Below the pieces are notes generated by a model, which saw only the letters and a program-made list of their open reading frames with translations, was not told where the DNA came from and did no database searches. Positions 1 through 53,686 of a stretch of 53,686 nt of DNA are shown piece by piece. A program made the translations under genes and the position numbers. This DNA comes from a virus: positions 1 through 53,686 of IMG/VR virus record IMGVR_UViG_3300049825_000213; one strand, 5' to 3'. The first letter of the stretch is position 1, and every line of letters starts with the position of its first letter.

Positions 1-121
1 TGGCGTCGATGACTGTTGCGCGCACCTTGTGCTCGACATCGGCAATCAAAACCTCAACGGCGCCGGGCTTGAAGACATCGGCCGGCACCAAAACGTCAAC
101 TTGGATCAGGTCGTTGCTCAT
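1..121 (-). CDS. Coiled-coil recombination-operon protein, 5' part (split by contig ends)
   Basis: This is the first 40 codons of a leftward gene whose remainder lies at 53503-52566. The ATG at 121-119 starts MSNDLIQVDVLVPADVF and is preceded by a GAGGG ribosome binding site 6-7 bases upstream. Reading off position 1 and on into 53503 keeps the frame through the sequence shared by both contig ends, giving a 352-residue product. The 5' end overlaps the preceding gene (96..335) by 26 bases. See the entry at 52566 for domain content. Confidence 0.8.
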   Translation of the reverse strand, partial: MSNDLIQVDVLVPADVFKPGAVEVLIADVEHKVRATVIDA

Positions 122-335
122 GCTGTATCCCTCTTTGTTTGATCTTTGCTTGCTCTTGGCGATCGACACACCACTTCGCTATTGTCGATCCGATTATTCC
201 ATGATTTTTGATTAGCGACGGCACGTTGATGCAGGCCTCGCTACTAAAAGTTTTGAAGTGCAGCCAAACACCATCTGTACCAACAGATATGGATATGTTG
301 CATTTAAGGATAGGGAGCTTTTTCGATTTTTTCAT
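96..335 (-). CDS. Hypothetical protein, 79 aa, leftward early operon
   Basis: A small basic protein starting MKKSKKLPILKCNIS and ending in a polar tail rich in Gln and Arg. Its ATG overlaps the stop of the ERF gene in an ATGA junction (332-335), so it is probably translated by coupling to ERF. Its 3' end overlaps the next gene. I do not recognise a family. Its place between ERF and the coiled-coil/exonuclease genes suggests the recombination module, but this is inference only. Confidence 0.65.
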   Translation of the reverse strand: MKKSKKLPILKCNISISVGTDGVWLHFKTFSSEACINVPSLIKNHGIIGSTIAKWCVDRQEQAKIKQRGIQHEQRPDPS

Positions 336-1036
336 ACTACAGCATCTTTCTTGATTGGTTGTGCTCCGGCTATCTTGTCGAGCGCAACCTGATAGCTGCG
401 GGACGGGAGTTCTGCGAGGTTATCAATGCTGAATACTTTGCACAATTGTTCCGGCGTGCGGCCCTTGTCGGCGAGCATCTTTGTCAGCTTTGCGGCCTGC
501 TCGTCTGTGATGAGTTCGCCAACCCCTGCCGCTTTACCGTCGTCATCATCGGATGCGGCAAGCCCGAGGGCCATCACGAGAGAATACCGTTGCAGATAGG
601 TGAGTGTCGATCCGATCGCCTGGATAGCATTCTTGTTCCCGGATACGTCGGCCGGCCCTTCGAGCGTCGTTTCTTCCGAGTGTCCCGCCCGATGCGACAG
701 TATGCATGTGACGATAATCTTTCCGTCCTGCTTCGCTCGAAAACGGTACGACAAACCGTGCTGCGTGATAATTGGATCAACAACTTTTGCGTAAGCCGAG
801 AAGTCGGCGTATTTCTTGCTGTTATGGCCGGTCTTGTTTCGCGCAGCCGGGCCAATCTTAGCTTTGGCATCGGCAACAGCCGCATCAAATGCTTTACGCG
901 CTTGCGTGGCCTCCCATCGCTCCTGCAGCGCCATCAATTGTCCGATGGTCTCGGTAGACATCCCACGCTCCAACGCGCTGGCGAGCAGTGTCATCGGATT
1001 GGTTACCGGGATAGGCATCGACGTGATTTCATTCAT
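332..1036 (-). CDS. erf: ERF-family single-strand annealing protein
   Basis: The 234-residue product matches the ERF superfamily of phage recombinases. The N-terminal third is helical (ALERGMSTETIGQLMALQERWEATQARKAF). The core shows typical ERF features: a YADFSAYAKVVDPIITQHGLSY-like block, then a G-x-LTYLQRYSLVMALGLA block ending in an acidic ASDDDDG stretch. The C-terminal part looks like a flexible tail with a small helical segment. ERF proteins anneal complementary single strands. With the YqaJ-type exonuclease in the same operon (51944-52585) it would form a two-component recombination system used for replication, circularisation or repair. It is joined by ATGA overlaps to the genes on both sides. 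Confidence 0.9.
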   Translation of the reverse strand: MNEITSMPIPVTNPMTLLASALERGMSTETIGQLMALQERWEATQARKAFDAAVADAKAKIGPAARNKTGHNSKKYADFSAYAKVVDPIITQHGLSYRFRAKQDGKIIVTCILSHRAGHSEETTLEGPADVSGNKNAIQAIGSTLTYLQRYSLVMALGLAASDDDDGKAAGVGELITDEQAAKLTKMLADKGRTPEQLCKVFSIDNLAELPSRSYQVALDKIAGAQPIKKDAVV

Positions 1037-1194
1037 TTCTGAACTCCAAATTGAGTTGCTTCACTATCCAGGAGCGTGTCAATCTCATGAACTGCGCACC
1101 CGATGGCGCGCAGACAGATGACGGCCAGATGTCTGGATATCCAGCCATCCTTATATTGCTCGATGATATACGATTTGCGTCTCATCGTGTTCAT
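1033..1194 (-). CDS. Hypothetical micro-protein, 53 aa
   Basis: Starts MNTMRRKSYIIEQYKDGW and ends ATQFGVQK. Both ends are ATGA overlaps, with the upstream membrane micro-gene (1191-1194) and with ERF (1033-1036), which supports it as a real gene although it is short. It has a weakly helical central segment (HLAVICLRAIGCAVHEIDTL) with two cysteines. No family recognised. Confidence 0.6.
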   Translation of the reverse strand: MNTMRRKSYIIEQYKDGWISRHLAVICLRAIGCAVHEIDTLLDSEATQFGVQK

Positions 1195-1277
1195 TTTGCC
1201 ACCTGTATTGCCAGCACTGCGATGAGCAGTGCTATCATGATGATTACGGCAGCGTATGCGATGATTTCGTGGGTCAT
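1191..1277 (-). CDS. Single-pass membrane micro-protein, 28 aa
   Basis: A 28-residue reading frame starting MTHEIIAYAAVIIMI and ending AIQVAK. Nearly the whole chain is one hydrophobic transmembrane segment with a short acidic N-terminus and a C-terminal lysine. It is held between two ATGA overlaps (1274-1277 and 1191-1194), which is the main support. Function unknown. Comparable single-span micro-proteins occur in the lysis region at 49061 and 49158. Confidence 0.55.
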   Translation of the reverse strand: MTHEIIAYAAVIIMIALLIAVLAIQVAK

Positions 1278-1501
1278 AGCCGCCTCTCTTTCCTGATTTT
1301 GTCCCAGCTCTCCGCAGCGCGGTAATCGCGCTGGTAATCATCCTGCAGCCCGGCCTGCGTTGCTGCAACCCATCGTGACCATATCTGGCCATCCGGCACA
1401 TACAGATGCGGATTGGCAGCCCTGACCTGACGGCTGTATTCGTCCTGTTCTGCCGCCGTCAGGGCGGCATGTTCTGCCTGCGATAGCGAGCGCTGGGACA
1501 T
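1274..1501 (-). CDS. Hypothetical protein, 75 aa
   Basis: Starts MSQRSLSQAEHAALTAAEQ and ends DKIRKERRL. The chain is hydrophilic and mostly helical, with an aromatic central section (LYVPDGQIWSRWVAA). It overlaps the upstream gene by one base at 1501 and the downstream membrane micro-gene by ATGA. No family recognised; probably a small cytoplasmic early protein. Confidence 0.65.
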   Translation of the reverse strand: MSQRSLSQAEHAALTAAEQDEYSRQVRAANPHLYVPDGQIWSRWVAATQAGLQDDYQRDYRAAESWDKIRKERRL

Positions 1502-1764
1502 TACGCGGCATCCTGCTCATCAACGACAACAGGCTCGCGCCCCTCGACCTCGTCAATGACGGCGTCGATGTTGGCCATGGCGGCGCCGACCTTGGCAAAG
1601 CTTTCGCGGATTTTGTATAGCTGATACAGCAACACCTCGGGCGAAACTTTTCCAGCCATGAAGTGGGCGGCATGGCCCGCACCGATCATTTCTGTGCAAT
1701 GGATTGATGCTGCAACAGATATGTTGCAGATGGTGTCGAGAGACTTTCGTGACAGGTCTTTCAT
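1501..1764 (-). CDS. Hypothetical protein, 87 aa
   Basis: Starts [20 protein letters not shown] and ends in an acidic tail (EPVVVDEQDAA). The middle (KVSPEVLLYQLYKIRESFAKVGAAMANIDAVIDE) is predicted as two amphipathic helices. The ATG lies inside the stop of the pentapeptide gene upstream (ATGA at 1761-1764). Function unknown; a short helical partner protein is possible. Confidence 0.65.
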   Translation of the reverse strand: MKDLSRKSLDTICNISVAASIHCTEMIGAGHAAHFMAGKVSPEVLLYQLYKIRESFAKVGAAMANIDAVIDEVEGREPVVVDEQDAA

Positions 1765-2441
1765 TTTTCGTTCCTTATTCTATGAAGCTCCATCAGATGA
1801 TGGACGATGGCTAACGACTCCTGGCCGAGGGGAGTCCCACCTCGCTTCTTATTCCAGTATTCGATGGCTGCAGATACCGTGAAATACCTGCAGCCGGCGC
1901 GGATCATGGGCTCGGTGTCGCCGGTTAATTTCATCAGCAGAAATTGATATCCGTCAGACCTTATTGGCCCTTGGATAACCCATTGGGTTCCGAGATAGGC
2001 GCGGGAGAGATTGGCGCCGGTGAGATCGGCGCCGGTGAGATCGGCGCGGGAGAGATTGGCGCCGGAGAGATCGGCGCGGGAGAGATCGGCGCCGGTGAGA
2101 TCGGCGCGGGTGAGATCGGCGGCGGTGAAATAGGCGCGGGTGAGTTTTGCGTCGGTGAGTTTTGCGTCGGTGAGATAGGCGCCGTAGAGATTGGCGCTGG
2201 AGAGATCGGCGCTGGAGAAATCGGCGCGGGTGAGATCGGCGCGGGAGAGATTGGCGCCAGAGAGATAGGCGCGGGAGAGATTGGCGCCAGAGAGATCGGC
2301 GCCAGAGAGATTGGCGCCCGCGCCAATTGCAGATTTGACGGCCAGCCTAAGTCTTACTGAGGCTACAGTATCGTCAGTACAGTCGATTTCCGCTGTCAGC
2401 TGCACATTGCCCGACAGTCTATTTTTGATCTCAAATTTCAT
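1761..2441 (-). CDS. Pentapeptide-repeat protein A, 226 aa
   Basis: The order is a 40-residue leader ([20 protein letters not shown]), a run of about 22 A(D/N)LSx pentapeptides, and a C-terminal domain ([16 protein letters not shown] ... [14 protein letters not shown]). Pentapeptide repeats fold as a right-handed quadrilateral beta-helix, which in MfpA and Qnr mimics DNA and binds gyrase. Whether that applies here is inference. It is the second of two tandem paralogues; the C-terminal 152 bp are identical to those of the upstream copy. GGGAGAGG upstream is a strong ribosome binding site. The promoter region at 2463-2486 resembles that of the leftward gene at 12378. Confidence 0.85.
1840..1991. 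repeat. 152-bp exact direct repeat, copy 1
   Basis: Identical base for base by eye to 2617..2768 (offset 777). It encodes the shared C-terminal domain of the two pentapeptide-repeat proteins. Neighbouring coding sequence on both sides has diverged, so recent duplication or gene conversion is likely. Confidence 0.9.
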
Positions 2442-2462
2442 TTTGCCCTCTCCCGTTGCTGT

Positions 2463-2486
2463 CTCAGTATGTGTATAATAACTGAG
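2463..2486 (-). promoter_or_regulatory. Leftward promoter/operator of pentapeptide gene A
   Basis: A CTCAGT...ACTGAG dyad (half sites 2463-2468 and 2481-2486) encloses TATTAT at 2480-2475 on the minus strand, a good -10 box. The -35 position has only a weak match. The same dyad, -10 and downstream GACNGCAACGGGAGAG leader recur at 12398-12421 in front of the leftward gene at 12378. This suggests one regulator acts at both. Function is inferred from the repetition. Confidence 0.55.
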
Positions 2487-2531
2487 TATTCCCGTTTTTG
2501 CCCCTGATCCCCGGGGCCGGGTCGGTCGGAG

Positions 2532-3338
2532 CTAATCGATAGGGCGCACCCGAATGCGCTGGAGTTCCACGAGGTGGTTGATGATTGCTATTGACTCCTC
2601 ACCTAGCTGAGTTCCGCCTCGCTTCTTATTCCAGTATTCGATGGCTGCAGATACCGTGAAATACCTGCAGCCGGCGCGGATCATGGGCTCGGTGTCGCCG
2701 GTTAATTTCATCAGCAGAAATTGATATCCGTCAGACCTTATTGGCCCTTGGATAACCCATTGGGTTCCAAGATCGGCGCGGGAGAGATCGGCGCGGGAGA
2801 GATTGGCGCTGGAGAGATCGGCGCTGGAGAGATCGGCGCCGTAGAGATAGGCGCTGGAGAGATCGGCGCTGGAGAGATTGGCGCCAGAGAGATCGGCGCG
2901 GGAGAGATCGGCGCCGTAGAGATCGGCGCCAGAGAGATCGGCGCGGGAGAGATCGGCGCGGGAGAGATCGGCGCGGGAGAGATTGGCGCTGGAGAGATTG
3001 GCGCCAGAGAGATTGGCGCCAGAGAGATCGGCGCTGGAGAAATCGGCGCGGGAGAGATCGGCGCTGGAGAGATCGGCGCCGTAGAGATAGGCGCCGTAGA
3101 GATTGGCGCCAGAGAGATAGGCGCCAGAGAGATTGGCGCCAGAGAGATCGGCGCTGGAGAGATAGGCGCCAGAGAGATCGGCGCCAGAGAGATCGGCGCC
3201 AGAGAGATCGGCGCCCGCGCCAATCGCCCATTTGACGGCCAGCCCAAGCTTTACTGAGGCGGCAGTATCATCAGCACAATCAACTTCGGCTGTCATCTGC
3301 ACATTGCCCGACAGTCTATTTCTTATGTCTATTTTCAT
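2532..3338 (-). CDS. Pentapeptide-repeat protein B, 268 aa
   Basis: First gene of the leftward early operon. It has the same architecture as its downstream paralogue: a leader starting [20 protein letters not shown], a longer run of about 29 pentapeptides (A-D/N-L-S/Y-x), and the [15 protein letters not shown]-terminal domain. The predicted right-handed beta-helix is longer by about seven pentapeptides, nearly two coils. GAGGA lies 11 bases before the ATG, a loose spacing. As the first gene expressed it could be an inhibitor of a host DNA-binding enzyme, by analogy with DNA-mimic pentapeptide proteins. No direct sequence evidence of a target. Confidence 0.85.
2617..2768. repeat. 152-bp exact direct repeat, copy 2
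   Basis: Second copy of the repeat at 1840..1991, inside the C-terminal coding region of pentapeptide protein B. Such long identical direct repeats are substrates for the phage's own ERF annealing system and could allow copy-number change of the pentapeptide genes. Confidence 0.9.
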
Positions 3339-3358
3339 CTTTATTTTGTCCTCGTATG

Positions 3359-3378
3359 ATAATCATGATCATGATTAT
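3359..3378. promoter_or_regulatory. 20-bp perfect GATC-centred palindrome in leftward leader
   Basis: ATAATCATGATCATGATTAT is self-complementary over all 20 bases and centred on GATC. It lies about 20-40 bases upstream of the start codon of pentapeptide protein B, downstream of the predicted leftward promoter. It could be an operator or a mRNA hairpin. A related TGATCA-containing dyad is at 12444-12471. Confidence 0.6.
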
Positions 3379-3446
3379 TGTTATCCCGACCAAGCATGCT
3401 GCCTGGATGAGGTTCGAAACAATGATTAGTGTCTGCATCATTCGAT

Positions 3447-3475
3447 ATTGACATTGTGTCAAAGCGCTGTCAACA
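3447..3475 (-). promoter_or_regulatory. Predicted leftward early promoter
   Basis: On the minus strand TTGACA (3475-3470), a 17-base spacer and CAATAT (3452-3447) form a sigma-70 type promoter. It would start transcription near 3440 and leave a leader of about 100 bases before 3338. The region is packed with TTGACA/TGTCAA elements (3448-3453, 3457-3462, 3470-3475, 3506-3511) that form inverted pairs and may double as repressor sites. Confidence 0.55.
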
Positions 3476-3505
3476 CAAAAAGTGACAGGATGGCAAAAAT
3501 AATTG

Positions 3506-3534
3506 TTGACACCGAATTGGCCGTATGCAAATAA
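3506..3534 (+). promoter_or_regulatory. Predicted rightward promoter before the XRE regulator
   Basis: TTGACA at 3506-3511 with a 17-base spacer reaches AAATAA at 3529-3534, a weak -10. Transcription would begin at about 3540, the start codon of the regulator, giving a very short or leaderless transcript as seen for some phage repressor maintenance promoters. The -35 overlaps a GTTGACA element that pairs with TGTCAAC at 3469-3475. Confidence 0.4.
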
Positions 3535-3539
3535 GGAAC

Positions 3540-3761
3540 ATGAACGAAAATCCTCTCTATAAATATCGTGTTGCTCAGGGTGTGAGCCAGACATGGCTGG
3601 CGTCATATCTGGGCGTGGCCAACTCTACAATCGCTCGCTGGGAGTCTGGCGAGCGCAAAATCAGCCCGGACAAAATCCAGGCTGTGGCCAGGCTGACCGG
3701 CATCCAGCCGCGTAAGCTGCGGCCTGATCTATATGGCGCCCTCGAAAGAGTGGCGCGATGA
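3540..3761 (+). CDS. XRE/Cro-type helix-turn-helix regulator
   Basis: A 73-residue protein starting MNENPLYKYRVAQGVSQTWL. It is a single HTH_3 domain: helices 2-3 read SQTWLASYLGVANSTIARWESGER. The ATG at 3540 is chosen over 3525 because AAGGA lies just before it and because XRE proteins start close to the first helix. It is divergent from the leftward early operon across a 200-bp region full of TTGACA/TGTCAA elements, the position of a Cro or CI-like regulator. It lacks any C-terminal cleavage or oligomerisation domain, so it is closer to Cro than to CI. The 3' end overlaps the alternative start (3733) of the next gene. Confidence 0.85.
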   Translation: MNENPLYKYRVAQGVSQTWLASYLGVANSTIARWESGERKISPDKIQAVARLTGIQPRKLRPDLYGALERVAR

Positions 3762-3891
3762 ATTCGGTAACGCCCAGGTGTGCCGCGGTCTAAACCCCGT
3801 GGTTGCTGAGTTACCGGAGGCGTCGAACGCCGGACATATGCTAGGCGTGACTTTCCAGGTGGGAGAGAAACCTGGGTATACAGGAGGACAA

Positions 3892-4434
3892 ATGCCACGC
3901 GTACAGATCGACGAAAAAATGATTAGGATTCCCCAGCGATGGGAAAGGATGGAGCGAAAAAAAAGATTGAACGCGCGGCCAATACCACTGCCATGGGAGC
4001 CAATTTTTATGCCCGAGGCGGTCGATGCCACCACAGAGGAGGCCACGGAGGTGGTCGATCATGAAAAAAAGAACCGGCCAAAATCATCCAAGGTCGTCGA
4101 CTCAGGCGCGACGTGCGATCTGCTTCTCGATGCTGTCCCATCTCTCTACTACATCAAGCGCGTAGTCGCGAAGGCGTATGGCGTCACGATGCTCGACATG
4201 GAGTCCGCGCGCCGCACAGCGAACATAGTCCGGCCCCGACAGATTGCGGGGTATTTGTGCGCCACAATGACACGTCGTTCGCTGCCTGCAATAGGCAGGG
4301 CATTCGGAAATCGCGACCACACCACCCAGTTGCATTCTAAACGAAAGATCGCCGCATTGCGCGCGGCTGATCCAGTATTTGATGCAGAAATAGAAACATT
4401 AAAAACCTCCATTCTGGAGACATTCAATGAATAA
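3892..4434 (+). CDS. DnaA domain IV-like DNA-binding protein
   Basis: The C-terminal part resembles the DNA-binding domain IV of bacterial DnaA: VAKAYGVTMLDMESARRT, RPRQIAGYLCATMTRRSLP, then AFGNRDHTTQLHSKRKI, the signature helix-turn-helix that recognises DnaA boxes. There is no AAA+ ATPase domain, so it cannot load helicase as DnaA does. It may bind or occlude DnaA boxes. AGGAGG lies 6 bases before 3892. The same frame is open from 3733 and an N-terminal extension of 53 residues is possible. The N-terminal part is basic and charged. It sits directly before a GcrA-like gene, so two host cell-cycle protein look-alikes are adjacent. Confidence 0.8.
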   Translation: MPRVQIDEKMIRIPQRWERMERKKRLNARPIPLPWEPIFMPEAVDATTEEATEVVDHEKKNRPKSSKVVDSGATCDLLLDAVPSLYYIKRVVAKAYGVTMLDMESARRTANIVRPRQIAGYLCATMTRRSLPAIGRAFGNRDHTTQLHSKRKIAALRAADPVFDAEIETLKTSILETFNE

Positions 4435-4485
4435 TAATTTGCCCAGCCGAATGCTATTACGGACGCTTCACGCTGGGTGCCCGGC

Positions 4486-4938
4486 ATGAACTGGGATTCC
4501 AAGAGCATGGAGATTGCCCGGTCATTGCGCAATAATGGGAAAACGATGGTCGATATCGGGCTCGTGCTCGGTGTCAGCCGTGGCGCTGTCGCCGGCATAA
4601 TAAGCCGGCATAAGGAATTCTTTGGCATTCATGTGCAGCCGGCGCGGCCCAAGAAGCCCAAGAAGCCCAAGAAGCCAAGGTTCGAGAGGGTCATTAATCT
4701 ATCGCAGCGGCCCAAGCCGAAGGATGTCAAAGTGCAGATACAGCCATCGCCGCCGGCAGTTGAACAATCTGTCACCGGCAAGTCGCTATTGGAGTTGGGC
4801 AACCATGACTGCCGCTGGGGCGTCGGCGAGGAGCCGGTGACCGGCCGGCACCTGTTTTGCGCCGCCTCAGTGGTGGACGGTAAGCCCTACTGCGGGCCTC
4901 ATTTGCGCATAGCATATCGCGAGATGAGGAAGTCATGA
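4486..4938 (+). CDS. gcrA-like: GcrA-like cell-cycle regulator
   Basis: 150 residues, close to cellular GcrA in design. The N-terminus is a helix-turn-helix (MNWDSKSMEIARSL ... MVDIGLVLGVSRGAVAGII), the basic middle has three repeats of PKK, and the C-terminus carries the conserved GcrA block: SLLELGNHDCRWGVGE, then HLFCAASVVDGKPYCGPHL with paired cysteines and a histidine. In Alphaproteobacteria GcrA recruits sigma-70 RNA polymerase to promoters with CcrM-methylated GANTC sites. A phage copy next to two methyltransferases suggests control of methylation-dependent promoters. The ATG at 4486 is preferred to GTG at 4477; no strong ribosome binding site. It is joined to the next gene by ATGA. 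Confidence 0.85.
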   Translation: MNWDSKSMEIARSLRNNGKTMVDIGLVLGVSRGAVAGIISRHKEFFGIHVQPARPKKPKKPKKPRFERVINLSQRPKPKDVKVQIQPSPPAVEQSVTGKSLLELGNHDCRWGVGEEPVTGRHLFCAASVVDGKPYCGPHLRIAYREMRKS

Positions 4939-5495
4939 AGCCGAAGCTTTCCCACATTTTCGAGCGGGAAACGCACGAACATTATGTGGAACCTTTTTGG
5001 TGCAGTGAGAGACTGTTCCAAGTTGAGAAGTTCGACGGTCCAGTATGGGACCCATGCTGTGGTTTTGGACGTATTCCAGACGCTGCCAGGTTGGCAGGCT
5101 ACACCCCATTTTATTCTGACATCAAAGATCGCGGCTATGATCCCTCGGGAACATGTCCGTGGGGGGATTTTTTTGAATGTACCGAACCAACCGATAACAT
5201 CGTCAGCAACCCACCGTTTGATAAATTTAGCGAATTTGCGAACCACGCGCTCAAGCTCGCCACGCGCAAGGTGGCAATGCTCTGGATCGTCCCGCGCCTG
5301 AATGCCGCGCGCTGGCTCCAGGACACGCCGTTGGCGCGCGTTTGGCTTCTGACCCCTCGACCATCCATGCCGCCCGGGCACGTCATCAGCGCCGGCGGCA
5401 AGGCGACTGGTGGTACACAGGATTTTTGTTGGTTGGTCTGGGACAAATCGCATAGCGGCCAGCCCGAGATGAGGTGGCTGCGGAGAGAGAAATGA
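4935..5495 (+). CDS. SAM-dependent (N6-adenine type) methyltransferase
   Basis: 186 residues with a class I methyltransferase pattern. Motif I is at residues 39-46 (DPCCGFGR) and the catalytic motif IV at 92-95 (NPPF), characteristic of N6-adenine or N-methyl-glutamine enzymes. No separate target recognition domain is visible and the chain is short, so it may modify a short DNA motif or a non-DNA substrate. It overlaps both the GcrA-like gene and the Dam-like gene by four bases, so the three are very likely co-translated. Target unknown. Confidence 0.8.
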   Translation: MKPKLSHIFERETHEHYVEPFWCSERLFQVEKFDGPVWDPCCGFGRIPDAARLAGYTPFYSDIKDRGYDPSGTCPWGDFFECTEPTDNIVSNPPFDKFSEFANHALKLATRKVAMLWIVPRLNAARWLQDTPLARVWLLTPRPSMPPGHVISAGGKATGGTQDFCWLVWDKSHSGQPEMRWLRREK

Positions 5496-6466
5496 CATCA
5501 CCACGGCGCCCAGCACTGCGCTGGCATGGCGGAAAATGGCGACTGGCCCCATGGATCATCAGCCACTTTCCGTCTCACCGCATCTATGTCGAGCCGTTCG
5601 GTGGGGCTGCGAGTATTTTGCTTCGCAAAACGCGCAGCTATGCCGAGATTTACAACGACCTCGACAATGAGGCGGTCAACCTATTCCGAGTGTTGCGTGA
5701 CCCTGTTGCCGCATCGAAACTGCTGAATCTGTTATATTTAACGCCATTCTCGCGCGTCGAATTTGTCGCTGCGGCCGAACCGTCTGACGATCCGATTGAG
5801 CAAGCACGACGATTGATCGTTAGGTCCTTCATGGGATTTGGCTCTAATTCATCATCTCGCTCAGTATTAGCCAATTACGCGGCGACCGGGTTTCGCGCGA
5901 ATTCGAACCGTTCCGGTACCATACCGGCACACGATTGGAAAAATTATCCAGATGCTCTGCCGTCCATAATTGATCGTCTGCGAGGTGTGGTGATTGAGAG
6001 TCGAGATGCATGGGAGGTCATGACCGCACACGATGGCCTGACCACGCTGCATTATGTCGATCCGCCCTATTTGCCGGAAACCCGCGGGCAAACGGCCATG
6101 GGCACGACAAAACATCAATACCGTTACGAAATGACCACGGAATCGCACATCAAATTACTCAACCGCCTAATGACATTAAAGGGAATGGTGATTTTGTCAG
6201 GATACCCGAGCCCAATTTATGATTCGCTGTTATCTGATTGGCGCAGGGTAGAGATTTTGGCCCTAGCAGACGGTGCTAGGCCGCGCACCGAATGCCTATG
6301 GCTCAATAAAAAATGTGCATCCGCCTTAGATGGCGAGTGGTGGAAAACCGAAACAGCCTATGACGCACAAGCCGATTTGGGGGGCTCGATCGATCTCGGG
6401 CTCAAGACCATCCGCCTTAGAGCAGTAGCCGGAGGGGAACCATGGGAGAGGAAAGCACATGACTAA
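5492..6466 (+). CDS. dam: Dam-family (D12 class) DNA adenine methyltransferase
   Basis: 324 residues. N-terminal LRWHGGKWRLAPWI is the D12-class SAM-binding entry motif, followed by YVEPFGGAAS. The catalytic DPPY is at residues 190-193. Order and length fit Dam/DpnM-type enzymes, which usually methylate adenine in GATC. The target here is not shown by sequence alone. The start at 5492 (ATGACATCA) makes an ATGA overlap with the previous gene; the frame is open a further 6 codons upstream. GATC-centred palindromes occur in both control regions of this genome (3359-3378, 12444-12471). Confidence 0.9.
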   Translation: MTSPRRPALRWHGGKWRLAPWIISHFPSHRIYVEPFGGAASILLRKTRSYAEIYNDLDNEAVNLFRVLRDPVAASKLLNLLYLTPFSRVEFVAAAEPSDDPIEQARRLIVRSFMGFGSNSSSRSVLANYAATGFRANSNRSGTIPAHDWKNYPDALPSIIDRLRGVVIESRDAWEVMTAHDGLTTLHYVDPPYLPETRGQTAMGTTKHQYRYEMTTESHIKLLNRLMTLKGMVILSGYPSPIYDSLLSDWRRVEILALADGARPRTECLWLNKKCASALDGEWWKTETAYDAQADLGGSIDLGLKTIRLRAVAGGEPWERKAHD

Positions 6467-6626
6467 GGAAGAGATCGCAGAGGCAGAAAATACATCCGCC
6501 GCCAGGCTCGCCGCACTGTTCAGCGCTTGCCCGACTGCTAGCGATGGCGTGCATTGCTGGAACTTCACAAAACGCGAGTGTAAATATTGCGGGGCACCAT
6601 TTCCGTATCCGAACGACGACTCATGA
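6459..6626 (+). CDS. Small Cys-containing protein, 55 aa
   Basis: Starts MTKEEIAEAENTSAARLAAL and ends CKYCGAPFPYPNDDS. The CxxC near the C-terminus, with a further Cys and His upstream, suggests a small zinc-binding fold. It overlaps the end of the methyltransferase gene by eight bases. No family recognised. Confidence 0.6.
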   Translation: MTKEEIAEAENTSAARLAALFSACPTASDGVHCWNFTKRECKYCGAPFPYPNDDS

Positions 6627-6667
6627 AAACATGCGGCTGGCGGGCCTGGATGGGAGAGAAACAGCAA

Positions 6668-6810
6668 ATGACACAACAGGATAAACAAGATGCACGCCTG
6701 AATTTGTCGCTCAATGTGCGATGTGGATCGACGGAGAATACGATCCAGGAGAGCGGCTACCAACGCCATGCGAACATGCATGGGAAAAGGCTGTGCTCGA
6801 CGACACCTAA
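6668..6810 (+). pseudogene. Frameshifted paralogue of the zinc-binding protein at 48453
   Basis: From 6691 one frame reads CTPEFVAQCAMWIDGEYDPG then ER...CEHAWEKAVLDDT and stops at 6808. This aligns with CTPEFVASCAAWVDGEYDPG...CEHVWKKAVLDG in the intact gene at 48453. The frame has a stop at 6682 and no start, while an in-phase ATG at 6668 with GGGAGA before it opens another frame (MTQQDKQDA). One inserted or deleted base near 6690 would join them. Either a decayed duplicate, a sequencing error or a programmed shift. The C-terminal CxxC half of the paralogue is missing. Confidence 0.5.
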
Positions 6811-6824
6811 CATGGAGGGCTCAT

Positions 6825-6941
6825 ATGAGCAATATTATCGTCATAAAACGCCAGCCACGTCCACTTAGAGTGCGACAGACAACGATGATGGCTGCAACTC
6901 ATATGCCAAGCATGACGCGCACCAAATCGCACATGGTCTAA
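6825..6941 (+). CDS. Basic micro-protein, 38 aa
   Basis: Starts MSNIIVIKRQPRPLRVRQ and ends TRTKSHMV. GGAGG lies six bases before the ATG. The chain is very basic with five methionines, which would fit a nucleic-acid binding peptide. A different frame over the same DNA (6869-6991) also looks coding, so the assignment is not certain. Confidence 0.5.
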   Translation: MSNIIVIKRQPRPLRVRQTTMMAATHMPSMTRTKSHMV

Positions 6942-6991
6942 ACCTCTTGGTGCAATATGGAAAAGAAAATCCACCCATTACGAAAAAGTGA
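6869..6991 (+). other. Open frame without start codon, ends in PPITKK
   Basis: Between a TAG at 6866 and a TGA at 6989 runs a 40-codon frame that reads like coding sequence (SATDNDDGCNSYAKHDAHQ ... LLVQYGKENPPITKK). It has no ATG, only an internal GTG at 6950. Its last codons and following bases resemble the end of the next gene (PYHITKK at 7157-7177). It may be a remnant left by recombination or read-through of the TAG. Low certainty. Confidence 0.25.
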
Positions 6992-6997
6992 CAACAG

Positions 6998-7177
6998 ATG
7001 ACAAAAAGATCAGACTTTAATGCCGGCGACCATGTCAATCACCAGACGATGGGCCATGGCGTAGTGTCATCAGTCGGCCCGGAATATACGATGATAAAGT
7101 TCGAAAAGTGGAATCTCCCCGGTGAGTATGACGATCGATGGTTTCAGCTCTACCCATATCACATCACGAAAAAGTGA
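6998..7177 (+). CDS. Hypothetical protein, 59 aa
   Basis: Starts MTKRSDFNAGDHVNHQTMGH and ends FQLYPYHITKK. The pattern GDHVNHQTMGHGVVSSVGPEY then MIKFE is like a small SH3-like beta-barrel (compare CarD/KOW-like openings), but this is only a resemblance. It lies four bases before RusA. Unknown function. Confidence 0.55.
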   Translation: MTKRSDFNAGDHVNHQTMGHGVVSSVGPEYTMIKFEKWNLPGEYDDRWFQLYPYHITKK

Positions 7178-7181
7178 TCAC

Positions 7182-7610
7182 ATGAAAACCATCCGTCTCC
7201 CTATCCCACCAAGCATCAACAGCGCTTATAGAAACCGCACAGGGGGCAAGGGCAAGGGGCGCCTGTACGCGCAGGCCACTCGGACATGGCTGGCTGCCGC
7301 CGACGCATATACGCTCGCCGCCGGGGCGAATAGGGGCAAGCCGGCAGGACAGGCCACGTGGATTGTCGGCCGGTGGGCGTTAACGATTCGTCTGCCTCAT
7401 GATTTCCAGTACGATATTACCAATCGCATTAAGCTGATCGAAGACGGGCTGGTCAGCCGAGAATTTGTCGAGGACGATAAAAAAAACGACGACTGCCGCA
7501 TCCTGCGCGATCCAGGATTGGGGTTGGTAAATTTCTGCGAGGTCGATATCTATGGTCCGGAGGACGAGTTTGGGGTAGGCGAGCCCTGGATACAGGAAGG
7601 CAAACCATGA
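7182..7610 (+). CDS. rusA: RusA-family Holliday junction endonuclease
   Basis: 142 residues starting MKTIRLPIPPSINSAYRN, the typical RusA opening. The metal-binding core is DFQYDITNRIKLIEDGL followed by FVEDDKKNDDCRI. Length fits the family. RusA homodimers resolve four-way junctions made during recombination or replication, here downstream of the ERF/exonuclease system. The ATG at 7182 is chosen because upstream sequence is another gene. An ATGA overlap links it to the next gene. Confidence 0.85.
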   Translation: MKTIRLPIPPSINSAYRNRTGGKGKGRLYAQATRTWLAAADAYTLAAGANRGKPAGQATWIVGRWALTIRLPHDFQYDITNRIKLIEDGLVSREFVEDDKKNDDCRILRDPGLGLVNFCEVDIYGPEDEFGVGEPWIQEGKP

Positions 7611-7936
7611 ACTGCCCTAAATGTGGCACGGAGTGCCACCGAGATGAAGTCGATGTTGGTGTTGGGATTATTCACGGTCCCTACGGCTGCCCTGGATGTT
7701 GCTGGTCTGCAGACGAGAAATACGATTTTTCTGATGGTCGAAGCCGGATGGACAAAAATGGCGGCGTCAGAGATCAATATGGAGGATACCACCCTGCCGG
7801 GTCAGCAGGAGCTGATGCCTACAAAATCGCAGCGGACGTAGAGCTAAATTGGCACCCCGGCAGGACTGGCAATAAAAGAATGGGTGCAAAAAATGGCGTC
7901 CGCTGGGTCCAGCCTCGCTCATCCAAAAGGGCCTGA
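7607..7936 (+). CDS. Zinc-ribbon-like protein, 109 aa
   Basis: Starts MNCPKCGTECHRDEVDVG, with a second cysteine pair in PYGCPGCCW, forming a CxxC...CxxC zinc ribbon in the first 33 residues. The rest is Gly-rich and polar, ending in a basic tail (RWVQPRSSKRA). ATGA overlap with rusA suggests coupled expression. Function unknown. Confidence 0.7.
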   Translation: MNCPKCGTECHRDEVDVGVGIIHGPYGCPGCCWSADEKYDFSDGRSRMDKNGGVRDQYGGYHPAGSAGADAYKIAADVELNWHPGRTGNKRMGAKNGVRWVQPRSSKRA

Positions 7937-7994
7937 ATAAATTGGCAGGGCGAGCGAAATGTCTTGGCTTCTAAGGTCATAGGCTCAGTATACC

Positions 7995-8027
7995 AGATTT
8001 GCGTAAATCTGCAAACTGACCTATAAT
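7995..8027 (+). promoter_or_regulatory. Strong rightward promoter overlapping a palindrome
   Basis: TTGCGT (7999-8004), exactly 17 bases, then a perfect TATAAT (8022-8027). The -35 lies in the dyad AGATTT-GCGT-AAATCT (7995-8010). Outer flanks ATAGGCTCAG (7979-7988) and CTGACCTAT (8016-8024) are also nearly complementary. This looks like a repressible promoter for the genes from 8043 to 8443, which end at the terminator at 8451. Confidence 0.65.
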
Positions 8028-8042
8028 GCTTGACTAAAATTC

Positions 8043-8240
8043 ATTTCGGTCCATGGGGTTGAATACCAAGTTGAGCGGGAACGAATTAGCGAAGGCTATC
8101 TGGTCCGCAAGCTGGTCCGGTATGGTGAGTCGGAAACCGTGTTCGGGTTTGTGTCCCCTGGGGCAGCCGATGATTGGATTGCGGCAGATCGCGCCACCCG
8201 CCGGCCGGGGCGGAGGAGGATAAAGGAAAAATCAAAATGA
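8043..8240 (+). CDS. Hypothetical protein, up to 65 aa, no canonical start codon
   Basis: From a stop at 8031 the frame is open to TGA at 8238-8240 and encodes VEYQVERERISEGYLVRKLV...GFVSPGAADDWIAADRA with a basic tail, clearly protein-like. It ends in an ATGA overlap with the next gene like its neighbours. No ATG, GTG or TTG lies in frame; ATT at 8043 is the only plausible unusual start. A TTG at 8030 opens another frame (MTKIHFGPWG) that would join after a one-base change in the GGGG run at 8055. Frameshift, sequencing error or unusual start are the options. Confidence 0.5.
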   Translation: MSVHGVEYQVERERISEGYLVRKLVRYGESETVFGFVSPGAADDWIAADRATRRPGRRRIKEKSK

Positions 8241-8443
8241 CCCACTACCAAAAAATGCTATGGATTGACCACCCGAGCCAGGGTTCCCCCGTCAGTATCT
8301 GGCGGTGGTTAAAATACCACATCGGCACATGGATGGTGAGACATGGGAGCCGATTGGAGGATCACGCCCTCTACCCGGACAGGTGCCCGGAATGCGGGGC
8401 AGCAATGCCGCGAGCCGGAAAATGCGATCACATCCCGTTTTGA
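8237..8443 (+). CDS. Hypothetical protein with CxxC, 68 aa
   Basis: Starts MTHYQKMLWIDHPSQGSP and ends RAGKCDHIPF. AAAGGA lies upstream with reasonable spacing. C-terminal CPECGAAMPRAGKCDH could bind zinc. It is the last gene before a hairpin terminator. Confidence 0.65.
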   Translation: MTHYQKMLWIDHPSQGSPVSIWRWLKYHIGTWMVRHGSRLEDHALYPDRCPECGAAMPRAGKCDHIPF

Positions 8444-8450
8444 GGCAAAA

Positions 8451-8475
8451 AACCCCTTATACCCCGTAAGGGGTT
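8451..8475. terminator. Hairpin terminator, probably bidirectional
   Basis: A perfect 9-bp stem, AACCCCTTA (8451-8459) with TAAGGGGTT (8467-8475), and a 7-base loop. On the plus strand it follows the gene ending at 8443. On the minus strand the stem is followed by a run of six T, the classic rho-independent form. Confidence 0.75.
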
Positions 8476-8674
8476 AATTGATAATTAATGCTTGAGTATC
8501 GAATACCTGAAACCGACCGACGACCAGATAGCGAGGATGGCCCGCCAGCACCCCCCTTGACATCCGCCACGTGCCGCCGCATATTCGGCGCGTCGACTGA
8601 TCCTCGGCATCAATACGGCGGGCGCTTGTCACGTTGCACCGTGACGGCCCCGCCAATATCTCCGGTGCAACGGA
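8476..8674. other. 200-bp stretch without a supported gene
   Basis: After the terminator no frame is convincing. A TTG-initiated 22-codon frame near 8491 reads SIEYLKPTDDQIARMARQHPP and looks protein-like but stops at a run of six C. The frame from 8488 is open to 8682 but reads as low-complexity. A broken small gene is possible. Confidence 0.3.
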
Positions 8675-8791
8675 ATGAATGACCCCAATCTCATAGCTGA
8701 TTTGATACGCGCTGGCGTTGATCCAGCGCTGGTAAATCGCGTGTCTGTTGTCTTGATGCAGGCATCCGCCAGATTACGGGGAGGGTGGTGA
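8675..8791 (+). CDS. Micro-protein, 38 aa
   Basis: Starts MNDPNLIADLIRAGVDPALV and ends ARLRGGW, a short helical peptide. It ends immediately before the GTG of the nuclease gene. Similar short helical segments precede the next two genes (9262, 9393), suggesting related small proteins. Support is the phase with downstream genes; the ribosome binding site is weak. Confidence 0.45.
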   Translation: MNDPNLIADLIRAGVDPALVNRVSVVLMQASARLRGGW

Positions 8792-9265
8792 GTGAATGAC
8801 ATTGGCCGCCCATGGTTATCCGAGAATCACGACCGCGACCACGGGCGGGAGGAAATCGTTGGGCCGGGCGGGTTCGATCACCTCGCAAACATCGCCGAGA
8901 AAGAAGTCCTGCGAAATAAAAAAGCGCTGGAACTATCTTGCGTATGCGAAAGCCCGATTGAGCTTGAATTAGGATCGTACCTTCTCATCCACCTTAAAGA
9001 CCCAAGACTGACTTTGGTTCCACAGCATCCTTGGCGGGGCTTTCGGATGGACTTTGCTCTCATGCGCGACGGTCTGCCGGTCCTGTTTATCGAATGCGAC
9101 GGTCGTGAGTGGCACTCAACGCAGACACAATTGGAAAGGGATGCGCGCAAAAACGCCGCAGCTGATTCCGCTGGCATTCCGCTGATCAGGTTCACCGGGT
9201 CTGAAATTTTCAAGAACGCGAACGGCATTGCGCGATTGGTCGCGTCCCAGGCACGGCAATCATGA
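8792..9265 (+). CDS. DUF559/VSR-like PD-(D/E)xK endonuclease
   Basis: 157 residues, GTG start with GGGGAGGG just upstream. The conserved region is SPIELELGSYLL, then PWRGFRMDFALMRDGLPVLF with IECDGREWHS, then ERDARKNAAADSAGIPLIRF. This matches the restriction-endonuclease-like fold of DUF559 and very-short-patch-repair nucleases: Glu in the first helix, Asp in RMDF, Glu in IECDG. It may nick or degrade DNA at mismatches, junctions or unmodified sites. It is fully linked to neighbours by overlaps. Confidence 0.8.
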   Translation: MNDIGRPWLSENHDRDHGREEIVGPGGFDHLANIAEKEVLRNKKALELSCVCESPIELELGSYLLIHLKDPRLTLVPQHPWRGFRMDFALMRDGLPVLFIECDGREWHSTQTQLERDARKNAAADSAGIPLIRFTGSEIFKNANGIARLVASQARQS

Positions 9266-9396
9266 TCAGCCCTGCCGAAATGCAATCGCTTATTTCGCTC
9301 AAACTGACCCCTGAGCAGTTTCAGGGCGTGCTCACGATATTGGCGGGAAGACAAGGTGCCGACGACGCCCGGCGCGCGCGGGGGGCCGTCCAATGA
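9262..9396 (+). CDS. Micro-protein, 44 aa
   Basis: Starts MISPAEMQSLISLKLTPEQF and ends ARRARGAVQ. It sits between two ATGA overlaps (9262-9265 and 9393-9396). Amphipathic helix followed by a basic tail. Its pattern (ISLKLTPEQFQGVLTIL) resembles the opening of phage replication-associated proteins. Unknown function. Confidence 0.55.
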   Translation: MISPAEMQSLISLKLTPEQFQGVLTILAGRQGADDARRARGAVQ

Positions 9397-10013
9397 TCTG
9401 GCCGACCCTTCTGCAACTCATCAAGGCGGGCGTAACAGGTGACGCGCTTGTTACGGCAATCCGCGAGATCGAGGAAGGTTCCGTGCCAAAGCGTAGTTCT
9501 GCGGCCGAACGCCAAGCCCAGTACCGTGAACGCAAAGCACGTGACGTAACGTTACGTAACGTTACGTCACGTGACGTAACAAACGTAACAATTCCGCCCT
9601 CTAAGAAAGAAAGTAAGAACCAAGAAACAGGTAAAGAACCTGTTTCTTGCGACGGACCAACGCAGGCTGAGTTGGAAAAAGCGTATTACGCCCGCGGTCG
9701 CCAAGTCTGCGGCAAGCAATCCGGTGGTTTGCTCACAGCCCTACTGAAGGCAAAAGAATACCAAGTTCCGCTCGCCCGCGCCGTGATCGAGACGGCATCC
9801 ACGAAACATGACCCACGCGAATACGTCGCGGCAGCATCCCGGAGCAAAGCCAATGACCCCAAATCAGCCATCGCAGCGGCCGACCGACTCATCGACAAGC
9901 TCGGCGGAATGGAAGCCGCCCAAGCCTACGTCCCCGGTTCTAGCGGACCCACGCCGCTCAGCCTGGATTTCGGCGAAATCTCGCCAAGTCCTAAGCTCAT
10001 ATCGTCGCGATGA
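9393..10013 (+). CDS. Replication-region protein with basic helix and DVT/NVT linker
   Basis: 206 residues. The N-terminal helix is MIWPTLLQLIKAGVTGDALV; then comes a basic AAERQAQYRERKARDV segment, a repetitive linker of RDVT, RNVT and NVT units, and a C-terminal helical domain (QSGGLLTALLKAKEYQVPLA ... AADRLIDKLGGMEAAQAYVPG). Such proteins are common in phage replication regions. The linker is encoded by a 36-bp perfect palindrome (9538-9573), which could be a DNA signal placed inside the gene. Its 3' end overlaps the next gene by about 160 bases. Confidence 0.65.
   Translation: MIWPTLLQLIKAGVTGDALVTAIREIEEGSVPKRSSAAERQAQYRERKARDVTLRNVTSRDVTNVTIPPSKKESKNQETGKEPVSCDGPTQAELEKAYYARGRQVCGKQSGGLLTALLKAKEYQVPLARAVIETASTKHDPREYVAAASRSKANDPKSAIAAADRLIDKLGGMEAAQAYVPGSSGPTPLSLDFGEISPSPKLISSR
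9538..9573. repeat. 36-bp perfect palindrome inside coding sequence
   Basis: The sequence begins CACGTGACGTAACGTTACG and is fully self-complementary over 36 bases, with ACGT recurring at regular intervals. It encodes the polar DVT/NVT linker of the surrounding gene. It may be a replication origin, operator or cruciform-forming element. Confidence 0.85.
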
Positions 10014-10437
10014 CTTCGCTGACCCGGACGGGTTCCTGATCCAGGTTGGCATGGTGTTGGAGCGCTATGCCGACGCGATTATCGATTTTGCAACGCACCC
10101 CGTGACCGGCATTCAGCGCGTGTCGAAGTGGCCGCCATCGATTGCCGAGGTCGTGAGCCATTGCGACACCGAGGTCGCGCGTCTCGACAAGATCAAACAC
10201 TACCGCGAGATGACGCCACTTCCGCAACTTCCGCGACCACTCCTCCCGCCGGGAGAAGACTTCGACGCGATGGTCGCCAAGCACGGCCGCCCGCTCGGGC
10301 CGAATGAACGTGGGACGGTGTACGAGAATTACGCCGGCCGGCAGGTGGTGATGGGTCGCAAGGCTGGCGAGTTCAAGAAATTCACGGTCGAGGATTTACA
10401 GCGCCTCTACGCGCGGCACGACGAGGCGGTTCTATGA
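9853..10437 (+). CDS. Replication-associated hypothetical protein, ~194 aa
   Basis: The core (RQVLSSYRRDDFADPDGFLI, QVGMVLERYADAIIDFATHP, TGIQRVSKWPPSIAEVVSHC) is a helical domain recurrent in alphaproteobacterial phages beside replication proteins. The C-terminal part holds GRQVVMGRKAGEFKKFTVED. The true start is uncertain: ATG at 9853 and 9808 both lie inside the previous gene. If 9853 is correct the two genes share 161 bases. Role inferred from position only. Confidence 0.65.
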   Translation: MTPNQPSQRPTDSSTSSAEWKPPKPTSPVLADPRRSAWISAKSRQVLSSYRRDDFADPDGFLIQVGMVLERYADAIIDFATHPVTGIQRVSKWPPSIAEVVSHCDTEVARLDKIKHYREMTPLPQLPRPLLPPGEDFDAMVAKHGRPLGPNERGTVYENYAGRQVVMGRKAGEFKKFTVEDLQRLYARHDEAVL

Positions 10438-10474
10438 AGACGCCATTCCGGCGCGAAGAAAGTGGAGAATCACT

Positions 10475-10753
10475 ATGAGCGACTTAGCTACTTGGAAATG
10501 TCACAAGATCGTCAAAGCCGGGAAAATTCTCCCGGTGCAAATAGTTAACGACGATGGTGAGGGGACATCAATCGTAACTGTGGAGGATCGCAACGGGGCG
10601 CCATGCGCAATCGCGGTTCGGGGAGGTTTTTTTGCGCGCGGAATGCCAGGCGTCGGCGACTACCTTGTGATCTACGAGGACGGGTACAAATCATGGTCGC
10701 CGGCCAAAGCATTGGAGGACTGGTATGGGCGCCAAGACGGGACTGCGGCATGA
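10475..10753 (+). CDS. Hypothetical protein, 92 aa
   Basis: Starts MSDLATWKCHKIVKAGKILP. The sequence is beta-rich with a central GGFFARGMPGVGDYLVIYED and ends WYGRQDGTAA. A GTGGAGA ribosome binding site precedes the ATG. It is a recurrent small phage protein type without known function, and overlaps the next gene by ATGA. Confidence 0.65.
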   Translation: MSDLATWKCHKIVKAGKILPVQIVNDDGEGTSIVTVEDRNGAPCAIAVRGGFFARGMPGVGDYLVIYEDGYKSWSPAKALEDWYGRQDGTAA

Positions 10754-10923
10754 CTGAGGATTGCACCATAAGTGACGACATCCTGAGATTCTGGACGCAA
10801 CGGTTCAATACTGTGTCGATTGCCAAGTTTACACAGCTGCCAGAGCACCTGGTGGAGCGGCTGCTCCATGCCGAGATGGAGCGCCGGCGCCAGGAGCAGG
10901 TCAGAGAGGAGACGGTGATATGA
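10750..10923 (+). CDS. Hypothetical micro-protein, 57 aa
   Basis: Starts MTEDCTISDDILRFWTQRF and ends RQEQVREETVI. It is helical and charged, with a C-terminal Glu/Arg-rich helix. ATGA overlaps on both sides (10750-10753, 10920-10923). No family recognised. Confidence 0.6.
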   Translation: MTEDCTISDDILRFWTQRFNTVSIAKFTQLPEHLVERLLHAEMERRRQEQVREETVI

Positions 10924-11036
10924 ACAATATTCCTACCGCGCAATGCCGTGGAAGCGCGCCAAAGCTCTCCCGCAACATAGTAACGAGCTTTTTGACGCTT
11001 GTATTCCACCCGCGAAATGGAGAGCGAAATGGGTAA
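10920..11036 (+). CDS. Putative micro-protein, 38 aa
   Basis: Starts MNNIPTAQCRGSAPKLSRN and ends HPRNGERNG. Start is in an ATGA overlap and the end overlaps the next gene by eight bases. Composition is less protein-like than its neighbours, so its main role may be to carry ribosomes to the next start. Confidence 0.4.
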   Translation: MNNIPTAQCRGSAPKLSRNIVTSFLTLVFHPRNGERNG

Positions 11037-11586
11037 AAAGCGATGGAAGCTCAGGCCTGGCCGGCCCCGGTCAACGACTGCCGTGCGCAATGCGGCTGGA
11101 ACCTACACCAGACAGCCTGAGGCGGTCAGCAATGAGGTTCTGGCCGTCCGCCGCCGCCACGCCGTCGCGGCCGGAGTGCTCGCCAGCGAGGCGCTCAACC
11201 CGTTGGCTGGCTATACGCTGGGACAGATCAAATTGCGAGGCGGCATCAGCGAACGGCAGTTCTCGGTCGGTGAAGCATGGGCCAAGCTCGTGCGACGGCA
11301 CGCATCAGTCATGGGCTACCTCCACCAGGGGCTAAAATCTCCGGCAGCCATCATGGTCCCTGGTATGGCATGCACAGAGGAGATAGACGAGGAGGATATC
11401 ATTGCTGTGCGCCGGCGCTGGTCGGAGGGCTACCGGGCCCTCATGGAGGTTTGCCGCGATCACGGATTTGCGGTGAGGGACATCGTCTATGCCGTATGCG
11501 TCGACGACCGGCCAATCTCACAGGTGTCGGAGGCTGACGTTGCCAACCTCCGAATTGGGCTAAACGCTCTAGGGAGAGTGATATGA
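11029..11586 (+). CDS. Hypothetical phage protein, 185 aa
   Basis: N-terminal basic segment MGKKRWKLRPGRPRSTTAVR, then a block ALNPLAGYTLGQIKLRGGIS with ERQFSVGEAWAKLVRRH, and a C-terminal helical domain (VCRDHGFAVRDIVYAVCVDD). The GYTLGQIKLRG-ISERQFSVGEAWA pattern recurs in alphaproteobacterial phages at the end of the early region. Position before the late control region would fit an activator or antiterminator, but no motif proves it. ATGA overlap with the next gene. Confidence 0.7.
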   Translation: MGKKRWKLRPGRPRSTTAVRNAAGTYTRQPEAVSNEVLAVRRRHAVAAGVLASEALNPLAGYTLGQIKLRGGISERQFSVGEAWAKLVRRHASVMGYLHQGLKSPAAIMVPGMACTEEIDEEDIIAVRRRWSEGYRALMEVCRDHGFAVRDIVYAVCVDDRPISQVSEADVANLRIGLNALGRVI

Positions 11587-11813
11587 GCGCAACATTTACC
11601 GACGCCGACGTGCGGGACAAGCTGCGTGACCGCCTGCGACTATTGGCAGAGCGTATAGCAAGGGCTCATGCGCATGGCGCCAATGGCCAAATCCACGTTA
11701 CATTTACAGATCACGATGATGTGATAGCCGCCTGCGTGGTCGTCGGGCGATGCTACATCGACGAACCACCGGAGGAATCAGGACCATTCCAGCGCATCGG
11801 CCAGCTTGGCTAA
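11583..11813 (+). CDS. Hypothetical protein, 76 aa
   Basis: Starts MSATFTDADVRDKLRDRLRL; first half is a charged helix, second half is a beta-rich segment (IHVTFTDHDDVIAACVVV). Last gene of the rightward early block. Its 3' end overlaps the convergent HTH gene (11778-12029) by 36 bases. Confidence 0.6.
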   Translation: MSATFTDADVRDKLRDRLRLLAERIARAHAHGANGQIHVTFTDHDDVIAACVVVGRCYIDEPPEESGPFQRIGQLG

Positions 11814-12029
11814 CCTCGGAGAGGCTGCTATAGGCCGCGTCGGCATGTAGCGCCGACGGGTGGTGTTATAGGCCAAGACTGGATGTTCGGCGAGCAGGGC
11901 GTCAAAATCCTGCGTCGCCATTGACACAGACATCCCGAATGTGCGGGCCACATCCATCCTGGACACCTCTCCGGCGGTACTTAGCCGCCAGAGGATGTAG
12001 TCGCGGCGGAGGGCTGGGAAATAGGTCAC
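11778..12029 (-). CDS. Winged HTH regulator, 83 aa
   Basis: GTG start with AGAGGA eight bases upstream. The sequence RRDYILWRLSTAGEVSRMDV, ARTFGMSVSMATQDFDALLA is a DeoR-like helix-turn-helix, followed by a wing-like YNTTRRRYMPT. It is leftward and probably the second gene of a transcript from the promoter at 12410-12438. It could control the late promoter or its own. The frame is open upstream to about 12160 but has no standard start there. Confidence 0.7.
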   Translation of the reverse strand: MTYFPALRRDYILWRLSTAGEVSRMDVARTFGMSVSMATQDFDALLAEHPVLAYNTTRRRYMPTRPIAASPRLAKLADALEWS

Positions 12030-12144
12030 GGGCCATTCCTCTTGCGCCTCAGGGCGGTTTTGCCGGCCTTTCTGCCCCCGAGGCCGGCGCCGGGGTTGAA
12101 TTTGCTCGCGCCCGTGAATAGCGTCGGGCGCAGAGCAACCGCAG

Positions 12145-12378
12145 CTATAAATACTCGGAATTGATATCTATCGTTGTGTTGCCCCAATGCAACACTGTCT
12201 CGTTTGTGTTGCGCCATGCTGTGAGGCATATCAACTTAAATTCTTCCGGAGTGGGTTCATTCCACATCCTATCTTCGTCACCCTCGCTGGCGATTTCAAA
12301 TATTGCCAACGCAATTTCAGGGCTGGTTTCGCGGGTGGACGCGAATGTTGCGATATTAGCTGGTATATGCTTGGCCAT
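12145..12378 (-). CDS. Hypothetical protein, 77 aa, leftward
   Basis: Starts MAKHIPANIATFASTRETSP after a GGGAGAGAGAG ribosome binding site. Acidic with a central EIASEGDEDRMWNEPTPEEF and ends DINSEYL. The leader is nearly the same as that of pentapeptide gene A. Between it and the HTH gene (12030-12144) I see no convincing gene. Confidence 0.65.
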   Translation of the reverse strand: MAKHIPANIATFASTRETSPEIALAIFEIASEGDEDRMWNEPTPEEFKLICLTAWRNTNETVLHWGNTTIDINSEYL

Positions 12379-12397
12379 CTCTCTCTCCCGTTGCCGT

Positions 12398-12438
12398 CTC
12401 AGTATGTACATAATAACTGAGAGGTCACAAAAAGTCAA
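12398..12438 (-). promoter_or_regulatory. Leftward sigma-70 promoter with CTCAGT dyad
   Basis: On the minus strand TTGACT (12438-12433), 17 bases, TATTAT (12415-12410). The -10 lies inside a CTCAGT...ACTGAG dyad (12398-12403 and 12416-12421) that recurs at 2463-2486 with the downstream leader. Both consensus quality and repetition support a regulated promoter. Confidence 0.75.
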
Positions 12439-12443
12439 CACAT

Positions 12444-12471
12444 ATTATGATCACAAAGTCGTGATCATAAT
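12444..12471. promoter_or_regulatory. 11-bp inverted repeat operator between divergent promoters
   Basis: ATTATGATCAC (12444-12454), six bases, GTGATCATAAT (12461-12471): perfect half sites, each with a GATC. It lies between the -35 boxes of the leftward (12433-12438) and rightward (12489-12494) promoters, the position for a shared regulator. Related to the palindrome at 3359-3378. Confidence 0.7.
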
Positions 12472-12488
12472 CACGGAAACGTGAACAC

Positions 12489-12517
12489 TTGACAGTAGGT
12501 TGAAATGTTGGCAATGT
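12489..12517 (+). promoter_or_regulatory. Predicted rightward late promoter
   Basis: TTGACA at 12489-12494, 17-base spacer, CAATGT at 12512-12517 (weak -10). It points to the packaging and head genes and diverges from the leftward promoter. Confidence 0.5.
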
Positions 12518-12872
12518 ACGTAAATTATAGGGTGCAGGAGCCGTCACGGCGCCACAACAACTCCGTCTGCATGGTTAATGATCCGGCCCAATCATGCCAT
12601 GTCATCCGAGTAAATGACCACCAAAGACCTGGTTAGTGGCCAGCCCGCAAGGCCTCGCATGACTACACCATACGAGGTGCCCTTACGGGTGCGGAAACGG
12701 CGCGGAGCCATATCATGTAATCCTAGATGCGAGGAGCCGGCAAGTTCTCGGGAGGTATCTCTACAGGCGAGCAGCGGCGTCTGCCAGATCGTATCGGGCG
12801 GCCTCCCAGGTTCCATACCGCAGTCGATCGACCGCTGCAAAAACACACGTGTGACAAAAGGACGCATGCAAA
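12518..12872. other. 355-bp stretch before the terminase genes, no supported gene
   Basis: A 90-codon frame from 12614 (MTTKDLVSGQPARPR...) is open but has no ribosome binding site and a composition unlike neighbours. At 12866 an ATG after AAAGGA begins a 6-residue peptide that ends inside the start of the next gene, perhaps a coupling leader. The location just upstream of the small terminase is where a packaging (pac or cos) site is often found, but no signature is visible. Confidence 0.4.
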
Positions 12873-13040
12873 ATGCAGCCAAATGATGTCGTCCGACAGG
12901 GCCACACCATCGCCAATGCCGACCTGCGGTTCATCGAGCGCAATGGCCGGCCCATCCTACAGCAACGATACATCTCAGACGACGACCAGCAGGTCATGAC
13001 ATGGCGCGATGTGCCATTGGCAGATGAGGCAGAACAGTAA
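12873..13040 (+). CDS. Hypothetical protein, 55 aa
   Basis: Starts MQPNDVVRQGHTIANADLRF and ends RDVPLADEAEQ. Stop and the ATG of the small terminase share one base at 13040. Small acidic protein; no family recognised. Confidence 0.6.
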   Translation: MQPNDVVRQGHTIANADLRFIERNGRPILQQRYISDDDQQVMTWRDVPLADEAEQ

Positions 13041-13525
13041 TGCGGACAGGCAGGCCACCTGATTATAATCCAGGATTGTGTGATAAGGCTAGGAAACTTT
13101 GCGAACTTGGCGCAACTGACAGGGAAATAGCTGATTTCTTTGAAGTTTCTGAGCGAACAATACATCGCTGGAAAATTGAACATCAAGATTTTTGTCACTC
13201 CTTAAAGACTGCCAAGGAGACCGCCGACGAGCGTGTCGAGCGTTCTCTGTACCATCGGGCGATCGGCTATTCGTTCGACAGCGTCAAGATATTCAACGAT
13301 AAGGGGGTTTCGTTGGAGGTCCCATTCATCGAGCACGTGCCCCCCGACACCACGGCGGCTATATTCTGGCTGAAGAACCGCCGGCCCGACCAATGGCGCG
13401 AGAAAACGACACAGGAGGTGACTGGCGCTGATGGCAAGCCGCTCATTCCCGAGCAGACTGCCTCGGACACGGCCCGGCGCCTGGCGTTTCTTCTCTTCAA
13501 TACTCCTGATCCACCAAAGGGATAG
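13040..13525 (+). CDS. terS: Terminase small subunit
   Basis: 161 residues. N-terminal helix-turn-helix (RKLCELGATDREIADFFEVS, ERTIHRW) for packaging-site recognition, a central helical oligomerisation region, and the typical block PPDTTAAIFWLKNRRPDQWR followed by EKTTQEVTGADGKPL. This block is a hallmark of small terminases of this type. It is separated from the large subunit by two plus-strand genes and one leftward gene. Confidence 0.85.
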   Translation: MRTGRPPDYNPGLCDKARKLCELGATDREIADFFEVSERTIHRWKIEHQDFCHSLKTAKETADERVERSLYHRAIGYSFDSVKIFNDKGVSLEVPFIEHVPPDTTAAIFWLKNRRPDQWREKTTQEVTGADGKPLIPEQTASDTARRLAFLLFNTPDPPKG

Positions 13526-13530
13526 CTGTC

Positions 13531-13917
13531 ATGAGCGTGAACATTGTCACCATCCCGGTCGTGACATCGGCGGGCGGGGCATTTACGATTGAACTCACGG
13601 TTAGTGGATTCCTGCAGCAATATCGGTATGTGCCGGACGGCGGCACGCCCCTGGACACCGGCGCTGACGTGACGCTGGTGGGCAAGACGAGCGGGTTTTC
13701 TTATCTCAACCTGGTCAATATTGGCACCACGGCATTCCAGCGGCTCCCGCGGCATGCGACATCTGACGAGCAGGGCGTGGCATCGCTGTATGCGGTTGCT
13801 GGCGAGCCGATTGAGGATCGCATGTATTCCGGGCCTGAGATACTCACATTCACCGTCGCGCAGGGCGGTGCCACCAAGCTCGGCACGTTTTACCTATGGT
13901 TTGAGCGGCCTGAGTAG
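13531..13917 (+). CDS. Structural-type hypothetical protein, 128 aa
   Basis: Starts MSVNIVTIPVVTSAGGAF. The chain is beta-rich with glycine and threonine (ITFTVAQGG-like strands near the C-terminus: ILTFTVAQGGATKLGTFYLW). Such composition is typical of virion decoration proteins. Its 3' end overlaps the leftward gene at 13894 by 24 bases. Confidence 0.65.
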   Translation: MSVNIVTIPVVTSAGGAFTIELTVSGFLQQYRYVPDGGTPLDTGADVTLVGKTSGFSYLNLVNIGTTAFQRLPRHATSDEQGVASLYAVAGEPIEDRMYSGPEILTFTVAQGGATKLGTFYLWFERPE

Positions 13918-14118
13918 CTTTTCCTGGGCTCGCCAGCTTCGCTTTGCGGCTGCCCACTTGGCCTTTCGTCGGGCGCATACTTGGCAGATTTCCGGCTGTA
14001 GAGGCGGGCAAGACTTAGGGTGGTGCGACTTCTCGACTTCTTGGCATAGGGCCATGATGTCGACGTTACGCGGCATTGCTCGCCGGATTCGGGCGATGAT
14101 TGAGAGAATTGGTTCCAT
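13894..14118 (-). CDS. Leftward moron gene, 74 aa
   Basis: Starts MEPILSIIARIRRAMPRNVD after AAAGG at good spacing. It is basic, with HHPKSCPPLQPEICQVCARR containing three cysteines and two histidines, so a small zinc site is possible, and ends KLLRPLKP. It is the only leftward gene inside the packaging block. The 170 bp before it hold four copies of an 11-bp element, suggesting its own regulated promoter. Independent acquisition is likely. Confidence 0.6.
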   Translation of the reverse strand: MEPILSIIARIRRAMPRNVDIMALCQEVEKSHHPKSCPPLQPEICQVCARRKAKWAAAKRSWRAQEKLLRPLKP

Positions 14119-14136
14119 TTTATGCCTTTCTGCTGT

Positions 14137-14232
14137 GTCCGGTGGACGCAAACGGCCCGTCCACCGGACAGTATCCGATTTGCGGCGTTTGTCCACCGGA
14201 CAGGTTCAGATAGACGGCCTGTCCGGTGGACA
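14137..14232. repeat. Four inverted copies of GTCCGGTGGAC forming two hairpins
   Basis: Copies at 14137-14147 (+), 14159-14169 (-), 14191-14201 (-) and 14221-14231 (+). Copies 1-2 form a perfect 12-bp stem (14137-14148 with 14158-14169, 9-base loop). Copies 3-4 form a 14-bp stem (14190-14203 with 14219-14232, 15-base loop). They lie between divergent genes, so they may be operator sites, terminators or a packaging or recombination signal. Confidence 0.8.
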
Positions 14233-14289
14233 GGGTAACAGTGCGTACTCCGCCTAGCAACAACAACAGCACGCATATAGGAGACGACC

Positions 14290-14754
14290 ATGCCATCACC
14301 TGCCAGCTATCAGAGTTCAATTCGCGGGAACCGTTTCGGCCTCGACCTTGTGGGCGGGCCGGTATTCCCGTTTCAGACCAGGCCCCCAATCTGGGGCGGC
14401 GGCGCGTTCACGTCGGATGCGACTGCCGGCGCCCGGACCTATACGTCGGCCGAAATCCTCGGTGGCGTGATTGTGCGTGATCCGAATGGCGCGTCCCGCA
14501 CTGACACGCTCCCGACTGCGGCCCTTCTGGTTGCCGCGATCATTGGCGCTCAGGTCGGGGATGTCGTCCGGTGTTACATTGTCAATGGTGCTGACGCGGC
14601 TGAGACCATCACGGTCAATGCCGGGACTGGTGGTACCTATGATACCAACGAGACGGCGGTCTCTCGGCTGATTGGCCAGAATGCGTCCAAGTGGGTACAC
14701 ATTCGGTTGACCAACGTCACCACGGGCGCCGAGGCGTACGCAGTTTGCATGTGA
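14290..14754 (+). CDS. Beta-rich structural protein, 154 aa
   Basis: GGAG ribosome binding site before the ATG. The pattern YTSAEILGGVIVRDPNGASR, TDTLPTAALLVAAIIGAQVG then AAETITVNAGTGGTYD recurs in many phage small head or decoration proteins. No catalytic motif. Placed just before the large terminase; probably a virion surface protein. Confidence 0.65.
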   Translation: MPSPASYQSSIRGNRFGLDLVGGPVFPFQTRPPIWGGGAFTSDATAGARTYTSAEILGGVIVRDPNGASRTDTLPTAALLVAAIIGAQVGDVVRCYIVNGADAAETITVNAGTGGTYDTNETAVSRLIGQNASKWVHIRLTNVTTGAEAYAVCM

Positions 14755-14767
14755 TGGGTGGTGGGCC

Positions 14768-16390
14768 TTGAATCTCGATGAACTTCGGCTATTGGTCCGG
14801 GAAATGGACCCGAGCAAGCAGGTAGAGTTCATTGAGGCTCGGTTGAAGGCGTTGCCGGCTGAACAGCAGGCGGCTGTCATCGAGGGGGCAAACGAAGCCA
14901 CTGCTGGAATGAGGTGGGTGCCAAATCCGGGCAGGCAGTCAGAGGCGTACCACTCGCTCGCTGATGTGCTGTTGTTTGGCGGTTCACCTGGGGGTGGCAA
15001 GAGCTCTTTAATTCTCGGGTGTGCGTTCAACCAGCATGAACGATCACTGATCATGCGCCGGCAGTATGGGCAACTCGAACGACTGATTGATGACGCGTTG
15101 AAGATTCACGGGTCACGAGTTGGGTTTAACGGCTCGCCGCCGCCGCGACTACGTATCAACGAAAAGAAAATCATCAATTTCCGTGCTGCCGAGCATGTTG
15201 GTGATGAGCAGGCCACAATGGGGCAGGGCCGCGATCTGCTCGGGATTGACGAGGCGACGCACTTTGCCGAGTCGCAGATTCGGTTTTTGATGGGTTGGGT
15301 GCGCACAGAAACGCCCGGCCAGCGGTGTCGCACCATTTTGGCGACCAATCCGCCGCTCACGGCCGAGGGTCTGTGGGTGGTCAAGATGTTTGCGCCTTGG
15401 CTTGACCCTACCCATCCCGATCCTGCCATGCCTGGTGAACTACGGTGGGTTGTGTCGGACGAGGAAGGCAAAGATGAGTGGGTATCTGGCCCTGACGATA
15501 CGCGTGAAATACAGGGCAGGATAATCCGGCCGTTCTCGCGGACCTACATTCCGGCTGAGGTAAAAGACAATCCGTATTATGCTGGAAGCGACTATCAAAG
15601 AACTCTCGACGCGATGCCGGAGCCGTTTCGCTCGCAGCTTCTCGGAGGGTTTCGGACGGCATTTAAGGACGACGACTTCCAGCTCATCCCGACTGCCTGG
15701 ATCGAGGCGGCAATGGCCCGGTGGCGGCCTGACGGACACAAGAATTTCCTGATGACGGCCATGGCGATCGACCCTGCCGATGGTGGCAAGGATGAGCAGG
15801 TCATCGGCGCGCGATATGGGGGCTGGTATGCGCCGCTCAATGTGGCCAAGGGAGAGATCACCGCAGACCCTGCCCGGGCCTTTGGGCATATTATGGCGAC
15901 TCGCCGCGATAACGCCCCTGTTGTTGTTGATACTGGTGGTGGGTATGGCGGCAAGATTTCTATCCGTCTTGGCGACAATCGCGTCCCATTTGTGGCCTAC
16001 AACGGTGCGAACAGTTCCACGAAGGTGAGCCGTGGTAGCAAAATTCCGTATGCCAACAAGCGTGCGGAGGCGTGGTTTGGATTCCGGGACGAGCTCGACC
16101 CTGACCAGCAGGGCGGTTCGGCCATCGCGCTGCCCAACGACGCGGAGCTCAAGGCGGACCTGGCAGCTGTACGATATGATGCTCAAAAGCTGCAGGTTCG
16201 TGGTGTCTATCAGATTGAGAGCAAGGAAGATTTACGAAAGCGTCTTGGCCGCTCGACGGGCAAGGGCGACACGGTTGTGATGTGCCTGACTGAAGGGCAA
16301 CGGGCTATTGAGAAGATGAACCGGAGCAACCCGGCGAGCGTGCCGGCGAAGGCAAATTTAGGTTATGCTAAGCTGAAGGGGCGGCGATGA
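14768..16390 (+). CDS. terL: Terminase large subunit
   Basis: 540 residues with TTG start, GGTGGTGGG upstream. ATPase: Walker A at 71-80 (GGSPGGGKSS), Walker B at 157-162 (LLGIDE), coupling motif near ATNPP (192-196). Nuclease: RNase H-like start AIDPADGG with Asp335, then VVVDTGGGYGG further on. It packages DNA into proheads through the portal. The C-terminus ends NLGYAKLKGRR; a similar tail is present in the next micro-gene. ATGA overlap with that gene. Confidence 0.9.
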   Translation: MNLDELRLLVREMDPSKQVEFIEARLKALPAEQQAAVIEGANEATAGMRWVPNPGRQSEAYHSLADVLLFGGSPGGGKSSLILGCAFNQHERSLIMRRQYGQLERLIDDALKIHGSRVGFNGSPPPRLRINEKKIINFRAAEHVGDEQATMGQGRDLLGIDEATHFAESQIRFLMGWVRTETPGQRCRTILATNPPLTAEGLWVVKMFAPWLDPTHPDPAMPGELRWVVSDEEGKDEWVSGPDDTREIQGRIIRPFSRTYIPAEVKDNPYYAGSDYQRTLDAMPEPFRSQLLGGFRTAFKDDDFQLIPTAWIEAAMARWRPDGHKNFLMTAMAIDPADGGKDEQVIGARYGGWYAPLNVAKGEITADPARAFGHIMATRRDNAPVVVDTGGGYGGKISIRLGDNRVPFVAYNGANSSTKVSRGSKIPYANKRAEAWFGFRDELDPDQQGGSAIALPNDAELKADLAAVRYDAQKLQVRGVYQIESKEDLRKRLGRSTGKGDTVVMCLTEGQRAIEKMNRSNPASVPAKANLGYAKLKGRR

Positions 16391-16503
16391 TGGCGGATAG
16401 TTCAAAGTCAATTGAACTGCAAAAACGAGGGCGGGAAGCGCGCGCGCGCGGCGAGCCGGAAGTCAACATTGGCTATGCCAAGCTCAAGAGGCTATCATCA
16501 TGA
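16387..16503 (+). CDS. Micro-protein with TerL-like C-terminal tail, 38 aa
   Basis: Starts MMADSSKSIELQKRGREAR and ends NIGYAKLKRLSS, which matches the last residues of the large terminase (NLGYAKLKGRR). It lies between ATGA overlaps with TerL and the next gene. The shared tail may be a common docking peptide or a duplication product. Confidence 0.6.
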   Translation: MMADSSKSIELQKRGREARARGEPEVNIGYAKLKRLSS

Positions 16504-16712
16504 ATTTGTTCAAGCAAAAAGTTCCGGCTCCAACACCTGCCTCTCCGATGCCTGATCCAGAGGTGGCTGGCATGGCAGCGCGGCGCGCGGCTGAGGCAGC
16601 TGCACTTGCGCGGGCTGGCCGGGCCTCGACCATTCTGACGGCGCCGTCAACGCGGGACAAAGCTGCGGCGCCGACGTATGACACCTACAGCGCGAAGTCA
16701 TTGGGAACCTGA
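16500..16712 (+). CDS. Pre-portal small protein, 70 aa
   Basis: Starts MNLFKQKVPAPTPASPMPDP, Pro/Ala-rich, then a charged helix MAARRAAEAAALARAGRAST and ends YSAKSLGT. This short protein is typically found directly before the connector gene in podoviruses of this type. Role unknown. One-base overlap with the portal gene. Confidence 0.7.
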   Translation: MNLFKQKVPAPTPASPMPDPEVAGMAARRAAEAAALARAGRASTILTAPSTRDKAAAPTYDTYSAKSLGT

Positions 16713-18403
16713 TGGCTGACGCGCCCGTTATCTCGAAGGCCCGTTGCCGAGAGCTTGCCGAACAGGGTGACCGCGAGTTCAAGCGGCGTGAGCCTCTGCT
16801 GTCGCTCTGGCAGGAGATGGCGCTCAACTTCATGCCGATGCGGGCGGACTTCACCTCTCCTATTCCGATGGGTGAGGAGTTTGCATCTCATCTGATGACT
16901 GGCCGTCCGTTGCTGGCACAGCGTGATCTCGGTAATGCAATATCGTCCATGTTGCGCCCCCGTGGCAAGCAGTGGGTGCATGCCAGGACGATGGACGATC
17001 GGATCAATACCGATGCTGGAGCACGCCAATCACTGGATGCGATTTCGGAACGGCTGTTGCGCATCTTCAATTTTCAGGATTCCGGCTTTGTGCGGGCTAC
17101 TAAGCAGGGTGACAACGATTTCACCATATTCGGCCAGTGTGTTCTGTCACCCGATGTGTCGCGCAATCGGCGGTTCATTCTCTATCGCAGCTGGCACCTG
17201 CGTGACACGGTGTGGTGCGAGAATGCGGAGCTCAAGATCAAACGCGTTGACCGCGACTGGGTGCTTGAGGCCGTCGAGCTGAAGAAGCAGTTCGGTGATA
17301 AGGTATCGTCGGCAATTGACAAGGCGCTCAAGACAGAGCCGTACAGGCCCGTGAAATGCCGTCACATTGTTCTGCCGGCGGATGAATATGACCTTGGCAA
17401 TTACGGGGAGAAGAAGGTCAACAAGGAGAGGTTTCCGTTCGTATCGATCTACATTGACCGTGAGAACGATGTCATCCTTGAGGAGTTGCCGCGGCGTAGG
17501 CTGGGCTACATCATTCCGCGCTGGGTGACGCCGTCCGGGACGCAATACGCTCACTCACCGGCAACCGTGGTTGGCCTGCCTGAGGCGCGGTTACTGCAAC
17601 AGATCACGTTGACCTTGCTGGAGTCTGGCCAGAAGTCTGTTGATCCGCCGATGAAAGCGACCCGGGAGGCGATTGCAGGCGGGGTCAATCTGTTCGCCGG
17701 TGGGGTGACCTGGGTTGACGCGGAATATGACGAGCGGCTTGGCGGGGCGTTGGAGCCGATATGGAAGTCCAATCCTGACCTCCGATCTGGCGAGCTTCGG
17801 GCGGAAAAGATTGAGCAGCTGCTGGCTGAGGCATTCTACCTCAACAAGATTGCGCTCCCGACCCAGGACAACAAAGAGCGTACCATGTACGAGGTGTCCA
17901 AGCTCTTTGACGATTACGTGCGTGGTGCGCTGCCGTTATTCGAGCCTCTTGAGGTCGAGTACAATGGAGCACTGTGCGAGGAGACGTTTCATCTCGGGAT
18001 GGACAACGGTGCGTTTTCCGATGTTGTGGAAAATCTGCCGGCGGCGTTGCGCGGTCAGGATGTGGTTTGGAACTTTGAGTCACCGTTGCAGGCGGCGGCA
18101 GAGCGCGCGAAGTCTGAAGCCTTCGTGACTGCGATGCAATTATTGACTCAGGCTGTGCAGATTGACCCCGCCGCCAAACGTGACTTCGATGTTTCGAAGA
18201 GTTTCCGGGATGCGGTCGTTGGTTCTGGTGCGCCGTCCAACTGGATTGTGCCCCAGGATCAGGCTGACGCCGCGCGTGAGCAGGATCAGCAGATGGAACA
18301 GGCCATGCAGGCCGGACAGGCTGTTGGCGGGGCTGCCCAGGTGGCGCAACAGGTCGGTGCCGCTGGTCAGCAGTTGCAACAGGCGGGGATGGCTGGGACA
18401 TGA
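16712..18403 (+). CDS. Head-tail connector (portal) protein, T7 gp8 type
   Basis: 563 residues. Hallmarks of the head-tail connector family: RREPLLSLWQEMALNFMPMR, the segment LLAQRDLGNAISSMLRPRGK, RRLGYIIPRWVTPSGTQYAH and LPEARLLQQITLTLLESGQK. The C-terminus is Gln/Ala-rich (QQMEQAMQAGQAVGGAAQV) as in T7-like connectors. It forms the dodecameric ring through which DNA is packaged and to which the tail attaches. It establishes the podovirus class of this phage. Confidence 0.9.
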   Translation: MADAPVISKARCRELAEQGDREFKRREPLLSLWQEMALNFMPMRADFTSPIPMGEEFASHLMTGRPLLAQRDLGNAISSMLRPRGKQWVHARTMDDRINTDAGARQSLDAISERLLRIFNFQDSGFVRATKQGDNDFTIFGQCVLSPDVSRNRRFILYRSWHLRDTVWCENAELKIKRVDRDWVLEAVELKKQFGDKVSSAIDKALKTEPYRPVKCRHIVLPADEYDLGNYGEKKVNKERFPFVSIYIDRENDVILEELPRRRLGYIIPRWVTPSGTQYAHSPATVVGLPEARLLQQITLTLLESGQKSVDPPMKATREAIAGGVNLFAGGVTWVDAEYDERLGGALEPIWKSNPDLRSGELRAEKIEQLLAEAFYLNKIALPTQDNKERTMYEVSKLFDDYVRGALPLFEPLEVEYNGALCEETFHLGMDNGAFSDVVENLPAALRGQDVVWNFESPLQAAAERAKSEAFVTAMQLLTQAVQIDPAAKRDFDVSKSFRDAVVGSGAPSNWIVPQDQADAAREQDQQMEQAMQAGQAVGGAAQVAQQVGAAGQQLQQAGMAGT

Positions 18404-18690
18404 GCAAGGCTCCTCGTCGAGGCCCGCCACGCGATCCGTGGGTACCCCCGGCGTATGACGATTTTGACATTGGCACGATCAAGGCGCTCAATGCCGGTCA
18501 TGCCAGTGAGGGCCAGCAGCGGCACGCACTGCGGTTCCTGGTCGAGAAGATGTGCGGAACCTATGACCTGAGCTTTCGGCCTGGCACATTGGATGGCCAG
18601 CGCGCCACGGACTTTGCGGAGGGCCGGCGCTTTGTCGGACTGCAGATTGTAAAACTGATCAACATGGATATGCCAACAAATGCCAAGTGA
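18400..18690 (+). CDS. Bbp19-like small structural protein
   Basis: 96 residues: MSKAPRRGPPRDPWVPPAYD, then LNAGHASEGQQRHALRFLVE and LSFRPGTLDGQRATDFAEGR followed by FVGLQIVKLI. This is the Bbp19 pattern, found in podoviruses between portal and scaffold. Starts in an ATGA overlap with portal and overlaps the scaffold gene by 11 bases. Confidence 0.8.
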   Translation: MSKAPRRGPPRDPWVPPAYDDFDIGTIKALNAGHASEGQQRHALRFLVEKMCGTYDLSFRPGTLDGQRATDFAEGRRFVGLQIVKLINMDMPTNAK

Positions 18691-19666
18691 TACCATCATT
18701 GCTCCGCAAGCTGCCCCTGTCGTTACCCCTCCCGCTGTTGCGGTTGTTCCGCCCATTGTGCAGCCAGGATCGCTGCCTCCGCCGGCAGTGGCCGATGGTG
18801 GCGTTGTTCCGCCGGTAGTGGCTGATGCCTTCCCGGCCAACTGGCGCGACCAGTTCGCGGATCAGACAGCGCCTGGCGATGCCAACTTTCGTAAAAGGCT
18901 AGACCGCTTTACGGCACCGTCTGACGTGGCCAAGAGCTGGCGCGCGCTTGAGCTCAAGCAGTCCTCCGGTGAACTGAAGTCCCAGCTTCCGAAGGAAGCT
19001 ACACCAGAGCAGGTCGCGCAGTGGCGGAAGGACAACGGCATTCCCGAGAAGCCTGAGGGCTATGTGGAGAAGCTGGCTCTGCCGAATGGGCTCGTGCTCG
19101 GGGATGAGGACAAGCCGATCGTGGCTGAATTTGCGGCTGCGGCGCATGAGGATAATATTCCGCCGACTGCGTTCAACAAGCTGGTTGAACGGTACTACAA
19201 GATTCAGGATGCCATCGCGATCAAGCGCGAGGAGACTGACGGCAAGTTCAAACAGGAAACCGACGACAGTCTCCGTAACGAGTGGGGTCCCGACTATCGG
19301 GCCAATATCAATGCGGTAGGAAACTTGCTGGCCCGTATGCCGGCGGGCTTTGATGCACAACTGCTCGGTGCGCGCATTGCGGCGCCAACCAAGGATGATC
19401 CAGGCCGGAGCGTATCGCTCGGCAATCATCCTGCGTTCATCAAGTGGGCGGCTGCGATGGAGCGCGAGATCAATCCGGTGGCAACGCTTCTGCCGTCGCG
19501 CGGGGGCGATCCAGCGGCTGGTGTCAATGCTCGCTTGGCCGAGATCAAGGAATTCAGGTCGAAGAACCCTGACGGGTACGACCAGGACCAGAAGATGCAG
19601 GCTGAAGAGCTCAAGCTCATTGAGGCGCGGGACAAGATGTCAGCGCGCGGTCAGCAGGCGGCGTAG
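18680..19666 (+). CDS. Scaffold/capsid assembly protein
   Basis: 328 residues. A low-complexity Pro/Val/Ala N-terminus (about 50 residues), then a helical domain starting AFPANWRDQFADQTAPGDAN, a PEGY motif (GIPEKPEGYVEKLALPNGL) and a charged helical C-terminus (KMQAEELKLIEARDKMSARG). Composition, length and place before the capsid gene fit a prohead scaffold, which guides assembly and leaves the head. Confidence 0.8.
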   Translation: MPSDTIIAPQAAPVVTPPAVAVVPPIVQPGSLPPPAVADGGVVPPVVADAFPANWRDQFADQTAPGDANFRKRLDRFTAPSDVAKSWRALELKQSSGELKSQLPKEATPEQVAQWRKDNGIPEKPEGYVEKLALPNGLVLGDEDKPIVAEFAAAAHEDNIPPTAFNKLVERYYKIQDAIAIKREETDGKFKQETDDSLRNEWGPDYRANINAVGNLLARMPAGFDAQLLGARIAAPTKDDPGRSVSLGNHPAFIKWAAAMEREINPVATLLPSRGGDPAAGVNARLAEIKEFRSKNPDGYDQDQKMQAEELKLIEARDKMSARGQQAA

Positions 19667-19876
19667 GAGCCGCGAACATCCTAATTCACGCGCCGCGTCG
19701 CGCGCCGGACAACCCTGTAAAGGCCCCGGACCCAGACGCACACACGCCAAAGTTGGCCCTTTAATCGTGACCTGACGGCCCCGCGTTACTGCGGACAACC
19801 CAGACGGCCACGCCACAGGCAACCCGATCAGAGGCAAATCGAAAGGACAAAAGGAACTCTGAAAGGAGCTTGACCC
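19667..19876 (+). promoter_or_regulatory. 210-bp untranslated leader of the major capsid gene
   Basis: No reading frame. It contains two GACGGCC blocks, a CCGC-GTTACT-GCGG hairpin and a possible AAAGGCC/GGCCCTTT stem, and ends with GAAAGGAGC before the ATG. It is the longest non-coding gap among the head genes and may hold a promoter or a mRNA structure that boosts capsid expression. Confidence 0.45.
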
Positions 19877-20716
19877 ATGCCGGTCGAAGCCCAAGTTATC
19901 CAATATCGCGATGCGTTCATCGACCAGTTCGAAACGCGCGCTTCTGTTTTCAGGACCATGTCGACCAAGGAATCGATGTCGAAGGGGCAGGTTGTGACCT
20001 TCCTCGTTGCCGGTTCTGGCACCGACACCGCGGTGACTCGCGGCGTTAACGGTCTCATCCCCTACGGCAACCCGACCAACACGCAGGTCTCTGCGACTTT
20101 GGTCGAAAAGCATGCGCCGTATGAACTGACCGGGTTCAACATCTTTGCCTCTCAGGGTGATCAAAAGGCGATCATGCGCAAGGCGAGCATGAGCGTGATC
20201 AATCGCGACATCGATCTGATCTGCTTGGCGGAGCTTGCGAATGCCACGATTGATACCGGCGCCTTTGCCACTGCCTCATTGGCCATGGTTGAAAAGGCCC
20301 GTGCCTATCTAGGCAACCAAAGCGTCCCGATCGAGGAAGAGGACAACATGTTTGCTGTCGTCTCTCCGACGTTCCGGGCGCATCTCAACCAGACCACGGA
20401 GTTTTCCTCGGGGGACTTCGTGGACGTTAAGCCCATGGTTGGGCCAATGCGCAAGATGTGGCGTTGGAACGGCATCAACTGGGCCATTTCCTCGCTCATC
20501 ACGGGCATTGGGACTGCTTCCGAGCTGTGCTACATGTTCCACCGGTCGGCATTTGGCTATGCCGTCAACATCGGCGAGGAGTCTATCCAGATTGGCTATG
20601 ACGCCAAGCAGGACAGTTCCTGGTCGCGCTGCACCATCTTCCACGCTGCCAAGGTCTTGCAGAACACCGGCATCGTGCAGCTCAAGCACGACGGTTCGGC
20701 GTCCGGCCTGTCGTAA
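19877..20716 (+). CDS. Major capsid protein
   Basis: 279 residues. Starts MPVEAQVIQYRDAFIDQFET, with a Gly/Thr-rich surface (GSGTDTAVTRGVNGLIPYGN), a spine-helix region (RKASMSVINRDIDLICLAEL), EEDNMFAVVSPTFRAHL and ends HDGSASGLS. Position, length and good ribosome binding site (GAAAGGAG) are as expected for a short HK97-fold capsid protein of podoviruses. Fold assignment is by context. Confidence 0.85.
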   Translation: MPVEAQVIQYRDAFIDQFETRASVFRTMSTKESMSKGQVVTFLVAGSGTDTAVTRGVNGLIPYGNPTNTQVSATLVEKHAPYELTGFNIFASQGDQKAIMRKASMSVINRDIDLICLAELANATIDTGAFATASLAMVEKARAYLGNQSVPIEEEDNMFAVVSPTFRAHLNQTTEFSSGDFVDVKPMVGPMRKMWRWNGINWAISSLITGIGTASELCYMFHRSAFGYAVNIGEESIQIGYDAKQDSSWSRCTIFHAAKVLQNTGIVQLKHDGSASGLS

Positions 20717-20745
20717 TAACCAATCACAACTGAAAGGATAACGAC

Positions 20746-21009
20746 ATGGCATACGTTCCCGACAATTTGATCCTGGCCGATATTGGCATCGGCGGGATCA
20801 TCCCGCGCGTGTTCTACTACCAAACCGCCTCCGACGCTGACGCGACTATCGTGGGCGCCGGATACTTTTCGGACGGCGTTACCAAGGGGATGAGGGTTGC
20901 AGACCTCGTCATCGTGGTGGCGACCACCGGACCGAAAAAGAAGGAATACCAGGTGGCATCGGTATCCGGCCAGGCGGCTACGGTCGCCGCCGTTACCGCC
21001 ATCACCTGA
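20746..21009 (+). CDS. Small structural protein, 87 aa
   Basis: Starts MAYVPDNLILADIGIGGIIP with GAAAGGAT upstream. Almost all beta-strand with small residues (VASVSGQAATVAAVTAIT). Direct position after the capsid gene suggests a head decoration protein. No catalytic residues. Confidence 0.7.
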   Translation: MAYVPDNLILADIGIGGIIPRVFYYQTASDADATIVGAGYFSDGVTKGMRVADLVIVVATTGPKKKEYQVASVSGQAATVAAVTAIT

Positions 21010-21024
21010 GCTAGGCGCCGGGCT

Positions 21025-21038
21025 CGTGAGCGCTCACG
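21025..21038. other. 14-bp perfect palindrome (mRNA hairpin)
   Basis: CGTGAGCGCTCACG, flanked by GC-rich partly complementary arms, in the 61-bp gap between two head genes. No T run follows, so it is more likely a transcript-stabilising hairpin or weak terminator than a full one. Confidence 0.4.
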
Positions 21039-21070
21039 GGCTCGGTTCCGCTTGAAAAAAGGAAACCAGT

Positions 21071-21541
21071 ATGACTGAACCGACTGCGCGCATGTCGCGC
21101 ATGACAGGCAAGAACTTCGGCCCTGCGACCTACCGGTATAACCAGTGGGACGCGGACCTCGACGAAAACCAGACCATTGAGGATGCGCTCAACCCACGCT
21201 TCTGGGTCGACCAGGCCGGCACCCTTATGGGCCACGACAAGGGCAACCCGAAGGGGCGGGGCGATCTCATCCATTTGCGCAAGATGGATACTGGGATGTA
21301 TGTCAAGCTGCTTGTGACTGAGATTGGTCCTGGGTACGTCAAGGTCATTGTGGTTGAGGGTGCACAGCCGAAGGAGCCGGAAATGCCGGAATCCTCGCCG
21401 TTGACGACGAAATGGAATGTCGGCCGCCGGGTGCACGAGGTTGTGCGCAAGATCGATGGTGGCGTTCTTTCGACCGGGCACCAGACGAAGCAAGGTGCGA
21501 TCGACTGGATTACCGAGCACACCAAGCAGATGGCGGCGTAA
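21071..21541 (+). CDS. Hypothetical structural-region protein, 156 aa
   Basis: Starts MTEPTARMSRMTGKNFGPAT. Central DTGMYVKLLVTEIGPGYVKV is beta-rich, C-terminal KIDGGVLSTGHQTKQGAIDW is a small helical motif. AAAAAAGGAAA upstream is the ribosome binding site. The next gene starts immediately after its stop. Function unknown, perhaps a neck component. Confidence 0.65.
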   Translation: MTEPTARMSRMTGKNFGPATYRYNQWDADLDENQTIEDALNPRFWVDQAGTLMGHDKGNPKGRGDLIHLRKMDTGMYVKLLVTEIGPGYVKVIVVEGAQPKEPEMPESSPLTTKWNVGRRVHEVVRKIDGGVLSTGHQTKQGAIDWITEHTKQMAA

Positions 21542-22174
21542 ATGACGAGCCAGCTCGCGCTATACAATGAATCTCTGGCCTATCTTGGCGAGCGCAAGCT
21601 TGGTTCATTGTCCGAGAATCGCGAGCCCCGGCGCGTGTTGGACGACTTCTACTCCAGCACCGTCAACTACTGTCTGGCGCGCGGGTTCTGGAACTTCGCC
21701 ATGCGCGCGGTTTCAATGACTGCATCTGCGACAATCACGCCGCAGTTCGGCTATACCTTCGCATTTGAGAAGCCGAGCGACTGGGTTCGGACCTTCATGG
21801 TTTCGGACAATGAGAACTTCTACCCATTGTTGGCCAGATACAACGATGAGGCATTCGTGATCTATTGCGATGCAGCGCCGTTGTATTTCAAATACGTGAG
21901 CAACAATGCCAGCTACGGCCTCAACCTGGCGGCATGGCCTGAGACCTTTGCGGACTATGTGGCGCTTCGGCTGGCTTACCGAGCGGCCAAGCGCATCAAG
22001 AATGCAGGGGCTGACGAGGTGGAGTCGTTGATGAAGCAGGCCATCAGGGCGTGTTCTGTGGCTGGCGGAGTGGATGCGATGGACGAGCCGCCGATGCAGC
22101 CTCCGACCGGCACATGGGCGCAGTCGCGCGCAGGGCAGTATCGAGGGCCGCGTAATGTGGCGTGGGGGAGGTGA
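21542..22174 (+). CDS. Tail tubular protein A-like adaptor (T7 gp11 type)
   Basis: 210 residues. LALYNESLAYLGERKLGSLS followed by VNYCLARGFWNFAMRAVSM and FGYTFAFEKPSDWVRTFMVS is the typical opening of gp11-type adaptors, which form the ring under the portal. C-terminus is disordered (MDEPPMQPPTGTWAQ). Position before the gp12-like gene supports the call. Confidence 0.85.
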   Translation: MTSQLALYNESLAYLGERKLGSLSENREPRRVLDDFYSSTVNYCLARGFWNFAMRAVSMTASATITPQFGYTFAFEKPSDWVRTFMVSDNENFYPLLARYNDEAFVIYCDAAPLYFKYVSNNASYGLNLAAWPETFADYVALRLAYRAAKRIKNAGADEVESLMKQAIRACSVAGGVDAMDEPPMQPPTGTWAQSRAGQYRGPRNVAWGR

Positions 22175-22551
22175 TGCAAATCAGTATTCACTGGATTGGC
22201 ATTTCGACCAAATTCCGCCAGGTGCATTCATGTGAGCTACAGACATGGCTGGCCAAGTTTTGCATAGGTGATGCGCCTGAGTGGTATAGGATCGCGCCGC
22301 GAAAGCCTCTTGGTAGAGTTGTGATGGGGCCGTTGCAAACTGACCAATGCCCAGTGAAGATCGTCGAATTTATTGTACAAGAAGATTGCCTGTATGACAG
22401 GACCGGATTGGTTGGAAAAAGATTAATAGTTACTCCGTCCGAATGGTCTCGACTCGTGCTTGACGAGTGGGAGTGTGAGATGTGTAGGATTGGCGTTCTC
22501 GGGATACCTGTATTTGGTAATGTGTCTGAGTCTTTCGGTGCGACGATCTGA
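22174..22551 (+). CDS. Hypothetical protein, 125 aa, inserted between tail tube genes
   Basis: Starts MQISIHWIGISTKFRQVHSC. It contains five cysteines and a WECEMCRIGVLGIPVFGN tail. A/T content and codon choice are higher in AT than in its neighbours. It shares one base with each flanking gene. As gp11 and gp12 genes are usually adjacent, this may be a moron. No family recognised. Confidence 0.65.
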   Translation: MQISIHWIGISTKFRQVHSCELQTWLAKFCIGDAPEWYRIAPRKPLGRVVMGPLQTDQCPVKIVEFIVQEDCLYDRTGLVGKRLIVTPSEWSRLVLDEWECEMCRIGVLGIPVFGNVSESFGATI

Positions 22552-25457
22552 TGGCCCGCGTCAACGCGCCCCAGCTTGCCTTTTCTGCCGGTGAGATTTC
22601 CCCCGCCGCATTGGCACGTGTTGATGTTGAGAAGTTGCGGTTGGCGGCGCGTTGTCAGGTCAACTGGGATGCGACAGTCATCGGCTCGATGAGCCTGCGG
22701 GCTGGCCTCGGTTATCTCGGGTCGACCAAGAGTGATGCGGCCGGTCTGCTGTTGCCGTTTGTCTTCGGCACACATGACACTGCGCTATTGGAATTGACAG
22801 CCCTTGTTATGCGGGTGTGGAAGAGCGATGCGCTGATCACGCGGCCATCTGTCGCAACTGTGGTCACCAATGGGGATATGTCGTCATCGGCGGGGTGGAC
22901 ACTGACCGCATCGTCCGGTGCCAGCGCTGCAATATCTGGTGGCAGGCTTACATTGTCTGCCAGTGCGATCGGGTCAACTGCGTTTTGCGAGCGGTCTGTC
23001 ACGGTTGCCGGTGGCGATCAGAACGTGGTGCATGGTCTGCGCATTATTGTTGGCGACACCAATCTGCAGGGCGGGCCGGTCACGTTCCAAGTAGGCAGTA
23101 CGTCGGGAGGGACGGAATATATTTCGCAGACCACGCTGTCGCCAGGCACGCACTCTATCGCATTCACCCCCACCTCATCACCCTTCTATGTGAGGTTCAG
23201 CACTGCGACATGGACGGACAAGATTGTTGACTCGATCACGGTTGAGGCGTCAGGAGTAATGGAGTTACCGACGCCATGGACGGCAAACGATCTTAGCTAC
23301 GTGCGCATTGCGCAGAGCGCTGATATTGTCTATGTCGCGTGTGATGGCATCGCGCAGTATCAGATCGAGCGACGGAATAACGACTCGTGGTCGGTCGTCA
23401 AGTATCGCGCCGACAAGGGGCCGTTTGTCAGCAAGCCGGCCTGGGCTGCGCCGATCACCATGGCGCTCTCGGCGCAATACGGCAATGTGACGCTGACGAC
23501 GGGCGCGAGTTACTGGAAGTCAAGCGATGTTGGATCACTGATCAAGCTTCCAGTGATCCAACAGGATATGGTTCGTCAGATCGGGGCAGCGAACAACTTC
23601 ACGGAAGCATTTCGCCTGCACGGGATAGGCACTAACAACGATTATTCTTGGGTGACGACCGGAACGTGGGTTGGCACGATCAGGTCATTTCATTCATACG
23701 ATTCGGCGGTGGACGGGTTTGCGCGACAGGATTCGGCCACAACGAATACGACAAAGACGGTCACACTCGGCACCGATCACGACAATGTGATCACGTGGGT
23801 TCGTTTTGGATTCGACCGTGCGTCTGACTATACGTCAGGAAACGTTACGGTGACGGTCAGCTATAAGTCATCGCCTGGCGAGGTTGGCGGCTTTGGAATT
23901 GCCCGCGTTACCAGCTATTCATCTGCGACTGTGGTCAATGCCGAAATGCTGACACCGACACGCGATCTGGATATTGAGGCGACGTGGAAGGTTGGAAAGT
24001 GGGCGAGCGGTTTGGGCTATCCATCTGCTGTCGCGCTTGATCAGGGCCGTCTGTGGTGGGCGGGGCGAGACGATATTGATGGGTCGGTATCGGATGACTA
24101 CACGAACTTTGATGATACGGTTGAGGGTGATTCCGGGCCGATATCACGCACGCTTGGTGGCTCAACAGTTGAGATCATCAACTGGATATTGCCGCTTGGC
24201 CGGCTGATGGTCGGAACCGAGGGGGCGGAAGTTTCGGTTCGCTCGTCATCGCAGGATGAGCCATTGACGCCTACCAACGCCATGCCGAAGTCTTCGAGCA
24301 CTCAAGGGTCAGCCAACTTGCCGGCGCTCAAGATTGATAATCGCGGCGTGTTCGTGGAGAAGTCTGGCCGCAGGGTGTTTGAATTGGCTCCGGACCCGCA
24401 GGTCGGCGATTATGTCTCCTATGATCTGACCAAGCTCAATCTTGATATTGGCATTCCAGGCTTTGTGTCGCTCGCGGTACAGCGTCAGCCCGACACCAGG
24501 ATGCACTTCGTTCGCAGCGATGGGCAGGACGCAATTCTGTTGCGCGAACCGCAAGATGAGGTCACGGGCTGGACGCGATCCATGACGTTGGGTGTCATCG
24601 AGCGCGTCTGTGTGCTCCCCGGCAATATCGAGGACAGCGTCTATTACATTGTCAAGCGTACTATCAATGGTAGCACGAAGCGCTTCATCGAGAAGAAGGC
24701 CCGCCGCGACCAGTGTGTAGGGGCGAGCCTCAACTATCAGGCTGATGCGTATGTGAGCATATCCCAGGCATCGTCGACCACGATCACTGGGCTGTCGCAT
24801 CTCGAAGGCGAAACGGTCGTGGTTTGGGCCAACGCCAAGGACCTCGGAAGCTATACGGTTTCTGGCGGGCAGATCACGGGGGTTTCCGAGGCGGTGACTA
24901 CGGCCATTGTGGGCCTCGGTGGTATGACGTTTTCCTATGATTCGACGGCTGCGGCGACAATTGCTGTTGGCACAAAATACAATGGCTATCCGGCTGAGGT
25001 CTTTGCAAATCGATCAACGGGCGGCAAGCTGCGCTATATCGGGACTGTGACTGTAGCATCCGGCGTGGTGACGCTGCCGAATTCCAAGACGGCAACCAGA
25101 ATCATCGTCTATCTCGGCTACTATGCACCCTTTGTGTCGGCCAAGCTCGCCTACGGCGCGCAGATGGGCACAGCTTTGAATCAGCGAAAGAAAATCAACG
25201 CCATTGGGCTTATTGCGGAGAATATGCACCCTCAGGCACTGTGTGTTGGGCAAACATTCGAGCAACTGGATGATCTGCCGCTGATCGAGGAAGACTTTGC
25301 CGGCAGCCAGAATGAGATTTGGGATGAATATGATAACGATGTCACGACCGTTCCGGGGGAGTGGGACACTGATGCAAGATTGTGTATGCTGGCGGCGGCG
25401 CCCCGGCCGGTGACTTTGTCGGGCGTGGTGGTATCAATAACGACTCACGAAAAATGA
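22551..25457 (+). CDS. Tail tubular protein B-like nozzle protein (T7 gp12 type)
   Basis: 968 residues. The start ARVNAPQLAFSAGEISPAAL, ARVDVEKLRLAARCQVNWDA, and GSMSLRAGLGYLGST is the common opening of gp12-type nozzles. The body is beta-rich with WVTTGTWVG-like strands and the internal block LSYVRIAQSADIVYVACDGI, and the C-terminal part includes VFELAPDPQVGDYVSYDLTK. It is longer than T7 gp12 (about 794), with extra beta domains in the N-terminal third. Forms the distal tail tube. Confidence 0.85.
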   Translation: MARVNAPQLAFSAGEISPAALARVDVEKLRLAARCQVNWDATVIGSMSLRAGLGYLGSTKSDAAGLLLPFVFGTHDTALLELTALVMRVWKSDALITRPSVATVVTNGDMSSSAGWTLTASSGASAAISGGRLTLSASAIGSTAFCERSVTVAGGDQNVVHGLRIIVGDTNLQGGPVTFQVGSTSGGTEYISQTTLSPGTHSIAFTPTSSPFYVRFSTATWTDKIVDSITVEASGVMELPTPWTANDLSYVRIAQSADIVYVACDGIAQYQIERRNNDSWSVVKYRADKGPFVSKPAWAAPITMALSAQYGNVTLTTGASYWKSSDVGSLIKLPVIQQDMVRQIGAANNFTEAFRLHGIGTNNDYSWVTTGTWVGTIRSFHSYDSAVDGFARQDSATTNTTKTVTLGTDHDNVITWVRFGFDRASDYTSGNVTVTVSYKSSPGEVGGFGIARVTSYSSATVVNAEMLTPTRDLDIEATWKVGKWASGLGYPSAVALDQGRLWWAGRDDIDGSVSDDYTNFDDTVEGDSGPISRTLGGSTVEIINWILPLGRLMVGTEGAEVSVRSSSQDEPLTPTNAMPKSSSTQGSANLPALKIDNRGVFVEKSGRRVFELAPDPQVGDYVSYDLTKLNLDIGIPGFVSLAVQRQPDTRMHFVRSDGQDAILLREPQDEVTGWTRSMTLGVIERVCVLPGNIEDSVYYIVKRTINGSTKRFIEKKARRDQCVGASLNYQADAYVSISQASSTTITGLSHLEGETVVVWANAKDLGSYTVSGGQITGVSEAVTTAIVGLGGMTFSYDSTAAATIAVGTKYNGYPAEVFANRSTGGKLRYIGTVTVASGVVTLPNSKTATRIIVYLGYYAPFVSAKLAYGAQMGTALNQRKKINAIGLIAENMHPQALCVGQTFEQLDDLPLIEEDFAGSQNEIWDEYDNDVTTVPGEWDTDARLCMLAAAPRPVTLSGVVVSITTHEK

Positions 25458-25825
25458 TCGTAACGATCCGGCCATCCACTCCAGAGGATATTCGTCACGT
25501 CATTGGTGAGCCGCTACCGTGGCGGGTCCGGGCGCTCACTGGTGAGATTGCCGGCCGGGTTATTGCGGTGGGCGGCCTCACATGGTTGCCGGGTGGCACG
25601 ATTGCAGCCTTTGCGGCACTGACTGATGAGGCGAGGAAATACAAGGTGTCGCTACACCGTGCGGGGCTTCGGCTCATGCGAGAGGCCAAGGAATCCGGCA
25701 TCAAGAGCGTTGTTGCGTCGGCGGACAGCGGGTCTGATCCGGCGCTGCGGTGGCTGTTACGGCTTGGGTTCAAGCCGGTTGAAAGCGATAATGAACGAAC
25801 AACATTTGTGTGGCGCAGCGAATAG
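25454..25825 (+). CDS. GNAT-like internal virion protein (gp13 position)
   Basis: 123 residues starting MIVTIRPSTPEDIRHVIGEP. The order of strands (VIAVGGLTWLPGGTIAAFAA) and helix (HRAGLRLMREAKESGIKSVV) with ALRWLLRLGFKPVE is the GNAT acetyltransferase fold. The acetyl-CoA loop (R/Q-x-x-G-x-G/A) is not clear, so it may be non-enzymatic. GNAT-like proteins often occupy the gp13 place in podovirus ejection clusters. ATGA overlap with the nozzle gene. Confidence 0.75.
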   Translation: MIVTIRPSTPEDIRHVIGEPLPWRVRALTGEIAGRVIAVGGLTWLPGGTIAAFAALTDEARKYKVSLHRAGLRLMREAKESGIKSVVASADSGSDPALRWLLRLGFKPVESDNERTTFVWRSE

Positions 25826-25834
25826 GGGAGGCCG

Positions 25835-26410
25835 ATGACTGACGACGAGCCCATTTCGATCGGCGCGAGCCTTGCGGCATTGGCCACCACAGCTGCAGAG
25901 GCTGCAGGTGCGACCATTGCTGGGACGACGCTATCCGGTACCGCGGCGACGTTGTCTGGCGCTGGCGCAGTAGTGGGCGCCGCGGGTCAGCTGATGGCTG
26001 GGGCGGCGACGAAGGAGTCGGCCGAATATCGGGCACAGCAACTCGACATGGCCGCGACGGAAAGCAGGGCTGCATCACAGCGCCAGGCTTACGAACGGCG
26101 CCATGCTGCCAAACTGACGTTGTCGGCATTGCAGGCCCGCGCGGCGGCAAGTGCAGGAGATGCTTCCAACCCTGGCATCATCAAGCTGGGTGGCGACATT
26201 GCCAGCCGTGGGGAATATCAGGCGCTGTCGGAACTCTATCTTGGAGAAAACCGGGCGCGCGGCCTGCATGACGAGGCGACCGGCACCAGGATAAGCGGTG
26301 CGGCGGCGCGCACCGGTTCGTATTTCTCTGCCGCCGGAACGTTGGCGAGCGGATTTGGTTCGATGCTTAGCACCTACGGCAAGATGAACCCCGGACTGGT
26401 CAAGGCATAA
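25835..26410 (+). CDS. Internal virion protein B-like (gp14 type)
   Basis: 191 residues. An Ala/Gly/Thr-rich hydrophobic N-terminal stretch (GATIAGTTLSGTAATLSGAG) that could insert in membranes, then a charged helix (ESRAASQRQAYERRHAAKLT) and GRGxY-like Gly segments near the end. This organisation fits gp14-like ejection proteins, which form the outer-membrane channel. Immediately followed by the transglycosylase gene. Confidence 0.75.
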   Translation: MTDDEPISIGASLAALATTAAEAAGATIAGTTLSGTAATLSGAGAVVGAAGQLMAGAATKESAEYRAQQLDMAATESRAASQRQAYERRHAAKLTLSALQARAAASAGDASNPGIIKLGGDIASRGEYQALSELYLGENRARGLHDEATGTRISGAAARTGSYFSAAGTLASGFGSMLSTYGKMNPGLVKA

Positions 26411-29070
26411 TGGCAAAGCTTCCGGACTCCACAGCATTAGGTGGCATTCCGAACCTCAATTCCGGCCGCCCCATTGCCAATATTGACCAGAGCGGGATCG
26501 GCAAGGGCGTTGCCGCGCTTGGCCAAGGCCTTGGCAATCTGGGCGAGGGGGTGGCTACTTACGCGCGTGCGCAGGACGACTTTGAGCTTGCCAAGCGTAT
26601 GTCGGCATTCGAGACCCAGCGTGTTGGCTTGGATTCCGGGTTCGACCAGGACCAGGATTTTGCGACCAGGGAAAAGCGATACGCTGATGGGCTGACCAAG
26701 CTTCGCGCCCAGGTGATTGAGGGCGCCTCGCCGCGGGTAGCCGAGCATTTTAACGTTCGCGTCGATCCGATCGCAGCCAAGGCGGTTGAGCGGCAGAAGG
26801 ACATCGGGTTCAAGCTCAAGACCGACAACGACATTGCGTCACTACATACGGACGGCAATGCGGCTGCCGGGGCTATTGTGGGGTCTACGGACCGTGATGC
26901 CCGCATCCGGATGATCGAAATCCAGAAGGAAAAGGTTAGCGCGCTGGTACGGCAAGGCTCGATGAGCCAGACCCAGGCCGTGTCCTATATGGAGCAATGG
27001 GGCCGCAAGGTTGGTCTCGCTGATGGCATGGCGCGTGCTGACAATGGCGATGCCGAGGGCGTGATCAACGATGCTCGTGCCGAGCCAGGCTCAATGTCGG
27101 ATATTGCCAACCGCGTGATTCATATCGAATCAGGCGGCGACCCGCGCTCACGATCCAAGACCTCATCGGCATTCGGCGCGGCACAATTTCTCGCCACGTC
27201 CAAGAGTGACCAGACATGGCTGCAACTCGTCAAGGAGTTTCGGCCCGATCTTGCGCAAGGCAAGAGCATTCCCGAGATCGACGACATGCGCGCCGATCCG
27301 AACCTGTCGAAAGAGATGCTCGGCAAGTTGTTGGAAAAGAACAAGGGCATTCTTTCGCGCCAGGGTGTAGAGCCGACGCCGGCTGCGCTCTATCTCTCGC
27401 ATTTCCTCGGACCAAAGAGCGCCATCGCGGTGCTCAAGGCCAATCCGAACCGTGCGGTATCTGATGTTCTTGGTGAGGCTGTAGGCCCGGACTTTGCCCG
27501 CCAAATGGTCGAGGCTAACATGAGTGTGCTCGCCGGCAAGCAGGCGGGTTCTGTTGCACAATGGGCGGCCACCAAGATGGGCGGCGCGGATCGCGGATCG
27601 ATCTATCGCATTCTCGGCCCGGAAGAAAAGCGCCAGCTCATTCACTACGCGGAAGGCGTGCTGCACAAGCAGACGGCCAATGACTTCACCGACTTCAAGC
27701 AGCGCATCACTGATACCGAGACAGAGGCCGGCGTTACCGGCAATGTGCTCAAGCCAATCGGGCAATGGGAATTCATTTCCAGGCTCGGGTTCGAGCAAGG
27801 AAAGCAGGCATTCGAGCGCCACGCCGCCAACGTCCAGCTTGGCCAGGATGCGGCGACCATCGCCAATATGGACCAAGAGCAGCTTGTTTCTCTGGTCACG
27901 AAATACACGCCAAAACCAGGCGAGCCCGGCTTTGCCGATCAGGAGAAGCGCCAGGAAACGTTGATCAAGGCGGCGCAAAAGATCGCAGCTGAGAAAAAGC
28001 ACGACATCGCCCGCTTTGCCGAAACCCGCCTTCCGGCCGTCCAGGAAGCGCGCAAGGCATTCGATGAGGCCAAGAGCTTTCCGGACAAGCAGAAGGCAGC
28101 CCGTAATCTTGCCGATCTCTCGCTGATGGAACAGGCCCGCATTGGCGTGCCGCCGGCAGAGCGCCGGATCGTATCGAAGGACTACGTTGACGGGCTGATT
28201 TCAGACTTTGCCAATCAGCCGGCGGCAGGCGGGCCGTCCAATATCGTGGCCAAAATCGAACAGGCCAGGCACCTGTGGGGCGAGGAGCATTGGCCGGACG
28301 TGTATCGGAGCCTTGTAGAAAGCAAAGTGGCGCCGGTGGTCGAAGTCATCGGTTCGGATATCAAGCCGGACGCCGCGAAGATACTGGTCGATAATCAGGC
28401 AATATCGCCCAGCAAAATCCTTCGCGTGGACGAAACCGATGTGAAGCTGAAGGACGTGAACATGGCGGTGCGAAGGGCCATGGAGCCGTTTGCAAATTCA
28501 ATGCTCGGGCACAATGGCCGGTCCAGGACGCTTGAAGTGTATCAGGGTCAGATCGAGAAGCTTGCCGCGCATTATGTCGCCAATGCCGACATGACGGCCG
28601 ACAAAGCGGCTGAAACCGCATACGAGAAGGTTATTGGTTTCAAGTACGATTCGCGCGATTCCTACCGCGTGCCGAAGTCGGCCGGGGTTGACATCAATGT
28701 GATATCGGCCGGCGCCTGGCATGCCAAGAACCTCATTAAGGAAGGCAAGTTTGCGATCGAACCAGCCGTTGATGAGAGGCAAGGTCTGAGCAAGGACTAC
28801 CTTACCAAGGAATTGGAACGCGGCGTTGCGCGCGATGGAGTATGGGTCACGGCTCCGAAAGAAACCGGGCTGATGCTCATCTATAACGGCCGGCCAGTCC
28901 CCATGCGAGACGGTCAGCCGTTGGTACTGTCGTGGAAGGACTTGGCTGACATTGCCGAAACTTCACCGTTGCGCACCCGGGGGCCGAACGAACGCCGTGG
29001 TACGTCTGGCGCGATGCGCCGAACAATCCGCGGGGATGCTGGACCGTTGCCGAACGAGGCTGCGCCATGA
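26410..29070 (+). CDS. Internal virion protein with lytic transglycosylase domain
   Basis: 886 residues. A Gly-rich start, a coiled helical N-terminal segment, then an SLT-type domain at about 233-400: NRVIHIESGGDPRSRSKTSS followed by AFGAAQFL with catalytic Glu240, and PAALYLSHFLGPKSAIAVL. The rest is a long helical ejection body. It would cut peptidoglycan during DNA injection, the role of T7 gp16. Here the enzyme lies in the first of the two large ejection proteins. ATGA overlap with the next gene. Confidence 0.85.
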   Translation: MAKLPDSTALGGIPNLNSGRPIANIDQSGIGKGVAALGQGLGNLGEGVATYARAQDDFELAKRMSAFETQRVGLDSGFDQDQDFATREKRYADGLTKLRAQVIEGASPRVAEHFNVRVDPIAAKAVERQKDIGFKLKTDNDIASLHTDGNAAAGAIVGSTDRDARIRMIEIQKEKVSALVRQGSMSQTQAVSYMEQWGRKVGLADGMARADNGDAEGVINDARAEPGSMSDIANRVIHIESGGDPRSRSKTSSAFGAAQFLATSKSDQTWLQLVKEFRPDLAQGKSIPEIDDMRADPNLSKEMLGKLLEKNKGILSRQGVEPTPAALYLSHFLGPKSAIAVLKANPNRAVSDVLGEAVGPDFARQMVEANMSVLAGKQAGSVAQWAATKMGGADRGSIYRILGPEEKRQLIHYAEGVLHKQTANDFTDFKQRITDTETEAGVTGNVLKPIGQWEFISRLGFEQGKQAFERHAANVQLGQDAATIANMDQEQLVSLVTKYTPKPGEPGFADQEKRQETLIKAAQKIAAEKKHDIARFAETRLPAVQEARKAFDEAKSFPDKQKAARNLADLSLMEQARIGVPPAERRIVSKDYVDGLISDFANQPAAGGPSNIVAKIEQARHLWGEEHWPDVYRSLVESKVAPVVEVIGSDIKPDAAKILVDNQAISPSKILRVDETDVKLKDVNMAVRRAMEPFANSMLGHNGRSRTLEVYQGQIEKLAAHYVANADMTADKAAETAYEKVIGFKYDSRDSYRVPKSAGVDINVISAGAWHAKNLIKEGKFAIEPAVDERQGLSKDYLTKELERGVARDGVWVTAPKETGLMLIYNGRPVPMRDGQPLVLSWKDLADIAETSPLRTRGPNERRGTSGAMRRTIRGDAGPLPNEAAP

Positions 29071-32000
29071 TCTTCACTGATGGCGCGACCGCCGAACCTA
29101 TTCCGATCTCGGAAGTAGGTTCCGGCTATGGCGGATATTTTGGTGCCAAGGTGTCAGAGGCTGCGGCTGAATGGCCGATCCAGCGCGGCGTTGATATCGT
29201 CGAATTGAACCGTGCCAGCGGTCGGAGACCTGTTGGCGGCGCGGTCGGAAGCGCGTTGAGTGCGGTCGGGTTGAATGATGAGCGACCCGTACCTGAGGGC
29301 GCGAAGATGCTCTCGCTCGCCGAAGCCCGCGACAAGCTTAAGTCCGAAGGCGTCGACCACCGCGAACTGCACATCACGAACGAGGGCGTCTCATCGGCCG
29401 CGCTCGATATTATGACGGCGCGGCTGAAGGCAAGGCGGGAACGGGAATCGACCATTGAACGTGGGCCGGATCACATCTGGACCGGGGCGCTTGGAGTTGG
29501 GACATCGTTTCTGGTTGGCGCGGTCGATCCGCTCAATCTTGCATCTGGGTTCATTCCAGTTGTCGGGCAGGCCCGTTATGCCAACATGATGGCTGGCGCC
29601 GGCATGTCAACGGTCGCACGCGCGGCTGTCCGGGCTCGGGTTGGTGCACTGGAAGGCGCTGTCGGCCAGGCCATGCTGGAGCCAATTGAGGTCTACGCCA
29701 CCTCGCAGGAGGGCGGCGACTACACGATGGCGAGCGCCCTGCATTCGATCATGTTTGGCGCAGCACTTGGGTCCAGCCTACGCGCCGGTGGTGGGGCGGT
29801 TGCGGATGTGATACGCCAACGCCGCGATCGGCCGCTGTTTCCGTTCGACATTGGCGAGCCGGGGAGCAATCATCCGGAATTCAAGGACCTGTCGACGCTC
29901 AAGCCGCAAGAATCGCTGGCGGCGCGACCCGAAAGCCCGTTCCTGCCAGGCCGCACGGCACCGTTCGAGGACGTTCTGAAAGCTGGCCGCGACCTGTGGA
30001 AGCGCGAGCAGGCAGAAGCCGCCATGAAGGCGCCGGATACCGTCAACCCCATGGATTGGATTGCGCAGGACAGGGCTACCCGTGAAGCCCGGCAGGAAAG
30101 CATTGTGCCATCCCCGCACGTCGAAGCCCTTAATGACCTCCCGCCACGTGCGAAGGAGGACTTGACCCGCATTGCCATCGCCAATTTGCACGACGGCCAG
30201 CCGGTCAAAGTTGGTGAAGTGCTGAATGCAACATCGTCCGATCCGCGTATTCGGGAATCGCTCGATCTTGTCAGCCGGCCGGAAGTCCGTTCATCGGCAA
30301 GGCGCGTTGGCGATGATGTTTCTGACCAGCTCGTGGCGGCTGGAGTTAGCGCCGACGAAGCCAAGGTCAATGCCGCCCTGATGGCTGCCCGCTATGCGAC
30401 CCGCGCGCAGAGGCTCGGTCGCGATGCGCATGAACTCTACCAGGCGGATGGGGTGGCGGTGCGGAAGGGTGAGACGCCGGCTGGCGCGGGTCGCTCATTC
30501 GATCAGTTCCGCTCCACAGCCCCAACCTTCTACTCCGCAGTCCTCCGCACCATTGAAGCCGGAAAGATTGCCAAGGGCTCTCCCGACCAGTGGTTGGCCA
30601 CCATCCGCAACACGCCCGGCGTCAAGCCGGAAGAGCTTGAATGGTTGGGCCTCGCCGAATGGCTCAAGGCTCAGAAGGGCGCCGTCACCAAGGAACAGGT
30701 GGCGGAGTATGTGCGAGCTAATCAGATAGAGGTGAAGGAGGTTAGCAAGGGGGCTGCGCCGCAGGTAGTTGTCATTGACCGGGCGCGCGAGCTCGCGCAC
30801 GAGGAAGGATTCAATTGGGATGATCTATCGCCGCATGAGCAAGGTATGTTTCGTGGCAGGGGCATGGACGAAAATGGCAGAAACGACACCAAATTCTCCA
30901 ATTACCAACTCCCCGGCGGCGAGAACTATCGGGAACTGCTGCTGACGTTGCCGCCAGCGAAACTCTCAGGCGAGGCGGCGGGCAAAAATCTATATGATAA
31001 TTTCATCCGGCGCGGCGGTGGCCAGACGTGGGAACAGCTCGCGCCTGAAACTCGGCATGAAATGGTCGGACGCGCGACCGAACAGGGCCGTGGGCAGGAT
31101 TACAATTCCAATAAAATGTTCCGTTCCTCCCACTGGGACGAACCAAACGTCCTCGCCCATGTGCGTTTCAACGACCGCACCATCGACGGCAAGCGCACGC
31201 TCTTCGTCGAGGAAATCCAGAGCGACTGGCATCAGCAGGGCAGGACGAAGGGTTATAGCAGACCTGTAGACAGGCAGGCGATGCGCGATCTTGAACTGGC
31301 GCGTGACGCTGCTCTAAAGCGATGGGAAGAACTGAGCGACAAGCGCGACGATGCCGTTGCGGAAGCCTTCCGCGCTTATCAAGTTGCCGATCGCAGTTAT
31401 GCGGACTACAGGATCGCCCGAGATCAAGGCGTTCCAGACGCCCCCTTCAAAACCACGTGGCCGGAACTCTTGCTCAAGCGCATGATCCGCTACGCGGCCG
31501 AGAACGGCTACGACCAGGTCGCTTGGACCCCCGGCCACGTGCAGGCGGAGCGCTACGATCTGAGAAAGCAGGTGAATGCGCTCCACATTACGCGCGATGT
31601 TGGGAATGGTAATTTTCATATCGAGGCTACGACGACCAACGGCAAACAAGCCGATATCGCGAATAATGTCGCGCCCGAGGGGCTTGGGGAATACATCGGC
31701 AAAGACCTCTCCAAGAAAATTGCGGAGGATTTTGGCGATAAGAAGGGCGGCAAGAAAACCTATTCCGGCCTCGACCTCAAGGTAGGTGGTGAAGGCATGA
31801 GCGGCTTCTACGACAAGATACTCCCTGCCGCCGTGAACAAGTTGGTGAAGAAGTACGGAACGAGGGTGGGGAGTGAACACGTCGGTGTGCCACATAAGGA
31901 TGGTAAGCAGGGTATGGATATTGACGTCCACACCCTCGCCATAACCCCGGAACTTCGCGCCGCAGCCATATCCCAGGGCTTCCCATTGTTCCAACGCGCT

Positions 32001-32999
32001 GGCGAAGGCGATCCTCGCGGTCGGATCACCCTATCCGAAAACCAAGCCATCATCACCCTGTTCCATTCCGCCGATAAATCCACCTTTTTGCATGAGTCCG
32101 GGCATCTGTTCCTCGACCAGCTTGCGCGTGATGCACAGCTGGAAAACGTGCCACAGGCGCTAAAGGACGACTTGGGCACGGTGCTGCGCTGGTTGGGTGT
32201 CGACCGGGTTGAAGACATCGGCGTGCCGCAGCATGAACAATGGGCGCGTGGATTCGAGCAATACCTGATGAGCGGCAAAGCGCCATCAAGCGCATTGGTG
32301 AAGGCATTCCAGGCCTTCAAAGAATGGCTTGGTGCGATCTATCGTTCATTGAGGGACCTGGGCGAGCCATTGCCCGATGAGATTCGCGGCGTCATGGACC
32401 GCATGCTTGCGACCGATGCGGAGATTGCCGATCGCGCACCGAAGACCAAGGAAGAGGCATGGGCCGCGCTGTCAAAGCGTGAGCCAGAGCCTACACCACC
32501 GACGCGTGGTAAGCCAGAGCATCCGGCATCGCTTCAGCCGCAGGAAATCCCGGAAGGGCTGGCGAGAGAGGTTCAGAAGGCCGATAAGGGCGAAGCGTTT
32601 CCAAGCGAGCCCGTAGAGCGCCCGCTGGTGCCTGTTTCGGCATCGGCCAAGGCTGCGGCCAAGGCTGAGGCCATAGCCAAGCAGGAATATGATGCATTGG
32701 TTGCTGCGGGCGAGATCGCTCCGGAGGCCAATGTGGCGCTCGAAGCAGCACTGGCTGCGATCGACACTGAGGCATCATTGCGCGCACGCGTCATGCGTGA
32801 GGGCGCCGGCTGCCTGGCGGGCGGGTTTGGGTTTGCTGCGGTGGCTCCGCAGGCCAAGGCGGCAACAGCCGGCGTCAAGATAGCGCTGCCCCGCGACGGG
32901 ACTGGGCGCATAGCCGGGGCCCAACTCGCGGGTGGCACCAAGATGACATTCGAGCGCGATGCAGCAACCGGAATGATTTCCGGCGTCAACATAGGGTAG
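29067..32999 (+). CDS. Giant internal virion (ejection) protein with zincin-like motif
   Basis: 1310 residues. N-terminal region is membrane-prone (GALGVGTSFLVGAVDPLNLA, SALHSIMFGAALGSSLRAGG). The middle holds LFVEEIQSDWHQ (about residue 713), a signature of large polyvalent proteins, and KRMIRYAAENGYDQVAWTPG. At 1009-1013 is HESGH (FLHESGHLFLDQLARDA), matching HExxH of zinc metallopeptidases; the third ligand is not evident. The C-terminus has Ala/Glu helices and a short hydrophobic stretch. It is probably ejected with DNA and may act on host proteins. Confidence 0.8.
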   Translation: MIFTDGATAEPIPISEVGSGYGGYFGAKVSEAAAEWPIQRGVDIVELNRASGRRPVGGAVGSALSAVGLNDERPVPEGAKMLSLAEARDKLKSEGVDHRELHITNEGVSSAALDIMTARLKARRERESTIERGPDHIWTGALGVGTSFLVGAVDPLNLASGFIPVVGQARYANMMAGAGMSTVARAAVRARVGALEGAVGQAMLEPIEVYATSQEGGDYTMASALHSIMFGAALGSSLRAGGGAVADVIRQRRDRPLFPFDIGEPGSNHPEFKDLSTLKPQESLAARPESPFLPGRTAPFEDVLKAGRDLWKREQAEAAMKAPDTVNPMDWIAQDRATREARQESIVPSPHVEALNDLPPRAKEDLTRIAIANLHDGQPVKVGEVLNATSSDPRIRESLDLVSRPEVRSSARRVGDDVSDQLVAAGVSADEAKVNAALMAARYATRAQRLGRDAHELYQADGVAVRKGETPAGAGRSFDQFRSTAPTFYSAVLRTIEAGKIAKGSPDQWLATIRNTPGVKPEELEWLGLAEWLKAQKGAVTKEQVAEYVRANQIEVKEVSKGAAPQVVVIDRARELAHEEGFNWDDLSPHEQGMFRGRGMDENGRNDTKFSNYQLPGGENYRELLLTLPPAKLSGEAAGKNLYDNFIRRGGGQTWEQLAPETRHEMVGRATEQGRGQDYNSNKMFRSSHWDEPNVLAHVRFNDRTIDGKRTLFVEEIQSDWHQQGRTKGYSRPVDRQAMRDLELARDAALKRWEELSDKRDDAVAEAFRAYQVADRSYADYRIARDQGVPDAPFKTTWPELLLKRMIRYAAENGYDQVAWTPGHVQAERYDLRKQVNALHITRDVGNGNFHIEATTTNGKQADIANNVAPEGLGEYIGKDLSKKIAEDFGDKKGGKKTYSGLDLKVGGEGMSGFYDKILPAAVNKLVKKYGTRVGSEHVGVPHKDGKQGMDIDVHTLAITPELRAAAISQGFPLFQRAGEGDPRGRITLSENQAIITLFHSADKSTFLHESGHLFLDQLARDAQLENVPQALKDDLGTVLRWLGVDRVEDIGVPQHEQWARGFEQYLMSGKAPSSALVKAFQAFKEWLGAIYRSLRDLGEPLPDEIRGVMDRMLATDAEIADRAPKTKEEAWAALSKREPEPTPPTRGKPEHPASLQPQEIPEGLAREVQKADKGEAFPSEPVERPLVPVSASAKAAAKAEAIAKQEYDALVAAGEIAPEANVALEAALAAIDTEASLRARVMREGAGCLAGGFGFAAVAPQAKAATAGVKIALPRDGTGRIAGAQLAGGTKMTFERDAATGMISGVNIG

Positions 33000-33002
33000 C
33001 CC

Positions 33003-33350
33003 GTGGAATATTCAGAACACGTCAAGAATGCCCGCATGAAGGCTACCATGGATGCGCTTTCGGGCGGTCGCCTTGAGATAGGCACTGTCGGTATGAGCAG
33101 CGTTCTGGTGTCAATGTCCTTGGGCCGTGGACATATCAGCGGCAGTCAAGTGGTTTGGGCAGTCGAGGAGGCAATCGCAACTGGTGAAGGTACGGCGCGC
33201 GCCGCGCGTATTCGTACGGCGAATGGCATTGCCGTCACTGGCTTTACTGTCGGGGAACGAGGCAGTAAGTCGACGATTGAGCTCGGCACCACTCGTATTC
33301 TTCCGGGTACCGTCGTGATGCTTTCTGAATTCGCGATTGAGCACAACTAA
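33003..33350 (+). CDS. Tail-region protein, 115 aa (paralogue of 37473)
   Basis: GTG start. MEYSEHVKNARMKATMDALS aligns with MQYSLEMKNIRMAAMRDALV of the gene at 37473, as do the following beta segments (LEIGTVGMSSVLVSMSL) and the end (STIELGTTRILPGTVVML against AEIVIATTRIGRGGVVTPG). The two copies flank the middle of the tail fibre region. Probably a small virion protein. Confidence 0.7.
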   Translation: MEYSEHVKNARMKATMDALSGGRLEIGTVGMSSVLVSMSLGRGHISGSQVVWAVEEAIATGEGTARAARIRTANGIAVTGFTVGERGSKSTIELGTTRILPGTVVMLSEFAIEHN

Positions 33351-33361
33351 AAGGAGCGCGT

Positions 33362-33793
33362 GTCACGGCCGCATACACAAAGTACGAAACGTTTGTCGAA
33401 AATCTCTGCAACAAGGTCCTGGACGCGTTCGGCGCAACCGAAGTCTGGAAGGCCGTCATTCACACGGATGCGCCAGTGGTGGCGACCGACAATGTGCTAG
33501 CTGATCTCACCCAGATTGCAGGCAACAACGGATATACCACGGACGGTAACGACATCACATTCAATTCGACGCGCACCGGCGGCACTGTGACTGCCACTGC
33601 GGTTGATGTGGTGTGGACAGCCTCAGGCGGTAACCTGGGGTCAAGCACCACAGGGCGCTACGTGACCTACTACGACAGCACGCCGGCAATAAAATATCTG
33701 GCAGCGTCGTGGGATTATGGATCGACATTTACGGTGGCGGCTACAGAAACATTTACTCTGGACTTCGGGGCCTCGCTTTTCACTTTAACCTGA
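33362..33793 (+). CDS. Tail-region protein, ~143 aa, non-canonical start
   Basis: The coding frame is clear from 33362 (VTAAYTKYETFVENLCNKVL ... FGATEVWKAV) to LDFGASLFTLT. A perfect AAGGAG at 33350-33355 sits before it, but the codon at the expected start is GTC. No ATG, GTG or TTG occurs in frame until GTG 33473, which would cut off about 37 well-formed residues. A GTG at 33360 is out of frame. Sequencing error, point mutation or use of a rare start are possible. Beta-rich virion protein by composition. Confidence 0.6.
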   Translation, partial: VTAAYTKYETFVENLCNKVLDAFGATEVWKAVIHTDAPVVATDNVLADLTQIAGNNGYTTDGNDITFNSTRTGGTVTATAVDVVWTASGGNLGSSTTGRYVTYYDSTPAIKYLAASWDYGSTFTVAATETFTLDFGASLFTLT

Positions 33794-33807
33794 TAGGTTG
33801 CTAACTA

Positions 33808-34200
33808 ATGACTCCGCATTCTCTCGGCACAATTTCCATCGAGAACAACAAGACGCCAGCGCAAAAGGCGCTCGAAGCCGGCTGGGCGGCGCGTCATGGC
33901 ATGCACTGGGCAAAGGGCACTGTGCTGCCAGAAACGCAGGTCCCTGCCTGTCCGCGCGTGAAGGTGGCTGATCTGCCGGAAGTCTTTCTGAAGAAAAGCC
34001 ATATTGAGCATCTGGAGCAAAACCAGAAAATCAACTCATGTTGTAGGCACCCGGAGAATCATGAGATTGAGGCGCGCAAGTCGCACCCAGATGAGCAGGC
34101 GCCGGATATCTATATCTTCCACTGCACATGTGGGCGTAAGCATCGGTTTTTTTGTGTTGGCATGACTGATGACAAGCGTCCAACGTGGAGCGCAGGCTAA
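33808..34200 (+). CDS. Hypothetical protein with zinc-finger-like Cys/His, 130 aa
   Basis: Starts MTPHSLGTISIENNKTPAQK. N-terminal half is basic with an AGWAARHGMHWAKGTV segment. C-terminal half has CCRHPENHEIEARKSHP and YIFHCTCGRKHRFFCVGMT, eight Cys/His residues able to bind zinc. Stop and the next ATG share one base. Unusual for a tail region; role unknown. Confidence 0.65.
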   Translation: MTPHSLGTISIENNKTPAQKALEAGWAARHGMHWAKGTVLPETQVPACPRVKVADLPEVFLKKSHIEHLEQNQKINSCCRHPENHEIEARKSHPDEQAPDIYIFHCTCGRKHRFFCVGMTDDKRPTWSAG

Positions 34201-35090
34201 TGGCTAAGCTCTTCAACCGAGTTAGAATGACAGTATCTGGCACGCCGGGTTCTGGCACCATTACGCTTGCGGCGGCGTTCTCGAATGCCTACTGCTCGTT
34301 TTCTGAATCTGGTGTAGCCAATGCTGATGTGGTAGCATATTTTGTCGAGGACGGCAACGACTTTGAGATCGGTATCGGCACCTATACATCGGCAGGAACA
34401 TTGTTGTCGCGTGACACGGTGGTGCTGTCTAAGATTGCTGGGGTATCTGGAACCACCAAGCTGACACTGACGAGCGCGGCGGTGGTGTATCTGTCGCCAC
34501 GTAAAGAGGATTTGTTGTCGATATCTGAAACCCAATTGGCGAACAAGGTACTGGCCGGACCAACAAGCGGTGGCGCGTCGGCTCCAACATTTCGATCTCT
34601 CGTAGCGGCAGACATTCCAAGTGCTGGAGCCGTATTGCAGGTAATACAAGCCACCTATACAGCAAACGCGGACTTAACTGTTGGAATACCATTTGACGAT
34701 ACAATCCCAACGAACACCGAAGGAACTCAAATAATCTCACAAGCAATAACACCAGCTAGCAGTGCTAACAAAGTCTTATGTAGTGTATCTGTTTGGGGTC
34801 ATGTTGTTGCAGGCGTTCAAGGCGATGGTTTTGCAGTTGCTTTATTTCGTGGTTCTACCTGTATTCAGGTTGCGTTTACATCGGCTATTGACGACAATGG
34901 TACTTCACCAACACAACTATTTCAAAACGTTTCCTTTGAGTTTCAAGACAGTCCGGCTTCAGCAAGCGCTCAAACTTACTCAGTTCGAGTGGGAGGGAAC
35001 GCATCCACCATAAGATTAAACGGATCGACAGCAGGTCGTAAGTTTGGTGGAGCATCATCGAGCGTTTTACGACTGATGGAGACAACGTGA
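34200..35090 (+). CDS. Tail fibre/spike protein with foreign-looking C-terminus
   Basis: 296 residues from MAKLFNRVRMTVSGTPGSGT. The N-terminal 150 residues (ITLAAAFSNAYCSFSESGVA, YFVEDGNDFEIGIGTYTSA) are a domain common to phage tail proteins that attach to the virion. After a linker (TFRSLVAADIPSAGAVLQV) the second half (FRGSTCIQVAFTSAID, SFEFQDSPASASAQTYSVR) is a beta-sandwich-like receptor domain. That half is markedly richer in A and T, consistent with acquisition by exchange. Confidence 0.75.
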   Translation: MAKLFNRVRMTVSGTPGSGTITLAAAFSNAYCSFSESGVANADVVAYFVEDGNDFEIGIGTYTSAGTLLSRDTVVLSKIAGVSGTTKLTLTSAAVVYLSPRKEDLLSISETQLANKVLAGPTSGGASAPTFRSLVAADIPSAGAVLQVIQATYTANADLTVGIPFDDTIPTNTEGTQIISQAITPASSANKVLCSVSVWGHVVAGVQGDGFAVALFRGSTCIQVAFTSAIDDNGTSPTQLFQNVSFEFQDSPASASAQTYSVRVGGNASTIRLNGSTAGRKFGGASSSVLRLMETT

Positions 35091-35353
35091 TGTTGAGGAT
35101 TATATCGGCTCAATGGGGTAATGAGAATCACACCTCTGCTGTCATCGTCACGGACGAAGCTGGCGCTGTGGCGATCAGTGCGGTGGATACGCCTCGGGAA
35201 TGGGCAGAGTTTCAGGAGTGGATGAAAAGCAATGTTGTGGCTGATCTTCCTGCCGCATTACCTCCGGCCACGAAGCAACAAAAGTTTGACCGGTGGTTGG
35301 CCGGAATAGGCGCTACGCCAGCTGAGATCAAAGCGATGCTGGGGGTCCCATGA
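35090..35353 (+). CDS. Small tail-fibre-associated protein, 87 aa
   Basis: Starts MLRIISAQWGNENHTSAVIV; ends DRWLAGIGATPAEIKAMLGVP. A short beta N-terminus and a helical C-terminus, as in fibre assembly chaperones or small baseplate proteins. GTG at 35087 is an alternative start. One-base overlap with the fibre gene and ATGA with the next. Confidence 0.65.
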   Translation: MLRIISAQWGNENHTSAVIVTDEAGAVAISAVDTPREWAEFQEWMKSNVVADLPAALPPATKQQKFDRWLAGIGATPAEIKAMLGVP

Positions 35354-35622
35354 CTACGCCGGGTTATGTCCAAGTTCCAGCCGATAGTAGCGGGAAAAAG
35401 GTCGACACGTCCGAGCAGGTGCGCGGCACTGACGGCGCCACTGTTGAGCGGCAGAACGTCGTCATCTCTGATCCGACTGATGAACTCGGTAGGGCCAAGG
35501 TGTTAGGCGAGGATGGTCGTGGCGCACTTGCCGTCAGTGGTGATATTGATGGCCTGCTTCGGTCAATCGATTACAGCCTGAAGCAAATCGTTGAGTTTCT
35601 ATCAATCGAAATGAGCAACTAA
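35350..35622 (+). CDS. Hypothetical tail protein, 90 aa
   Basis: Starts MTTPGYVQVPADSSGKKVDT. The beta N-terminus has a GTDGATVERQNVVISDP core; the C-terminus is a helix (GLLRSIDYSLKQIVEFL). Such proteins are often found in head-to-tail and fibre clusters of Rhizobiales phages. Function unknown. Confidence 0.65.
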   Translation: MTTPGYVQVPADSSGKKVDTSEQVRGTDGATVERQNVVISDPTDELGRAKVLGEDGRGALAVSGDIDGLLRSIDYSLKQIVEFLSIEMSN

Positions 35623-35631
35623 GGAGATGAT

Positions 35632-36306
35632 ATGCTGATTAAAATCGCCGGCCGCGTGCGAGGGTTATTCGCCGGGAACTATCCGGAAAACAGAGAAGAC
35701 GAGCAACTTCACCTCAATAATCGAGGTGATCAGATCATGGCTCAGGGGTTGCCGCCGCTGACGGAAATCGTCCGTCTTGGCGAGAGTTGGCAGATCAACG
35801 CAACAACAGGTCAGGCCGCATTGACGGCGCTGCCAACGACGACCGCTGGTCTCACGCTGGTCAACGGCGAGTCCGCGATCGGAAAGTGTTATGCCATTGA
35901 TAGCTTTGGCAGCGCCGAAGAAGTCATCGACGCCACACAAACGAATGTCACGGCGTTGTTTGCGATGATTAACAAGCGCAATTCAACGGCGCCATCGGGC
36001 GGGACTGTTGAGACAGTGTATATCTCGCTCAGTGGTCGACCTACTTATGCCGGTAGCGGCACGACGCGGCGCGGCGCAACTGTCACCAACGATGGTTGGA
36101 CGCCACACGGAACGCCGGGCGCACAGATTGCGCCTGTCGCGGCTGGCGCAAACTGGAAGGTGAATGAGGCGTTGGTTGGCGGACTATATCTTGTCCCGCC
36201 TGGCGGCGCGTTCTCAATCCAAACCGTCAAGGCGGCGGCGGCGGCGGCTGCACAGCAGTTCTTCTTCATTCGCTGGCACGAAGTGCTAGTGATCTGGAAG
36301 ACCTGA
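35632..36306 (+). CDS. Tail protein, 224 aa
   Basis: AAGGAG before the ATG. Helical start MLIKIAGRVRGLFAGNYPEN, then a domain with ESWQINATTGQAALTALPTT and a beta-rich body (VETVYISLSGRPTYAGSGTT). Ends in FFIRWHEVLVIWKT. No enzyme motif. Probably a tail accessory or adsorption protein. Confidence 0.65.
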   Translation: MLIKIAGRVRGLFAGNYPENREDEQLHLNNRGDQIMAQGLPPLTEIVRLGESWQINATTGQAALTALPTTTAGLTLVNGESAIGKCYAIDSFGSAEEVIDATQTNVTALFAMINKRNSTAPSGGTVETVYISLSGRPTYAGSGTTRRGATVTNDGWTPHGTPGAQIAPVAAGANWKVNEALVGGLYLVPPGGAFSIQTVKAAAAAAAQQFFFIRWHEVLVIWKT

Positions 36307-36335
36307 TCATAACTACACCGTAGCAGGGGACCGCG

Positions 36336-37448
36336 ATGCTTCTCGCGCTATGGTCTGGGTTCTGGAATGGTACCGTCTGGCGCGGGGCAGGGACAGAAAC
36401 CGGTAATGCTAGGTTTCTACTCGGCGGCGCGACGCTGGGCGAAGTTCCGATTACGGCTATCAATGGGCTGGCCGCCAAGACGCTGACTGCGGCGTCCGGC
36501 TCGTATTCGTTCACCGGTACAAACGCATCGGTCCTGCACAAGTGGATCGATACGGCAGGCGTCGGAAGCTACACCCTGACGGGGGCAGTAGCCTCTCCGC
36601 TGCACAAGTGGATCGTTACTGCGGCGTCCGGCTCGTATTCGTTAATAGGAACTGCGGCGGCGGTTCTACATGGCTGGCGCGTTACCTCCGCTGCTGGCAG
36701 CTATGTGTTTACCGGAACGGCTGTCTCCGTTCTGCATCAATGGAAGGTTACAGCTGGCGCCGGGTCCTATGTCGTAACAGGTGCACCTGCCAGTTTGTTG
36801 CATGCATGGCGCCTGACGGCTGCGGCTGGCTCCTATACGATCAACGGCCAAGCTGCGAGTTTGCTGCACAAATGGCGTTTGACGGCGGCCGGCGGGTCAT
36901 ACGCGATAACAGGATCAGCGGCAACCCTTACGGTTTCTAGCGCTGCCTCTACAGGCAGTGGTATTCGGTATTATCAATCCGGGCTGCCGCTGATCGCGTT
37001 ACGGTTTGGGTTCAAGCCGCTTGGTTCGCCAGCCGCCGCCGCCTCGGTCGTCAGGCACCGGGCGCAATACTCAGGCATCAGGCCGGCCAAGAAGCACAAG
37101 GGGAAGAAGGGCGCGGTCGTCGCGCCGATCGCACAGGAGCCGGTCGCGCTCCCGCCTCTGGTTATCGGGCGGGGCCGCGCGCGCGAGACCTTTGCGGATG
37201 CAGCACATGGCCTTGGTCATGTCTGTGTCATCGGTCTTGGCTGGGAACGCGAGGACGGGCGCGGGCGGGATATATGTCACGGAGCTGGCATTGTCGCAAT
37301 CTATGGTGTGGCCAGTTTCCGTGAAGACTTTGATGAGGATATGGCATTTGCGACGGGCAGCATTCGCAGCGACGAGGACGAGGCTATTGCGGCTTTGACT
37401 CAATTCATGCCATTCATGCCGTGGACGAATATCAAGGAAGACGCATAA
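36336..37448 (+). CDS. Tail protein with seven 22-residue repeats
   Basis: 370 residues. The N-terminal 50 residues are followed by seven 22-residue repeats (consensus TAAxGSYxxTGxAASLLHKWRx), each predicted as beta-hairpin, and a C-terminal module (RFGFKPLGSPAAAASVVRHR then a basic KKHKGKKG stretch) shared with the gene at 40961. The end has YRSDEDEA-like SIRSDEDEAIAALTQFMPFM, also shared. This looks like an extendable stalk with a docking domain. Confidence 0.7.
   Translation: MLLALWSGFWNGTVWRGAGTETGNARFLLGGATLGEVPITAINGLAAKTLTAASGSYSFTGTNASVLHKWIDTAGVGSYTLTGAVASPLHKWIVTAASGSYSLIGTAAAVLHGWRVTSAAGSYVFTGTAVSVLHQWKVTAGAGSYVVTGAPASLLHAWRLTAAAGSYTINGQAASLLHKWRLTAAGGSYAITGSAATLTVSSAASTGSGIRYYQSGLPLIALRFGFKPLGSPAAAASVVRHRAQYSGIRPAKKHKGKKGAVVAPIAQEPVALPPLVIGRGRARETFADAAHGLGHVCVIGLGWEREDGRGRDICHGAGIVAIYGVASFREDFDEDMAFATGSIRSDEDEAIAALTQFMPFMPWTNIKEDA
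36486..36947 (+). repeat. Seven tandem 66-bp coding repeats
   Basis: Each unit encodes 22 residues with invariant GSY and mostly LHKW/LHxW. DNA identity between units is moderate, so the array is old or under codon drift rather than a fresh expansion. Confidence 0.8.
37003..37078. repeat. 76-bp exact direct repeat, copy 1
   Basis: Identical to 41175..41250. It encodes the RFGFKPLGSPAAAASV docking module in both tail genes. A less perfect match extends about 50 bases upstream. Confidence 0.9.
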
Positions 37449-37472
37449 CTTTATGTTTTAAAAGGATAAATG

Positions 37473-37835
37473 ATGCAGTATTCTCTCGAAATGAAGAATA
37501 TCCGCATGGCGGCCATGCGCGACGCGCTTGTGGGGGGTAGTCTCGAAATTACTACTTCCACGGGGCAGGTCCTTGTTTCCTTGCCCATTACGAGCGGGCA
37601 GGTTGATAACGCTGTGCTTACCATGTTGGCTGTGCCAACGGTTGCGGCAGCGGATGGTGATGCTGCTTGGGGGTATCTGCTCAGTAAAGATCGAACGGTT
37701 TTTATCGACGTCCTTCGAATTGCGGGTGCGGAAACGCCTGAGGCAAAGTCCGCTGAAATTGTTATAGCCACGACGCGGATTGGTCGTGGCGGTGTTGTAA
37801 CGCCGGGCGCGATGACGATCGGACATTCTCAATAG
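37473..37835 (+). CDS. Tail-region protein, 120 aa (paralogue of 33003)
   Basis: MQYSLEMKNIRMAAMRDALV matches the N-terminus of the gene at 33003. ATG at 37473 is preferred to 37470 by spacing from AAAAGGA and by alignment with the paralogue. Beta-rich body with LEITTSTGQVLVSLPITSG. Likely a small tail structural protein repeated when the fibre cluster expanded. Confidence 0.7.
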   Translation: MQYSLEMKNIRMAAMRDALVGGSLEITTSTGQVLVSLPITSGQVDNAVLTMLAVPTVAAADGDAAWGYLLSKDRTVFIDVLRIAGAETPEAKSAEIVIATTRIGRGGVVTPGAMTIGHSQ

Positions 37836-37847
37836 GGGCCTATGTAA

Positions 37848-38729
37848 ATGAAACTAATTAAAGCTATCGGCGCGACATCCGAGATATGGCAAATTTTCAT
37901 CATGGACTCGTCAAGCTCGACGGGTGCCGGGCTTGCAGGTCTGGTGTTCAACTCGGCTGGTTTGACAGCCTATTATCATCGCGACACGGACACGACCGCC
38001 ACGGCGATCACTCTTGTTACGATGACCGTTGGGACATTCACATCGTCGGGTTTCAAAGAAATCGATGCCACCAACATGCCGGGCTGGTATCAGTTCTGCC
38101 CGCCCAATGCGGCGCTGGCGTCCGGCGCGAAATCATGCGGCTTCCATCTCAAGGGCGCGACCAACATGGCCCCGCTGCCGATCGAGGTGCAGTTGGTGGC
38201 GTACAACCCAGAGGACGCTGTTCGACTTGGGCTCACGGCATTGCCTAATGCGGCGGCAGAAGCTGCGGGCGGGCTTTATACACGAGGCACCGGAGCGGGC
38301 CAAATTAACCAGCCAGCCAACGGGAATATCGACGCCAATGTCAAGACCTGGCTTGGTGGCACCATTCCTGCTGTTACAGTTACGGGCGTTCCTCTCGTCG
38401 ACGTGAAGTACATACTCGGCACAATCAGTCCAGCGCCTGTCGGGTCCGTTGCGGTCAGTTCAAATATCAAAAAGAACGCATCCGGCCGCATTACATTCGT
38501 GATGACCGACTCAACCACGCACGCACCCAAGACGGGCTGTACCGTCACGTCACAGGTCTCGCTTGATGGGGCGGCTTTGGCATCGTGCACCAATAGCGCA
38601 TCCGAAATTGGTAGCGGGCTTTACACGCTGGTCCTGGCGGCGGCTGACACAAATGCCAACGAACTCGCATATCGGTTCACGGCATCATCCGCCGATGATC
38701 TTGTCATTGAGCGGGTAACCCAGCCATGA
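37848..38729 (+). CDS. Tail protein, 293 aa
   Basis: Starts MKLIKAIGATSEIWQIFIMD. The opening SSSSTGAGLAGLVFNSAGLT, AYYHRDTDTTATAITLVTM, followed by GFKEIDATNMPGWYQFCPPN recurs in many phage fibre proteins. The C-terminus has an Ig-like strand set (GRITFVMTDSTTHAPKTG). Probably an adsorption-apparatus protein. Overlaps the next gene by ATGA. Confidence 0.7.
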   Translation: MKLIKAIGATSEIWQIFIMDSSSSTGAGLAGLVFNSAGLTAYYHRDTDTTATAITLVTMTVGTFTSSGFKEIDATNMPGWYQFCPPNAALASGAKSCGFHLKGATNMAPLPIEVQLVAYNPEDAVRLGLTALPNAAAEAAGGLYTRGTGAGQINQPANGNIDANVKTWLGGTIPAVTVTGVPLVDVKYILGTISPAPVGSVAVSSNIKKNASGRITFVMTDSTTHAPKTGCTVTSQVSLDGAALASCTNSASEIGSGLYTLVLAAADTNANELAYRFTASSADDLVIERVTQP

Positions 38730-39514
38730 GTCTGAGACGCGGAGGGTTGGATGGTTTGACGCTCGATAGCATGGGATACTTTTCGGGCGGCGCGGCGGCA
38801 TGGACGCCAGCCTCTCTTAGCGGGTTAAAACTATGGCTTGATGCAAGCGTGAGCGGGAGCATCACTCTTAGTGGTAGCGACGTTACACAATGGGATGATC
38901 AAAGTGGTAATGGTAATAATGTCGTGCAGGCGACTAGCGCCCGGCGGCCGACATATAGCGCAACGGGATTTAACGGCAGCAAACCAGGAATTACTTGTGT
39001 TGCTGCTAATTCTCAATTTTTGAGGAATACATCGATAGGGTTCAATTCGTCGACCGGGTACATTTTTGTTGTTCAAACGAATAGTGACAGCAATCCAAGT
39101 AACGGCGGAATTATCTGTTTTGTTGGTTCATCTGCTACGAATGATTTCGGATTCGATCAGTCATTTATATTAGCTGTAAACGGGTCGTCTCCAGTTAAGT
39201 ACAGGATGACGAGCAACGCATACGATGATGCTCAACAAACTTCGACATTAAACACACCACAAGTCATTGGTTGGATATTTAATGGGGCGAGCACAACAGG
39301 ATATCTTGATTTTTCTGCTGACACAGCAGGAACGAAGAGCGGCGCTCTTGGCAATACGACGGCCGATATCGCCCTTGGCTCACGGCCATGGAATGGCAAC
39401 ACACCGTCATTTGACGGTGTATTTGCAGAGATCGTTCTTGGCGAGGGGGTGCCCTCTGCGGGAGATTTGACGAGTTTCCACTCATACTGTCAAGCCAAAT
39501 GGGGAACTTCGTAA
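38726..39514 (+). CDS. LamG/concanavalin-like lectin tail protein
   Basis: 262 residues. After a short Gly-rich lead the sequence LSGLKLWLDASVSGSITLSG, DVTQWDDQSGNGNNVVQATS is the classic opening of LamG-like jelly-roll domains. Strands with VIGWIFNGASTTGYLDFSAD and FAEIVLGEGVPSAGDLTSF complete it. Such domains bind surface sugars, so it is a receptor-binding candidate. Middle part is AT-richer than the genome average. Confidence 0.8.
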   Translation: MSLRRGGLDGLTLDSMGYFSGGAAAWTPASLSGLKLWLDASVSGSITLSGSDVTQWDDQSGNGNNVVQATSARRPTYSATGFNGSKPGITCVAANSQFLRNTSIGFNSSTGYIFVVQTNSDSNPSNGGIICFVGSSATNDFGFDQSFILAVNGSSPVKYRMTSNAYDDAQQTSTLNTPQVIGWIFNGASTTGYLDFSADTAGTKSGALGNTTADIALGSRPWNGNTPSFDGVFAEIVLGEGVPSAGDLTSFHSYCQAKWGTS

Positions 39515-40960
39515 GTGACAACTTTCAATTTCGTCACCGACTGCGGCGCTCCGACGAACGGGACAAGCGATGCCTCTCCAGCTGTTGATTACTGGCTGGC
39601 GAATGCGGCTGATGGTGACACTCTGTTCATGCCGGCGTATAGTTATAATTTCGCATCTACCATCACTCTGACAGCAGGTTTGAAAAATATTACGGTCAAT
39701 GGAACTGGTGCCATAGTCAGTAACCTATACATTGGCCATCAGAACTTGTTGATCCAGGACTACGTTCACAGCGCTCGAATTCAAACTGTCGCCGCGACCG
39801 CTACCAGCGCAACCCTTGTGACAGGTGCGCAGATTTCAAGGTTTTCGGTTGGGCAGTATATTATGATCGCGGGTCTAGGACTCCAAACACCGAACAGCTT
39901 CCCGCCGAACTTTCAGTATGTTGAGTTTCGCCAGATCACTGGGATTGCTGGCTCAACAATAACGTGGATCGAACCTCTCAGGTTTGCCTACAAGTCTACA
40001 TGGCCGTTGGTTGATCCTGGCGTAACTGCATCATACGACATGGGTGGACCGGCGACGGCTTACGCGCTGTCGGAGAACTTTGACTGTCAACAGACTTACC
40101 GCGGCCTTACCGTGACAGGTTCGCCCGGGGTTGGCATCAGTTGTGCAGCTGGTAGGAGCCTTATTCTAGATGGGATGACATTCACTTCAAATAATGGGCC
40201 ATCGATTAGTTTTGGCAAGACTATATCGGTCAGAAATAGCGCCGTTGGGGCACAGAACGAGATTGATAAATGCATTGAAACTGCCGAATACATCAATTGC
40301 ACAGGAGCGCAGCTGTATATGGCTAGCGCGTGTCCTGGTGTGTTGACAGTCAAAAACAACTGCCGAATCGACGCAATAAACGGAACTGGCTACGACACCT
40401 TCATTCGTGATACTTGCTCGATTGGGCTCATGTTTATTGGATCGGCAGGCTTTGGTCGAAGTAATCGTTTGATCGTCGACGATACCGTAACTATTGCTGT
40501 TTCTGGCTCTGGGCTGAATACCGGAACGGCAAAGCATGTTACTGCGTTATCCTCAATGACATTCAGTGGCGGCGTATTTACGATCGCAAATGCTGGCGAC
40601 CTATACAACAATCTTCGACTATTCGTGCCTGGATTCAAGTATGCGGTAGGCTACGACTCTGGCGACGGCTCAATCAACATCGTCGACAATCTTGGAGCTA
40701 TTACCTATTTCACTGTGACGGACATGACCCAGGATGCATCAAATACGTACATTGCAACGGACCTCGTGGCGATACCGGGCGGGACGTACGTAGGCCATGC
40801 GGCCAATGCGATTTACGCCTATGGGGTGAAATCATTGCAGCCGTCGTCATCGTTTATGGCCAGCCTCACGGCGGCCGTAGAACCTGGCGGCGCTGTTCCG
40901 GCTGTAACAGTCAGCAACATAAACAAATCGAGGCACTATCCGCACCACGGCGGGCACTAA
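39515..40960 (+). CDS. Pectate-lyase-like beta-helix tail spike (depolymerase candidate)
   Basis: 481 residues, GTG start directly after the previous stop. FNFVTDCGAPTNGTSDASPA then YWLANAADGDTLFMPAYSYN is the N-terminal cap of Pectate_lyase_3-type beta-helices. The following repeats of short strands (ITVNGTGAIVS, LILDGMTFTSNNGP) build a right-handed helix. Such spikes often cut capsule or lipopolysaccharide; the catalytic acids cannot be assigned by eye. Ends in a His-rich tail (SRHYPHHGGH). Confidence 0.8.
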   Translation: MTTFNFVTDCGAPTNGTSDASPAVDYWLANAADGDTLFMPAYSYNFASTITLTAGLKNITVNGTGAIVSNLYIGHQNLLIQDYVHSARIQTVAATATSATLVTGAQISRFSVGQYIMIAGLGLQTPNSFPPNFQYVEFRQITGIAGSTITWIEPLRFAYKSTWPLVDPGVTASYDMGGPATAYALSENFDCQQTYRGLTVTGSPGVGISCAAGRSLILDGMTFTSNNGPSISFGKTISVRNSAVGAQNEIDKCIETAEYINCTGAQLYMASACPGVLTVKNNCRIDAINGTGYDTFIRDTCSIGLMFIGSAGFGRSNRLIVDDTVTIAVSGSGLNTGTAKHVTALSSMTFSGGVFTIANAGDLYNNLRLFVPGFKYAVGYDSGDGSINIVDNLGAITYFTVTDMTQDASNTYIATDLVAIPGGTYVGHAANAIYAYGVKSLQPSSSFMASLTAAVEPGGAVPAVTVSNINKSRHYPHHGGH

Positions 40961-41557
40961 ATGATCGGGCTGGTCTCAACCATACGATTCGGGTTTGCTC
41001 CGCTTGGGATACCGAATACAGGATTGGGCTCTAGCCAGAATAAGACCCAAGGCGGACTTCCGCAAGGTGCGATCAGGTTTGGGTTTAGACCGCGCGGGAC
41101 GGCAAGCAGCGGTGTTGTCGCTACAGGCAGCGGTGTTCGGCATTATCAATCCGGGCTACCGCCCGGTGCAGTCAGGTTTGGGTTCAAGCCGCTTGGTTCG
41201 CCAGCCGCCGCCGCCTCGGTCGTCAGGCACCGGGCGCAATACTCAGGCATTGAACTACCCAAAAGCAAGAGAAAGAAAAAAAAACAGCTTGTCGAGATCA
41301 CGCTGGCGCTCACTGCGATCGAGCGTGGTGCAGATAGTGCTACGTGTCGTGTAGGTTACGAGATTCCTGTCGCGTTTCTGTCGGCTGAGCATTGCGGCGA
41401 TGTCTTGGTTCCGTTTACAATGAGTATCGCTTATCCGTTGGCGTTAAACTCCCGCGAGACAGGTGACGACACTGCCCAGATGACTACGACCTACCGCAGT
41501 GATGAAGACGAGGCGATGGCAACATTGTTCAACCTCATGCCATTTCTTGGCAAATAG
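40961..41557 (+). CDS. Tail protein sharing docking modules with 36336
   Basis: 198 residues. It repeats three times a short unit IRFGFAPLG / IRFGFRPRG / VRFGFKPLG, each followed by a linker, and then contains the module identical in DNA to 37003-37078. A basic KSKRKKKKQ segment follows, and the end (YRSDEDEAMATLFNLMPFL) matches that of the 36336 protein. It lacks the 22-residue repeats. The two proteins may bind the same partner. Confidence 0.7.
   Translation: MIGLVSTIRFGFAPLGIPNTGLGSSQNKTQGGLPQGAIRFGFRPRGTASSGVVATGSGVRHYQSGLPPGAVRFGFKPLGSPAAAASVVRHRAQYSGIELPKSKRKKKKQLVEITLALTAIERGADSATCRVGYEIPVAFLSAEHCGDVLVPFTMSIAYPLALNSRETGDDTAQMTTTYRSDEDEAMATLFNLMPFLGK
41175..41250. repeat. 76-bp exact direct repeat, copy 2
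   Basis: Second copy of the repeat at 37003..37078. Homologous exchange between the copies would delete the 4.2 kb of tail genes between them or mix the two proteins. Confidence 0.9.
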
Positions 41558-41569
41558 GGATTCTGTTAA

Positions 41570-44179
41570 ATGGCCGAACGCGATGATTGCGTAGACAGGG
41601 TTGTGAGGGCTTCGGGTGGCCGGCTGTCGCGTGAGAAGGCTATGGACTTCCTCGAAGAGATAGACGCACGGGCTGAATCGGCAGGTCCAAGCTCTGCGGG
41701 AATGGGGGAAAAGCTGTCCAAGGCTGCGGCAGAGCTTGAAGACAAATATGCCGAGGCCGCTGCAGTAGCGCGCCGCAAAGCGCGGGTTGAGGCCATAAAG
41801 GAAATCGACGCAAAAAAGTATATCAAGCGCGCGCCAACTGTGGCGCAAGGGTTGGAGGCACTGTTCGGCGGCGTCAATACGCCATTTGCGGGCAGTCGGC
41901 TGTCTGTCGATGCACAATACAACAGCCTGAAACGAGAGCTTCTTGGCGGCATGATGGCTGAGATGCAGAGCACCAAAACTCCGGGCCTGCCGGATGGCGG
42001 TCTTGAAAAGCTGTTCCTGTCCCAGTCTATTGAACGAAAATGGATGAAAGAGCTTCACGAGATCAATAAGCTGTCTGGTGGAAAGCCTGGCGTCACGGGC
42101 GACAAGGAGGCGTTAGCCATTGCAGAGATTATTCAGCGTTGGCAAGGGCGCTCGATCGAGCGAATGAATCAGGAGGGGGCTTGGGTCAAGAGCTATTCTG
42201 GATATATCACGCGGACCTCGCATGATTCAGATCGCATTCGCCGTGCCGGAATGTCTCGGTGGATCGATGATACAATGAAGCATCTTGATGTTGAGCGCAC
42301 ATTTGGCAGCGCCGATCCAGCCGCAGCACGCAAGCATCTGGAGACTCTATATCCACAATTTGTGACTGGTGATCACTTGGATTACTCGCACATATTGGAC
42401 GATGCAGACTCCATTTTGCTTGATGTCGATTTTGCCAAGAAGGTGTCTGCGCATCGAGAACTGCATTGGAAGGACGCCGATTCGTGGGCCGATTACAATC
42501 AGGTCTACGGAAGATTTTCACCAACCTTCGCCATCACTCATGCGCTTGAAAATGCTGCACGAGTTACCGCTTTGATGGGGCGCCTTGGCCCGCGTCCAAC
42601 CGAAATGCTTAACAGAATAATTCGAGACCTCAAAGGAGAGTTGCGCGACAAAAATTCGGATGGATATCGAGAACTTGCAAAGAAGGAGCAATTTATCCGG
42701 AATCTTCTTGCACAATTTGATGGTACAGCAGCTATGCCTGTCAATGCCACCATGGCTACGATCGGAGCTGATATTCGGGCGGTCGGGTCCATGTCGAAGC
42801 TTGGTATGACCCCCTTTGCAATGCTTGCCGACCTCGCCACAAAAGCATCCGAGCTTCGTTATCAGGGTATGTCGTTTCCGGAGCGGTTCGGCGCCGCCAT
42901 GGTTGGCTACGTCAAGGAAATGCCTGACGAGATGGGCAGATCAGTTGCTGCGTTGATCGGCCACAGTATGGAAAGCGAGATAGGTCAGATCAACCGGCAA
43001 CTCAGTGTAGGAGGCAATGAGCTCCCTTCTGGACGAGGATGGGAGAAGGTTCACAACGCAATCTCCAGAGCCGAGAAGCAATTCTTCAGGCTGACGCTGA
43101 TGAACGCGATGACGTTTAACCAACGTCACCACGCAGAGCGCGTGATGGCTGAGCACTTCGGCGGGTTGCGCGGCACTGCTTTTGACGCACTTCCCGAGGC
43201 CGAACGCCGCATGATGACGGTCTTCGATATCGGTAAGCCAGAATGGGATGCTCTTCACAAGGTCGAATGGAATGATGTTGGAGGCACGACATATTTCACA
43301 CCTGATATTGCAAAGCGTCTGAGCGACCAGGACGTGAAAGCATACCTCATTGAGGCCGGACGACTGCACAAGAACGCAGGCACCGGAGAATATGTGGACT
43401 TCAGCGTAAAGAAGGCGCGCGACGATCTGAGCCTAAAAATTGCGTCATACTTCGCGGATCGTGGGCAATATGCTGTGCTTGAGCCTGGGGCGCGTGAGAA
43501 GGCCATGTTGTTCGGCGGCGCCGGGCGTGACTGGGCACGCGGAACCGTCAAGGGCGAAGCGTGGCGAATGTTCATGCAGTTCAAGACATTTACCGCAACC
43601 ATGCTGATGAAAACCTGGGGGCGCGAAATATACGGCGGACAGGGCACGGCTGGGGCGGCGGCCGGGGTTGCCGAGTTCGTGGTCTATGCGACCGCCCTTG
43701 GCATCATGGCCAATGCGATGAACCAATTGGCCAAAGGGCAGGACCCGACCAGCCGATGGAAGGAGCAACCAGGCGGGGCGATCCTGGCCGGCTTTATCCG
43801 AGGTGGCGCCGGCGCGATCTACGGCGACTTTCTCCTGGGCGAATGGTCACGACATGGTCAGTCGCTTCTTGGAACCCTGGCAGGTCCTACATTTGGGCAA
43901 CTTGAAACGGCCGCCACGATATGGTCGGACATCACCCATGCCAAGGATGGTCATTGGAAGGCCGGACATGCGACGGCTGGAACTGCACTGAAGCTGGTGC
44001 GCGACAACACGCCATTCGCCAACATGATCTATACGAAGTACGCCGTCGATGCGCTGATCTATTGGCGTATGGCGGAATGGATTTCCCCCGGCTTTTTGGA
44101 TCGCCACGAGCGCACCATGAAGGACAAGCAGGGAATCAAGTATATCGACGAACTACGTCCCACACGGGTAGCGAGATAA
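41570..44179 (+). CDS. Large internal virion/ejection protein, 869 aa
   Basis: Mostly helical. N-terminus has an Ala/Glu coiled region (LSKAAAELEDKYAEAAAVAR). The C-terminal third contains the block GRDWARGTVKGEAWRMFMQF, KTFTATMLMKTWGREIYGG, and hydrophobic segments (VAEFVVYATALGIMANAM, GAILAGFIRGGAGAIYGDFL) typical of large polyvalent or ejection proteins in phages. It would enter the cell with DNA. It is separated from the other ejection genes by the fibre cluster, which may therefore be a later insertion. Confidence 0.75.
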   Translation: MAERDDCVDRVVRASGGRLSREKAMDFLEEIDARAESAGPSSAGMGEKLSKAAAELEDKYAEAAAVARRKARVEAIKEIDAKKYIKRAPTVAQGLEALFGGVNTPFAGSRLSVDAQYNSLKRELLGGMMAEMQSTKTPGLPDGGLEKLFLSQSIERKWMKELHEINKLSGGKPGVTGDKEALAIAEIIQRWQGRSIERMNQEGAWVKSYSGYITRTSHDSDRIRRAGMSRWIDDTMKHLDVERTFGSADPAAARKHLETLYPQFVTGDHLDYSHILDDADSILLDVDFAKKVSAHRELHWKDADSWADYNQVYGRFSPTFAITHALENAARVTALMGRLGPRPTEMLNRIIRDLKGELRDKNSDGYRELAKKEQFIRNLLAQFDGTAAMPVNATMATIGADIRAVGSMSKLGMTPFAMLADLATKASELRYQGMSFPERFGAAMVGYVKEMPDEMGRSVAALIGHSMESEIGQINRQLSVGGNELPSGRGWEKVHNAISRAEKQFFRLTLMNAMTFNQRHHAERVMAEHFGGLRGTAFDALPEAERRMMTVFDIGKPEWDALHKVEWNDVGGTTYFTPDIAKRLSDQDVKAYLIEAGRLHKNAGTGEYVDFSVKKARDDLSLKIASYFADRGQYAVLEPGAREKAMLFGGAGRDWARGTVKGEAWRMFMQFKTFTATMLMKTWGREIYGGQGTAGAAAGVAEFVVYATALGIMANAMNQLAKGQDPTSRWKEQPGGAILAGFIRGGAGAIYGDFLLGEWSRHGQSLLGTLAGPTFGQLETAATIWSDITHAKDGHWKAGHATAGTALKLVRDNTPFANMIYTKYAVDALIYWRMAEWISPGFLDRHERTMKDKQGIKYIDELRPTRVAR

Positions 44180-44183
44180 TCAG

Positions 44184-45701
44184 ATGGCAATTACTGATCG
44201 TTCTGGCGGCGTTGTTGCGGCCGGCAATCCGACCATGACCGACCGGCGTACTGGCATCATTGCAGGAATCGCTTGCAAGGCGCCGTGCCGCGCGGCATCG
44301 ACGGCCGCCATTACGCTCTCCGGACCGCGGACAGTCGACGGGGTTTCCTGTGTTGCCGGCGACCGCGTACTGGTCAAGGACCAAGCATCTACCGCATTCA
44401 ATGGTATCTATGACGTTGCAAATGGCGCGTGGACGCGCTCGACGGACTTTGACTCGATTGACGAGATTGCTCGCGGTACCATGGTGATCGTGGCGTCTGA
44501 AGGGGCGACAAATCCAAATTCATTGTGGTTTGTAACATCAGCAGACCCGACCGCTATGGACACTTCTCCGATCACGTTTTCCAACTTGCTGGTCGTGTTG
44601 TCTGGAACGCCTACCCTAACCGGCCTTACGCTCACATCGAGTGATGCTGGCGCCGCTGTTGGGCCTTCGCTCGATAATTTCCGTGACAGCGCAAGTCCGG
44701 CGGTCAGTGATTTCATTGGTAGTTTTGATTTCAACGGCCGTGATTCGGTTGGCAATAAGCAGCTTTATTCGCGGCTTATGTCGCAGATCACTGATCCTAT
44801 CTCGACAACAGAAGATGCTACCATCTTGATGCAGACCGTTGTGGCCGGCACGCTGACCACTATTCTGTCGTTGGCCGCGGCTGGGGCAGCTATTACTGGC
44901 ACGCTGAGTGCGACCGGCAAAGCAAGCTTTACCAACACGACGACAGGAATCGCATTACCCGGCTCGACTACTGGCAATCGTTCGGGAGGGCCTACGGCGG
45001 GGGACATCCGCTATAATACCACCCTCAATGGGCTGGAATACTGGAACGGCACAGCGTGGATCGTGCTGGGGCAGGCGCCGACGATTCAGAAGTTCACAAG
45101 CGGAACAGCGCAGACCTACACAGCGGCTTCCGGCGTGGTGCGACAGCGCGTAACCATAGTAGGGCCCGGCGGTGGCGGCGGTGCAACTATCACTAACAAC
45201 GGGGCAAATGGATCAGCAGATACGTCTTTTCAGGTAAATGGCACTGGAACGGCATGGACAGCTGTCTTTGGGCAAGGTGGGGCAGCCGCTGCGGGCGGGC
45301 CAGGTGGGCAAGGCGGGACTGGCGGAACAGACGGGTCAACTGGAACGCTGGTCGATCGCATAGCTGGAAGCCGTGGGAGTGTTACAAGCCACTCCGGAAC
45401 GAGCAATGTTTCAGGAGGGGACGGAGGCGGAAACCCACGCGGTGGCAATGGTCGCGGCCAGAAAGCCGGCAATGGGGACAGCGCACAACCAAATACAGGA
45501 GCCGGAGGTGGAGGTGGGGCCGCCACAAACATTAATGCTGGGGCGGGCGGCGGCGCTGGTGAATATGTCCAGTTTTTGGTCACGGGACTGACTACGGCCA
45601 CTTACACGGTGGGTGCGGGCGGCGCGGGCGGCGCAGCTGGCACGTTCGCCGGCGGCAACGGTGCGGCTGGGATCATTTTGGTTGAGGAATTTTACTCTTG
45701 A
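44184..45701 (+). CDS. Tail fibre with glycine-rich tip
   Basis: 505 residues. N-terminal domain (IACKAPCRAASTAAITLSGP, GVSCVAGDRVLVKDQASTAF, NGIYDVANGAW) is a common phage fibre attachment domain. A middle beta shaft ends in LNGLEYWNGTAWIVLG. The tip from about residue 325 is more than 40% Gly (GAGGGGGAATNINAGAGGGA) as in polyglycine-helix adhesins of T-even phages that set host range. Last rightward structural gene before the leftward cassette. Confidence 0.8.
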   Translation: MAITDRSGGVVAAGNPTMTDRRTGIIAGIACKAPCRAASTAAITLSGPRTVDGVSCVAGDRVLVKDQASTAFNGIYDVANGAWTRSTDFDSIDEIARGTMVIVASEGATNPNSLWFVTSADPTAMDTSPITFSNLLVVLSGTPTLTGLTLTSSDAGAAVGPSLDNFRDSASPAVSDFIGSFDFNGRDSVGNKQLYSRLMSQITDPISTTEDATILMQTVVAGTLTTILSLAAAGAAITGTLSATGKASFTNTTTGIALPGSTTGNRSGGPTAGDIRYNTTLNGLEYWNGTAWIVLGQAPTIQKFTSGTAQTYTAASGVVRQRVTIVGPGGGGGATITNNGANGSADTSFQVNGTGTAWTAVFGQGGAAAAGGPGGQGGTGGTDGSTGTLVDRIAGSRGSVTSHSGTSNVSGGDGGGNPRGGNGRGQKAGNGDSAQPNTGAGGGGGAATNINAGAGGGAGEYVQFLVTGLTTATYTVGAGGAGGAAGTFAGGNGAAGIILVEEFYS

Positions 45702-45770
45702 ACGTCATAGTTGTTTGGCCTTTTGGGTCTTGTTGGTGTCGTGACAGCAATGAAAACTTGCCACCTCCTC

Positions 45771-45866
45771 CTAACCAAACACCCAGACGATAGCCGCGCA
45801 GACTCCTGCGCCGGTCAGGAATACAAACCAACTCGGTATATACACGTCCTCGATCCAGTCTTGCAT
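45771..45866 (-). CDS. Membrane micro-protein, 31 aa
   Basis: MQDWIEDVYIPSWFVFLTGA then GVCAAIVWVFG: one transmembrane helix at the C-terminus. The ATG at 45866 is chosen since GGAGG lies six bases upstream; ATG 45878 is an alternative. Last gene of a leftward cassette of three. A further 19-codon frame starting GTG follows after GGAGGAGG, not convincing enough to list. Confidence 0.5.
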   Translation of the reverse strand: MQDWIEDVYIPSWFVFLTGAGVCAAIVWVFG

Positions 45867-45885
45867 CGTATCCTCCATAATGTGG

Positions 45886-45917
45886 CCAGAGCTACTGAGT
45901 AGTACCAGTAGCTCTGG
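45886..45917. other. Perfect 12-bp hairpin in leftward cassette
   Basis: CCAGAGCTACTG (45886-45897) pairs with CAGTAGCTCTGG (45906-45917) around an 8-base loop. No T run follows. It lies between the Gly-Asp-Tyr micro-gene and the membrane micro-gene and could attenuate transcription or stabilise the mRNA. Confidence 0.7.
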
Positions 45918-45929
45918 ATGTTATTAAGT

Positions 45930-46006
<77 letters not shown>

Positions 46007-46016
<10 letters not shown>

Positions 46017-46282
46017 GGCGCGGCCTCCCAGGCCTTGATGGCAACGGCGGTCACATCGGTGACTGACGTGACATCTCGCAACTTAATATCGGCGGCGGGG
46101 CCAATACGGCATGTTTTGCTGGGTCCAGACGCGGCAAGTCCGAGAAACCCATGCATGTCGGCACTCCAATACACACAGTTGCGGCCGGCGCGGAGTTTTA
46201 TCGTCGTTCCGCTGGTGTCCTCGGCATAGCCGAAGAACACGCCACGGTGGGCCGTGGTAACGAGTACTGGTCGTTCTGTCAT
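46007..46282 (-). CDS. DUF6948-like protein, 91 aa
   Basis: MTERPVLVTTAHRGVFFGYA, then TTIKLRAGRNCVYWSADMHG, FLGLAASGPSKTCRIGPAAD and the ending AIKAWEAAPWA. This is a widespread small phage protein that I associate with DUF6948. An AGGAGG lies eight bases before the ATG, and the gene is divergent from the RHH regulator. Function unknown. Confidence 0.75.
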
Positions 46283-46329
46283 TCAAAACCCTCCTTGTGT
46301 TGTTGGAAAAACTAGTGTATTACGGCGAA

Positions 46330-46542
46330 ATGAGAAAGTCAACGGCTGTAACACAGATAACCAGAGGGCGCTCGGCCGCGGGGGAAACCCCGGTGCATAC
46401 GGTCCGATTGAGCCGGCAGTTGCTGGCGGAAATTGATGCTTGGTGCAGCAAACAGGTCGATCGTCCGACGCGGTCCAATGCTATCAGGAGATTGATAACG
46501 TGTGGGTTGAACTACAGTTCGGCGGGGGAGAGGGGGATATGA
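46330..46542 (+). CDS. Ribbon-helix-helix regulator, 70 aa
   Basis: MRKSTAVTQITRGRSAAGET, then VHTVRLSRQLLAEIDAWCSK, RPTRSNAIRRLITCGL: beta-strand, helix, helix as in Arc/CopG proteins. The in-frame GTG at 46297 gives an N-terminal extension that I do not favour. It is divergent from the DUF6948-like gene across about 47 bp, so it may repress that junction. ATGA overlap with the HNH gene. Confidence 0.7.
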   Translation: MRKSTAVTQITRGRSAAGETPVHTVRLSRQLLAEIDAWCSKQVDRPTRSNAIRRLITCGLNYSSAGERGI

Positions 46543-47045
46543 GCAATTTCGATAAATGTTTGAAACAGGCCGAACTCAAGAAGCATCTATTTTACGACCC
46601 AGAAACGGGGATTTTTACTTGGCTGCGGAATGCAAATAACCGCTCACGCTTAGCCGGCGATAAGGCGGGAGGACTCTCTTCGAGAGGCTATGTGCGAATG
46701 AAGTTGCTCGGCATCGAAATGCTGGCCCATCGACTTGCATGGCTATACGTTTATGGAGACTGGCCGACACTTACAATAGATCACATCAATGGCATTCGAT
46801 CTGATAATAGAATATCCAATTTGAGGCAAGCAAATGCTATTGAGCAGAGAGCAAATGCGAAGCTGAATCATAACAGCACATCCGGATTTCGAGGTGTTTA
46901 CTTCAACAAACGACGGGGCAAATGGCGGGCTCATATCCAGCACGAGCACCTCGGATATTTTGAAACAAAGCAACTCGCCGCCGTTGCCTACTCGATCGAA
47001 TTTGACCACCGCTTCGGTGCAGCGTTTAAGAGGGAAACCATATGA
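46539..47045 (+). CDS. HNH endonuclease with C-terminal AP2 domain
   Basis: 168 residues after GGGGGAGAGGGGG. HNH core: AHRLAWLYVYGDWPTLTIDH then INGIRSDNRISNLR, with His/Asp-His/Asn residues. C-terminal AP2: GFRGVYFNKRRGKWRAHIQH, LGYFETKQLAAVAYSIEFD. This HNH-AP2 build is typical of free-standing homing endonucleases in phages. It sits between regulator and endolysin with ATGA overlaps on both sides, unusual for a mobile gene, and suggests long adaptation here. Confidence 0.85.
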   Translation: MSNFDKCLKQAELKKHLFYDPETGIFTWLRNANNRSRLAGDKAGGLSSRGYVRMKLLGIEMLAHRLAWLYVYGDWPTLTIDHINGIRSDNRISNLRQANAIEQRANAKLNHNSTSGFRGVYFNKRRGKWRAHIQHEHLGYFETKQLAAVAYSIEFDHRFGAAFKRETI

Positions 47046-48169
47046 ATGAGAATTGGGAGTCTTGCCTCAAGAACTTATTACAGCATGAAGGAATGAACGA
47101 TGATGATCCGCAAGACCCAGGCGGGCGCACCTCGCGCGGGATCACACAATTCGAATACGACAACTATCGGGACCGCCATGGGCAGCCACGCCGTGACGTC
47201 TGGACTGCAGACGATGCGGAGGTTCGTGATATTTACCGAACCAAGTATTGGGATGTTCTGCAATGCGATCACCTGCCCGCTGGGGTCGACTATGCCGTGT
47301 TCGACTACGGGGTGAATTCAGGGGTGAGTCGGGCGGCCAAGGTACTGCAGCAGATCATAGGGGCAGCCATTGATGGCGAGATCGGGGTAGAGACGATCGG
47401 ACGTGCCAAGTCGCTGCCATCCGACAGCATCATTCGCGCGATGTCTAGCGAGCGCCTAGGATTCCTGAAGCAAGTGAAAACGTGGCCGCGCTTCGGCAAG
47501 GGCTGGTCGCGTCGCGTGGCAGAGGTTCAGGCGCAGTCGCTGAAGATGGCTGAGGTGCCGCCCAGTCAGCAGGTTCCAACCCCTGGTCAGCCGGCTACCA
47601 GTTGGCTTTCTGCCGTCATCGGGGCACTTATGGCGCTTTTCCGTGGACGCTCCGGCGTCTCGCCGCCGGTTCCTGTGCCTGCCAAGCAAGCCGAACCGCC
47701 GTGGATGACATGGGCAAAAAAGGAGGTTGGATTTCATGAAATTGGACAAAATAGGGGAATCGAAAAATACATCAGCCTGGGGAAGTGCGGCAGTGTCGGT
47801 GATCCATGGTGCAGTATATTCTGCAACGCCGCTCTTGAATCCTCCGGCGTACGGGGCAGCCGTTCAGCCCTGGCAAGAAGTTTCGAACGTGATCCATTTT
47901 TCGTCAAACTGGACGGACCCGCACTCGGAGCAATAACGACCATGTGGCGGGGCTCGATCGGGTCTGGCCTGGGCCACGTTTTCCTGTACGCCGGAGAATC
48001 CGAGGGCGGTCGCGTGCTGGCGCTTGGCGGCAATCAGTCTGATCAGGTATGCCTGCAATACGAGCCGCGCAACCGCATCGTCGGCTACTGGTGGCCAAAA
48101 TCCGTACCCCTGCCGAAGATTGGCAAAATCATCGTTGACTCGACCGCAGGAGAGGGAACTGAAACATGA
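47042..48169 (+). CDS. Two-domain endolysin: GH108 muramidase plus CHAP-like amidase
   Basis: 375 residues. N-terminal GH108-type domain: LLQHEGMNDDDPQDPGGRTS then RGITQFEYDNYR, with catalytic Glu16, and ending in WPRFGKGWSRRVAEVQAQSL. Pro-rich linker with a short hydrophobic stretch (SWLSAVIGALMALF). C-terminal TIGR02594/CHAP-like domain: WMTWAKKEVGFHEIGQNRG, DPWCSIFCNAALESSGV with the Cys nucleophile, and GLGHVFLYAGES with the His. Two different wall cuts in one enzyme are uncommon in phages of Gram-negative hosts. Confidence 0.85.
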   Translation: MNENWESCLKNLLQHEGMNDDDPQDPGGRTSRGITQFEYDNYRDRHGQPRRDVWTADDAEVRDIYRTKYWDVLQCDHLPAGVDYAVFDYGVNSGVSRAAKVLQQIIGAAIDGEIGVETIGRAKSLPSDSIIRAMSSERLGFLKQVKTWPRFGKGWSRRVAEVQAQSLKMAEVPPSQQVPTPGQPATSWLSAVIGALMALFRGRSGVSPPVPVPAKQAEPPWMTWAKKEVGFHEIGQNRGIEKYISLGKCGSVGDPWCSIFCNAALESSGVRGSRSALARSFERDPFFVKLDGPALGAITTMWRGSIGSGLGHVFLYAGESEGGRVLALGGNQSDQVCLQYEPRNRIVGYWWPKSVPLPKIGKIIVDSTAGEGTET

Positions 48170-48456
48170 AGTTTCGCAAGAAGCCTATTATTATCGAGGC
48201 CATGCAGTTCGTGACAAATAACGAGCTCGGCGACAAAAACATGAAAGAAATTGTCGCGTGGATTAATGATTGCAGGCGGGTTGATAAACCGCTTGGCCCT
48301 CACGCATGGCACAACGGAACCGATATTATGATTCCGACGCTTGAGGGCGAAATGAAAGCAAACTGCAAGGATTGGATTATTCGCGGGGTCGCAGGCGAGT
48401 TCTACCCCTGCAAACCCTACATATTCGAAGCGACCTATGAGGCTGTAACAACATGA
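48166..48456 (+). CDS. Small conserved phage protein (MKFRKKP type), 96 aa
   Basis: MKFRKKPIIIEAMQFVTNNE, then HAWHNGTDIMIPTLEGEMKA and IIRGVAGEFYPCKPYIFEAT. This is the common RKKPxxIEAxQ phage protein (PGDYG-like), very often near lysis genes. Role unknown. ATGA overlaps on both sides. Confidence 0.8.
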   Translation: MKFRKKPIIIEAMQFVTNNELGDKNMKEIVAWINDCRRVDKPLGPHAWHNGTDIMIPTLEGEMKANCKDWIIRGVAGEFYPCKPYIFEATYEAVTT

Positions 48457-48716
48457 TCCAAGACGCGCAAGAAGAGATTCTGGCGGCGGCATGTAATGTG
48501 CTTGACAAGGCGCATGAGATGCTGAGCTTTATTGTTCGACATAACGGCAAATGTACGCCGGAATTTGTTGCATCTTGTGCTGCGTGGGTGGACGGCGAAT
48601 ATGATCCAGGCGAGCGTCGGCCACGCACGTGCGAACACGTATGGAAAAAGGCAGTCCTCGACGGGTCTGTTTGGTGTACGCGCTGCAATGTTCGCAGTGC
48701 AGTGGATTGTCAATAG
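48453..48716 (+). CDS. Hypothetical zinc-binding protein, 87 aa
   Basis: MIQDAQEEILAAACNVLDKA is helical; the second half (CTPEFVASCAAWVDGEYDPG, CEHVWKKAVLDGSVWCTRCN) contains CxxC and an additional Cys-x-His that could hold zinc. It has a decayed partial relative at 6668-6810. Function unknown. Confidence 0.7.
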   Translation: MIQDAQEEILAAACNVLDKAHEMLSFIVRHNGKCTPEFVASCAAWVDGEYDPGERRPRTCEHVWKKAVLDGSVWCTRCNVRSAVDCQ

Positions 48717-48743
48717 AGACTCATCAGAAATAGGAACCGAAAT

Positions 48744-49064
48744 ATGAACCTAATCCTGACTACCGTTGTGTTTGCGATTCCGGCCTATATGGCATTCTGC
48801 ATCATCCACGGCTACATGACAGCTACGGGTTCGATCTGGCAACGACTGGTCGCGGCGTTCCGCGGCTCGGCTACGATCCTCTGGGCGCGGCTCAATGGCA
48901 TGAGCATTGCGGCAATCGGCGCGGCTGGCGAGATATCCACGCTCGTCGGCGCGCCAGGTGTCAAGGAGGCTATCGCGCCGTATCTCGCTCCCGAATATAT
49001 GGTCGCCTACACGCTATTCGTGTTGATCGGGGCCGAGATCGCACGCCGGAGGACGCTGGCATGA
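48744..49064 (+). CDS. Membrane protein, 106 aa, lysis region
   Basis: Helix 1 MNLILTTVVFAIPAYMAFCI, helix 2 around GMSIAAIGAAGEISTLVG and helix 3 YMVAYTLFVLIGAEIARRR. Such two- or three-span proteins accompany the holin in alphaproteobacterial phages and may be a second holin or antiholin. ATGA overlap with the following micro-gene. Confidence 0.65.
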   Translation: MNLILTTVVFAIPAYMAFCIIHGYMTATGSIWQRLVAAFRGSATILWARLNGMSIAAIGAAGEISTLVGAPGVKEAIAPYLAPEYMVAYTLFVLIGAEIARRRTLA

Positions 49065-49153
49065 CAACCACTGCATGGATATTCGGCGTGCTGCTCTTGG
49101 TGGCAGCCGCGATCGTCGTGTGGTTTGTCATCGCGTTCGCAGGGTCGAAGTAG
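49061..49153 (+). CDS. Single-span membrane micro-protein, 30 aa
   Basis: MTTTAWIFGVLLLVAAAIVV then WFVIAFAGSK: one transmembrane helix with a short basic tail. Starts in the stop of the previous gene. Likely a helper of lysis, by location. Confidence 0.6.
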   Translation: MTTTAWIFGVLLLVAAAIVVWFVIAFAGSK

Positions 49154-49157
49154 CACT

Positions 49158-49238
49158 ATGAAGAGCAACATCGCCGTTATCATAGGGCTGACACTCATTG
49201 CCATCCTGTTCATATTATTGGTCAAGGGGTATCCATAA
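49158..49238 (+). CDS. Single-span membrane micro-protein, 26 aa
   Basis: MKSNIAVIIGLTLIAILFIL then LVKGYP. One hydrophobic helix flanked by lysines. Its stop shares a base with the holin ATG. Two adjacent membrane micro-proteins before a holin could modulate holin timing. Confidence 0.55.
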   Translation: MKSNIAVIIGLTLIAILFILLVKGYP

Positions 49239-49630
49239 TGCTCGGCATGATCCTTGGATTCCTGGGTGGCCCCCTGCTGTCAAACTTGGCAGCTGCATAT
49301 AAGGCAAAACTGGAATCAGCTGGCGCGCAGGACAAGCTCGCGGTCGATCTGGCCGTGAAGGAGATCGAGGCGGAAGTCGCCGCGCGGGCGGAAGCCACAA
49401 AGGTTATGGTTCTCGAAAATGGCCTATGGTTTACTTGGATGCCTCGCGCCATCGTGCAATGGTCGTTTGCGCTGTTCGTCGGCAAGTGCGTGGTGTGGGA
49501 CAACATGCTTGGGCTTGGCACCACAGACCCGCTGCAAGGCGATATAGCTACATGGAGCGGATGGGTTATGATAACCTGGTTTTCCGGCCGATCCCTTGAA
49601 AAAATAGCACAGGTATTTGGGCGGAAATGA
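49238..49630 (+). CDS. Holin of GTA_holin_3TM type
   Basis: 130 residues. MLGMILGFLGGPLLSNLAAA followed by a charged helix (DKLAVDLAVKEIEAEVAARA), then the signature WFTWMPRAIVQWSFALFVGK and MITWFSGRSLEKIAQVF. This is the three-segment holin known from gene transfer agents of Rhodobacterales and related phages. It makes the membrane holes through which endolysin passes. Confidence 0.85.
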   Translation: MLGMILGFLGGPLLSNLAAAYKAKLESAGAQDKLAVDLAVKEIEAEVAARAEATKVMVLENGLWFTWMPRAIVQWSFALFVGKCVVWDNMLGLGTTDPLQGDIATWSGWVMITWFSGRSLEKIAQVFGRK

Positions 49631-49633
49631 TTC

Positions 49634-49852
49634 ATGGTTGACCAGACAAAAAATGAGGTGGCACTAGCCGTTCTCGACCTCAAGATGACGCAAATGCAGG
49701 AATCACATGAGGAGCTGAAAGGTAAATTCGACGCATTGAACGCCAACTACAACTCGCTTATAAACAGGGGAATGGGCGGGTTTCTGGTCATCTCTACGCT
49801 TGGCGCTGCATCTGGGTATATTCTCGCAGCACTCAAGAAGGTAGGTCTGTAA
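49634..49852 (+). CDS. Coiled-coil plus membrane anchor protein, 72 aa
   Basis: MVDQTKNEVALAVLDLKMTQ then a coiled coil (MQESHEELKGKFDALNANYN) and a C-terminal transmembrane helix (GGFLVISTLGAASGYILAAL). The layout resembles XhlA/haemolysin-type holin helpers or an inner spanin-like protein. One-base overlap with the next gene. Confidence 0.7.
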   Translation: MVDQTKNEVALAVLDLKMTQMQESHEELKGKFDALNANYNSLINRGMGGFLVISTLGAASGYILAALKKVGL

Positions 49853-50307
49853 TGACAACGACAAAATTCCTCGTAGTCGGTTCTATCATCGGGCTGTTTG
49901 GCGCTGCCTCGACGCTGTCGTTTCATGCTGCCGCCCCGCCGCCGCTCCCGCCGCATGAATTGCATGGTGTTCGGATCGAGCCGAATGTTGTTGCACCTGG
50001 CCCAGACGGCTACGTGAACATGGTCGTGTACACCGAGGCGATTCGGCGAAAGGGATGCAAAGCCACCGTGATGAGGCTGGTGGCCAATAGTGATGGCGAT
50101 GTGGTCTATTTCACGATGGCAGGTGCCAGTCGCGTTCCTCCGGACGGAAAGAAGACCGAATTTCCGGTCCATATTCGCATCAAGGCCGACAAGGTACCGG
50201 ACGGCCAATATCTCTATCAAAATGTTGTGATTAACAAGGACTGCCCGGGCCTAGCCGAGGCCATCATCGTGCCTGGTGATAGCGCCACATTTGAGGTCAA
50301 GAGGTAG
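49852..50307 (+). CDS. Exported or membrane-anchored protein, 151 aa
   Basis: N-terminal signal anchor (FLVVGSIIGLFGAASTLSFH), Pro-rich stretch, then a beta-sandwich-like periplasmic domain (VRIEPNVVAPGPDGYVNMVV, YTEAIRRKGCKATVMRLVAN) with two cysteines that could form a disulphide. Last gene of the lysis region. A spanin or periplasmic inhibitor role is possible; no lipobox seen. Confidence 0.65.
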   Translation: MTTTKFLVVGSIIGLFGAASTLSFHAAAPPPLPPHELHGVRIEPNVVAPGPDGYVNMVVYTEAIRRKGCKATVMRLVANSDGDVVYFTMAGASRVPPDGKKTEFPVHIRIKADKVPDGQYLYQNVVINKDCPGLAEAIIVPGDSATFEVKR

Positions 50308-50452
50308 ATTTCTCACGTCCAGTTTAATATCAAAATTCGCGGCGAGTGGGCGGGGCGCGATCCCCGCATTGTGTCGTCCCTAGAGCGAGTGCCAAAGAGC
50401 CGGTTTTTAATCGGCATCCTACGCGTCGCTGGGCTATTCTCTGCTTTGCCCT

Positions 50453-50656
50453 TCATTCATTCGGAGGCCGTTTCCGTCGCTCTATTGAGCAGTACGGGCC
50501 ACACTCGACGTTTCCTAGATATGGCATTCCTGGATACATTGTGTCAATGATCTCCAGTTCACAATCATCGCAATACCAGCCTCCGTCAGTTCCTGTCGCG
50601 CGATCGGTAGGCTCATAGGAATAGCCAATGTAAGCATCACATTTTAGGCAGTTCAT
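50453..50656 (-). CDS. Small zinc-binding protein, 67 aa
   Basis: MNCLKCDAYIGYSYEPTDRA then GGWYCDDCELEIIDT and ECGPYC: three cysteine pairs. Starts in an ATGA overlap and is the last gene of the leftward operon. The 145 bp to the convergent lysis gene (50308-50452) hold no gene and only weak hairpins (GGGG-CGCGAT-CCCC). Confidence 0.6.
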   Translation of the reverse strand: MNCLKCDAYIGYSYEPTDRATGTDGGWYCDDCELEIIDTMYPGMPYLGNVECGPYCSIERRKRPPNE

Positions 50657-51030
50657 GGTTCCACATCCTCATTGGCATGTCTTCCCTCCGCCTTCGCGAT
50701 CGCGGCGCGCGCCATGCCTATCACGCTTGTTGGCGTTGCATCTCCGTTCCATCCAGGATGTTTGACTCTCATGTGCGCCTCCATGCACAAAATAGAGAAT
50801 TTGAGCGCCGTTATTAGTTCGGCGTTTACTTCGGTCAACTGCTGTATTTCTTTCGACAACCGCGTGACTATTTCGCTGGTCCGTAGTTCTTCGACGTCGT
50901 CATCAACATAGCCAGCGGCTGCTATGGCGTTTTGTGCGGTCTCTTCAGCGTCGCGCAGGTCACCACTCCAGTACTCAGTCCTCCATATTTCATGTCCCAC
51001 CACCTCGATCATTTTCTGTGTCGGTTTCAT
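50653..51030 (-). CDS. Hypothetical protein, 125 aa
   Basis: MKPTQKMIEVVGHEIWRTEY starts in an ATGA overlap with the micro-gene at 51027-51086; a start 3 codons further upstream is open. Middle helix is leucine-zipper-like (IVTRLSKEIQQLTEVNAELI, TALKFSILCMEAHM). Ends HANEDVEP. Unknown function. Confidence 0.65.
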   Translation of the reverse strand: MKPTQKMIEVVGHEIWRTEYWSGDLRDAEETAQNAIAAAGYVDDDVEELRTSEIVTRLSKEIQQLTEVNAELITALKFSILCMEAHMRVKHPGWNGDATPTSVIGMARAAIAKAEGRHANEDVEP

Positions 51031-51086
51031 GATGACCATCCGGTCGGCTCGGTTATGACGTAGGGCGTGGTTATGGTGTTGCTCAT
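51027..51086 (-). CDS. Coupling micro-ORF, 19 aa
   Basis: MSNTITTPYVITEPTGWSS fills the gap between the HNH gene and the next gene exactly, ending in an ATGA overlap. It might serve only to carry ribosomes. The rule of ATGA linkage in this operon is the sole support. Confidence 0.4.
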   Translation of the reverse strand: MSNTITTPYVITEPTGWSS

Positions 51087-51090
51087 TTTG

Positions 51091-51438
51091 TTAGCGTTGT
51101 TGCGCCCATCGCGGGTTCCCGTTCATCTTGCGCCATCCGCAAAATGTGGCCTTCTTTTTGATTCCAGTGACTCGACGCTGGATTCTCTTCACCTTTGCAA
51201 TCGCTGGAATATCGTAATCAGATGTTTTTTTCTTATGGCATGGTACACATAGACATTCCGCATTGTCGAGTTCGTTCGACCCGCCCATGGCGTCGGGAAT
51301 GACATGATCGCAGTGCCAGCGGCCTGCGCGCAATCTTTCCCCGCACCGCTTCTCGTCAACAATTCCTTGGCAACGGCCACCGCATCGCTCGAATGCCGCA
51401 ACCTTCGTCTTTACGGAAAATTCTTGGCGATGACTCAT
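51091..51438 (-). CDS. HNH endonuclease, 115 aa
   Basis: MSHRQEFSVKTKVAAFERCG, with GRWHCDHVIPDAMGGSNELD, NAECLCVPCHKKKT: His-Asp-His, Asn and His of the HNH fold plus CxxC pairs for structural zinc. It lies in the recombination operon next to the exonuclease, linked by ATGA. It may act in DNA processing rather than homing. Confidence 0.85.
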   Translation of the reverse strand: MSHRQEFSVKTKVAAFERCGGRCQGIVDEKRCGERLRAGRWHCDHVIPDAMGGSNELDNAECLCVPCHKKKTSDYDIPAIAKVKRIQRRVTGIKKKATFCGWRKMNGNPRWAQQR

Positions 51439-51947
51439 GCTGACATTCCCGCGTTTTCCTCAAGTTTTACTCTGGTCGTCTTCGCCATCGCGGCGATGAC
51501 GTCGAGTACCTTGGTTTTGGACTCCTGAAACAGCTTATGTCCCATTGTCTTGACGCTCTGGCTGTGCGGCGTCCACACTGTTACCACGCGTCCATTGATG
51601 CTGACAATGCGGATTTTCGCGCCGCCCTTGGCGATCACGGCCGCGCGAATTGCATCGTCGCTCGACGCACAATTGATCGCTGTCTTGTCGGCGTACCCCG
51701 CCTTGACGAGCGCCCATGCGCGCAGGTGCTCGCTGGTCGGCAACTGATCAGTATATTCCTCCGACAAATTCAGCCACGCCTCATGCACACATGCGAAATA
51801 GTGCCTGTGTGATTCGGGGGAGCGGGCCTCCTGTGCGACCATCGGGTAGACGTGTCCGACGACGAATTGCTTAGCTGCGCGATCAAGAAACGCGCGGCTT
51901 ATCGGCGTCATGGTGGCGCCATCCCATTTCATGGCCACTGGGTTCAT
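51435..51947 (-). CDS. Conserved hypothetical protein beside exonuclease, 170 aa
   Basis: MNPVAMKWDGATMTPISRAF, then SPESHRHYFACVHEAWLNLS, and LRAWALVKAGYADKTAINCA. The HRHYFACVHEAWLNL pattern resembles a class of phage proteins that begin with a rewritten HRKFFALLN motif and lie in recombination operons. C-terminus is helical. Linked on both sides by ATGA overlaps. Possibly a recombination mediator; not proven. Confidence 0.7.
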   Translation of the reverse strand: MNPVAMKWDGATMTPISRAFLDRAAKQFVVGHVYPMVAQEARSPESHRHYFACVHEAWLNLSEEYTDQLPTSEHLRAWALVKAGYADKTAINCASSDDAIRAAVIAKGGAKIRIVSINGRVVTVWTPHSQSVKTMGHKLFQESKTKVLDVIAAMAKTTRVKLEENAGMSA

Positions 51948-52585
51948 GGCGCGGCCTCATACCGCTTGCGAAGGTCAGCAACGGTCGCGTCGACTTCTGC
52001 CAAGAATTTGATGACCTCGCGTTCAAGTTCGGCAATTCTGGCATCGTCGCGTTCAATCCGTTTGACGAATAACCGCATGGATTCCGGCATGCGGTTGTCG
52101 TAGCTTACGAAGTCGCACCAGGCACGACCGGTGCATGCAAGTTGCCATTGGATTTGCGTGATGTATTTCCCGGGCACCGAAGCGCCTAGAAGCGTTTCGA
52201 TGTGGGTAGCGACGATTGGGCATTTTATCTCCACCATGCCTTCGTCATCTGTTAAACCGTCCGGACTGCATCCGGTCATGGCGATTGTCGGATGAGCGAC
52301 GAAGCCAACCTCGTGGACCGTTCTTCCTGAGAAAAACTCATATGTGCGGCGGGCCTCAGGTTCGGTTTCCGTTCCATGTTGCATTGCGGCATTGGTGTAA
52401 CTTTCCTGAACATTACCAGTCAGGCGTTCGGCCACTATTTGCGCGGCGTAGTTTGCGCGGCTGGTTGACGGCCCGGTCTTGGTTTTGGCGATGACATCGG
52501 CCACGCGTGATGCTGTCACCTTGCCGCAGCGCGCGGCGAACCATAACTCACTGCCTTGTATGACGTTAATATGAGATTCTGACAT
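51944..52585 (-). CDS. YqaJ/lambda-type exonuclease
   Basis: 213 residues starting MSESHINVIQGSELWFAARC (ATG 52585, GGAAGG six bases upstream). Motifs: QGSELWFAARCGKVTASR (family opening), AAMQHGTETEPEARRTYEF, GCSPDGLTDDEGMVEIKCP with the Asp and Glu-x-Lys of the PD-(D/E)xK site, and YITQIQWQLACTGRAW. It digests the 5' strand to create single strands for ERF. It overlaps the coiled-coil gene by 20 bases. Confidence 0.9.
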   Translation of the reverse strand: MSESHINVIQGSELWFAARCGKVTASRVADVIAKTKTGPSTSRANYAAQIVAERLTGNVQESYTNAAMQHGTETEPEARRTYEFFSGRTVHEVGFVAHPTIAMTGCSPDGLTDDEGMVEIKCPIVATHIETLLGASVPGKYITQIQWQLACTGRAWCDFVSYDNRMPESMRLFVKRIERDDARIAELEREVIKFLAEVDATVADLRKRYEAAP

Positions 52586-53503
52586 TCGATACCTTCCCGC
52601 CAGCAATCGCGGCGACTACGGCTTGCGCCTGTTTTTTGGTGAGTTCGGCAAAGTTCACGAGGTCGTCCACCGCAGCGGTATTGAATTTTCGCCGATGCTC
52701 GATGTCGGCTTCCCGGCGCTTGGCTTCGGCCTCTTCGTCTGCTTTGACTTTCGCCGCGCGGCGTTGCTCTGCCTCGACGGCTGCGGCCTTTTCAAACTCT
52801 GCGCGGGCCTCGGCCGCAATACTGTCGCGTTCGGCCTTTTCTGCCGCTGCCTTGGCATTGGCCTCGGCCTGTGCGGCGTGGGCTATTGCGGCCAGTCGCT
52901 CACGCTCGGCGACCTGAGCGACGGCGGCGGCGCGCTCTTCGGCCTCCTGTTTGGCGCGTGCGGCGATACGATCGTCGCGCTCGCGCTGCTCTTGTTCGTG
53001 GGCCGCCTTGATGGCCGCGACTACGCGTTCAGCTTCCGCCTTGCGCAGCCGCTCAAGTTCGGCGCGCTCTTGGTCACGTTTAAGCGCATCCTTTAGGTCT
53101 ATATCTAGTGAATTATTGACGACTACAAGCATGTGTTCTGCTTGTGGTTGATATTCTTCCCATTGACGGCCCGGCTGGAAATGCCGCAGAGCTTCAATTC
53201 TGGCATACACTTCGGCGCCAGTTGGAATTGCTGTAAATGTTGCCAGCGACTGCAGCTCCATCAACATGCTCGCGTGCCCATTTTTCCGGGCCTCTTCCTT
53301 GGCCTCATATTCATCCACAGGCCTGCGGACCTCATCCCGGAGCGCGTCGAGACGGTCGCGGATGATGTGCCGGTCGGCATCAACCACACCAGCGGCACGC
53401 TTGAGCTCCGCGACGAAATTCTTTCCCATTTCGTCCAAGGCCGTTTTCGATCGCGCGACCTTGAACGCCAAGGAGGATGCTTCTTTGCGTCCGCCAGGCG
53501 TGC
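52566..53503 (-). CDS. Coiled-coil recombination-operon protein, 3' part
   Basis: With 121-1 this makes a 352-residue protein. The N-terminal half is helical (SLAFKVARSKTALDEMGKNF, VDADRHIIRDRLDALRDEVR). From about residue 190 a long Ala/Glu/Lys/Arg coiled coil follows, and the C-terminus (DDLVNFAELTKKQAQAVVAA) is a small domain ending ISY. Proteins like this are often found directly before exonuclease genes in phages. Possibly a scaffold for exonuclease and ERF; not proven. Highly repetitive codon use may have confused the assembly. Confidence 0.8.
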
Positions 53504-53560
53504 TGGCGTCGATGACTGTTGCGCGCACCTTGTGCTCGACATCGGCAATCAAAACCTCAA
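53504..53560. repeat. Contig-end overlap (equals 1..57)
   Basis: 57 bases identical to the start of the window. Joining 53503 to 1 gives a continuous reading frame, showing a circular or circularly permuted genome. Confidence 0.9.
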
Positions 53561-53686
53561 GTCGCTCACGCTCGGCGACCTGAGCGACGGCGGCGGCGCG
53601 CTCTTCGGCCTCCTGTTTGGCGCGTGCGGCGATACGATCGTCGCGCTCGCGCTGCTCTTGTTCGTGGGCCGCCTTGATGGCCGCGA
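53560..53686. repeat. 127-bp duplicate of 52894..53020, probable assembly artefact
   Basis: Exact copy of an internal segment of the coiled-coil gene attached after the contig-end overlap. Its length equals a common maximum k-mer size, and it breaks the frame of the MSNDLIQV start. Not likely to be biological. Confidence 0.8.

Follow-up and report, generated by a model that had tools for sequence, protein, structure and literature searches.

Organization of the early operon

The rightward early operon of the phage studied here opens with an Xre/Cro-like gene at 3540, which is followed by four consecutive genes that encode a DnaA domain IV protein, a GcrA-family protein, an adenine methyltransferase with an NPPF motif and a D12-class adenine methyltransferase (Table 1). 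The phage is a near-complete BPP-1-like podovirus represented by a single virus record, IMGVR_UViG_3300049825_000213, which was analyzed over its whole length of 53,686 bases and is called the window below. As originally predicted, the last three of the four genes overlap by four bases, with the sequence ATGA joining gcrA to the NPPF gene (4935-4938) and the NPPF gene to the D12 gene (5492-5495), and the DnaA-like gene is separated from gcrA by a gap of 51 bp. The open reading frame of the DnaA-like gene is open from 3733, but the ATG at 3892 that was first proposed is the better start because it is preceded 5 bp upstream by a perfect AGGAGG. The start of gcrA at 4486 places the residues MNWD in alignment with MSWT of Caulobacter GcrA, and the D12 gene most likely starts at 5492 rather than at 5474 because of the ATGA overlap.

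Table 1. Features of the early control region and the front of the rightward early operon, with supporting matches.
Feature	Position	Strand	Evidence
Divergent early control region between leftward (pentapeptide, ERF) and rightward genes	3339..3539	.	ORFs; GANTC-free
Xre/Cro-like HTH regulator, first rightward early gene	3540..3761	+	Pfam HTH_3 1.1e-13; AAGGA site at ATG 3540; ORF open from 3525
DnaA domain IV protein, 180 aa	3892..4434	+	Bac_DnaA_C 7.7e-24; 1j1v 1.2e-15
GcrA-family protein, 150 aa	4486..4938	+	PF07750 6.2e-18; 7ye1 4.5e-11
NPPF adenine methyltransferase, gamma-class fold, 186 aa	4935..5495	+	phrog_799 6e-41; M.TaqI 1g38 3.7e-6
D12-class (Dam-fold) adenine methyltransferase, DPPY, 324 aa from ATG 5492	5492..6466	+	PF02086 6e-18; phrog_56 7.5e-64; 2g1p 7.6e-7

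Phage type and likely host

The large terminase of the window exhibits 41% identity to that of Acidovorax phage AP1 and 35% to that of Bordetella phage BPP-1, and podovirus-like portal/adaptor, major head and tail proteins were also recognized. A search for a tyrosine integrase across the whole record found none. The early region is laid out as in temperate phages of rhizobia, with a leftward arm that carries ERF, a YqaJ/RecE-like exonuclease and a NinB/Orf-like gene. For example, the ERF protein is 61% identical to its counterpart in Bradyrhizobium phage ppBjS10J-1, the exonuclease is 64% identical to that of Sinorhizobium phage phiLM21 and the DnaA-like domain is 58% identical to that of Bradyrhizobium phage ppBeUSDA76-2. 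By sequence comparison, the closest relatives of the early genes are in Rhizobiales phages. GcrA was present in 15 of 60 genomes sampled across the phylum and in 146 of 150 sampled from one GcrA-rich order. An alphaproteobacterial host is likely on the basis of the rhizobial early-gene matches together with this distribution of GcrA. When genomes were scanned with the DnaA-like protein, the matches were mainly from Betaproteobacteria and Firmicutes, with no named alphaproteobacteria among them, and GcrA was absent from 18 genomes taken from that scan.

A DnaA-box-binding domain without the ATPase

The DnaA-like open reading frame matches Pfam Bac_DnaA_C (E=7.7e-24; 83.9 bits, cut-off 31.5) over residues 140-206 of the long open reading frame, and its product consists of a variable N-terminal stretch of 80 amino acids followed by the DnaA-box-binding domain. 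Family profile searches found matches to DnaA_C only and no AAA+ ATPase domain, with the match to TIGR00362 confined to positions 348-437 of 437, in agreement with the original description of a domain IV protein that lacks the ATPase. In an alignment to the E. coli complex 1j1v, the residues that we take to be its DnaA-box contacts (R399, R407, Q408, D433, H434, T435, T436 and H439) are all identical in the phage domain. The phage genome has no cluster of DnaA boxes (12 relaxed boxes versus 20-25 expected), and no perfect TTATCCACA box occurs in the window. Depletion of DnaA boxes was rejected as a signal since phage F116 gives similar values; the boxes of the window are few and unclustered, as they are in unrelated phages.

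A GcrA-family protein with an altered recognition helix

To our knowledge, GcrA is one of the few known transcription activators that depend on DNA methylation. The Caulobacter protein is established to bind sigma domain 2 and to read m6A promoters (review PMC7403470). The phage protein matches Pfam PF07750 with E=6.2e-18 (66.1 bits, cut-off 26.9), an alignment that spans residues 1-148 and profile positions 1-149 of 155, and it scores 48.7 bits against the NCBIfam equivalog NF050816, under the cut-off of 280. By these scores it belongs to the family but is not the host orthologue. Structures of both the GcrA and NPPF proteins were predicted from viral alignments. In the AlphaFold model of the GcrA protein (mean pLDDT 84.5), three helices form the N-terminal domain, and a poorly ordered linker connects it to a small C-terminal domain. 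The three best PDB matches of the model are 7ye1, the Caulobacter GcrA transcription complex, 5yix, in which the sigma-interacting domain sits on sigma70 domain 2, and 7ye2, with the GcrA DNA-binding domain 5yiu ranked sixth. These matches have probabilities of 1.00 and E-values of 0.004-0.2, which are modest because the domains are small. Superposition on the 5yix complex gave a TM of 0.77 over the sigma-interacting domain, and an alignment of 43 viral GcrA proteins, the window protein among them, shows little or no variation at Cys109, Cys125, Cys136 and His139 of the sigma70-interacting domain.

The recognition helix presents a different picture, as it reads SRGAVAGIISRH versus the canonical TRNAVIGKVHRL. 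The canonical stretch RNAVIGKVHRL is absent and is represented by RGAVAGIISRH, such that N33, K38, V39 and H40, which are nearly invariant elsewhere among the 43 viral proteins, are replaced by G, I, I and S, a contrast that is biased by the gathering of this set with a DNA pattern that requires the canonical helix. The pattern had been adopted since an alignment-based search for GcrA was too divergent. The contrast also holds against one host GcrA and against phage members that were collected without this bias. Additionally, the helix type SRGxxxGIxxR is shared by the GcrA-like protein of Rhizobium phage RHph_Y1_10, and on the strength of this shared motif the altered-helix form is a real subtype. 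A search for close relatives of the window protein in phages and virus contigs found none. The alteration of the helix means that reading of methylated GANTC cannot be assumed, and the protein is best read as a putative partner of sigma70 with a changed taste for DNA.

Two adenine methyltransferases of different classes

The METHYLTRANSFERASES of the operon comprise a gamma-class (M.TaqI-like) NPPF enzyme and an alpha-class D12 enzyme. The NPPF protein matches no Pfam family but belongs to PHROG 799 ‘DNA methyltransferase’ (6e-41), and it carries the motifs DPCCGFG and NPPF. Its structure model (mean pLDDT 74.9) matches that of M.TaqI, a gamma-class adenine-N6 enzyme, in PDB entry 1g38 (3.7e-6). 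Small NPPF/W/Y enzymes from phages of Sinorhizobium and Paracoccus methylate GANTC, the site of host CcrM, even though they are unrelated to CcrM, and the authors of that study suggest the same specificity for all small NPPF/W/Y phage enzymes (PMC5537653). One such protein, phiLM21 p027, falls in PHROG 799 as well and is 32% identical to the window enzyme over 145 amino acids. In a tree of 26 members of the PHROG 799 family, the window enzyme lies beside those of Komagataeibacter phage phiKM1 and Caulobacter phage Sansa, in a larger clade (support 95/94) that includes enzymes of Listeria, Staphylococcus and Campylobacter phages and does not include p027. GANTC specificity of the NPPF enzyme is possible by analogy with the assayed small NPPF/W/Y phage enzymes, although its place in the tree is apart from p027.

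The D12 enzyme contains DPPY and matches MethyltransfD12 (PF02086) with E=6e-18 (65.9 bits, cut-off 22). Its score against TIGR00571, the GATC-specific Dam subfamily, is 55.1 bits, which is under the cut-off of 114.85, and a GATC target is therefore not established. These assignments agree with the families first proposed for all four proteins, as the profile searches suggested at that time for DnaA_C, GcrA and D12 each gave a match above its cut-off and the NPPF protein was placed by PHROG 799 and by its model. The same cannot be said of the CcrM-type member that had been expected to complete the module, as the CcrM-type N6_N4_Mtase family (PF01555, beta-class) has no match in the whole record while control genomes were positive. 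We rejected a restriction-modification interpretation since no nuclease adjoins the methyltransferases; an MTES_1575 nuclease located at 8792-9265 has a relative in G036, the nearest long relative of the phage, which is without these methyltransferases.

Recognition sites in the phage genome

There are 127 GANTC sites in the window, which is 0.74 of the number expected from a third-order model. The corresponding ratio is 0.44-0.45 in Sinorhizobium and Bradyrhizobium phages and 0.74 in BPP-1, and depletion of GANTC was dropped as evidence on the host given that the window value equals that of BPP-1. No GANTC occurs in the early control region (3301-3600), and GATC is present in the window at its expected frequency. 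Nothing in the phage genome marks it as a target for canonical GcrA or for an origin binder of the DnaA type. The host chromosome or altered sites remain as candidate targets.

Recurrence of the gene combinations in other viruses

Among 69 non-redundant viral gcrA loci there are four PHROG 799 genes, three of which start no more than 1.2 kb downstream of gcrA on the same strand (p about 0.001-0.006, a test that rests on small counts). The methyltransferases in these pairs come from different branches of the tree, and this recurrence of adjacency with different methyltransferase lineages in unrelated phages suggests that gcrA and the PHROG 799 gene form a functional pair. A general enrichment of methyltransferases near gcrA was weak and was set aside (6 of 47 versus a background of 4.6%, p=0.02 at one of three distances).

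An association is also observed between GcrA and the DnaA-like protein. Virus contigs that were fetched with the DnaA-like protein contain a GcrA match in 4 of 15 cases, versus none of 18 that were fetched with the NPPF enzyme. Conversely, a DnaA_C match is present in 15 of 50 records with a canonical GcrA (11 above the cut-off) versus 1 of 25 control records, for which the NPPF enzyme or the terminase had served as the query, a comparison confounded by host range as GcrA-bearing viruses are mostly alphaproteobacterial. In 9 of these 15 records both genes are on the same strand and no more than 6 kb apart. The four-gene set is not obligatory, since G036 has gcrA and lacks both the NPPF methyltransferase and the DnaA-like gene, and in G016, a relative from soil that matches in the early region, the DnaA-like and NPPF genes are present but gcrA is missing. 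DnaA_C proteins and methyltransferases are each common separately in phages.

Interpretation of the operon

The families, folds, operon structure, altered helix, recurring gene pair and retained sigma-binding and DnaA-box-binding residues described above lead us to infer a scheme of activities, targets, methylation motifs, writer-reader coupling, timing and host effect, to which as a whole we give a probability of roughly 0.45. The four genes would constitute an early cassette for takeover of transcription, located where the rightward early operon begins in this BPP-1-like podovirus, whose host is most likely an alphaproteobacterium. The cassette would be built around a retargeted GcrA cofactor of sigma70, accompanied by methyltransferases that mark phage DNA and by a competitor of DnaA. 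The GcrA-like protein would dock on domain 2 of host sigma70 through its conserved C-terminal domain, with its altered helix-turn-helix steering RNA polymerase away from the host GcrA regulon and most likely to middle or late promoters of the phage. The two orphan adenine methyltransferases, which are translationally coupled to the GcrA-like protein, would mark phage DNA and thereby protect it from restriction, and the mark made by the adjacent NPPF enzyme may be what the GcrA-like protein reads. The DnaA domain IV protein would bind DnaA boxes with neither ATP hydrolysis nor helicase loading, and would thus compete with host DnaA for oriC or for promoters under DnaA control.

A bolder version of this scheme, which we regard as speculative and rather improbable, is that the operon is an epigenetic switch owned by the phage. 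The NPPF enzyme would write an adenine mark, the coupled GcrA protein with its rebuilt helix would read this mark and recruit sigma70 polymerase to phage promoters, and the DnaA domain IV protein would silence host DnaA, with such pairs having arisen several times in alphaproteobacterial phages. If phages do carry a matched writer and reader, then methylation would be a regulatory signal belonging to the phage, beyond its role as a shield against restriction. With these genes combined in one operon, it can be tested whether viruses both write and read host DNA marks on their own behalf, and the small adjacent gene pair makes the long-standing question of orphan methyltransferases in phages approachable.

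The alternative that survives best is that the region is a mosaic of unrelated passengers, with restriction-protecting orphan methyltransferases and two DNA-binding regulators that sit near each other since early operons gather small genes, and with no coupling of writer to reader. We consider this unlikely but a serious competitor, as it accommodates the varying gene sets of G036 and G016, the separate abundance of DnaA_C proteins and methyltransferases in phages and the weakness of the general proximity of gcrA to methyltransferases. Additionally, the gene that directly follows cro in BPP-1 encodes an unrelated beta-class methyltransferase, so that the position looks like a methyltransferase slot. 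Passengers are more difficult to reconcile with the ATGA coupling of gcrA with both methyltransferases, with the repeated and apparently independent adjacency of gcrA and PHROG 799 genes, and with the excess of DnaA_C in gcrA-bearing records over controls.

A module that supports replication is improbable. In line with the proposal made for phiCbK (PMC3556154), the GcrA-like protein of such a module would raise expression of host replication genes. The DnaA domain IV protein would aid the phage origin, and methylation would time the replication of the phage, a role suggested for phiLM21-type enzymes (PMC5537653). The early operon of phiLM21 does join a proven GANTC methyltransferase with a DnaB helicase and a DnaA_C-only protein (PMC5537653), and a similar grouping occurs in RHph_N28_2. 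However, the window has neither a cluster of DnaA boxes nor a perfect one, its domain IV protein lacks the ATPase that is needed for opening of an origin, and a protein with the altered GcrA helix is less likely to activate the host GcrA regulon.

Least probable of all is the full version of the original prediction, a phage DnaA-GcrA-CcrM circuit that seizes replication timing through methylation-dependent GANTC promoters, for although all three functional types would be represented if the NPPF enzyme were a CcrM mimic, as the GANTC-methylating small phage enzymes (PMC5537653) and its 32% identity to one of them allow, the window enzyme belongs to the other well-supported clade, the record has no CcrM family protein, the control region is GANTC-free, avoidance of GANTC is no stronger than in a Bordetella phage and the GcrA helix is altered. 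What survives of the predicted cell-cycle takeover module is its families, operon and phage context, together with early genes that point to an alphaproteobacterial host. With no CcrM-type enzyme, a changed GcrA helix, no GANTC in the control region and no DnaA-box cluster, takeover of replication timing is kept as a hypothesis, and the half of that prediction with better support is takeover of transcription by way of sigma70.

Comparison with known systems

The nearest systems in function are phiLM21 and RHph_N28_2, in which a CcrM-mimic methyltransferase occurs with a DnaA_C protein. Sinorhizobium phage phiLM21 (KJ743987) shares with the window the leftward NinB-exonuclease-ERF arm, Cro and a rightward operon, as well as the PHROG 799 methyltransferase p027, a CcrM mimic with proven GANTC specificity (PMC5537653), and the DnaA_C-only protein p033. 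It differs in that it has no GcrA and no D12 enzyme beside the methyltransferase, its DnaA_C gene is 3 kb distant and follows a DnaB helicase gene, and its methyltransferase belongs to a separate clade with 26-32% identity to the window enzyme. RHph_N28_2 resembles the window in having two methyltransferases, a DUF1376 protein and a DnaA_C protein inside 4 kb.

For GcrA, the nearest known examples are in phiCbK (PMC3556154) and Atu_ph08 (PMC6630229). The phiCbK-like Caulobacter phages encode a GcrA homologue, gp222 (PF07750), that is proposed to alter the replication state of the host (PMC3556154); however, these are large siphophages without a described operon that combines DnaA_C and methyltransferases. 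The IMG/VR contig L171 (3300023225_000002) has the same order of gcrA, a PHROG 799 methyltransferase and a second adenine methyltransferase, but its GcrA helix is canonical, its PHROG 799 enzyme is in a clade distant from that of the window enzyme, its second enzyme is a PF05869 Dam rather than a D12 enzyme and it has no DnaA_C. In the Synechococcus-labelled phage Ssp-JY42 (PP438432), one early operon carries the genes for a GcrA and a DnaA C-terminal protein, both on the same strand; the two genes are nevertheless 3.7 kb apart, and no methyltransferase is annotated in the interval or next to either gene. Rhizobium phage RHph_Y1_10 (MN988487) shares, along with the SRGxxxGIxxR helix, a methylase and RusA upstream and a homologue of window gene 10999 just downstream, but no DnaA_C was found in it and its methylase does not adjoin gcrA. 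BPP-1 has the same terminase family (35%) and a methyltransferase gene, bpm, right after cro, whereas Bpm has no significant similarity to the NPPF or D12 enzyme and neither GcrA nor DnaA_C is annotated. A search of the open-licence literature found no published description of a phage gcrA adjoining a methyltransferase gene. Each component of the operon was known before in alphaproteobacterial phages, namely GcrA in phiCbK and, in phiLM21, both a CcrM-mimic methyltransferase and a DnaA domain IV protein. What is new here is the combination of the four genes in one operon.

Control region and operon content

A 15-base direct repeat, CGAAACAATGATTAG, occurs twice in the window with one mismatch, once in the early control region (3415-3429) and once within the start of the DnaA-like gene (3912-3926), and it is possible that these copies constitute an operator pair. 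This control region is adjoined by a pair of genes coding for pentapeptide-repeat proteins, a class of proteins capable of DNA mimicry. Both share a common C-terminal domain, and the pair is probably a tandem duplication.

A relative of the operon's nuclease is encoded at a similar location in G036, the nearest long relative of the window phage. G036 additionally codes, 0.8 kb upstream of its true gcrA gene, for a protein whose first part is a GcrA-type helix-turn-helix and which seems to contain additional helix-turn-helix units.

Location of the features discussed
Feature	Position	Strand	Remark
Long pentapeptide-repeat protein	window 1761-2441	-	neighbour of second such protein
Long pentapeptide-repeat protein	window 2532-3338	-	neighbour of second such protein
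MTES_1575/DUF559-type nuclease	window 8792-9265		in the rightward early operon
287-aa protein	L065 (G036 locus) 8293-9156		GcrA-type helix-turn-helix at its start

Restriction sites and record ends

The BamHI site GGATCC is absent from the whole window versus 6.6 sites expected, while the GATC count equals expectation. Bases 1-57 are repeated from 53504 on; in the 126 bases that follow this repeat up to the window end (53686), the initial part duplicates sequence present at 52895. These repeats (1-57, 53504-53686) are an assembly artefact at both ends of a circular, near-complete genome.

Comparison with other phages

GenBank phages bearing the labels Synechococcus, Microcystis or Nostoc (L153, which is PP438432, L154, H117, H119, H125 and H126) encode either GcrA or methyltransferases closely related to those of rhizobial phages. 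The real hosts of these phages may be alphaproteobacteria that accompany cyanobacteria.

In the group of the window phage, the position behind cro apparently serves as a slot for methyltransferases. Bordetella phage BPP-1 likewise has a beta-class adenine methyltransferase directly 3' of cro (L289 29758-30758).
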